Shown: positions 1 through 31,068 of the stretch, piece after piece
How the letters are laid out: each line of letters begins with the position of its first letter
Position numbering within the stretch: the stretch's first letter is position 1
Source of the DNA: a virus
IMG/VR virus record: IMGVR_UViG_3300049811_000825
Span: 1-31,068 of that record
DNA length: 31,068 nt
Reading direction: 5' to 3' (one strand)
Program-made: the position numbers and the translations under genes
The notes under the pieces: generated by a model
Told to the model about the DNA's origin: nothing
Seen by the model: the letters and a program-made list of their open reading frames with translations, nothing else
Database searches by the model: none

Positions 1-420
1 TTACCCCAGATAGTCGATCACGAAGGCCACGTCGGCGCGGCCGACCCGGCGCTCGCCGTCTTCCACGGCGATGTCGACGCCGATCGGCGACACCTCCATT
101 GCGATGTCGCCCAGGTCGGCGGGCGGACCCAGCACGGCGTCGGCGACGTCGCCGGCCGCCGCATCGAGCGTCGCGCCCAGCTCCGCGCCGCCCGCAGCCA
201 GCCATTGCACGGTCACCCGGTCCGACAGGCGACGGCCCGTGGCGCCGCCCATGGCGAGCGTCTCGGCCGAGACGCGCTCGGACCGCACCGAAAAGGCGGG
301 CAGCAGCTCGGCCGCCACGGGATGCGGGGCGTCCGTGATGTCCGTGGCGCCCGGAAAGGCCGCGGCGATCCGCGCGCGCACGGCCGCGCGGATCGCCGCG
401 CGGTCGGACGACGCGATCAC
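1..420 (-). CDS. gpU-like tail terminator protein (candidate)
   Basis: 139 residues. The GTG start overlaps the stop of the DUF2793 gene as GTGA, and the TAA stop is the first three bases of the window. The frame stays open upstream through the neighbouring gene, but only this 3' part reads as a natural protein. It has an N-terminal helix with alternating R and A, then L-P-A-F-S-V, a beta strand R-V-T-V-Q-W, a helical stretch rich in D and A, and a C-terminal strand ending ADVAFVIDYLG. This order, the length and the final strand resemble lambda gpU (about 131 residues, ending in a similar ADLTYVITYE strand), which caps the tail tube at the head-proximal end. The match is by eye. The gene lies last in the tail operon, not next to the tube gene as in lambda. 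The coding call is firm and the function is moderate. Confidence 0.72.
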   Translation of the reverse strand: MIASSDRAAIRAAVRARIAAAFPGATDITDAPHPVAAELLPAFSVRSERVSAETLAMGGATGRRLSDRVTVQWLAAGGAELGATLDAAAGDVADAVLGPPADLGDIAMEVSPIGVDIAVEDGERRVGRADVAFVIDYLG

Positions 421-1127
421 GGCATCCCCGGCGGCGTCGCCGCGATGTACTGCACCGCGACGCGGACCGCGCCGCCCGTGAACGCGCCGCCCTGCGCCGT
501 CAGCACCACCGGGGTCGGCGCGTAATAGGCGGTCGGCCCGATGACGCCGACGTTCTCCGACCCGGCGGCGACGCCCAGGGAGCCGCCGAACCGATCCGCC
601 ACCGCTCCGTCGCCGACGCTGTAGCCCGTCGCCCCGGTGACGGCCTCGGACGTGCGCGTGGACACCGCGACCACCACGGCGCGCGCGGGGATCAGGTTCG
701 CCAGGGTGACCGCCGCGCCCGCAAGATCGACGGCCACGCGCTCGGCGACCGCCAGCCCGACGGCCGCTCCGCCAGCGCGCCCGACGGCCGCGCCCCGAAG
801 CCAGCCATGCGCCGCGATCCACACCGCCTCGCGCCCTTCGTCTGCCACCCACGCCCGCACGCCGTCCGGCGGCGCGAAGAACGCCCAGGACGCCAGCCGC
901 CACCGGGCGATCTTGCCGCCCTGACCGGCCCACGACCCCGTGGCCCCCGCGGGCACGGCGTACAGCGCGCCCTCGGCCGGGTCGGCGGGCGGCGCGGTCA
1001 GGCTGGCCGAGGCGAGCACCGGCCCCGGCGAGCCCGCCGCCAGCACGTCCAGCGCGGCGTTGAACACCACCTCCGGACTGGCGGCGTTGCTGGCCATCGC
1101 GGCCAGCCCCCATCCCGCCAGGCTCAT
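417..1127 (-). CDS. DUF2793-type phage structural protein
   Basis: 236 residues, ATG start overlapping the previous stop as ATGA. The N-terminal half has the pattern typical of DUF2793 proteins: A-L-D-V-L near residue 27, then PPADPAEGALYAVPAGATG and W-A-G-Q-G-G-K-I-A-R-W, followed by W-A-F-F-A-P-P-D-G and an E-A-V-W-I-A-A segment. This module is common at the distal end of tail operons in alphaproteobacterial phages and is presumed to belong to the tail fibre or tip. The C-terminal half is Ala/Gly/Val-rich beta sequence, possibly the variable, surface-exposed part. The exact role is unknown. Confidence 0.85.
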   Translation of the reverse strand: MSLAGWGLAAMASNAASPEVVFNAALDVLAAGSPGPVLASASLTAPPADPAEGALYAVPAGATGSWAGQGGKIARWRLASWAFFAPPDGVRAWVADEGREAVWIAAHGWLRGAAVGRAGGAAVGLAVAERVAVDLAGAAVTLANLIPARAVVVAVSTRTSEAVTGATGYSVGDGAVADRFGGSLGVAAGSENVGVIGPTAYYAPTPVVLTAQGGAFTGGAVRVAVQYIAATPPGMP

Positions 1128-1330
1128 GGCTTGCCGTCCCGCGCGATCAGGGCCGCGCGCACCGCGCAGTCCTTCGCCTCGAGAAGATGGCGCAGGCCTG
1201 CGGCGGTTTCCGGGTTCTGGGGTGCGGCCTCGGCCATGTCCTGCGCCAGTTCGGCGAAGGGGGCCGAGACGGCGCGCAGGTCGGGCGGCAGGTGGCCGAA
1301 CTCGAAGAACCTCAGGATCGGGTAGTTCAT
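1124..1330 (-). CDS. Conserved small phage protein (68 aa)
   Basis: 68 residues, starting with ATG 7 bases after the host-specificity gene. The sequence is of a very widespread phage type: it opens MNYPILRFFEFGHLPPDL, then has a helix around V-S-A-P-F-A-E-L-A and ends with L-L-E-A-K-D-C-A-V-R-A-A-L. I recognise the pattern but know no established function. Such proteins are usually annotated as hypothetical and occur in many tailed phages. It is predicted to be helical and cytoplasmic, with no signal or membrane segment. Its place between tail-tip genes reflects operon order only. Confidence 0.88.
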   Translation of the reverse strand: MNYPILRFFEFGHLPPDLRAVSAPFAELAQDMAEAAPQNPETAAGLRHLLEAKDCAVRAALIARDGKP

Positions 1331-1337
1331 GCGTCCC

Positions 1338-4300
1338 TCACACCGTCACGTCGGCGACGGCCCAGGCCCCCGGCCCGACCACCGCCGACAGCTGCGCCAC
1401 CTCCAGCCGGAAGCGCGCCCCAAGCCCGTCCGCGGCGCGCGCCGCGGCAGGATAGGTCCATTGCGACGCCGTCGCTTCCGCCTCGCGGACGACAGGCCCG
1501 GCGCCCCCGGCTGCGCGCACCCGCACCCGGTAGGCCTCTCGCTCTTCGCCCAGAGGCGGCGTGCGCCACGGCTGGCCGGGCTGCCGCGACCGGCGCAGCC
1601 AGGTCGCCTGCGCTCCGCCGTCGGGCAGGCGCGCGGCCTGCAGGAAGGTGGGCGCCAGAGGCCTCAGCCCTACGCCGGTGAAGGCGTGCGACCGCTGCAC
1701 TCCGAAGGCCCCGGCCGGATCGCGGCCCGCGGGCGCGGCGCGCCACCACCAGCTCCGGCCGATGTCGGCCGCCGTCATGCGCGGCTGCGCCAGCGTCGGC
1801 CCCAGCACCACCACGCGGGCGCCCTCGGCCGACCCGGCGGCGGCCGGGGCCTCGGTGCCCAGACGCCCGCGCAGCAGGCCCCGCAGGGTGTAGGTCCGCG
1901 GGCCGGTCAGCTCGGCGCGGGCGAACTGCAGGACTTCCCAGACGCCGGGCGCGGCCTCCACGGCCAGAGCGTTCGCGCCGCCCAGCACCTCTGCGTCGGA
2001 TCGCGTCAGCAGCTCGCCCGCGAACAGGCGCACCACCGCAGGCCCGGCCACCCATCGGTCGGCGTCCGCGGGCGCCAGCGCCGCCGCCAGCCGCCCCATC
2101 GGCGTGCGCGCCGCCAGAGCCTCGCGCAGCTCATAGGGCCCCGCCTGATCGGCGGCCCGGTGCAGCTCCACGCCCAGCCACGGCTCGGCATGGGCTGCGG
2201 CGTAGCCCGCGGCGGGATCGGCGTCGTGCGACAGCGCTGGCAGGTCCAGGAACGCCACCACGGGCGGGGCCGGGGCCGCCGTCACCACCCGCACCGGCGG
2301 GCGGGCCGGGCCTGTCAGGCCGCCCCGCAACGCCGCCTGGTCGAAGCTGCGGGCGGTCACCTTGCGGCCCTCGCCCAGCGCGACCGCATCGACCATGTAG
2401 GGGCGGCGACGGCCGTCGATCTCGAACGCGAACGGCCGTCCCGGCTCGAGGTCGGTCCAGCTCGGCGGCGCGGTGAACTCCAGCGTCTCGCGCGCCTCGG
2501 TGACGTCGCGCAGCCACGCCGCGGCGATGGCGTCCGCGCGCTCGAGGTCCATGCCCAGCGCGACCGCGGCCTCGGCGACGCCGTCTTCGACGCCGACGCC
2601 CAGCGTCGCCCGCGCCGCACCGGTCTGCCAGTCGGCGGCGCTGTCGGAAAAGCGCACCAGCGCCGTCCGCGGCGGGTCCTCGGCTGCGGACCGGGTCAGC
2701 CGGAACCGGCTGGCTGCGCCGCTCTCGGCCACGTCGTCGGGCGTGATGACGCCCCAGGCGCTGGCCGCGACGCGCGACCGGAACGCGAGGCGGCCGTGCG
2801 TCTCCACCGCATCGACGCGCAGCGCCGTCTCCCAGGGCGTGAACCACTCCCGGAAGCTCAGCGCGCGGTCGGTCGCGAACCCGTCCACCTGCCCGTGGGC
2901 CTGCGTCAGGTCCAGGTCGGCGTCGGTCAGGCCCTCGGCCGCTAGCCGCAGCCGCAGCGTCTCGGCCAGCGGCGCCCGGCCGAGGCGGACCCAGTGCCCG
3001 CCGCGATAGTTCGGGCCGTCGGCCCACACGCCCGTCAGGTCGGGAAACTCCGGCCACGGCCGCGTGTCGGCGGTCCAGACATGGGTGCGCGACACGTCCA
3101 CCATCCGGCCGCCGTAGACGTCGGACCACGGGTTGTTGGCCGGGTCCGCCCACCAGCGCAGCGACGCCTCGAGGAACCGGCGCTGCATGTAGTCGTCGCG
3201 CCGACCCGAGCTGAAATAGGGCGCGGCGCTCTCCGAAGACCGCGGATCGACGAACACGTTCGGCTGGTTCGCGCCCTTGTCCACGGCCGGGCATCCCAGC
3301 TCGGTGAACCAGATGGGCTTCGACCGCGGAACCCACGCCGTCGGTGTCGGCGACCGCACGCCGCCGATGCGCTCATGGTGCGGCATGCTCCACCAGCTGC
3401 GGATGTCCTTGAACCGGAACACCCACGGCTCGCCATGCGCTCCGTCCGTGATCGGCGTGCGCCGCTGGGCGCGGCGGTCGGCGGCCGAGGCATAGAACCA
3501 CTCCCACCCTTCGCCGCCGCCGAGGCCGCGGTTGAGGTGCGCGAAGGCGTAGGGCGTCGTGATGCCCGCCGCGGCGTCGTAGTCGAGATGATCCTCGCCG
3601 TCGCGCCAGTCGGAAATCGGCACGTAATTGTCGATGCCGACGAAGTCGATGGCCGGGTCGGCCCACAACGGGTCCAGGTGGAAGCGCACGTCGCCCGATC
3701 CGTCCTGCGGATGATGGCCGAAGTATTCCGACCAGTCCGCCGCATAGCCGAGCTTGGTGGCCGGACCCAGCACGGCCCGCACGTCCGCCGCCAGGCGGCG
3801 CAGCTGCGCCACCGCGGGATAGCCGCCCGTGTGATCGCGCACCTGCGTCAGGCCGCGCAGCTCGGTGCCGATCACGAAGGCGTCGACGCCCCCGGCCGCC
3901 ACGGCCAGGGACGCGAGGTGCAGGATGAACCGGCGATAGCCCGCCGGGCCGTCGAAGAACGCCGCGACGTCGGCCGCCGCCTGCGCCGTCCCGTCATGCT
4001 CGGACGCGATCCGGCCGCGCCAGGGATAGACGGGCTGCGATGCGCCGCCGTCCGGATCGGGCAGGGCGTTGCCGGCCGGAATGTCCATCAGCACGAAGGG
4101 ATAGATCATCACCTGCTTGCCCGCGGCCCGCACGGCCGCGATGGCCTCGCGCACGGACGCGTCGGCGGGCGAGCTGCCGAAGGCGGGCGACCCGTCGACC
4201 GTGGACACCAGCTGCGCCGTCGCCCGCGTCTCCCCCGCGGCCGTCCATTCCAGCGGCGACGTCTTCTTGGTGCGGATTTCCACCCGCGGACGGATCGCGC

Positions 4301-5174
4301 ACTGCCCGGCGCGCAGGTCGTCGCCGAACCACGTCAGCACCAGCGACAGGCTGTTCAGGTTCGGGCACAGCTCGCACGCCTGCCGCAGGGCGACGGCGAA
4401 GTCCGTCTCCACTTCCGACCGGTGCGAGTTCTCGACGGTGGCCGACACCACGTCGCCCGTCGCGTCGACCACCTGCTGGCGGATCGGCGTCGTGGCGAGG
4501 CCCCATTCGTTGCCGGGGATCATGGTCAGGCCGCGCAGCAGCGGCTCCATCGCGCCAACCGGGCGGCACACCTCCACGTGGAAGTTCGGGAAGCGGTCGC
4601 CATAGGGCGCCAGCGGCAGGTTCTCCACCATCATCAGCGCGGTGTCGCGGTAGGCGGGCGCGCCCTCGAGGCCTTCCACCGCGGCGATGAACGGGTCCGG
4701 GGCCTGATCCGAAGCCCCGTCGTAGAACCGCAGCCCCAGCTTGGCGGCGTCCACCTGACGGCCGTCCGCCCAGACGCGGCCGAAGTGTAGCCCGCGGGCG
4801 CCAGCGCACAGCGCGAACAGCGCGTTGCCGTGATAGCGATAGGTGGTGGCCTGCACCTTCGGCTGCGACGGCTGGCCCTTGCCGCCCGACGTCTCGGTGG
4901 ACGGCGTCTCCTTCAGCCGCGTCCGCCACACCATCTTGGCCGACACCCGAGCCCAGCCGTAAACCTCCGGCAGCGGCGACCCCTCGGCGGGCAGCGCGAC
5001 GTCCAGCGACGCCAGCCGCGGCCCCTGGACGCGCTGGGTCGCGGCGGGCATCAGCGCGCCGTCGATCATGCCCCCGACCATGTTGCCGACGGCCGCGCCC
5101 ACGGCCGCGCCGACAGGGCCGCCGATGGCGAAGCCCGCGATCTGTCCGCCGACGGTCAGCAGCAGCTGCGCCAA
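1338..5174 (-). CDS. GTA-type host-specificity/tail tip protein with TIM-barrel domain
   Basis: 1278 residues, the largest gene here, starting with ATG 4 bases after the NlpC/P60 gene. The N-terminus has a Gly/Ala-rich amphipathic segment (residues about 8-45), common in tail-tip proteins. Residues about 330-760 match the GTA TIM-barrel domain, with F-V-I-G-T-E-L-R-G-L placing Glu438 and W-F-T-E-L-G-C-P placing Glu625 at barrel strand ends, plus D-F-V-G-I-D-N-Y between them. The later part (about 780-1278) fits the tail_3/gpJ-like beta-rich region. In Rhodobacter GTA the equivalent protein (gp15) forms the central hub and tip and contacts the host surface. Order after DUF2460, DUF2163 and NlpC/P60 is exactly that of GTA. 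The family call is strong; glycosidase activity is inference only. Confidence 0.93.
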   Translation of the reverse strand: MAQLLLTVGGQIAGFAIGGPVGAAVGAAVGNMVGGMIDGALMPAATQRVQGPRLASLDVALPAEGSPLPEVYGWARVSAKMVWRTRLKETPSTETSGGKGQPSQPKVQATTYRYHGNALFALCAGARGLHFGRVWADGRQVDAAKLGLRFYDGASDQAPDPFIAAVEGLEGAPAYRDTALMMVENLPLAPYGDRFPNFHVEVCRPVGAMEPLLRGLTMIPGNEWGLATTPIRQQVVDATGDVVSATVENSHRSEVETDFAVALRQACELCPNLNSLSLVLTWFGDDLRAGQCAIRPRVEIRTKKTSPLEWTAAGETRATAQLVSTVDGSPAFGSSPADASVREAIAAVRAAGKQVMIYPFVLMDIPAGNALPDPDGGASQPVYPWRGRIASEHDGTAQAAADVAAFFDGPAGYRRFILHLASLAVAAGGVDAFVIGTELRGLTQVRDHTGGYPAVAQLRRLAADVRAVLGPATKLGYAADWSEYFGHHPQDGSGDVRFHLDPLWADPAIDFVGIDNYVPISDWRDGEDHLDYDAAAGITTPYAFAHLNRGLGGGEGWEWFYASAADRRAQRRTPITDGAHGEPWVFRFKDIRSWWSMPHHERIGGVRSPTPTAWVPRSKPIWFTELGCPAVDKGANQPNVFVDPRSSESAAPYFSSGRRDDYMQRRFLEASLRWWADPANNPWSDVYGGRMVDVSRTHVWTADTRPWPEFPDLTGVWADGPNYRGGHWVRLGRAPLAETLRLRLAAEGLTDADLDLTQAHGQVDGFATDRALSFREWFTPWETALRVDAVETHGRLAFRSRVAASAWGVITPDDVAESGAASRFRLTRSAAEDPPRTALVRFSDSAADWQTGAARATLGVGVEDGVAEAAVALGMDLERADAIAAAWLRDVTEARETLEFTAPPSWTDLEPGRPFAFEIDGRRRPYMVDAVALGEGRKVTARSFDQAALRGGLTGPARPPVRVVTAAPAPPVVAFLDLPALSHDADPAAGYAAAHAEPWLGVELHRAADQAGPYELREALAARTPMGRLAAALAPADADRWVAGPAVVRLFAGELLTRSDAEVLGGANALAVEAAPGVWEVLQFARAELTGPRTYTLRGLLRGRLGTEAPAAAGSAEGARVVVLGPTLAQPRMTAADIGRSWWWRAAPAGRDPAGAFGVQRSHAFTGVGLRPLAPTFLQAARLPDGGAQATWLRRSRQPGQPWRTPPLGEEREAYRVRVRAAGGAGPVVREAEATASQWTYPAAARAADGLGARFRLEVAQLSAVVGPGAWAVADVTV

Positions 5175-5178
5175 GGGA

Positions 5179-5622
5179 TCACTCCAGGGGAAACACGGCC
5201 GCCAGCGCGATGCGCTGCGCCATGAAGGACAGGTGGGTCTCGACCACGGCGCGCCCCTCCACGGCGTGGGCGACGCGGTCGGGCGCGGTCATGATCGCCA
5301 GATGGTGCGGGGGCGCGCCGCGGGTCAGACGCAGCGCCAGCACGTCGCCGGGACGCGCTTCGGCCGCGTCGATCACCACGAACCCGGCCGAGGCGGCGAC
5401 GTCGGCGAGGTCGGTCACGCTCGCCCAGTCCGCGCGCCAGGGCGGGCGCTCGCCCCGCGGCCGACCCGTCAGCTCGGCCGCCACGCCTTCGATCAGGCCG
5501 ATGCAGTCCGCGCCCGCGCCGCGCAGGGCCGCGCCGGTGACGTAGGGGGTCCCGATCCACGCCCGCGCGCATGCGACGGCGTCGGATCGTCTGGCGTCGC
5601 GCAGCGCGGCCGGGTCATCCAT
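5179..5622 (-). CDS. NlpC/P60 family tail peptidase (GTA gp14-like)
   Basis: 147 residues. The ATG lies 8 bases inside the end of the DUF2163 gene. Family motifs: W-I-G-T-P-Y (residues 22-27), the catalytic Cys40 in G-A-D-C-I-G-L, R-P-G-D-V-L-A-L (90-97) and the catalytic His107 in H-H-L-A-I-M. V-A-H-A-V-E-G near 119 may supply the third polar residue. The length fits the short phage NlpC subfamily (about 140-150 residues) of GTA-like tails. It probably cuts peptide bonds of peptidoglycan stems as the tail tip crosses the cell wall. It is the only cell-wall enzyme recognised in the window, and its place in the tail block favours entry over lysis. Confidence 0.93.
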   Translation of the reverse strand: MDDPAALRDARRSDAVACARAWIGTPYVTGAALRGAGADCIGLIEGVAAELTGRPRGERPPWRADWASVTDLADVAASAGFVVIDAAEARPGDVLALRLTRGAPPHHLAIMTAPDRVAHAVEGRAVVETHLSFMAQRIALAAVFPLE

Positions 5623-6502
5623 GGTCGGTGTCGCCGTCCTGCCCCGCCTCGCCGCGCACGGCGTAGCCCAGCGCCTTGTCCTCCCGCGGCATGTGCGGAA
5701 AGCCGCGGAAGTTGATGGCGTTCGCGAACCGCCTTCGGCACGTCTCGAACGACTTGTCGCAGCCGGCCGTCACGCTGAACGCATCGCCGGGCGACACGGC
5801 CGAGGCCGGGTCGCGCCACAGCTCCAGCGTCGCGGCGACGTCCGCGTCCCCATGGGCGCGCACGTCCCACGCCGTCGCGACGTTCGGCCCCGTCGTCCAG
5901 GTCAGCACCCCGCGCGTGAAGACGCCGCGCGCGAAGCCGCCAAGGCCCGACGAGACGAAGGCCCGACCGCCGGACAGGACTTCGGTCACCGCGCCTGCGG
6001 CCGTCCACGGCCCCATGGCGACGCCACAGCGGGTGTCGCCCAGCTCGGCGTCGCAGGTGGCGGTCAGATGGCGCCCGCGCTTGCGTCCCAGCAGCGCCGA
6101 GCGGCTGCGCAGCTCGGCCGCGAAGCCCGCCTCCCCGCGCGTCACCTCGCCGATGTGGTACACGCCCATCAGCGCCCGCACGGCCACGCCAGCCCAGTTC
6201 ACGTCGAAGACGCGCACCTCGGCCCCGTCATAGAGGCCCGCCGCCAGCGCCGCCTCGGTGATGGCGCCCGACGACAGCGCGCCCGCCACTTCGATGTCGT
6301 CGGCCGCCAGTCCCAGCGACTGGGCGGCCTCGGACGCCCCGAGGCCCTGCGCGGCGGCGAAGGTCAGGCCGTCGAAGACGATGTCGCGGTCGTGGTCGGT
6401 GAAGCCCATCACCACGCCGTCGCGGCGCTCCAGCCGCCAGCAGGTGGCGCGGGTCGTGTCCCCTGTCGCCATGTGCGCGCGCCAGGCGGCGAGGTCTGTC
6501 AT
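5615..6502 (-). CDS. DUF2163 tail-tip protein (GTA gp13-like)
   Basis: 295 residues, with ATG overlapping the DUF2460 stop as ATGA. The N-terminus (A-T-C-W-R-L-E-R-R-D-G, then G-F-T-D-H-D-R-D-I) and the Cys-rich C-terminus (G-C-D-K-S-F-E-T-C-R-R-R-F-A-N, then N-F-R-G-F-P-H-M-P) are the two signatures of DUF2163 and its C-terminal partner domain. In GTA the equivalent protein is a baseplate hub component that binds an iron-sulfur cluster through conserved cysteines. Cys residues are present in the matching C-terminal block here. The neighbours DUF2460 and NlpC/P60 are in the standard order. Length is normal for the family. Confidence 0.94.
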   Translation of the reverse strand: MTDLAAWRAHMATGDTTRATCWRLERRDGVVMGFTDHDRDIVFDGLTFAAAQGLGASEAAQSLGLAADDIEVAGALSSGAITEAALAAGLYDGAEVRVFDVNWAGVAVRALMGVYHIGEVTRGEAGFAAELRSRSALLGRKRGRHLTATCDAELGDTRCGVAMGPWTAAGAVTEVLSGGRAFVSSGLGGFARGVFTRGVLTWTTGPNVATAWDVRAHGDADVAATLELWRDPASAVSPGDAFSVTAGCDKSFETCRRRFANAINFRGFPHMPREDKALGYAVRGEAGQDGDTDHG

Positions 6503-7143
6503 GCGTTCAGGTCCTCCACCAGCGGGATGTCGCCGATGCCGCCGACGGCGTGTCCGGTCTCTTCGTCGAACTTCGACAGGTCGATGGCGAGCGGCCCGTC
6601 CGTGTCGAAGCGCACGGGCACGTCGAACTCATACCCCCCGCGGGGCGGCGCGGCGGGCTCGGCGAGGAACGTCACCGCGCCGGTGCTGTGGTCGCAGCTC
6701 CACCCGCTGACCAGCTCGACGCCGCCGACCGCGATGCGCACCGTCCCGGCCACAGGCTTGCGGATCGGCCGCGTCCAGGTGCGGAAGCCGGTGCGGCCGT
6801 AGCGCTTCGCCAGCTGCCATCGCAGCGGATCGGCCGTCGCCGTCAGCGCCTGATCGGTGGGCGACGGGGTCTGCTGCGGCGGGCAGCTCTTCCAGTCCGT
6901 CCAGTCCTTCAGGCGGAAGCCGTGCATGCGCCCCGCCGCCATCTCGAACATGTCGATGACGGCGTGCAGCTGATCCAGCGTCTTGACGCCGTAACCCGCG
7001 TCATAGGACCGGCGGCTGTCCTGCCATCGCTGGTTTCGTTCCTCGCGCCCCGACGCCAGCGCCACGATCTCGGTGCGGCGGGCGGGACCGCCGCTGAAGC
7101 CCAGCGACACGTCGGGCGGGAACCGCGTCTCGAAGAACGCCAT
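6499..7143 (-). CDS. DUF2460 tail protein (GTA gp12-like distal tail protein)
   Basis: 214 residues from the ATG at 7143. An ATG 15 bases upstream is possible, but the MAFFETRFPPDVSLG start is the family's usual beginning and makes a TGATG junction with the gene before. Conserved blocks are F-P-P-D-V-S-L-G-F-S-G-G-P, N-Q-R-W, Y-D-A-G-Y-G-V-K, F-F-E-M-like G-R-M-H-G-F-R-L-K-D-W-T-D-W, and a C-terminal D-I-P-L-V-E-D-L. This is the distal tail protein of GTA-like phages, forming the ring that joins the tail tube to the hub. Confidence 0.94.
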   Translation of the reverse strand: MAFFETRFPPDVSLGFSGGPARRTEIVALASGREERNQRWQDSRRSYDAGYGVKTLDQLHAVIDMFEMAAGRMHGFRLKDWTDWKSCPPQQTPSPTDQALTATADPLRWQLAKRYGRTGFRTWTRPIRKPVAGTVRIAVGGVELVSGWSCDHSTGAVTFLAEPAAPPRGGYEFDVPVRFDTDGPLAIDLSKFDEETGHAVGGIGDIPLVEDLNA

Positions 7144-7325
7144 CAGTCGCCCAGCCACCAGGCGCAGGCGACGGCCAGCCCGGCGACGGCGAAGGCGTCG
7201 ATGGCCTTGCTCATGTGGCCGACGGCCGTCTCGCTGCGCCGCGGGGCCTCGAGATAGCGGCCGATCCGCACCAGCCCGACCGCCAGCGACAGGCGGGCGA
7301 CGAAATCGACGATCAGCACTGACAT
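7143..7325 (-). CDS. Small membrane protein between tape measure and distal tail genes
   Basis: 60 residues, from ATG 7325; a GTG at 7328 directly precedes it. It starts 7 bases after the tape measure stop and ends as TGATG with the DUF2460 gene. It has a hydrophobic N-terminal stretch (about 2-22, LIVDFVARLSLAVGLVRIG) and a C-terminal one (about 42-58, DAFAVAGLAVACAWWLG), separated by a basic segment. No family is recognised. In many phages a short gene at this place encodes a second chaperone-type or minor tail protein; the hydrophobic profile makes a membrane role, perhaps lysis or superinfection control, equally possible. Confidence 0.7.
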   Translation of the reverse strand: MSVLIVDFVARLSLAVGLVRIGRYLEAPRRSETAVGHMSKAIDAFAVAGLAVACAWWLGD

Positions 7326-7332
7326 CACGGCC

Positions 7333-9273
7333 TCACATGTTCCTCTGGCCGCGCGCCGCAGCGCGCGAGACGGTCGCAGCGACTTGGGCGCGGGACTTGT
7401 GGAACGCCTCCGGCGACGGCGTCTGGATGTTGACGGTCACCCCGCCGCCCCCGCCGCCATTGCGCGGGGTGACGCTCACGCGTTCGCCGCGGGTCGCCAT
7501 GAACGACACCAGGTTGCGGTCGATCCCGCCGCGCCCGCCCACGGTGAAGTCCGCGCCGTCGTTGAACTTCGGCAGGCCGAACGACGACGCGGACTGAGGC
7601 GTCCATCCCGCCGGAGCGGCCGTCGACGTGCCCCCGAAGAACGAACCGGCGTAGCCCGACAGCGCCGTGCCAGCCATGTCGGCCAGCAGCCCGACGCCCT
7701 TGTTGGCGATGCCGCCCGCGATGCTGGACCCGATGCCCATGGCCGCCTGCGCCAGCCCGCGCAGGCTGAACTCCCCGTCGCGCGCCATCGTCTCGAACGA
7801 TCGCACCACCTGCGCGCCCAGGTCGTCGAAAACGCCCGACACGGTCGACGCGGTGTCTTCCGCGCTCTTGCCCGCCGCGTCGTCCATGCGGACGAACTCC
7901 GACAGCACGCCGTCCACCAGGTCCGGCACGCTCGAATGGCCGACCACGTCGTCGTAGAGCCATTGGAACGACGCCGCGATGTCTCGAACGGTCTGCTGGA
8001 CGTAGGCCTTCGCCCGGTCGAAGCCGCCGGTCAGCGCGGACCAGATGCCCTGCACCATCTCCGTGACATAGGCCACGGCGTCGCGCCGGGCGTCGCCCAC
8101 GGCCGCGGCCATGTCGCGGAACACCCCCGCCACAGTTTCGTAAAGCGCCACCAGCTGGGGGTTCGCCGCCAGGAACCCCGCGACCATGCCCTGCACATGC
8201 GCCACGGCCGCCGCCGCCATGCCCTGCACCGCAGTCACCGCCGCGCCGAAGCCGTCGCGCACCGCGGTCGCCGCGGCCGTGATCTCCGGCCAGAAGGCCG
8301 CCACACCCGCCGCCAGCGCGGCGACGCCCGCGATCGCCAGCGCCACCGGCGCGCCGACGGCCGTGATCCCCAGGGCGAACAGCCCCAGCGCGGCGACCGC
8401 CGGACCCAGCGCCGCCGCCAGCAGCCCGCTGATCACGACGAAGCGCTGCAGCGGCGCGGGCATTTCCTGCACCGCCGCGATCACGCTCCGCAGCCCCGCG
8501 ATCACCGGCGGCAGGAACTCGGCGATGATCGCCCCGAACTGTTCCTGCAGGTCGCCCCAGGCGTTGCTCAGGTTCGCGAGCTGCCCGGTCAGGCTCTGCG
8601 CCGACGCGCCGGCCTGCCCGCCGTAGAACGCGGCGATTTCGTCCAGGATCAGGCCCTGCGCTTCGGCGACCCGCCCCGTCTCGACAAGCCCCTTGATGAC
8701 GCCCTTCTGCTGTTCGGTGAACTGGATGCCCGCCTCGCCCAGGGCCGACAGGCCCTTGACAGGGTCGTTCAGCGCCTTGCCCAGCTGGATCGTCTGGCTG
8801 CGCAGGTTGCTGCCGAGCGTCGCCGACAGGTCCAGCGCGGCTTCCTGCGCCCGCAGGAACACGTCGCCCGAGATGCCGCCGAACGTCAGCAGCTGGTTCG
8901 TCACGTCCGCCAGGATCGCGTCGCCGTCGATGGCCGACATTTCCTGCAGCGACGCCGCGTGCTTGGACAGCTCGGCGGCGGTGAAGCCCGCCGCGCCGCC
9001 CGTCGTGCGGATCGCCTGCTCCAGCTGCTTCTGGGCTTTCTCGGCGCCCTGGAACGCCGTCAGCATGCTACGCGCCGCCAGCGCCAGCGGGGCGCTCACG
9101 GCCGCCGTCATGACGCCGCCGACGTTGCGCAGCGACCGGCCGGCGCTTTCCATCCGGTCCATCATGCTGCGCGCCGCGCCGTCGACGTCCTTCAGCTTGC
9201 GGCCGACCGCCGCGAAGGCCTCGGACGTGTCGTCCTTGGCGCTGATGCGGAAGAACAGGTCGCGGATGCTCAT
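7333..9273 (-). CDS. Tail tape measure protein
   Basis: 646 residues. It follows the G/G-T chaperone pair by 7 bases, the classic position. The N-terminus is helical and charged (residues 1-70), then comes a conserved tape-measure core (roughly residues 90-260: L-T-F-G-G-I-S-G-D, Q-T-I-Q-L-G-K-A-L-N-D-P-V-K-G, A-G-I-Q-F-T-E-Q-Q). A hydrophobic region with several candidate membrane segments follows (about 270-330, rich in A, L, G, V), and a Gly/Ser-rich C-terminus with a lambda gpH-like end. It sets tail length and is thought to enter the host membrane during DNA delivery. At about 0.15 nm per residue, the usual rule, the tail would be a little under 100 nm long. Confidence 0.93.
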   Translation of the reverse strand: MSIRDLFFRISAKDDTSEAFAAVGRKLKDVDGAARSMMDRMESAGRSLRNVGGVMTAAVSAPLALAARSMLTAFQGAEKAQKQLEQAIRTTGGAAGFTAAELSKHAASLQEMSAIDGDAILADVTNQLLTFGGISGDVFLRAQEAALDLSATLGSNLRSQTIQLGKALNDPVKGLSALGEAGIQFTEQQKGVIKGLVETGRVAEAQGLILDEIAAFYGGQAGASAQSLTGQLANLSNAWGDLQEQFGAIIAEFLPPVIAGLRSVIAAVQEMPAPLQRFVVISGLLAAALGPAVAALGLFALGITAVGAPVALAIAGVAALAAGVAAFWPEITAAATAVRDGFGAAVTAVQGMAAAAVAHVQGMVAGFLAANPQLVALYETVAGVFRDMAAAVGDARRDAVAYVTEMVQGIWSALTGGFDRAKAYVQQTVRDIAASFQWLYDDVVGHSSVPDLVDGVLSEFVRMDDAAGKSAEDTASTVSGVFDDLGAQVVRSFETMARDGEFSLRGLAQAAMGIGSSIAGGIANKGVGLLADMAGTALSGYAGSFFGGTSTAAPAGWTPQSASSFGLPKFNDGADFTVGGRGGIDRNLVSFMATRGERVSVTPRNGGGGGGVTVNIQTPSPEAFHKSRAQVAATVSRAAARGQRNM

Positions 9274-9280
9274 CGGCGGG

Positions 9281-9771
9281 TCACCTTCGTCCGCGCGTCG
9301 CCTCGGCTTCGCGTCGCATGTCGAACCAGGCGCGCCACAGGCGCACCTCCTCCAGGCTCAGGGCGTCCACCTCGGCCAGCGACTTGCCGAGGCGCTCGCC
9401 CAGCGCCAGGGCGAACTGCAGCTCGACATCGACGCTCAGGGCTTTCCCAGCTCGTCCCCGTCCTGTCCCGCGATGGCCTTCGCCAGCCGCCCCAGCACCG
9501 TCGGCCGCACGTTCTCCAGCAGGAACCGCAGCCCGTCGTCGTCGCGCGGCACGATGGGCGCTCCGTGCTCGTCGCGCGCGTGGTTGCGCACGATCAGGGC
9601 CGACGCCTTCAAGTCGTCGTCTTTCTGGCACTCCTTCATGACGCGCCGGATCGCGCCCGCGGTGGGCACGTCCCACCACACGGTCATGTCCAGCTCGGGC
9701 ACGTGAAGGCTCTGGTTCTGCGCCTTGGCCAGGTCGGCGGCGGCGGCCTTCATGAAGGCGGTCTCGCTCAT
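9281..9771 (-). CDS. Tail assembly chaperone G-T fusion by -1 frameshift
   Basis: Produced when ribosomes slip back one base on GGGAAAG (9448-9442). The G frame then continues from GCC at 9442 as A-L-S-V-D-V-E-L-Q-F-A-L-A-L-G-E-R to a stop at 9281, adding 53 residues for a total near 163. The T part has no ATG near its beginning; its first Met is in W-F-D-M-R-R-E-A-E close to the end. The overlapping frame therefore needs the shift to be expressed. In lambda the same heptamer yields gpG-T, where T recruits the tube protein and G binds the tape measure. The T segment ends L-W-R-A-W-F, typical of the T/gp10-like helical domain of Rhodobacter-type phages. The only alternative is an unusual internal GTG start, for which I see no ribosome site. 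Confidence 0.85.
9436..9771 (-). CDS. Tail assembly chaperone G
   Basis: 111 residues, with ATG overlapping the tail tube stop as ATGA. It opens with MSETAFMKAAAADLAKAQ and has a charged helical body (R-R-V-M-K-E-C-Q-K-D-D-D-L-K). The place directly between tube and tape measure, the size and the overlapping second frame identify it as the gpG-type chaperone that holds the tape measure soluble and loads tube subunits. The last codons are CTG GGA AAG CCC TGA, so the GGGAAAG heptamer at 9448-9442 sits just before the stop. In the normal frame translation ends at 9436. By frameshift it continues as G-T. Confidence 0.88.
   Translation of the reverse strand: MSETAFMKAAAADLAKAQNQSLHVPELDMTVWWDVPTAGAIRRVMKECQKDDDLKASALIVRNHARDEHGAPIVPRDDDGLRFLLENVRPTVLGRLAKAIAGQDGDELGKP
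9442..9448 (-). promoter_or_regulatory. Slippery heptamer GGGAAAG for -1 frameshifting
   Basis: The minus strand reads G GGA AAG in the G frame and GGG AAA G in the -1 frame, a perfect X-XXY-YYZ slippery site identical to that of lambda gpG/gpGT. The zero-frame stop lies one codon further (9438-9436). A short GCCC...GGGC stem can form about 30 bases downstream (9412-9398), but whether it stimulates slippage is unknown. Confidence 0.88.
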
Positions 9772-10166
9772 GCGTCGGCTCCCTCGGCCAGCGCGCCGCG
9801 GCCCTGGAACGTGAAGCTGATTTGCACCAGCCCGTCCTTGTCCGCGCCGCGCGTGCGCCCGTTGATCGTGACCGGCCCGCTGATCTTGGCTTTCCCGGCG
9901 CCACGGCCTTCCGGATAGATCGCGATGATCGTCTCGGCCCCGCCGACGCCCAGCACCTGACCGGTGTCGTCGGGGTCCCACAGCGCGGCGACGTTGCCGG
10001 ACCAGTTGTTGAACAGCGCCACGTTGATGCGGTGGCTGTCGCCCATGCTGGTGCCGTCGACGGTGTCGATGTCCTCCGACACTTCGTAGCTCTGCACCTG
10101 CCCCACGGCGGTGCCCGGCGCGGCCCCCAGCGTGACCACGCCGTTCTTGCCCTTGTACAGCGCCAT
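9768..10166 (-). CDS. Major tail tube protein
   Basis: 132 residues. The ATG follows a strong AGGAGG ribosome site (5-base spacing) in minus orientation, as expected for a major structural protein. It opens MALYKGKNGVVTLG, then E-V-S-E-D-I-D-T-V-D-G-T-S-M-G-D, W-S-G-N-V-A-A-L-W-D-P-D-D-T-G-Q, Y-P-E-G and a C-terminal G-L-V-Q-I-S-F-T-F-Q-G-R-G strand. This beta-rich arrangement is the tail tube subunit of short tube-protein families in siphoviruses. It stacks in rings around the tape measure. It lies before the G/G-T chaperones as expected. Confidence 0.92.
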   Translation of the reverse strand: MALYKGKNGVVTLGAAPGTAVGQVQSYEVSEDIDTVDGTSMGDSHRINVALFNNWSGNVAALWDPDDTGQVLGVGGAETIIAIYPEGRGAGKAKISGPVTINGRTRGADKDGLVQISFTFQGRGALAEGADA

Positions 10167-10179
10167 CGCGCCCTCCTGT

Positions 10180-10458
10180 TCAGTTGCGTTCCAGCGTCAG
10201 GCGCACCAGCCCGGAGCCGTCCGGCTCGAGGTCGCGCACGACGTAGCCGACGGCGTCGATCACCACCGCGTCGCCCTGCCGCGCGCCCGCGGGCAGGTCG
10301 GCCGCGAACACGCTCAGCGTCGGCGACAGCGTCGAGACGCCGGGGCCGCCCCCCTGCGCGCGACGGGCGTGGGGGGCCGAGAAAATGCCCGTCAGCGCCG
10401 TGGCCGCCCCGCCCGCGCGGACGTATTGGACGGCGGTCCCGAAGACCGTCGGGTCCAT
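10180..10458 (-). CDS. FII-like head-tail joining protein
   Basis: 92 residues from ATG 10458 (MDPTVFGTAVQYVRAGG). The frame stays open upstream, and starts inside the holin-like gene (up to about 10521) would lengthen it to about 113. A GGAGG lies 23 bases ahead of the ATG, which is too far, so the true start is uncertain. The pattern (F-G-x-A-V-x-Y near the start, then G-I-F, D-A-V-V-I-D-A-V-G-Y-V-V-R-D-L-E-P-D-G-S-G-L-V-R-L-T-L) fits the small beta-barrel of lambda gpFII-type proteins. These bind the head-tail neck and make the docking surface for the tail. Its place between capsid and tail tube agrees. Confidence 0.8.
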   Translation of the reverse strand: MDPTVFGTAVQYVRAGGAATALTGIFSAPHARRAQGGGPGVSTLSPTLSVFAADLPAGARQGDAVVIDAVGYVVRDLEPDGSGLVRLTLERN

Positions 10459-10477
10459 GAAGGCGCGCCGCGTCGCC

Positions 10478-10780
10478 TCATCCTCCAGCAAGGCGCGCCG
10501 CCCTCTGCAGCGTGTCCGCATCCGCTGTCGCCTTGCGGCGACGCAGCTCCAGCGCCTCGCGCGCCAGCGTGGCCACGTTCTCGGCCTGCGCGGCGACGCC
10601 CGGCCGCATCAGGTTCGGGATGGCCCACACGACCACCGGCGTCGCGACGGCCGCCGCCGCCTGCACCAGGTCGCCGGTCAGGGTGTCCGCCAGGCCGGGG
10701 ACGAAGGCCCCCGCCAGCGCGACCAGACAGCCCAGCAGGGCCGCGACGGCCTTGCGGGCCTCGGTGAGACGGTCGGTCAT
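10478..10780 (-). CDS. Holin-like membrane protein (DUF7439-like)
   Basis: 100 residues. It has a short basic-start N-terminus, a first hydrophobic helix (about 10-33, VAALLGCLVALAGAFVPG), a second (about 37-55) ending V-V-W-A-I-P-N, then a charged helical tail rich in L, R, E. This layout resembles DUF7439 phage proteins often labelled putative holins. The gene lies between the capsid and FII genes, where a few phages keep small membrane proteins. It could permit lysin release, but its function is not shown by sequence. GAGG precedes the ATG with 9 bases of spacing. A 12-bp hairpin lies just upstream. Confidence 0.72.
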   Translation of the reverse strand: MTDRLTEARKAVAALLGCLVALAGAFVPGLADTLTGDLVQAAAAVATPVVVWAIPNLMRPGVAAQAENVATLAREALELRRRKATADADTLQRAARLAGG

Positions 10781-10807
10781 GACGACGATCCTCGGATGAC
10801 GATGAAG

Positions 10808-10836
10808 GCGCGCCCCGCCGGTCAGGCGGGGCGCGC
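10808..10836 (-). terminator. Perfect 12-bp GC hairpin after the capsid gene
   Basis: Arms at 10808-10819 and 10825-10836 are exact inverted copies, built only of G and C, with the loop GGTCA. It begins 11 bases after the capsid stop. There is no strong U run after it in minus orientation (CTTCAT follows), so it is better read as an mRNA-stabilising or attenuating hairpin than as a full intrinsic terminator, since the operon must continue into the tail genes. Confidence 0.6.
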
Positions 10837-10846
10837 GGCCGTCAAG

Positions 10847-12745
10847 TCAGGGGACATGGACGCCCATGCAGAAGCTCGCGGCGTGACGGACGCCGTTGTC
10901 GGTGTCCTGGAACGCCGTCACGCGCACGGCCCCCGACGTCGACAGGCTGTAGGGGTCGGCCATCAGGTCCAGGCCGCTCCAGAAGCCCTGCACCAGGTCC
11001 GCCCAGTTGCCGAACCACAGCTTGGCCGCCGCCGCCTGCGTCGAGATTTCGGCGCGCCAGCCCGCCAGGCTGTTCCGCTCGAGCATCATCATGGCGCTGT
11101 CGCCCGACACGCGCGGCGTCGACATCAGGTAGCCCGCCATCGCCGGGTTCAGCACGTAGCCCAGGCTGCCTTCGTCGGCATTGTCGATGGCGATCTGCGC
11201 CCAGCAGTCCACCACCTCGGCCCACAGCGGCTTGCCCGCAGTGGCGAAGTCCACGCCGTTGATGCCCGCGGTGTCGGCGATGCCGTCCGGCGCGTCGGCG
11301 CCGGCGTCGCCCTCGAGCGCGGTCTTGTCGATGGCCAGCGCCAGCACGCGCGCGAGGTCCGTGCGGATCAGCGCCTCCACCGACAGCGACGACTGCAGCA
11401 GCAGGCGGCGGCTGTAGTTCGTCCAGCCCGCCACGGTGTGGGGCGTCAGCGGCACCTGATCGACGGTGAACGCCGTCGCCGTGGGCGCGACGTTCTCGCC
11501 GACCCAGTAGGCGGTGCCGCCGCCGCTCTGACGCGGAATGGCCACGTTGCCGCTCAGACCCTCGAGGCGCGTGGACCCCAGCCGGGCCAGCACGCTGCGC
11601 GCCCGCAGCAGCTCGATGAAGGACCCGGCCTGCAGCTCGGTGGCCACCAGCGCGCCGCCGGCCGACGGCGTGCCGGCCACCTGGTTACGCTGCCCGTAGA
11701 CGTGGCCCGGCTCCAGCACGTCGGCGGGCACGGCCATGCCCTTGAAGGACCGCTTGGGGTCGGCCGCCTTCGCGGCGTCGGACACCTCGCGCTCGAACGC
11801 CGCCGCCGACTGCGCGCCGCGGTCTTCGGGGTTCGCCATGGCGTGCAGGGCGCGCACGAAGCTGAAGCGGTTGGCCTCGCGCTGCGTCAGGCCGATGGCC
11901 GAGGCGGCGTTCATGCGGCGGGGCGCATCCTCGCCGTAGTGGTCCAGCACGATGCCCCGGAAGGTCGGCAGGTCCATGCCGTCCTGCTTGGCCTTGTCGC
12001 GCACGGCCACGGGGATGTTGTGGGCCGCGCCGATGCGGTCGATCTCGGCGCAGCGCTCGCGCTCGGCCGTGCGGGCCGCCGCCAACATGGCTTCGACCGA
12101 CTGGCCGTCGCTGCGGCCGGGCTGCGCAGGGGTCGCGGTCGGCTGCGCCGCCGGGGCGGCGCGGGTGTCGGTGGTGGGGTCGGCCATCTGGCCCTCCTTG
12201 ACGATGATGGTGACGGTCGCGCCGTGGTCGGCCGACGCGGGACCGGCGCGGCCCACGCCCACGCTGGTGTCGGCGGGGGCCGCCACCAGGCTGATTTCGC
12301 GGGGGGTCCACCGCGTGGCGCGGTAGACGTCCACGCCGTCGCGCTCGCCCGCCCACATCAGCTCTTCGACCGAATAGCCGACGCTGATGTTGCCCAGCAG
12401 GCCCGCCCGCAGCTTCGCCAGGGCGTCCTGCGCGTCGGCGTGCTCGCCCAGGCGCACGACGGCGCGGCCCTTGCCGCCTTCGATCACCGCGCTTTCGACG
12501 ACGCCCAGCACCGCCCCGATGGCGTTGCGGTGATCGGCCAGCAGCGGCGCGCGGCCGCTGTTCGCCCAGGCCAGGTCCGCCTCTCCCGGCTGATGGCCCA
12601 GAACTTCCAGGCCGAACCAGCGCCACACCGGCTCTTCGCTGCTGAACGACAGGCTGATGCGGCGATCATCGCCGTCGGCGGGCGATGGCGGCGCGTCGAC
12701 TTCGGCCGCGCGGTGCAGCCGCGCGGGCAAGGTCACTGTCCTCAT
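10847..12745 (-). CDS. Fused prohead protease / HK97-type major capsid protein
   Basis: 632 residues, ATG after AGGAGA with the portal stop directly before. Residues 1 to about 165 are an S78 prohead protease: His72 in L-L-A-D-H-R-N-A and Ser121 in G-N-I-S-V-G-Y are the likely catalytic pair. After a disordered A/P/T-rich linker (about 185-215), a helical delta-type scaffold (about 215-335) leads into the capsid fold: P-A-D-V-L-E-P, G-G-A-L-V-A-T-E-L, a G-G-T-A-Y-W-V-G-E segment, S-S-L-S-V-E-A-L-I and a C-terminal V-R-H-A-A-S-F. Maturation would cut protease, delta domain and capsid apart. A strong internal start (Met187) is described separately and would give a free delta-capsid protein of 446 residues. 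The lengths fit fused capsid genes of this kind. Confidence 0.93.
   Translation of the reverse strand: MRTVTLPARLHRAAEVDAPPSPADGDDRRISLSFSSEEPVWRWFGLEVLGHQPGEADLAWANSGRAPLLADHRNAIGAVLGVVESAVIEGGKGRAVVRLGEHADAQDALAKLRAGLLGNISVGYSVEELMWAGERDGVDVYRATRWTPREISLVAAPADTSVGVGRAGPASADHGATVTIIVKEGQMADPTTDTRAAPAAQPTATPAQPGRSDGQSVEAMLAAARTAERERCAEIDRIGAAHNIPVAVRDKAKQDGMDLPTFRGIVLDHYGEDAPRRMNAASAIGLTQREANRFSFVRALHAMANPEDRGAQSAAAFEREVSDAAKAADPKRSFKGMAVPADVLEPGHVYGQRNQVAGTPSAGGALVATELQAGSFIELLRARSVLARLGSTRLEGLSGNVAIPRQSGGGTAYWVGENVAPTATAFTVDQVPLTPHTVAGWTNYSRRLLLQSSLSVEALIRTDLARVLALAIDKTALEGDAGADAPDGIADTAGINGVDFATAGKPLWAEVVDCWAQIAIDNADEGSLGYVLNPAMAGYLMSTPRVSGDSAMMMLERNSLAGWRAEISTQAAAAKLWFGNWADLVQGFWSGLDLMADPYSLSTSGAVRVTAFQDTDNGVRHAASFCMGVHVP
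12185..12199 (-). promoter_or_regulatory. Internal ribosome site and ATG for free capsid protein
   Basis: The minus strand carries AAGGAGGG at 12199-12192, then ATG at 12187-12185, in frame with the fusion and after the protease domain (Met187, start MADPTTDT). The core GGAGG is 5 bases from the ATG, ideal spacing, and stronger than the site before the full-length gene. It lies exactly at the protease/capsid boundary, so capsid protein can be made in excess of protease. Confidence 0.72.
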
Positions 12746-12754
12746 GTCGGTCTC

Positions 12755-14239
12755 CTACTTGGGCGGCGGCGCGTCCGGGCCGTCCGGGGCTTCCGGCGGA
12801 TCGACCGCCGGGACCGCCGTCCCCGCGCCGTCCGGCAGGTCCAGGCCGACGGCGCGCAGCGTCTTCAGGTCGGCGGCGAAGCGGTCCACCAGCTCCTCGA
12901 AGTCGAAGCCGCGCTCCGCCGCCAGGTCGCTGGGGGCGGCCAGCCGGTTGCGCAGCAGCGTCTCGGCCGTGCTGGCTTCCTCGCGCGGCGTGATCGACTG
13001 CCAGCCCCGCGCCCGCCACGCCGTCTGCTCGTAGCGCGGCAGCCAGTCGTCCCGCAGGGGTGCCAGCTCCCCCTTCGCCATCGCCGGGCCGAGCCAGGCG
13101 AGGAACACCCGCTCATGGAAGGCCGCGGCGAACCACGTGTGCAGCGCCCGCCATTCGTCGCGTTCCTCGGCCAGCCCCGCCCGCAGGCTGGCGAAGTTGG
13201 CGTCCGACAGGTCGCCGGTCAGGCCGGAGTAGCTCGAGTGCAGGCCGACCGCCGAAGCGCGCAGCATGTGCGCCAGGAAGGGCCCGACCTGCTCGTTGGG
13301 ATACGCCGGATCGAAGGGCGCGATGTCCCAGCCCGGCGGCAGCACGCCCGTCTCGCCCGCCTCCACTTCCTCGATAGGCGCATCGCCCTCGCCCTCTTTC
13401 GCCGGGGCTGGCCCGTCGTCGTCCGGGCGCTTGAAGAACACCATCTTGGCCGCGCCGTAGCGGGCGGCGGCCAGGGCGTAATCCTCGAACTGCCCGATCA
13501 TGTTCAGGCGGCGCAGCGCGGTGTGCAGCCACGGCCGCCCCACCGTCTGCAGCGGTTCCTCCGGCCGGAACAGGTGGATCACGTTCGCCGCCGGGATGCG
13601 CTCGCGCACCGGCCCGCGGGCGTGCGCCTCGGCCTCGCCGCGGGGAGCCGCGAACATGTGATAGGCCACCACGTCGTCGAACGGACCGCACTCGACGCCG
13701 TTGCGGATGTAGCCGCCGCCCGTCAGGTGCGCGACGTTGAGGTGCAGGTCCAGGTGATCGACGCTCAGCACCTGCAGGCGGAACCCGAACGGCCCGGCCT
13801 CCCGGCCGCGCACGATGCGGAACAGCGCGTTGCCCTCGCACGCCACCGCGCGGATCGCCACGCGCTGGACGTCCAGCCACGACAGGCGGCGACAGGCCGT
13901 CGGCGAGCCCCACTTGCCCCAGCGCGCCCACGCGCCTTCGATCACCCGGCGCGCCAGCGGATCGGCGGCGCCCCCCGGAAAGGCGGCCTGCGACTGCAGC
14001 TCGATGCCGCGCGGGCCGACCACCTGCCGCGCCACAAGGCCCAGATACCCGCGCACGTAATCGTTGTTGCGCGCGGCGTCGCGCGCATGGGCGATCAGGC
14101 CGGGCAGGTCGCGCGCCAGCACCGTGGCGGGCGCGATGTCGCCCATCAGGAACGGGGCCAGCCGGTCGGGTCGGGCCGCCTTGTAGCTGCGCGCGCCGGT
14201 CCGGCCGCGCGGGATCGTGGCCGGATCGGCTGCGCTCAT
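12755..14239 (-). CDS. Portal protein, lambda gpB family
   Basis: 494 residues, ATG overlapping the gpW-like stop as ATGA. Family blocks visible in order: A-R-D-A-A-R-N-N-D-Y-V-R-G-Y near residue 50, V-V-G-P-R-G-I-E-L-Q-S-Q, Y-H-M-F (about 190), H-L-F-R-P-E-E-P-L-Q-T-V-G-R-P-W-L (about 220), the long helix G-Q-F-E-D-Y-A-L-A-A-A-R, and S-S-Y-S-G-L-T-G-D-L-S-D-A-N-F-A-S-L-R near 340. These are typical of phage_portal_2. It forms the dodecameric vertex ring through which DNA is packaged. The end is Pro-rich (PDGPDAPPPK). Size is slightly below lambda gpB (533). Confidence 0.94.
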   Translation of the reverse strand: MSAADPATIPRGRTGARSYKAARPDRLAPFLMGDIAPATVLARDLPGLIAHARDAARNNDYVRGYLGLVARQVVGPRGIELQSQAAFPGGAADPLARRVIEGAWARWGKWGSPTACRRLSWLDVQRVAIRAVACEGNALFRIVRGREAGPFGFRLQVLSVDHLDLHLNVAHLTGGGYIRNGVECGPFDDVVAYHMFAAPRGEAEAHARGPVRERIPAANVIHLFRPEEPLQTVGRPWLHTALRRLNMIGQFEDYALAAARYGAAKMVFFKRPDDDGPAPAKEGEGDAPIEEVEAGETGVLPPGWDIAPFDPAYPNEQVGPFLAHMLRASAVGLHSSYSGLTGDLSDANFASLRAGLAEERDEWRALHTWFAAAFHERVFLAWLGPAMAKGELAPLRDDWLPRYEQTAWRARGWQSITPREEASTAETLLRNRLAAPSDLAAERGFDFEELVDRFAADLKTLRAVGLDLPDGAGTAVPAVDPPEAPDGPDAPPPK

Positions 14240-14763
14240 CGGAAGCTCACCCTCGTGGTCAGGACGGCCACGCCGCCGTTCTCGCGCCGCACCAGCTCGG
14301 CGTATCGGCCGCGCGCCTTCATCAGCGCCTCGAACGGCGTCCGGCTGATCGACCGGCCTTCGATGCTGTAGGCCTCGGCGTCGGCGTTCACGCGGCGGGC
14401 CAGCGTGTCGTCGATGGCCGCCAGCATCCGCGCCGCGACGCTGCGGGTGTCGACGGGCGTCGCCGACGCGGGATCGGGACGGATCATCACGACGCCCCAG
14501 CCGACGGTGTGCCGCGCCTCCGGGCTGGCGACGGTCGCCGTCCACCGCCACCGGCCCGGCGGATAGTCGGTGGCCGACGGCGGCACGGCCACGACGCAGT
14601 CGGGCGCGGCGATGGTGCGGGTCACGCCCCCGCCCGTCTCGGGCGCGAGGTGATAGGTCAGGCTCCAGCCTTCGGCCGCGGGCCACGCCAGGGCGAGATC
14701 CGGGCGCGCCCAGCCCCAGCTGTCGCCCGCGATCAGCTCGGACGGTTCGGCGGACGGGGCCAT
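14236..14763 (-). CDS. gpW-like head-tail connector with N-terminal beta domain
   Basis: 175 residues, ATG at 14763 overlapping the previous stop as TGATG; the open frame extends further upstream, but that part is a shadow. The N-terminal two-thirds is a beta domain (about 8-105: D-S-W-G-W, W-S-L-T-Y-H-L, G-R-W-R-W-T-A-T-V, H-T-V-G-W-G). The C-terminal about 70 residues end with A-E-A-Y-S-I-E-G-R-S-I-S-R-T-P, then a helix L-M-K-A-R-G-R-Y-A-E-L-V-R-R-E-N-G. That end resembles lambda gpW (its helix-hairpin-helix with an R-R-V-type turn), which sits between terminase and portal, as here. The beta part may be an adaptor. The gpW-like reading is by eye. Confidence 0.82.
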   Translation of the reverse strand: MAPSAEPSELIAGDSWGWARPDLALAWPAAEGWSLTYHLAPETGGGVTRTIAAPDCVVAVPPSATDYPPGRWRWTATVASPEARHTVGWGVVMIRPDPASATPVDTRSVAARMLAAIDDTLARRVNADAEAYSIEGRSISRTPFEALMKARGRYAELVRRENGGVAVLTTRVSFR

Positions 14764-15590
14764 CAGCTCAGCCCCAGTTCGCCGGTCAGCAGCCATTCGT
14801 CCTGGGCGACCTTCACCAGCGTGGCCCGGCAGTGCTGCCCGGCCAGCGACAGGGCTGCGCCAGCCCGCCGACGAACCGTGACGCCGACTTCGGGCGACAC
14901 GGACAGAACGCCCGTCCCGGCCTGCACGAGCTCGCAGTCCCACCCGACCGGCAGCGGATCGGTCACCCACGACGGCAGCGTCACCGTGCACGCGGTCTCG
15001 GCCGTGAAGACCACGCGACGCCGCTGCGTGTACTTGCTCACCACCAGGCCCGTCTGCGGCACGGGCAACACCTCGTAGAGCACCATCCCCGCCGGGGACG
15101 GCTCGGCCTCGCCGAACACGCGCCAGTCGTTGGCGGCGAGCTTCACGACGGAAATGACCCGGCCCACGCCGTTCGTCTCGGGCAGCGCGCGGTAGAAGAT
15201 GCTCAGCGACGCGCCCGATCCCGCCTGCAGCCTCACTTCGTTGGCGGACGCCTGCATGATGTGCACGACCGCCCCGACGCGGATGTCCGCCTCCGCCTGC
15301 GACGGCAGCGTCACCACGAACGGCTCGGCGCCCCCCGTGAAGCGCAGCAGGATGGCTTCGTCGGCCGCGGCGAGCGTGTAGGCGTGGGTCGGCGGGGACA
15401 GGTCGCGCACCTGCGCCACCTGCCAGCCGTTCGCGCCCTGCAGACCGGGGGCGTCGGTGCCCCAGCGCACGCTGTCGGCGAGGTCGCCCAGGATCGCGCG
15501 CAGGTCGGCGGGGGTGATGGCCGCAGCCGTGTTGTCCGGCAGACGGGCGGTCAGCGCGGCGGCGAGCTGCGCGCGGGTCAGGACGGTCAT
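14763..15590 (-). CDS. Beta-rich accessory structural protein
   Basis: 275 residues. The N-terminal about 45 residues (T-R-A-Q-L-A-A-A-L, I-T-P-A-D-L-R-A-I-L-G-D-L-A-D-S) look like the attachment helix used by phage fibre and decoration proteins. Two similar beta modules follow, each with a motif like V-T-L-P-S (Phe/Val-V-T-L-P-S-Q-A near residue 93 and C-T-V-T-L-P-S-W-V near 205), and each ending with an N/D-E-W-x-L/V-x-G-E/D-type strand (A-N-D-W-R-V-F-G-E and Q-D-E-W-L-L-T-G-E). This indicates an internal duplication. Such domains occur in fibres and head decorations. It sits between terminase and the gpW-like gene, where lambda has nothing. Function not established. Confidence 0.78.
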   Translation of the reverse strand: MTVLTRAQLAAALTARLPDNTAAAITPADLRAILGDLADSVRWGTDAPGLQGANGWQVAQVRDLSPPTHAYTLAAADEAILLRFTGGAEPFVVTLPSQAEADIRVGAVVHIMQASANEVRLQAGSGASLSIFYRALPETNGVGRVISVVKLAANDWRVFGEAEPSPAGMVLYEVLPVPQTGLVVSKYTQRRRVVFTAETACTVTLPSWVTDPLPVGWDCELVQAGTGVLSVSPEVGVTVRRRAGAALSLAGQHCRATLVKVAQDEWLLTGELGLS

Positions 15591-15603
15591 GGACGGCTCC
15601 GGT

Positions 15604-15993
15604 TCAGGGGCGCAGGAACCCGGCTGCGAAGCCGGTTGCGAAGGCGGCCGGCGGCCGCGCGGCGATCGTCACGTCCTTGGCCGCGGAGGCCGTCCCCGGC
15701 CCGGCGCGCGACACGGCGCGGACCGCGATGGACGCGACGCCCGTCGGCAACGGCTGCGCCGGATCGGTGCGCCACGCCCCGCCGCCCAGAGGCAGCAGTC
15801 TGCGCCACGCACCCGAGCCGACCTGGTACTCCCACCGCAGGATCGGGAACGTCGACGCGGCCGGGGCGGTGACGGTGACCGTCGCCGTCGCGCCGTCGCC
15901 CGACGCCGCCACCGTCCAGTCGCCCGCCCCCGGCGCTGCGGGCGGCTCCAGAACCTTGGTCGGGCGGCGCGCCCAACCCCATGCCCATGCCAT
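15604..15993 (-). CDS. Fibronectin/Ig-like small structural protein
   Basis: 129 residues, starting 15 bases after the large terminase stop. The Trp-rich start (M-A-W-A-W-G-W-A) is followed by a single Ig/FnIII-like fold (about residues 25-110): V-T-V-T-A-P, L-R-W-E-Y-Q-V-G-S-G-A-W-R-R-L and S-I-A-V-R-A-V-S. Such modules decorate heads or fibres of many phages and bind carbohydrates weakly in known cases. The gene lies in the packaging block and is translated with the beta-rich protein after it. It is predicted to be a surface decoration. No signal peptide. Confidence 0.75.
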   Translation of the reverse strand: MAWAWGWARRPTKVLEPPAAPGAGDWTVAASGDGATATVTVTAPAASTFPILRWEYQVGSGAWRRLLPLGGGAWRTDPAQPLPTGVASIAVRAVSRAGPGTASAAKDVTIAARPPAAFATGFAAGFLRP

Positions 15994-16008
15994 GCGGCTG
16001 TCCCTTCG

Positions 16009-18174
16009 TCAGCGGCGCGCCTTGCGGCGCGCCTTCATGATCGCCCGGAAGGCGTCGGTCGCAGGGTCCGGCGCACGCGTCGCGCCATGCGACGGCGTCG
16101 CTTGTTCCTGCGGCGGCGCGGATCGCGTCGACGGGGCTGCGGAGCCCTCTGGCTGGCGGGCCGTCTCCGGCGCGCTCCACGCGTTCTCGGGACCGGTCAG
16201 CGCCCAGGCGGGCGGGTGGTCCCAGTCGACGCGCTCGCACCCGACCGTGATCGCCAGCGCCATGGCGTAGACCGCAAGGTCCATCGCCTCGTTGCGCTTG
16301 ACGCCCGGCCGCTTCTCCCACCCCGTTTCGCCCCGCGTCTCGGCGCAGAACTCGGCGAACACGTCCGGCGGGGCCGCCCGCGGGATGCGATAGGCCAGCG
16401 GCCCGTCGTCTTCGCGCAGCAGGCTCGCCAGCAGCTCGTCCTTCAGCCTGTCGACGCCCGCGTTGATCACCAGCACGTCGCGGGCGACCCGGCGGCGGGC
16501 GCGTCCGGCCTTCTGGTGCGCCGTCTCGGGAGCCTTCTCGAACGCGCGCTGGCGCCCGAAGCCGCCCCAGCCCTTGACAAGGCGGAACCGCCGACCGTGC
16601 TGCAGGCGCGCCGCCCGCCAGTAGGCGAACGCGCGGTCGGTCACGCCGGGCTCGCCTGCGCTGTCGCAGACGATGACGGCCGCGCGCAACCGGTGCGTCC
16701 CCCCCGCCACCGGCCAGCTGCGCGTGAACAGCGGGTCCAGCGCGCCCCAGTCCTCCAGGTAGCGGGCCGGGTCCAACGCCCGCGTCCCCGCCCTCGGCGC
16801 GTCCTCCGGCGGTTGCGTCAGGTCGAAGCGGTCCACCATCGTCCGCGCCAGGCCGCGGCGCACCGCCTCCACCTGCACGGCGAAGCGGCCGGACTGGACG
16901 TCCACCGCGATCAGCAGCAGCGCCGTGTCGGCCGGGCACACGCCCCAGGCGTCGGCCGTGGCCAGCGCCTTGATGGCCGCCTCGGTCAGGCCCTCGGCCC
17001 GCGCCTTCGCCTGCGGCAGGTAGCTCAGGCCGAGGTCCACGTTGGTCACGCGCTGAAGCGCGGACTCGTCTCCGGTCGCCGCGAAGCGGCGGCGCGCCGT
17101 CTCGTAGCGCGCCACCAGCTCGGCGTAGGTCGCCAGCGCCGCGGCCGGTCCCGGCAGCCACCAGCTGGCGGCCCCGCCCGCCCGCACCGGCCCCGACAGC
17201 TCGCACAGACTGCCGTCGCGCGCTTCGTGCAGCCACAGGCCGCCCCGGTTGAGCTCTGCCTTGTGCCGTCCTTCGGACCACCCGCCGCAGTGGGGGCACG
17301 TCATGACGGCGAGCTCTCCGGCCTCGCCGGGGTCGAGCGTTTCGTCGTAGCTCAACCGCTCGAACAGCGGCTGGAACCGCTCGCCGCAGTCGCCGCACGT
17401 CCAGTACCAGCGACCGCGCGTCCCTTCGTTGTACAGCGTCGCGATGCCCTTGGCGGGCGGGGCTTCGTGCGGCCCGGTCGGCGTGTGGTGGGCCTCGGTG
17501 ATCGGCTTGGCCGGGCTGCTCTCGGCCGCCGTGAAGCCCGCCGATCCCAGCGTCTGCGTCCGCTTGGCCGCCAGGCCGAAGGCGTCGCCCTCGCCGTCGA
17601 CGTTGGCGGGCATCGCGTCGTAGTCGGTCAGAAGCACCAGCGGAATCGTGCGCCCGCGGAACTGCTGGGCCACCGGCCAGCCGATGGTGACGCGCGCCCC
17701 TCCCGCGAACGTCTTGGTCAGCACGTTGTCGAGACGCAGCCGCGCCGCCAGCTCCGGGCTGTTGGCGATGGTCGGCCCCAGCTCTTCCTCGCTGAACCGC
17801 TGGGCTGCGTTTTGCGCCGCGTGGACCACATGCACCAGGCGGGGCTGCGCGAGCACCGAGTGGACGATGGGGTTCAGGATCAGCCCCTGCGTCTTCAGCG
17901 CGCGGGCAGGGCCGACGAAGACGCCCGTCGTGAACCGCCGCGACGCCGTCGTGTCCGCGGGCTCGCGCATGTAGGGCGCGACGTCGTTGTCCCATTGCCG
18001 CCAGCTCGCGCCCACGGCCGTCTTCCGCCGGGTCGCGCACTCCGAGACGCTGACCCGCTCACGCGGCGCGATGGCGTCCAGCGCCGCGTCGAGACAGGCC
18101 CAGGCGTCCGCGAAGGGCGGCAGCACGCCCCCGGCGCGGCCATAGTCCGCGAAGCCCTTGTCAAGTTTCGCCAT
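16009..18174 (-). CDS. Terminase large subunit, GpA family
   Basis: 721 residues. The N-terminal ATPase shows a Walker A-like F-V-G-P-A-R-A-L-K-T-Q-G (Lys near residue 92), then a Walker B-like L-V-L-L-T-D-Y-D-A-M-P near 185. Two Cys pairs (C-G-D-C near residue 258 and C-P-H-C near 293) form the zinc motif seen in GpA-type terminases. The C-terminal nuclease has acidic strands: L-L-I-A-V-D-V-Q-S-G, V-I-V-C-D-S-A-G and the late N-E-A-M-D-L-A-V-Y-A-M-A. It cuts concatemers and powers packaging, with the small subunit encoded just before it (14-bp overlap). The C-terminal about 60 residues are P/S/A-rich, probably disordered, and may bind the portal. The length is near lambda gpA (641) plus that tail. 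Confidence 0.95.
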   Translation of the reverse strand: MAKLDKGFADYGRAGGVLPPFADAWACLDAALDAIAPRERVSVSECATRRKTAVGASWRQWDNDVAPYMREPADTTASRRFTTGVFVGPARALKTQGLILNPIVHSVLAQPRLVHVVHAAQNAAQRFSEEELGPTIANSPELAARLRLDNVLTKTFAGGARVTIGWPVAQQFRGRTIPLVLLTDYDAMPANVDGEGDAFGLAAKRTQTLGSAGFTAAESSPAKPITEAHHTPTGPHEAPPAKGIATLYNEGTRGRWYWTCGDCGERFQPLFERLSYDETLDPGEAGELAVMTCPHCGGWSEGRHKAELNRGGLWLHEARDGSLCELSGPVRAGGAASWWLPGPAAALATYAELVARYETARRRFAATGDESALQRVTNVDLGLSYLPQAKARAEGLTEAAIKALATADAWGVCPADTALLLIAVDVQSGRFAVQVEAVRRGLARTMVDRFDLTQPPEDAPRAGTRALDPARYLEDWGALDPLFTRSWPVAGGTHRLRAAVIVCDSAGEPGVTDRAFAYWRAARLQHGRRFRLVKGWGGFGRQRAFEKAPETAHQKAGRARRRVARDVLVINAGVDRLKDELLASLLREDDGPLAYRIPRAAPPDVFAEFCAETRGETGWEKRPGVKRNEAMDLAVYAMALAITVGCERVDWDHPPAWALTGPENAWSAPETARQPEGSAAPSTRSAPPQEQATPSHGATRAPDPATDAFRAIMKARRKARR

Positions 18175-18697
18175 CGATCAGCGCCGCCAGACTTTCGCGC
18201 GCCGCCGACAGGGCAGCGTCGCAGTAGCCCACCACCCGCTCGGTCTGTTCGCCGGTCAGGCCGAGGTCGCGGGCCAACTGATCGGGCAGCGCGTCGACGG
18301 CGTCGCGCAGGCCCGCCAGCGTCGCCTCGAGCATCGCCACCACCGCGTCGGCTTCGACCAGCTCGCGCCGCTGACGCGCCACCGCCATGTACCGCGCCGC
18401 CGCGTCGTACACTTCGCGCTGTTCGGCCGGGCTCAGCGTCTCGCGCCGCGCCTCGGCGACGGGGTCCAGCGCCAGGCGCAGCTGCGCGACCGTCTCTTCC
18501 GCCGCCGCCTGCTCGCGCTGGCGGCGCTGCTCGCGATTCTCGCGCCAGGCGAGGCAGGCCTGCGGGTCGAAGGCGTAAGCGCGCCCGTTCGTCCCCTCCG
18601 ACACGACGGGCATGCCCGCCTTGCGCCACTGATCGATGGTGTTGGGGCTCACGGACAGCGCGTCGGCAAGCTGATGCTTGTTCAGGTAGACAGCCAC
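18161..18697 (-). CDS. Terminase small subunit, Nu1-like
   Basis: 178 residues from GTG 18697, chosen because GGAGAGG lies 5 bases upstream; a GTG at 18712 would add five residues but has no ribosome site. A winged helix-turn-helix opens the protein: L-N-K-H-Q-L-A-D-A-L-S-V-S-P-N-T-I-D-Q-W-R-K-A-G-M-P, the exact layout of lambda Nu1. It is followed by a coiled coil rich in R, E and Q (about 50-85). The N-terminus would bind the cos-type packaging site, the C-terminus the large subunit. Overlap with the large subunit gene supports coupled translation. Confidence 0.9.
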   Translation of the reverse strand: MAVYLNKHQLADALSVSPNTIDQWRKAGMPVVSEGTNGRAYAFDPQACLAWRENREQRRQREQAAAEETVAQLRLALDPVAEARRETLSPAEQREVYDAAARYMAVARQRRELVEADAVVAMLEATLAGLRDAVDALPDQLARDLGLTGEQTERVVGYCDAALSAARESLAALIDGET

Positions 18698-18811
18698 CGC
18701 CGCCTCTCCCACATCAACAACATCAACGACTTCCGCAGCCCGTTTCTTCCCGCCACCCAGTCAAAGCAACGGGGCGCGAATATACCCACGTTACGACGTT
18801 TCAGGGAGAAC
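18698..18811. other. Intergenic region ahead of the terminase genes
   Basis: A 114-bp gap in the late operon, less GC-rich than its surroundings. On the minus strand a TATATT (18784-18779) could be a -10 box, but I see no matching -35. The region also has a run of GTTGATGTT-type repeats just before the small terminase. It may hold the packaging (cos) site, because such sites often precede the small terminase gene, but no direct evidence is visible. Confidence 0.3.
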
Positions 18812-19531
18812 CTACCGGCGCGCCGTGGCGATGGCGTTGCTCATGGCGCGTTCGAACACCGACGGCATGAGCCTCACCGCCAGCCGCTCCATTCTTCCGT
18901 CGAAGTCGAGACGCGCGGTGTAGCGGGGCGCGCGCACGTCGAAGTTCAGCACCTTGCGCAGGCCGCCGCCCGACCGCTCCCACACGCCGGGCCGCAGCTG
19001 CCCCGGCTTGGGCACGAAGTATCGCGCCTTGGCCTGCCTCACGCGACGCTTGGCCGAGCGTTCCGTCTCATTCTGCTGAACGTCCCGCTGCGCTCCGGCC
19101 TGCGACAGCACGCGCTGGATGAAGCCACCAGGCAGGTTGCCCGCCCCGTCGCGCGGCGCATGCTTGGTCGGCGTCACATAACCCACGTTGCCGGAGTAGG
19201 GCAGGCGGAACTTCAGCGTCTTCTCGAACCCCGTCTCGGGCCGCACGCCGCCCGCATCCTGCACCTCGAGGTAGTGGCGCCGCAGCCCGGCGTCCTTCCG
19301 CTTGATGTCGGCGCGCAGGTTGCGCTTGTTCGCGCGGGTGAAGTGGAAGGCGTTCAGCGTGAACCGGCTCGGCTGATCGAAGATGCCCGCCATGTCCTGC
19401 CGATTTGTCGCCACGGCCGCCGCGGCGACTTCGTTCAGCGCGACCACCGTCGCCCAAGGCACCTGCTCCCGCGCGAAGTTGGACAGCCCCCGCTGGACAT
19501 CGGCGATGTTGTGCCGCACGTCGAACCGCAT
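18812..19531 (-). CDS. gpZ-like tail completion protein
   Basis: 239 residues, the first gene of the late block. N-terminus: F-A-R-E-Q-V-P-W-A-T-V-V-A-L-N-E-V-A-A-A, then a Arg/Lys-rich body (T-R-A-N-K-R-N-L-R-A-D-I-K-R-K-D) and a middle segment of G-F-I-Q-R-V type, matching the pattern of lambda gpZ: an N-terminal helix with V-P-x-A-x-x-x-A-I/L-N-x-V, a basic middle, and G-A-F-I. gpZ-type proteins finish the upper end of the tail before it joins the head. In lambda Z lies between FII and U, but here it precedes the terminase genes. The family call is by eye and moderate. Confidence 0.72.
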   Translation of the reverse strand: MRFDVRHNIADVQRGLSNFAREQVPWATVVALNEVAAAAVATNRQDMAGIFDQPSRFTLNAFHFTRANKRNLRADIKRKDAGLRRHYLEVQDAGGVRPETGFEKTLKFRLPYSGNVGYVTPTKHAPRDGAGNLPGGFIQRVLSQAGAQRDVQQNETERSAKRRVRQAKARYFVPKPGQLRPGVWERSGGGLRKVLNFDVRAPRYTARLDFDGRMERLAVRLMPSVFERAMSNAIATARR

Positions 19532-19616
19532 GCGGGCCTCGCCTTGATCCTGTCGGGGGCTGTCCGGCGCACCGGTTGGCGGCTCCCGACGCCCACCTCT
19601 GCGACCATGGCGGATT

Positions 19617-20255
19617 TCATACTTTCGGCGTGCTCGGCTGCGAAGCCGGATAACGAGGCCCTCCGGTCACAATGGCCGGGGTCTCCAATCCCTCGGCGAC
19701 CGCGGCGCGCCCCAGCGCGGCGTCCAGACCGCGCAGGATCGCCAGCGCCCGGCCGCGCGACCGCTTCACGCCCAGGGCGCGCAGGATCACGGCCGGGGGT
19801 TCGTCGCGGATGCACACCCGCGCCACCAGCTCGACGGCGGGCACGCGCCCGCCCTGGGCGTCCAGCGCCACGACGTCCGCGCCGACGGCATCGGTGATGC
19901 GGCGCAGGCGCGCGATGGCCCAGGCGACGCGCGCCTGCGGCCCCTCCGGCGCTGGTCCGCCCGCCCCGCCGCCGCCGCCCAGCAGGCTCACCCCCGACAC
20001 GCCGCCGGACTGGGCCAGCTCGGCCAGCGCCGCGATCCGCCGCGCCGCCTCGCGCCGCGTCTCGGCCAGCGCGGCCGTCGCCCGCGGGGCGGGCCTGCGC
20101 GCCTGCGCGTCGGGCGCGGCGTCGGCGGCTTCGGCGGCGCGGGCGCGGTGGTCGCGCCGCAGCAGCTCGGCGAGGGCGGATGGCGACAGCGGCGCGGGCG
20201 CGACGGGCGGAACGGCCGCGCCGCCCCCCGTGCTGCGGGATGGGCGGGACGGCAT
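19617..20255 (-). CDS. Possible late transcription regulator (Q/antiterminator-like position)
   Basis: 212 residues, ATG with GGAG 9 bases upstream. The first half is a disordered P/A/R-rich segment with a Gly-rich run near 120 (LLGGGGGAGG). The second half is a compact helical domain: R-V-A-W-A-I-A-R-L-R-R-I-T-D-A-V-G, V-A-L-D-A-Q-G-G-R-V-P-A-V-E-L-V, then I-R-D-E-P-P-A-V-I-L-R-A-L-G-V-K-R-S-R-G-R and A-L-G-R. This ends with a helix-turn-helix-like region similar in feel to small regulators that phages of this group place just before the late genes. The place at the early/late border supports an antiterminator or late activator, but I do not recognise a defined family. Confidence 0.65.
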   Translation of the reverse strand: MPSRPSRSTGGGAAVPPVAPAPLSPSALAELLRRDHRARAAEAADAAPDAQARRPAPRATAALAETRREAARRIAALAELAQSGGVSGVSLLGGGGGAGGPAPEGPQARVAWAIARLRRITDAVGADVVALDAQGGRVPAVELVARVCIRDEPPAVILRALGVKRSRGRALAILRGLDAALGRAAVAEGLETPAIVTGGPRYPASQPSTPKV

Positions 20256-20433
20256 CGGCGGGGCTCCGGGTGGGGCGACAGGTGGCCTTGTAGGGCTCGT
20301 AGGCCTTTTTCGCGTTTCCTATGGGCCTATAGGGAGGGGGTGCTTTTTGGTGTGTTTCTGAACTCTCTCTCTCAAAGTGTGTAAAGGCCACCAAAACCCC
20401 TACAAACCACGCCAAGCCCTTCGCAATCAAAGC

Positions 20434-20455
20434 AAAACGCCTGTAGGGCGTTTTT
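20434..20455. terminator. Bidirectional intrinsic terminator
   Basis: Arms AAAACGCC (20434-20441) and GGCGTTTT (20447-20454) around the loop TGTAG, with T tract on the plus strand and T tract also on the minus strand from the A-run. It lies 134 bases past the stop of the helicase gene, so it would end the minus-strand replication operon and stop plus-strand readthrough. The loop carries one of the GTAGGG boxes. Confidence 0.8.
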
Positions 20456-20459
20456 CCGC

Positions 20460-20482
20460 ATACCCTACTGGCCGTAGGGTAT
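20460..20482. promoter_or_regulatory. Palindrome with 9-bp arms, operator or origin site
   Basis: Arms ATACCCTAC (20460-20468) and GTAGGGTAT (20474-20482) with a TGGCC spacer, an exact inverted repeat. The 14-base centre-to-centre spacing is too short to be a terminator stem without a U run. It is a likely binding site for a dimeric protein, in the same box family as its neighbours. No promoter is evident. Confidence 0.6.
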
Positions 20483-20588
20483 CTGGTGGCATCTCCCTTC
20501 CGCCCTCCGGGGGTCCGGGGGCGGGGGCGGTCGGCGATGCCTACAACTCCCCACCTGCGAAGGGGGGTTCTGGTGGCCTTTTCGCGCC

Positions 20589-22250
20589 TCATGCGTCCGC
20601 CTCCGGCAGCGGCGCGTCGACGGTCAGCCGGGTGTCTTTGTAATAGGTCCGCCCACCCGACACGCTCTTCTTCCACCCCTTTTCGGCCAGCAGCTTGGCC
20701 ACGGTGTGGGGCGTGAAGGCCTTCGCGCCGGATTGCTCGCACCAGGCGGCGTAGGCCCCGAACAGCTCCTTCGCCTGCGTCCGCGATCCGGTGACCGGCT
20801 CGGTGCAGGCGCGCATGAACTCGCCCACCGGGTCGCTCGCGCCGCGCAGCTCGGACTTCATGGTCACCGCGCTGGGGGGCGGCGCCAGGCCGACCGCCCG
20901 CACGTCGGCGTAGGCGCGCAGCAGCAGGTTCAGGATGCCTGACCCTTCCGCCTTCAGCTCGGCCTCGGCCGCGTCCTGCCCGCGCCGCATGTCGGCGGGC
21001 AGGCGGCGCAGGTCCACGTCGAACGGCACGAAGACCAACCGCCTCCACGTGCCCTCATCCTCGCCCTTCACCTCCGGCGTGCGGTTGAAGCTGATCACGG
21101 GCACGGCCGTCGGCGTGTAGATGAACTGCGGCATGTTCAGCGCGCGGGCGGGCCGCGGATCGCCGCCGGTCAGGCTCTTGATCTTCTTGGCCGACAGCAC
21201 GTCGGTCGGGTCCGGCTCCGACATCAGCAGGGCGCGCGCGCCCGGCAGCATCACCTCTTCCGGCGTCGCCTGCCCGGCCGACTGCTTGTCGCCGCTCAAC
21301 ACCATCTCGATCTTGCAGGGCGCGGCGTAGCCCCCCAAGACGTGGCGCACCACGTTGACCAGCGTGCTCTTGCCGTTGCCGCCCCCGCCCCGGAACAGCA
21401 GGGCCACCTGCAGATAGTTCCTGCCGAACACCAGCAGCCCCAGACAGCGCAGCAGAAAGCCCATCATCTCCGGCCGGGGCGTCACCGCGCCGTCTTCGCC
21501 CTGGACGCCGGTGATCAGCGACAGGAACGCCTCGAACCGGGGGCAGGACGCCCCGGCGTCGTAGCGCACGCCCAGCACGCGGGTGTTGCGCAGCTCCCGG
21601 TCGGGATCGCCCAGCCACGCGGTGCGCTGCGCCAGCAGGGCGGCGTCGTGTTCGTCGGCGTCCAGATAGGCGGCCGGGTCCGGCGGATCGGCGCAGACCG
21701 CCCGCAGGTCGATCACGCCGTTGGGCGCCGCCAGCCGCCACGGATCGGCGTCCAGCGTGTCGAGCGGCACCAGACACTTCGGCTCCAGCAGCTCGAGCGC
21801 GGCGTTGATGCGGTCGCGGTTGCCGCAGGCGGTGGCGTGCTTCAGCAGCGCGTCGCGGCTGGACTTGCGCAGATACTTCAGCGCGCCTTCGGCGTCGATG
21901 AACCGCCTCGGCCGGGACTTCGTCGCGATGCGCTCCGTTTCGTCCTTGACGATCCGCGCGATGAACAGCTCGTCATAGTCGCGCCACCCGGCCGCCTGCG
22001 CCTCGGCCTTCACCAGCTCGCGCAGCTTCTGGCCGATGGCGCGCGCCAGCAGGCGCCCGTCGTCGAAGTCGTAGCGGTCGCCGACCCACACGCCCCAGCC
22101 CTTGCCGGTGACATACAGCATGTCGCGGCCATAGGCCCGGCGCAGGCGCTCGGCGTTGTCGTCGTCGCATTGCTCGAGGCCGAGACGCGATGCCGGATCG
22201 TCGCTCCAGTCGCCCGCGGCGCGGTCGAAGGCCTTCAGCGGACTGCTCAC
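20589..22250 (-). CDS. Phage SF3 helicase of the D5/P4 primase type
   Basis: 553 residues. GTG start overlaps the upstream stop as GTGA. An N-terminal D5_N-like region (about 60-250: T-G-K-G-W-G-V-W-V-G-D, F-I-D-A-E-G-A-L-K-Y) is followed by an SF3 helicase with a textbook Walker A, F-R-G-G-G-G-N-G-K-S-T-L (Lys294), Walker B-like A-L-L-M-S-E-P-D, and motif C-like A-V-P-V-I-S-F-N-R-T-P. The C-terminus carries a winged-helix tail, K-A-F-T-P-H-T-V-A-K-L-L and S-G-G-R-T-Y-Y-K-D. The absence of an N-terminal primase domain fits the separate CHC2/Toprim gene two genes before. It unwinds DNA at the phage origin. Confidence 0.94.
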   Translation of the reverse strand: MSSPLKAFDRAAGDWSDDPASRLGLEQCDDDNAERLRRAYGRDMLYVTGKGWGVWVGDRYDFDDGRLLARAIGQKLRELVKAEAQAAGWRDYDELFIARIVKDETERIATKSRPRRFIDAEGALKYLRKSSRDALLKHATACGNRDRINAALELLEPKCLVPLDTLDADPWRLAAPNGVIDLRAVCADPPDPAAYLDADEHDAALLAQRTAWLGDPDRELRNTRVLGVRYDAGASCPRFEAFLSLITGVQGEDGAVTPRPEMMGFLLRCLGLLVFGRNYLQVALLFRGGGGNGKSTLVNVVRHVLGGYAAPCKIEMVLSGDKQSAGQATPEEVMLPGARALLMSEPDPTDVLSAKKIKSLTGGDPRPARALNMPQFIYTPTAVPVISFNRTPEVKGEDEGTWRRLVFVPFDVDLRRLPADMRRGQDAAEAELKAEGSGILNLLLRAYADVRAVGLAPPPSAVTMKSELRGASDPVGEFMRACTEPVTGSRTQAKELFGAYAAWCEQSGAKAFTPHTVAKLLAEKGWKKSVSGGRTYYKDTRLTVDAPLPEADA

Positions 22251-22450
22251 CCCGTGCGGCCCTCCAGGGCGCCGCGCCCGGCCTCCGCCAGCTCATGCGC
22301 CAGCAGCTGCGCCGCACGCGCGTCGAACGCTATGGCGTGCCGCCGACCGTCGAGGCCCACATGCAGCAGCCACACCAGCCCGGCATCGTCGGCCGCGACG
22401 CACACGCTCCCGGTCTCAGGCCAGCGCCCGCCAGGCGGCGGTGCGCTCAT
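22247..22450 (-). CDS. Small hypothetical protein between primase and helicase
   Basis: 67 residues. ATG overlaps the primase stop (ATGA) and its stop overlaps the helicase start (GTGA), so all three are translationally coupled. It reads S-V-C-V-A-A-D-D-A-G-L-V-W-L-L-H-V-G-L-D-G-R-R-H-A-I-A-F-D, a short beta hairpin, then a helix A-A-Q-L-L-A-H-E-L-A-E-A. It has no known family that I can name. Position suggests a replication accessory factor. Confidence 0.75.
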   Translation of the reverse strand: MSAPPPGGRWPETGSVCVAADDAGLVWLLHVGLDGRRHAIAFDARAAQLLAHELAEAGRGALEGRTG

Positions 22451-23631
22451 GACCGCGCCCCCGCCGCAGCGTCGGCCCGCGCCAGGTCGGCGAAGTCCCG
22501 CCCGTCGCCCCACCCGTCGCCGGGCATGGCCAGCCGCACGGCGCAGCCGGTGGCGGCCAGCTTGGCCACCGCGCGGCGGCCGTGGCGCTCGGCGGCCTCC
22601 GGATCTTTCTCCGACCCCTCGCCCAGCACCACGACGCGGAACACCCCCTCCGGCGGGAACCATCCGCCGCGCGGGTTGCCCAGGTCGGGCTTGGCGCTGG
22701 GCAGGGGCCGCCCCGTCGTCCGGCTGTCGGGGCCGCGGCCCTCTGCCGCCTGCGGTCCCGCCAGCGCGCCCAGCGACAGGGCGGCTTCGCAGGCCCATCC
22801 CTCGCGCCCGGCGGCGACCAGCTCCCCGAACATCGCCAGCGCCGTCTCGATGCCCTCGCCAACCACCAGCGCGGGGGCGGACTTCGACAGCCGGACGGGG
22901 TGGCCGTACAGGTCGCCCGTCTCGCCCAGCCACTTCTTGCTCAGCTTGCGGCCCTCGGCGTCGCAGGCGCGCCCCTCCGGCCCGATCCATGTCTGGTGGA
23001 CGCCGTGGAACCGGCTGCGGCCGATGAAGCCCAGCATGGCGGGGCCGACATGCACGGGCTCGCGATGGCCGGGGGCGTAGTATGGGTGGCGCGGGGCGTA
23101 GCGCAGGGTCGGCGGCACCCCCAGCTCGTACAGGCGCGACAGCGCGTCGACGTTCACGCCGCGCACGGCCAGATAGTCGCGCAGCTCCCGCACATGGGGC
23201 GTGGCCTCGCGCCAGTACAGCTTCGCCCGCGCCCGCTTGCGCTCGGCGTCGCGCCGCTCTTCCTCGGCGCTGCGCACCCGGCGATCCTCGGCGTCCTCGC
23301 GGCGGCGGCGGGCCGCGGCCGGGTCTTCGTCGGGCGCGACCCCCGCGTCGGCCGCCAGGCGGCGGATGGCCTCGCCCGGCTCCACCCCGTCGCGCAGCGC
23401 GACGAAGTCGATCACCGACCCTCCCGCGTCGCAGCCGAAGCACTTGAAGAACCCGTGCGTGCCGCGCGGCTCCACCACGTGGAAGCTGGGGGTCGCCTCG
23501 GCGTGGAACGGGCACGGCCGCCACCAGTCGCCGCGCGACACGCTGGACCGTCGCATGTCCCATGCGACGCCGTCGCGTTCGACCACGGCCCGCAGCGAGA
23601 CGCTGTCCTTCACCTTGTCAGCAATGCCCAC
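22447..23631 (-). CDS. DNA primase with CHC2 zinc finger and Toprim-type domain
   Basis: 394 residues from GTG 23631, which has GGAGGGG 6 bases upstream; the frame is open further upstream but without a comparable site. A CHC2 zinc finger is clear: Cys40, His43 (C-P-F-H-A-E-A-T-P-S-F), Cys64 and Cys67 (F-K-C-F-G-C-D-A-G-G). A charged linker of R and E (130-175) is followed by the Toprim fold: A-L-V-V-G-E-G-I-E-T-A-L with the conserved Glu. The usual second metal motif, D-G-D in relatives, reads L-G-E-G-S-E-K-D here (Glu338, Ser340), so activity may be altered. It makes primers for phage replication alongside the helicase. Confidence 0.9.
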   Translation of the reverse strand: MGIADKVKDSVSLRAVVERDGVAWDMRRSSVSRGDWWRPCPFHAEATPSFHVVEPRGTHGFFKCFGCDAGGSVIDFVALRDGVEPGEAIRRLAADAGVAPDEDPAAARRRREDAEDRRVRSAEEERRDAERKRARAKLYWREATPHVRELRDYLAVRGVNVDALSRLYELGVPPTLRYAPRHPYYAPGHREPVHVGPAMLGFIGRSRFHGVHQTWIGPEGRACDAEGRKLSKKWLGETGDLYGHPVRLSKSAPALVVGEGIETALAMFGELVAAGREGWACEAALSLGALAGPQAAEGRGPDSRTTGRPLPSAKPDLGNPRGGWFPPEGVFRVVVLGEGSEKDPEAAERHGRRAVAKLAATGCAVRLAMPGDGWGDGRDFADLARADAAAGARS

Positions 23632-23707
23632 GCGCGCCCCTCCGGCGGGCGCACATGGCCCGCGCGTCACATTGTTCGATGGTCCCGCCGCGCAGCGCGC
23701 GGCGCGC

Positions 23708-24424
23708 TCACGTGGCCGCATCCTCGCCCGTGATGGCGTCCAGGACGGCCGCGTCGAACATCGCGCGCGCCAGCGCATCCGCGGGCAGCACGTGCTCCGG
23801 GGCGAAGACCATCGGCATCAGCACGACAAAGCCCCAGGGCGCGCCCATGGGCAGGATCACCGAGGGCTCGCCGGGCGGGGCGAACCGCCCGGAGCCGCGC
23901 GGCGCGATCACGACGCCCTGTCCCTGAAAGGCCGAACGCCGGATCAGCCGCGGGTCCAGGACCGGCAGGCCGGGCGCGCGGCGGTCCGGGCGGGTCAGGC
24001 ACGTGCGCCAGTCGGGGTACGTCCCGGCCACCGTCCGCGCCACGCCATGCCGGAAGCAGCACTCGGTGGAGTTGGGCAGCGCGAACGTCGCCACCGCGCG
24101 GCTGTCGTCGGCGGCCCCCAGGTCGAAGCGCAGCCGCATCCCGCTCCAGTCCGACCGTGGGCTCTCCAGTCCGTCTTTGTCCGCCACCTCGCCGTCGAAA
24201 CCGCTGTGGCAGGGCTCGACGTCCACGGTGGCGGCGCGCGGGCACACGGCGGACGGATCGACCGCGGCGAACAGGATGGCCCCGTCCGTGGCCACCAGCA
24301 GCGCCCCACCCTCCGGCCGGGGCTCGACACGCACCCCCTCCAGGTAGGCGCGCGGCGCAACGGGCGACACGCCCTGCCGCACCCACATGAATCGCGCGGC
24401 GTCCAGGTCGAAGTGGTCAGACAT
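23708..24424 (-). CDS. Possible sliding-clamp-like (DnaN-fold) phage protein
   Basis: 238 residues. It overlaps the gene before by 8 bases. The stretch Y-L-E-G-V-R-V-E-P-R-P-E-G-G-A-L-L-V-A-T-D-G-A-I-L-F-A-A resembles the strand-turn-strand of beta-clamp-like phage proteins (the L-x-G-V-x-x-x-P-x-x-x-G-G-x-L-V-A-T-D-G pattern). Middle strands include V-A-T-F-A-L-P and a long G-V-V-I-A-P-R-G-S-G-R-F. The rest is beta-rich. The fold is inferred by eye and its role could be a processivity factor or decoy. It lies in the replication operon, just before the primase, which fits. Confidence 0.78.
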   Translation of the reverse strand: MSDHFDLDAARFMWVRQGVSPVAPRAYLEGVRVEPRPEGGALLVATDGAILFAAVDPSAVCPRAATVDVEPCHSGFDGEVADKDGLESPRSDWSGMRLRFDLGAADDSRAVATFALPNSTECCFRHGVARTVAGTYPDWRTCLTRPDRRAPGLPVLDPRLIRRSAFQGQGVVIAPRGSGRFAPPGEPSVILPMGAPWGFVVLMPMVFAPEHVLPADALARAMFDAAVLDAITGEDAAT

Positions 24425-25082
24425 GCGTGTCGCTCCCCATCCAAGGCGTCGCGCCGTCCCACAGGGGGCGCGCGCCCAGCCAGTCCCAGAACGTGCCGTC
24501 GCCGCGCTCGGCGGGCTCCATGCCCAGCCAGTCGCGATGCAGGCCCGCCAGCCTGTCGGCCGCCTCCTTCGCCTCGGCCCGAAACCCCGCCCTGCAGGCG
24601 GGCGCTGCGGCAGCCGGCGACGGCGAACGGCGCGCTGACGGGGCGGCGGGGCGCGGCGGCGCGGCGGGCCTCGGCGGGGCGTTGCGCGCCGACTGGACGG
24701 CGTCGATCAGCGGGCGCAGCGGCGCGAACTGCCCGCGCGCCCATGTCAGGCCCGCATCCGTCACGGTCAGGACATGGGGGTCCGCCCAGTCGATGCGGGC
24801 CACGGCCTTGCGCCCCAGCGGCTTGCCCTGCGCGCTCTCGGCGACGGACAGGAACCCCGCGTCCGCCAGACAGGACAGCGCGATGTCGGTCGTGTCGGCG
24901 TCGAGGTTCAGCTCGACCCCCAGCCGGGCGGCGGTCACCCGCGTCAGGCCGTTGGCCTCCACCCCGGCCAGCACCAGCAGGGCCAGCGCTGCGCCGGTGG
25001 CGCCGCGAATGGGCGGGGCTTCGCGCGTCCCGTCCGCAGCGCCCGCTCCCGCGGCGGCGGCGTCGTCATGGTCACGCGGCAT
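24417..25082 (-). CDS. Winged-helix protein of the replication operon
   Basis: 221 residues from ATG 25082, overlapping the gene before by 11 bases. After a disordered D/A/G-rich start, residues about 25-110 form a winged-helix domain: L-A-L-L-V-L-A-G-V-E-A-N-G-L-T-R-V-T-A-A-R, A-L-S-C-L-A-D-A-G-F-L-S-V, then H-V-L-T-V-T-D-A-G-L. A Pro/Ala linker (about 130-155) and an end rich in W, D and G (A-K-E-A-A-D-R-L-A-G-L-H-R-D-W) follow. The gene before has a similar V-T-E-A-G wing, so the two may be related. Possible origin binding or regulation; no family is named. Confidence 0.75.
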   Translation of the reverse strand: MPRDHDDAAAAGAGAADGTREAPPIRGATGAALALLVLAGVEANGLTRVTAARLGVELNLDADTTDIALSCLADAGFLSVAESAQGKPLGRKAVARIDWADPHVLTVTDAGLTWARGQFAPLRPLIDAVQSARNAPPRPAAPPRPAAPSARRSPSPAAAAPACRAGFRAEAKEAADRLAGLHRDWLGMEPAERGDGTFWDWLGARPLWDGATPWMGSDTHV

Positions 25083-25419
25083 GGGCCGCCCCCCCTTCGC
25101 TGTGATGTGGCGCCCGCAGCCGCGCCGCCGCCGCGCCCAGCCGCGCGGCCTCGCGCTCCAGCTCGGCGCGCCCGGCCTCGGTGACGCGATAGACGGCGGG
25201 CAGGGGCGCGCGCGCGGGCGCCACCAGCGCCAGCCACCGGAACTCGACGGCCGCCTGCAGGTCGCCGCGCACCTTGCGCCAGCTCCGGCCCGTGTCGGCC
25301 ACGGCCGCATAGGCGCGCAGCGACCCGCCCGCCATCGGCAGCGGCATGCGCTCGGCCGCCAGCAGCAGGCCCGCCAGCGCCGCCTCGCGGCGCGCCGCGT
25401 CGTCGCGCCCCTGCGTCAT
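25072..25419 (-). CDS. Small winged-helix protein
   Basis: 115 residues, ATGA-coupled with the gene before. Its core has helices L-A-G-L-L-L-A-A-E-R-M, R-A-Y-A-A-V-A-D-T-G-R-S-W-R-K-V-R-G-D-L-Q-A-A-V-E and a wing Y-R-V-T-E-A-G-R-A-E-L-E. This is a DNA-binding winged-helix pattern, similar in wing to the protein that follows. It has no effector domain. It may be a regulator or a replication partner of its neighbour. Confidence 0.75.
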   Translation of the reverse strand: MTQGRDDAARREAALAGLLLAAERMPLPMAGGSLRAYAAVADTGRSWRKVRGDLQAAVEFRWLALVAPARAPLPAVYRVTEAGRAELEREAARLGAAAARLRAPHHSEGGAAHAA

Positions 25420-25943
25420 TCGCCCCTCCGCAGCGGGCGGCCCAGCGCCGAACGCCAGGCGGGCGGGGTCGACCAGGGCGCAAAGCCCGCGTCGGTGAAG
25501 GACGGGACGTGGGTGGCCTGATAGGCGGCGACCCGCGCCGCCACGCCGGGGTCGGCCAGCAGCTCGAGCACGGGCGCAGGGTCCGTCATGGCGGCGATCA
25601 GCATCGGGCTGGGATAGTCCGCGATCACGCCCAGCTGCGCGTCGCTGGCGCGCCGGATCAGCGCCAGCCCGTACTCGCGCACCCGGATTTCGACCGCGGC
25701 GGGCTGCACGGCCAGCGCGCGCACCCGCGCCGCGATCTCGGCCGCGTCGCCCCCCTCGCGCACCACCATCAGCGCGGCGATCAGCCGGGGCCGGGCGTGG
25801 CTGGTGCGCAGGTCAGGCCATGGCGGGGGCGCGGGCTTGTCGGCGAACAGCTCCCGCAGCACCTGCTCGCGCTGCGCGGCCTCGGCCGACACCGGCGTTC
25901 CGAACCCGACGGCCGGGCGCTTGCCTGCGGGCGGGCGGTTCAT
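25416..25943 (-). CDS. Helical hypothetical protein of the early operon
   Basis: 175 residues from ATG 25943 (MNRPPAGKRPAVGFGTPVS). Overlaps both neighbours by 4 bases. After a Pro-rich start, it has a conserved-looking helical body with R-P-R-L-I-A-A-L-M-V-V-R-E-G-G-D-A, then R-V-R-E-Y-G-L-A-L-I-R-R-A and A-A-R-V-A-A-Y-Q-A-T-H-V-P-S-F. No domain is recognised. It belongs to the replication operon and is transcribed with it. Confidence 0.78.
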   Translation of the reverse strand: MNRPPAGKRPAVGFGTPVSAEAAQREQVLRELFADKPAPPPWPDLRTSHARPRLIAALMVVREGGDAAEIAARVRALAVQPAAVEIRVREYGLALIRRASDAQLGVIADYPSPMLIAAMTDPAPVLELLADPGVAARVAAYQATHVPSFTDAGFAPWSTPPAWRSALGRPLRRGE

Positions 25944-26092
25944 CGCAGCGCCTCCAGGCGGGCCAGCACCCCGCGCAGCCGCACCAGCGCGGCCCGCCAC
26001 CGGGCGCGCGCCCGCGCCTCGGCCCGTTCGGCCAGACGCAGGCGCAGGTCCAGCCACAGGCCGGTCAGCAGGCGTCGCCATGGTGGCGTCAT
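25940..26092 (-). CDS. Very small basic protein (50 aa)
   Basis: 50 residues, ATG 26092 coupled to the HTH gene before and ATGA-coupled to the gene after. It reads as one long Arg/Leu/Ala helix (W-R-R-L-L-T-G-L-W-L-D-L-R-L-R-L-A-E-R-A), strongly basic, so a nucleic-acid or membrane-surface role is possible. Supported by the tight overlaps on both sides. No family. Confidence 0.6.
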   Translation of the reverse strand: MTPPWRRLLTGLWLDLRLRLAERAEARARARWRAALVRLRGVLARLEALR

Positions 26093-26322
26093 GGGATGCG
26101 TCCCTCCATCGCCTCGAAGATCATCAGGGCGAACACGACCCGGCCCGGCGGGCTGGCGCGTCCGTCCAGCCAGCGCCGCACGGTGCTGGGATGCACGCCC
26201 AGGGCGCGGCCCGCCCGCAGCGCGGTGGCGTGCGGGCTGTCGCCCGGCCAGCGGCGCAGGATGATGCGCGCGGTGGCCGCGTCCGCCCGGCGCTGCAGCG
26301 CGCCCCAGCTCGCGCCCGCCAT
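26089..26322 (-). CDS. Helix-turn-helix regulator heading the replication operon
   Basis: 77 residues from ATG 26322, preceded by a G-rich ribosome site. A longer frame from 26445 would place the palindromic operator inside the gene, so the shorter start is preferred. Residues about 33-60 (H-A-T-A-L-R-A-G-R-A-L-G-V-H-P-S-T-V-R-R-W-L-D-G-R) form an HTH of the phage Cro/CII-type. The C-terminal helix V-V-F-A-L-M-I-F-E-A-M-E is hydrophobic and may dimerise. As the first gene after the palindrome it may bind that site itself. Confidence 0.78.
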   Translation of the reverse strand: MAGASWGALQRRADAATARIILRRWPGDSPHATALRAGRALGVHPSTVRRWLDGRASPPGRVVFALMIFEAMEGRIP

Positions 26323-26355
26323 GTCCCCCGTCCGCCCGCCCGCGGCGGCGTCGAA

Positions 26356-26373
26356 TTGCGCAGACCTGCGCAA
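26356..26373. promoter_or_regulatory. Near-perfect palindromic operator TTGCGCAG..CTGCGCAA
   Basis: TTGCGCAGACCTGCGCAA: 8-base arms with a 2-base centre (AC). It lies 33 bases upstream of the HTH gene in the divergent gap with the 73-residue gene on the plus strand. Size and symmetry are those of operators for Cro/CI-like dimers. No full promoter is recognisable around it. The core TGCGCA is a common phage operator base pattern in high-GC hosts. Confidence 0.7.
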
Positions 26374-26540
26374 CGCCTCCGGGCCATGGTCCGCGGCGAG
26401 GGCCTTTACCGGCAGGGGAGACGGGCATGATCCGCGGACCGCCATGACGTCAGACCGCCCCGGCCAAGGTCGGGGGCGCGCAGCGCCGGGCGGCGGGTAT
26501 CCTGCCCGCGGCCCACGAAGGGCGGACGGGGGAGACGACG

Positions 26541-26762
26541 ATGGCGACGGACGAAGACCAGCTCAGGGGCGCGCTGTATGCGCACGGGGCCATGATCGCA
26601 GCGATGCTGCGCGCGCTGGACCACAGGCTGCCGGACTTCCGCGCCGCCCTCGCCGCCCACGTGGACGACCAGCTCGCCCGGCTGGCCGCCGAGAACCCGC
26701 CGGAACCATGGCTGGACGAGATGAGGGAGGAAATGCGCATCCTTCTGGACCCACCGTCCTAG
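26541..26762 (+). CDS. Small plus-strand protein inside the minus-strand early block
   Basis: 73 residues. ATG follows GGGGGAG by about 6 bases. It is a helical protein: Q-L-R-G-A-L-Y-A-H-G-A-M-I-A-A-M-L-R-A-L and P-W-L-D-E-M-R-E-E-M-R-I-L-L. It is divergent from the HTH gene and convergent with the next minus gene; their stop codons share CTAG at 26759-26762. The opposite orientation suggests its own promoter in 26323-26540, though I see no clear one. No family. Confidence 0.72.
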   Translation: MATDEDQLRGALYAHGAMIAAMLRALDHRLPDFRAALAAHVDDQLARLAAENPPEPWLDEMREEMRILLDPPS

Positions 26763-26923
26763 AGAGGCCGCGCCCGACGGCGGGCCACGTACGCCTCGAT
26801 CGCGGACTGACGCTGCGGCCGCTGCAGCTCCAGGCGCGCGGCCAGCCGCGCGTGGGCGCGGCGCTCCATCTCCACGCTCAGCCATTCGAGGGCGCGGTCG
26901 ATCAGGCGGCGGACGAACGCCAT
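26759..26923 (-). CDS. Small basic protein (54 aa)
   Basis: 54 residues. ATG at 26923 with AGAAGGAG 7 bases upstream, a strong site. An amphipathic, Arg-rich helix: R-R-L-I-D-R-A-L-E-W-L-S-V-E-M-E-R-R-A-H-A-R-L-A-A. Encoded just after the Cro-like gene, so it is the second gene of the left early operon. It could act as a small nucleic-acid binding or host-takeover protein. Function not inferred. Confidence 0.75.
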   Translation of the reverse strand: MAFVRRLIDRALEWLSVEMERRAHARLAARLELQRPQRQSAIEAYVARRRARPL

Positions 26924-26958
26924 GGGGCGGCTCCTTCTGTGCGGGGAAAGGGCGGCGG

Positions 26959-27225
26959 TCACGACGGCGCGCCTCCGGCGGACGGGACGGGGGTCTCGGC
27001 CGCCGGCTCGGGGACCGCGTCGGCGGCGGCGGCGGGAACGCCAAGCCACGACCGGGCGGGCACCGCGCCGCCGGTCGCGGCCTCGATGGCGAAGGCCACC
27101 GCCAGCGTCGGCTGCTGGTGGCCGCGCCGGATGCGCGACAGCGCCACCGGATGCAGACCCACGAGGGCGGCGAAGGCGCCGCCCGTCATACCGTGGGATT
27201 TGAGATACGTGTGCAGTGGGGTCAT
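26959..27225 (-). CDS. Cro-like XRE-family regulator
   Basis: 88 residues from ATG 27225 (MTPLHTYLKSHGMTGGAFAALVG). An HTH of XRE type fills residues about 5-60: G-A-F-A-A-L-V-G-L-H-P-V-A-L-S-R-I-R-R-G-H-Q-Q-P-T-L-A-V-A. A disordered P/A tail follows. It is divergent from the CI-like gene with operator repeats in between, which is the Cro position. It would bind those sites and shut off the repressor. The weak ribosome site at ATG 27225 means low expression is possible. Confidence 0.85.
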   Translation of the reverse strand: MTPLHTYLKSHGMTGGAFAALVGLHPVALSRIRRGHQQPTLAVAFAIEAATGGAVPARSWLGVPAAAADAVPEPAAETPVPSAGGAPS

Positions 27226-27318
27226 GAACGCGAACTTGCTCCAAACGGAAATTACTTTCAACGGAAAATTTCCGGCTGACGCTATGGCGCGCCTTGGTCG
27301 GATTGGTGACGGTTGCTC
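27226..27318. promoter_or_regulatory. Divergent control region between Cro-like and CI-like genes
   Basis: 93 bases, AT-richer than the rest. It holds a palindrome CGGAAAATTTCCG (27262-27274; 6-base arms around a central A) and next to it GGAAATTAC (27247-27255), the reverse complement of GTAATTTCC. The same GTAATTTC word recurs downstream of the repressor. These are probable operator sites for both proteins. TAATTT on the minus strand may be the -10 of the Cro-side promoter. Confidence 0.7.
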
Positions 27319-27639
27319 ATGCTGAAACTCAGGCTCAGAGAACTGCGCAAGCGAGGCCCGACCAAGATCACCTTGGAAGAGGTAGCGGCGGCCATTGGAT
27401 CGAACGCCCCGACGCTGTCGCGCCTCGAACGCGGCCAGCAGTTTCCGACTGGCGAACAGATAGCGTCACTGGCACAGTTTTATGGCGTGCAACCCCACGA
27501 ACTCTTTGAGACGTATAAGATGGCCGATCCGGGATTTGAGCGGATCAAGCGTCTTTTGGAACAGGCACCGCCGGATGACTTAGAGAAAGCTCTCCGGGTT
27601 CTAGAAGTGGTTCTTGGGCGAGAAGCCCCCACAGAATAA
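27319..27639 (+). CDS. CI-like XRE repressor without protease domain
   Basis: 106 residues from ATG 27319; a TTG lies 6 bases upstream. A clear HTH occupies residues 16-65: I-T-L-E-E-V-A-A-A-I-G-S-N-A-P-T-L-S-R-L-E-R-G-Q-Q-F-P-T-G-E-Q-I-A-S-L-A-Q-F-Y, followed by a helical end D-L-E-K-A-L-R-V-L-E-V-V-L-G. There is no S24/LexA-type autopeptidase, so RecA-driven self-cleavage is not expected. The base and codon use is less GC-biased than its neighbours. It is divergent from the Cro-like gene, and would repress the promoters on both sides. It is the best candidate for the prophage repressor. Confidence 0.85.
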   Translation: MLKLRLRELRKRGPTKITLEEVAAAIGSNAPTLSRLERGQQFPTGEQIASLAQFYGVQPHELFETYKMADPGFERIKRLLEQAPPDDLEKALRVLEVVLGREAPTE

Positions 27640-27863
27640 TGCTCATGGCGCGTTGCTCGGCGGGCGTCGCCCTCTGATACAAATTGAGCAATTGCGCCAG
27701 CGGGTTGGCAAGCATCAATGTTCCTCACTTGTTCACTGCCGCCAGCCATCCACGACTCGGTTTAATGAACCGTTCCACGGAAAAGTTACACCAGACGTAA
27801 TTTCCTGTTGACGTAAGTTTTGCGTTAGGCGTAATTTCAAGGCCACCGGACACGGAGGCTCCC
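27640..27863. promoter_or_regulatory. Rightward early promoter with operator repeats
   Basis: 224 gene-free bases. A likely promoter for the plus-strand operon: TTGACG (27808-27813) and TAATTT (27832-27837), 18 bases apart, with the ATG of the next gene 27 bases past the -10. Repeats overlay it: GTAATTTC at 27797-27804 and 27831-27838, and GTAAGTTT at 27813-27820, spaced 16-18 bases. GGAAAAGTTAC (27779-27789) lies as an imperfect inverted copy of the first. One copy covers the -10, so repression by the CI-like or Cro-like protein is likely. The region 27640-27778 shows no clear feature. Confidence 0.72.
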
Positions 27864-28289
27864 ATGGCGTATGACGGCACTCCTTCCCCACCAGCGCTCG
27901 CGGCGACGTTCCGCGCGGTCGAGGCGACGACGGCGGCGCAGGCCGAGGCGGTGGCGGCCGGGCTGGACCGGCGGCCCTTCGACGCGGCGCTGGCGGCGCT
28001 GGCGCAGGGCGTCGCGCTGGCCGTGGCTCCCGTCCCGCCCTGCGGCGGCGTCGCGGCCGACGCGGTGGCCGACTGGATCGCCGCCCGCCTGCGCCGCGAC
28101 ATCGGCGGCCGGGTGCAGGCCTTCGTCCTGATGGCCGACTTCGCCGCCCACGCCGCCTGCGCGGGCGTCCCGCCCCGCTCCCCCCACGCGCTGTCCCGCC
28201 GCCTCGCCGAACTCGGCCTGCGCAAAAAGCTGTCGGGCGGCCGCACCTGGTATCTTGACGTCGCCCTGCCGGCCGGGGTGACCCCGTGA
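27864..28289 (+). CDS. Winged-helix protein resembling the helicase C-terminus
   Basis: 141 residues, ATG with GGAGG 6 bases upstream. First plus-strand early gene. The first half is an Ala-rich helical region. The last about 50 residues (V-L-M-A-D-F-A-A-H, S-P-H-A-L-S-R-R-L-A-E-L-G, K-K-L-S-G-G-R-T-W-Y-L-D) align by eye with the C-terminal winged helix of the SF3 helicase in this window (T-P-H-T-V-A-K-L-L-A-E-K-G, V-S-G-G-R-T-Y-Y-K-D). Both begin with a helix of similar spacing. It may bind the same DNA site or a partner of the helicase. Not a known family to me. Confidence 0.85.
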   Translation: MAYDGTPSPPALAATFRAVEATTAAQAEAVAAGLDRRPFDAALAALAQGVALAVAPVPPCGGVAADAVADWIAARLRRDIGGRVQAFVLMADFAAHAACAGVPPRSPHALSRRLAELGLRKKLSGGRTWYLDVALPAGVTP

Positions 28290-28534
28290 CCGGCCGCGTG
28301 ACCGCGCCCGTGACCGCGGCGCGCCCCGTCCGCTTTGATCTTTACGGCCAGCTCCCGGCCCTGCTGCTGGAGGGCTGGGACAAATGGGTGATGCCGGTCG
28401 CGACGCAGGCCGGGGGCGAGCGCTGGGTCTCAACTTTCACCGGCAGCAGGCGCGGCGACCGCGCCTTCGCGCAGGCCTTCGCCGCCGACATCGTGGGCGC
28501 CACCGGCGGCATGATCGCCGAGGTGTGGTCGTGA
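28286..28534 (+). CDS. Small hypothetical protein (82 aa)
   Basis: 82 residues. GTG overlaps the previous stop as GTGA; further GTG codons at 28298 and 28310 are possible starts. It reads V-R-F-D-L-Y-G-Q-L-P-A-L-L-L-E-G-W-D-K-W-V-M-P, then A-G-G-E-R-W-V-S-T-F-T-G-S-R-R-G-D-R-A. No domain recognised. It ends 8 bases before the stop of the zinc protein read from the other strand. Confidence 0.65.
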   Translation: MTGRVTAPVTAARPVRFDLYGQLPALLLEGWDKWVMPVATQAGGERWVSTFTGSRRGDRAFAQAFAADIVGATGGMIAEVWS

Positions 28535-28542
28535 CCGGCGCG

Positions 28543-28815
28543 TCAGGTCTTGTGGTCGGTGACGCGCCCGCACGCGCCGCAGCGCAGGTCCAGCCGCTTC
28601 TTGCCCATGGCGCCGAACACGGGGTCCGGGCGCTCGACGGTCACGTCCATCGCCCCGCCGCACAGCTTGCACGTCATCCAGCCCGGCGCGGCGGGCTTCG
28701 CCTCGAGCGCGGCCAGCCGCTGCTCCAGCGCCTCCACCCGGCGCGGCAGGGTGACAAGCGTTTTCCACACCGGCACGTTGTCGAGGATTTTCAGCATGTC
28801 TGACACGGTCAACAT
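28543..28815 (-). CDS. Zinc-ribbon small phage protein
   Basis: 90 residues from ATG 28815, which has GGAGGG 7 bases upstream. N-terminal helices (M-L-K-I-L-D-N-V-P-V-W-K-T-L-V-T-L-P-R-R) lead into a coiled coil (V-E-A-L-E-Q-R-L-A-A-L-E-A-K) and a C-terminal zinc ribbon: C-K-L-C-G-G-A and C-G-A-C-G-R. The layout, a coiled coil then a two-CxxC ribbon, is common in small phage and prophage proteins of unknown function. It lies opposite to its neighbours and its first 20 bases overlap the next plus-strand gene. Confidence 0.82.
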   Translation of the reverse strand: MLTVSDMLKILDNVPVWKTLVTLPRRVEALEQRLAALEAKPAAPGWMTCKLCGGAMDVTVERPDPVFGAMGKKRLDLRCGACGRVTDHKT

Positions 28816-29023
28816 CTTGGTCCCTCCGCCGGGCCGCGCCGTCGACGAACCGTTCGGCCTCGCCCAGCACCAGACGACGTTCCAGTCGCTGAAGGTCGAA
28901 GGCAAGCCCGGCGGGCCGCGCGCGCTGATGCTGCGCGACGGCGACCGCGAGACGGTGTTCCGCCTCTCGCCCGATCAGGTCGCGCGGCTGCAGCGCATCC
29001 TCGCCGAAGGGGCGCAGCCGTGA
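28796..29023 (+). CDS. Small hypothetical protein (75 aa)
   Basis: 75 residues from ATG 28796. A GAGG lies about 9 bases upstream. It has an extended N-terminus (V-N-I-L-V-P-P-P-G-R-A-V-D-E-P-F-G) and a C-terminal helix S-P-D-Q-V-A-R-L-Q-R-I-L-A-E-G. Its 5' end overlaps the 5' end of the zinc-ribbon gene on the other strand. It is GTGA-coupled to the next plus gene. No family is recognised. Confidence 0.7.
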   Translation: MSDTVNILVPPPGRAVDEPFGLAQHQTTFQSLKVEGKPGGPRALMLRDGDRETVFRLSPDQVARLQRILAEGAQP

Positions 29024-29508
29024 CCGCCCCCGTCGACGGCGCGCCCGACGCGGTCGAGCTGCTGGCCGCGGCCTTCGTCGCCATCGCCGACCTGTCGGCG
29101 GCCGAGAAGGCGGCGGCGGCGGCCGAGCTGGTCTATCGCCTCACGGCCGACGCGGTGCGCGACGGCGTGCCCGCGCTCGAGCACGTGCTGATCCGCGACA
29201 GCCTCGCGGGGGCCATGGCCAGCCTCGGCTACGCGCAGGCGGCCCATGCGCTGGCGTCCATGCCCATGCCGGCCGACGACGCCGCCCCGCCGCGGTGCAT
29301 CGCCCCGGCCGCGCCGTCGGTGCGCCGCGGCGACGACGTGCTGGCCAACGACGCGCAGGGGCGCCAGGTCCGCGGACGCGTCGCCTGGGCGACCGGCGAC
29401 ACCGTGGCGATCCGCGCCTTCGACCGCAACGACATGCGCTTCGCCGCGCCCTCGGGCGTGGTGCGGCGCTTCGACGACGGCGGCGACGCGGGCCGGGGCG
29501 GGCGCTGA
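29020..29508 (+). CDS. Hypothetical protein with helical and small beta domain
   Basis: 162 residues from GTG 29020, GTGA with the stop before. N-terminal half is Ala-rich and helical (V-E-L-L-A-A-A-F-V-A-I-A-D-L-S-A-A-E-K). The second half is a compact beta region (V-R-R-G-D-D-V-L-A-N-D-A-Q-G, V-R-G-R-V-A-W-A-T-G-D-T-V-A-I-R-A-F-D). The end is Gly/Asp/Arg-rich. The R-G-D-D-V-L and G-R-V motifs look like an SH3-like barrel, possibly binding DNA, but no family is assigned. Confidence 0.75.
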   Translation: MTAPVDGAPDAVELLAAAFVAIADLSAAEKAAAAAELVYRLTADAVRDGVPALEHVLIRDSLAGAMASLGYAQAAHALASMPMPADDAAPPRCIAPAAPSVRRGDDVLANDAQGRQVRGRVAWATGDTVAIRAFDRNDMRFAAPSGVVRRFDDGGDAGRGGR

Positions 29509-29510
29509 CC

Positions 29511-29852
29511 ATGGCCCGCCGCGCCGCGCCCCCGCCGCCCGGCCCGCCGCCGTCGCCCGACGGCGCGGCGCTGCGCGTGGCCCCGCGCCGCCGCACCGCG
29601 GCCGAGGCCGTCGAGGCCGGGCGCGTGGCCCAGCTGCGCGAGGCGGCGGCCGTGGCGGCGCGGGTGGTGGCGCGGCGGGGCAAGACTTTCCTGCCGATCT
29701 TCCTGCGCCTCGAGGCCGAGCTGGCGCGCATCGACGCGGGCGAGACGGCCGACGACGCCGCCCTGCGCCGCGCCCGCGCCATGGCCGAGGCCGCGGGACC
29801 CTTGCCCTGCGCCGAAGACGCCGCCGACGACGCGACGGGGGGCCGCCCGTGA
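29511..29852 (+). CDS. Ala/Arg-rich helical hypothetical protein
   Basis: 113 residues from ATG 29511, 2 bases after the previous stop. The start is Pro-rich, then a helix with A-A-E-A-V-E-A-G-R-V-A-Q-L-R-E-A-A-A-V and R-R-G-K-T-F-L-P-I-F-L-R-L-E-A-E-L-A-R-I-D. No domain can be named. It has an alternating Ala/Arg composition, so it might be an assembly of GC bias, though the two sharp starts and stops and the next GTGA junction support a gene. Confidence 0.68.
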   Translation: MARRAAPPPPGPPPSPDGAALRVAPRRRTAAEAVEAGRVAQLREAAAVAARVVARRGKTFLPIFLRLEAELARIDAGETADDAALRRARAMAEAAGPLPCAEDAADDATGGRP

Positions 29853-30286
29853 CCCTGCCCTTCGTCATGGAGCCGTGGGAGACCTTCGCCGAGCTGGCCG
29901 ACCGCGCGCCCCAGCGCGCGCCCGACGGCCTGTGCGCGTGGCCCGACTGCCGCCGCGCCTTCACGGCCGCCAAGCCGTGGCAGCGCTACTGCTGCGCCGC
30001 CTGCCGCAGGGCCGACCAGGACGAAGCCCGCGCGGTGGGTCACGCCATCGCCCGCCCCGCGCTGACGATGCGCGAGACCAAGCACGCGGCGCGCGGCTCC
30101 CGCGCCGCCCAGCTCAACACGCTGGCCCGCCGCTACGTCGACACGGTCATGACCCGCTGGCGCGACTGCCGCGCCCTGCGGTCGGCCACGGCCGAGGATC
30201 GCGCCCAGGGCGCGCGGCCCGGCCCCGCCCCTTCGCCGCGGCCCGCCCGCACCCCGGCGACCCTCTCGACGGGCATGGAGGACTGA
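29849..30286 (+). CDS. Zinc-binding (CxxxxC..CC) phage protein
   Basis: 145 residues from GTG 29849, overlapping the previous stop as GTGA. The motif C-A-W-P-D-C-R-R-A-F, then W-Q-R-Y-C-C-A-A-C-R-R-A-D gives five Cys residues (about 29-50), enough for a zinc finger of the type found in short phage proteins with F-x-P/A-x-K-P-W-Q-R-Y/F-C-C motifs. A helical R/A-rich middle and a Pro-rich C-terminus follow. The motif is widespread in alphaproteobacterial prophages and its function is unknown. It could bind DNA or host RNA polymerase. Confidence 0.8.
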   Translation: MTLPFVMEPWETFAELADRAPQRAPDGLCAWPDCRRAFTAAKPWQRYCCAACRRADQDEARAVGHAIARPALTMRETKHAARGSRAAQLNTLARRYVDTVMTRWRDCRALRSATAEDRAQGARPGPAPSPRPARTPATLSTGMED

Positions 30287-30288
30287 CG

Positions 30289-30618
30289 ATGCGCAACTTC
30301 ATCACGCTGGCGGCGGCGGCGCTGCTGCTGGCGTCCGCGGCGGCGGCGGCCGAGCCGAACGGCTTCGGCGGCCGGTTCGGGGCGAAGGCCCTCGCCGCGG
30401 GCGGCTTCGCCTCGGCGGGCCAGGCGGGCGAGTGGTCCGTGGGGACCATGACCGACAGCTACGGCGGCGCGGCCGTCGGCGCGCGCGACGGCGGTTTCTC
30501 GGCCGACGTGAAGGGCGGTCAGAAGTCCGAAGGCTTCGGCTCGAACTTCCGCGGCGTCGCGGCCTCCGGCGGCTTCGGCAAGGGCTTCGCCCGCGGCGGT
30601 TTCGGGGGGCGGTTCTGA
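30289..30618 (+). CDS. Secreted Gly/Phe-rich protein
   Basis: 109 residues. MRNFITLAAAALLLASAAAAAEP is a typical signal peptide with a likely cleavage after Ala-Ala-Ala (before Ala-Glu-Pro, near residue 20-21). The mature part is a low-complexity repeat of Gly-Phe pairs: G-F-G-G-R-F-G, A-G-G-F-A-S-A, F-S-A-D-V-K-G-G, E-G-F-G-S-N-F-R-G-V, G-G-F-G-K-G-F-A-R-G-G-F-G-G-R-F. Aromatic Gly-Phe repeats can form adhesive or phase-separating layers. It may be a moron that alters the host surface or periplasm. No family is named. Confidence 0.8.
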   Translation: MRNFITLAAAALLLASAAAAAEPNGFGGRFGAKALAAGGFASAGQAGEWSVGTMTDSYGGAAVGARDGGFSADVKGGQKSEGFGSNFRGVAASGGFGKGFARGGFGGRF

Positions 30619-30929
30619 TGGCGCCCGATCTCGACATGACCGGCCGCAAGGTCATCGTCCGCACGTCGGACGCGGGGGTCCACTTCGGCACGCTGGCGTC
30701 GCGGACCGGCGGCGAGGCCGTCCTGACCGACAGCCGCCGCCTCTGGTACTGGCGCACGGCCGACAAGGGCATCAGCCTGTCCGACGTCGCCGTCGGCGGC
30801 ATCGACCCCAAGGGGTCGAAGATCTGCGCGACGCTGCCGCAGCACCTGCTGATCGGCGTCATCGAAGTGATCCCCGCCACGTCCGCCGCCGCCGCCAGCA
30901 TCGAGACGGCCGATGTCTACCGCGCCTGA
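30618..30929 (+). CDS. DUF6948-like protein
   Basis: 103 residues. ATG overlaps the stop before as TGATG. It matches the DUF6948 pattern in my memory: K-V-I-V-R-T-S-D-A-G-V-H-F-G-T-L, L-T-D-S-R-R-L-W-Y-W, I-S-L-S-D-V-A-V-G-G-I-D-P-K-G-S-K-I, L-L-I-G-V-I-E-V-I-P-A-T and A-A-A-S-I-E. This small beta protein family is found in phages and of unknown role. It sits between a Gly/Phe secreted protein and a Gly/Tyr-rich open frame, which may be linked to it. Confidence 0.82.
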   Translation: MAPDLDMTGRKVIVRTSDAGVHFGTLASRTGGEAVLTDSRRLWYWRTADKGISLSDVAVGGIDPKGSKICATLPQHLLIGVIEVIPATSAAAASIETADVYRA

Positions 30930-31068
30930 CGGCCACGCTGAAGGCTCCGGCTACGGCTACGGCTACGGCGACGGCTCCGGCTACGGCTACGGCTACGGCT
31001 CCGGCTCCGGCGACGGCGACGGCTCCGGCGACGGCGACGGCTACGGCTACGGCTACGGCTACGGCTAC
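30913..31068 (+). CDS. Partial gene encoding Gly-Tyr/Ser/Asp dipeptide repeats
   Basis: 52 codons are seen and no stop is reached: the gene runs off the window. ATG 30913 overlaps the DUF6948 gene by 17 bases. After MSTAPDGHAE, 21 consecutive dipeptides follow, each Gly plus Tyr (11), Ser (5) or Asp (5). Gly is always GGC, Tyr TAC, Ser TCC and Asp GAC, so each differs by one or two bases. The regular alternation and exact in-frame placement show selection on protein sequence or recent expansion by slippage. Such proteins could be flexible, aromatic and acidic. Function unknown; expression depends on an unproven start. Confidence 0.62.
   Translation, partial: MSTAPDGHAEGSGYGYGYGDGSGYGYGYGSGSGDGDGSGDGDGYGYGYGYGY
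30943..31068 (+). repeat. Hexanucleotide tandem repeat GGC-TAC/TCC/GAC
   Basis: 21 consecutive 6-base units, GGCTAC, GGCTCC or GGCGAC, reach the window end. The period of 6 keeps reading frame and changes only codon positions 1 and 2 of the second codon, the hallmark of a coding microsatellite. It is prone to copy-number change in multiples of two residues. Confidence 0.9.

Follow-up and report, generated by a model that had tools for sequence, protein, structure and literature searches.

The nearest described principle to the locus reported here is that of the Borg aaTR proteins, which carry fast-evolving in-frame tandem repeats and are mostly disordered (PMC9879509). Such repeats are also present in 5 of 19 Borg Sm proteins (PMC9879509). 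In Iodobacter phage phiPLPE, a repeat was listed as (KMGCCG)35 and proposed to be a novel attachment site, and a 15-base repeat of Vibriophage CP-T1 (12969-13158) is listed beside it (PMC3391216, Table 3). For the domain family DUF6948 (PF22253), the Pfam model covers the first gene of the cassette described below and not the repeat gene; a literature search found no paper naming DUF6948 in the library searched, and a search on DUF7666 found nothing there.

In this study, a Gly-X dipeptide repeat gene (GX), located at the end of a virus contig, was analysed together with its relatives. The window, meaning the whole stretch of DNA that was analysed, is a complete virus record of 31,068 bases. 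Our main result is a two-gene DUF6948-GX cassette with its evolutionary signature; the biochemical function discussed below is one that we infer.

Results

The GX array in the window

The original prediction described 21 uninterrupted Gly-Tyr, Gly-Ser or Gly-Asp units in a frame starting inside the DUF6948 gene, differing only at the first two bases of the second codon. Both statements were confirmed (Table 1), as every unit is GGC-TAC (11 units), GGC-TCC (5) or GGC-GAC (5), giving a period of 6 with a score of 182. Elsewhere in the window the longest alternating Gly-X run was 5 units, and the maximum in 60 first-order Markov simulations of the window was 7 units; the array is therefore not due to chance. 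The GX frame is open up to base 31,068 and, as the window is the whole record, the contig end truncates the array. Structural genes and a primase lie on the strand opposite to the array.

The stop of the ORF upstream of the DUF6948 gene overlaps the DUF6948 start (ATGA). This ORF had no relative among the DUF6948/GX loci examined, and it is therefore treated as context outside the conserved cassette.

Table 1. Positions of the array, the GX gene and the neighbouring genes in the window
Feature	Position	Strand	Description
Upstream ORF	30289..30618	+	109 aa; signal-peptide-like N-terminus, then Gly/Phe-rich
DUF6948 gene	30618..30929	+	103 aa; first gene of the cassette; PF22253; predicted Sm-like five-stranded barrel
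GX gene	30913..31068	+	ATG at 30913, no stop; 52 codons present, incomplete at contig end
Overlap of DUF6948 end and GX start	30913..30929	+	17 bases
GX leader	30913..30942	+	MSTAPDGHAE
GX array	30943..31068	+	21 units GGC-[TAC/TCC/GAC], (Gly-[Tyr/Ser/Asp])21

Linkage of DUF6948 and GX across phages

The search with the DUF6948 protein of the window returned distant relatives only. In two of these (L005 and L006), a Gly-X array followed in a different frame. Linkage was then counted from both sides. A pattern scan of viral contigs gave at least 120 stretches, and two further patterns likewise gave at least 120 each; among the matches listed there were 258 distinct GX ORFs, 209 of them with enough upstream DNA, and DUF6948 was directly upstream on the same strand in 161/209. 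In the reverse direction, 95 DUF6948 loci were reached by protein alone, and an array lay downstream in 91 of the 94 with enough downstream DNA, a count in which not all loci are independent, as L495-L502 share one DUF6948 sequence and seem to represent a single phage population. In the GenBank phage records with DUF6948 the array was adjacent in 16/16, with one array degenerate and one upstream of DUF6948.

Of 153 linked loci, 133 had a GX start that overlapped the DUF6948 stop or lay within 10 nt of it; the median overlap was 13 nt. The overlap in the window fits this arrangement, in which GX starts inside or just after DUF6948 in another frame. As judged from gene anatomy and linkage, it is almost certain that DUF6948 and GX form a two-gene cassette with overlapping frames that is widespread in phages. 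Arrays of this type were found in more than 200 phage contigs, and the carriers are many unrelated bacterial viruses. The original prediction had regarded the gene as not the usual phage content, which does not hold, since GX recurs beside DUF6948 in hundreds of phage contigs. Two Neisseria gonorrhoeae records, NZ_CP119142 and NZ_CP119140 (L473, L482-L488), contain three DUF6948-GX copies per genome; both are 2.17 Mb and chromosome-sized, although they are filed in a plasmid collection.

DUF6948 and its predicted fold

The first cassette gene of the window is a clear member of DUF6948 by profile comparison (PF22253; E 7.1e-27, 93.8 bits against a cut-off of 27, profile positions 2-85 of 85). 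Its AlphaFold2 model (pLDDT 95.4) has five strands forming a small barrel. When this model was compared with the PDB by Foldseek, the best 50 matches listed were all from Sm/Lsm proteins or complexes built on them, with a best E-value of 2.2e-3, which misses 0.001, and a TM of about 0.5. Small barrels resemble one another. The Sm1 and Sm2 motifs were not seen in the DUF6948 alignment A1, which was read by eye; the Sm-type N-terminal helix is absent from the model, in which the first element is a strand at residue 11; and hhalign, run against two Sm-family sequences, returned a probability of 3.3. Because the motifs and the N-terminal helix are absent and the profile comparison was negative, the model weakly indicates a resemblance to Sm/Lsm proteins rather than membership of that family.

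Forms of the GX protein

In many complete GX copies a short leader is followed by the array, after which the frame stops, often as GGC TAA. In the relatives, the leader has a median of 10 aa (3-37 aa, 5th-95th percentile) and the array a median of 30 units, with a maximum of 74. Other copies carry additional domains: a domain of about 150 residues after the array (domain B, 25 loci), one of about 110 residues, also after the array (domain C, 13 loci), and a short domain N-terminal to the array (domain D, 6 loci). The original prediction expected a C-terminal domain, and this is correct for a minority of copies; in many complete ones little or nothing follows the array.

Domains B and C had no convincing match in Pfam, PHROGs, NCBIfam, PADLOC or PDB sequences. 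The model of domain B (pLDDT 95) resembles no solved structure. Invariant residues, including a W-H...LTGSC..GR stretch, were seen in domain B (L008, L037, L062, L067, L073, L124 and others), and a motif LHAT..P.KW.G..WW.VAL in domain C (L022, L065, L069, L088, L098, L108, L109, L123, L126). The GX protein itself had no PHROGs or NCBIfam family and no above-cut-off Pfam match; the nearest candidate, TrAA12, scored 24.4 bits against a cut-off of 30.9 and was rejected as a match due to composition. Arg (AGA) or His units occur in the arrays of L097, L016 and L233, where several tandem GX genes were also seen.

Codon uniformity and composition

Within an array, the third base of the Gly codon was uniform in 97.7% of units and that of the X codon in 98.0% (222 phage arrays), and the first two bases of X were TA (36%), TC (30%), GA (27%) or AA (4%). 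Because uniform arrays are more likely to be caught by a pattern scan, a fair comparison uses the 73 arrays reached via DUF6948 alone, in which the diversity at Gly3/X1/X2/X3 was 0.048/0.394/0.434/0.033. Gly-X arrays of host genomes had the reverse pattern, 0.36/0.06/0.07/0.28. Long Gly-Asp or Gly-Ser arrays with free synonymous variation were observed in genome_contigs loci such as L356, L417 and L435, and several long arrays of this host type are in Polyangia or unclassified MAGs.

Between phages, all four Gly codons and both C and T third bases occur, giving synonymous frames such as GGC-C, GGC-T, GGT-C, GGG-C and others, and the frames of DUF6948 proteins that are 70-90% identical agreed no more often than by chance. 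The amino-acid classes within one array shared a common Gly third base in 217/225 and a common X third base in 222/225. Serine is encoded by TCC or TCT in most phages and by AGC in the gonococcal copies, whose arrays have more synonymous variation than the others.

The Gly-[Tyr/Ser/Asp] composition is kept from 25 to 74% GC and hardly tracks genome GC, with Asp at 0.27 and Ser at 0.32-0.36 both below 0.42 and above 0.60 GC. In the set of 73, no array (0/73) consisted of one residue at 85% or more, and the order of units was free except for a slight deficit of identical neighbours (z -2.8). At the level of coding sequence, these comparisons show GX to be a protein-level feature of strict Gly-X alternation, with X taken from Tyr, Ser and Asp, and sometimes Asn.

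Turnover of the arrays and an evolutionary model

The Pectobacterium phages Ymer and Amona differ at 1 position in 470 nt upstream and at none in 900 nt downstream of the array, but the arrays themselves are unlike (29 and 26 units), and the exact unit order in the Ymer group needs care because these genomes are short-read assemblies (PMC11445585). Other pairs differ by one 27-unit block (L049 and L081), two GAC-to-TCC unit swaps (L531 and L533) and a single TAC-to-TCC change (L061 and L094). By position, the differences between related arrays fell at X1 (45), X2 (44), X3 (6) and Gly3 (3). Comparison of relatives therefore bears out the predicted length variability, and it shows that unit order and number turn over fast while the Tyr/Ser/Asp composition is held.

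Koroua and Ymer have no differences over 1 kb on one side of the array, whereas on the other side there are 23 differences and a gap beside the array, followed by no differences for 6.5 kb. This suggests recombination endpoints in or beside the Pectobacterium phage arrays. In the Pectobacterium phage genomes L477-L481, the array borders swapped tracts between otherwise identical phages.

Fast array turnover was simulated. Turnover without selection for a residue mixture was rejected, as X, and every base, became uniform. Mixture selection with breakpoints only at unit borders was also rejected, as the Gly3 diversity of 0.35-0.37 was too high. With breakpoints anywhere and mixture selection, diversity was 0.029 at Gly3, 0.43-0.45 at X1, 0.41 at X2 and 0.05-0.065 at X3, where one simple selection rule was used and the match to the data was judged by eye, not fitted. 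Breakpoints anywhere in the unit allowed the frames to switch in concert. Arrays thus probably evolve through tandem duplications and deletions whose breakpoints can fall at any point of the 6-base unit, together with ordinary mutation and selection on residues, which would retain Gly at each odd position plus the Tyr/Ser/Asp mixture. In these simulations a targeted mutator is not needed, since shuffling with mixture selection reproduces the pattern.

Genes around the cassette

Where neighbours of the cassette are annotated, Koroua has Erf, SSB and exonuclease VIII, phiPLPE has RecE and Bet, and MW202478 has erf and an exonuclease; a Monoglobus plasmid record has SSB and RusA. When 120 flanking proteins were scanned against PHROGs, the matches were scattered, and each family occurred in 4/120 at most; among them were the Erf, replication initiation and NinB families.

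Discussion

The best overall explanation of these observations, which we favour tentatively, is that GX is a shuffled, composition-selected protein working with the Sm-like DUF6948 protein. The biochemical role that we propose for the pair is put forward with slightly more reserve. GX could be a disordered multivalent polymer in which Tyr would act as a sticker, Gly and Ser as spacers and Asp as the charge; the flexible protein of the original prediction is, on this evidence, a probable one. DUF6948, as a predicted Sm-like small barrel, would be the partner of GX and might assemble into rings or bind nucleic acid. Early in infection, the pair could structure assemblies of nucleic acid or protein in the vicinity of the recombination/replication module. 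The more specific proposal of a two-part phage condensate system, in which the Sm-like protein and the Gly-X polymer form a nucleic-acid-rich compartment around recombination or replication and selection acts on Gly-X composition and not on order, is speculative, and as a joint claim we consider it rather unlikely.

Silk fibroin has strict Gly-X alternation, and GX could likewise be a structural protein whose beta strands present Gly on one side and Tyr/Ser/Asp on the opposite side, so that it would form a fibre or gel instead of a disordered chain. In GX, strict alternation extends over a median of 30 units and a maximum of 74. However, X is not Ala-rich, the order of units is free apart from the slight deficit of identical neighbours, and 6-base tandem turnover would also leave strict alternation, which makes a silk-like protein an unlikely explanation. 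Equally unlikely is a hypervariable decoy, a role also named in the original prediction, or an anti-defence protein, whose changing array would keep the phage hidden from a host sensor or titrate a factor of the host. Phages with near-identical flanks do have wholly different arrays, but composition is held and not diversified, simulated free shuffling yields variation without selection for novelty, and DUF6948 and the fused domains had no convincing PADLOC match.

The array could also act as a DNA element, for example as an attachment site or a hotspot of recombination, with the GX frame open by coincidence. Its position at the edge of the tracts swapped between Koroua and Ymer, and the proposal of the phiPLPE copy as an attachment site (PMC3391216), are consistent with this. 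However, the hexamer DNA is not conserved between phages while Gly-[Tyr/Ser/Asp] is, the composition is held across very different base compositions, and the array stays beside DUF6948 with the overlap conserved. We therefore find a DNA element improbable. The same applies to a virion surface, coat or decoration protein, as the original prediction had proposed. Flexible display would suit repetitive Gly-rich chains, but GX overlaps DUF6948, its leader is short, usually about 10 residues, and the neighbours, where annotated, are mostly recombination and replication genes (Erf, SSB, RecE, Bet, RusA).

Targeted mutagenesis, similar to a diversity-generating retroelement rewriting X1 and X2, could account for the concentration of differences at these two positions and their rarity at X3 and Gly3. 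It is nevertheless very improbable, as adenines are not specifically affected and some units are exchanged from GAC to TCC, the annotation of the complete Koroua genome lists no reverse transcriptase, and ordinary mutation with selection reproduces the pattern in simulation. A short-read assembly artefact, which might be suspected from the short-read origin of the Ymer-group genomes and from contigs ending inside the array in 12/95 DUF6948 loci (in L498 after 14 of 37 units), is barely credible, because the 37-unit array is identical in seven other contigs of the same phage, so that the arrays are real, and because several unrelated phages with complete genomes have arrays, as do two gonococcal genomes.

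A shuffled, composition-selected GX acting with DUF6948 would be of interest for several reasons. An unexplained domain family now has a partner gene, itself undescribed, that is present in hundreds of phage contigs. The arrays can be regarded as a natural experiment, in which the synonymous bases log tandem turnover and the residue mixture logs selection on composition alone, making the requirements of a disordered chain directly testable. There is also a practical warning that short-read phage contigs break at GX arrays.

The phiPLPE repeat (KMGCCG)35 is the GX array read on the other strand, and we found it downstream of DUF6948. The published description is of a DNA repeat that might serve as an attachment site (PMC3391216), whereas here it is read as a gene, which offers an alternative reading of the published array.

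FUS-like low-complexity domains are of the Gly/Ser-Tyr type. GX shares Gly-X alternation with silk fibroin (Gly-X)n, and it is Gly/Ser/Tyr-rich, as are FUS-like domains. Unlike both, its X is Tyr/Ser/Asp and it is phage-borne and hypervariable, and no common descent is suggested.

The Borg aaTR and aaTR-Sm proteins and GX are all proteins of mobile elements with rapidly turning-over in-frame tandem repeats. The repeats of the Borg Sm proteins have perfect units of 4-17 residues and are fused at the N-terminus of the Sm protein (PMC9879509). In contrast, GX has a two-residue unit in which one position varies in nearly every array, and in most cases the array forms a gene of its own, overlapping DUF6948.
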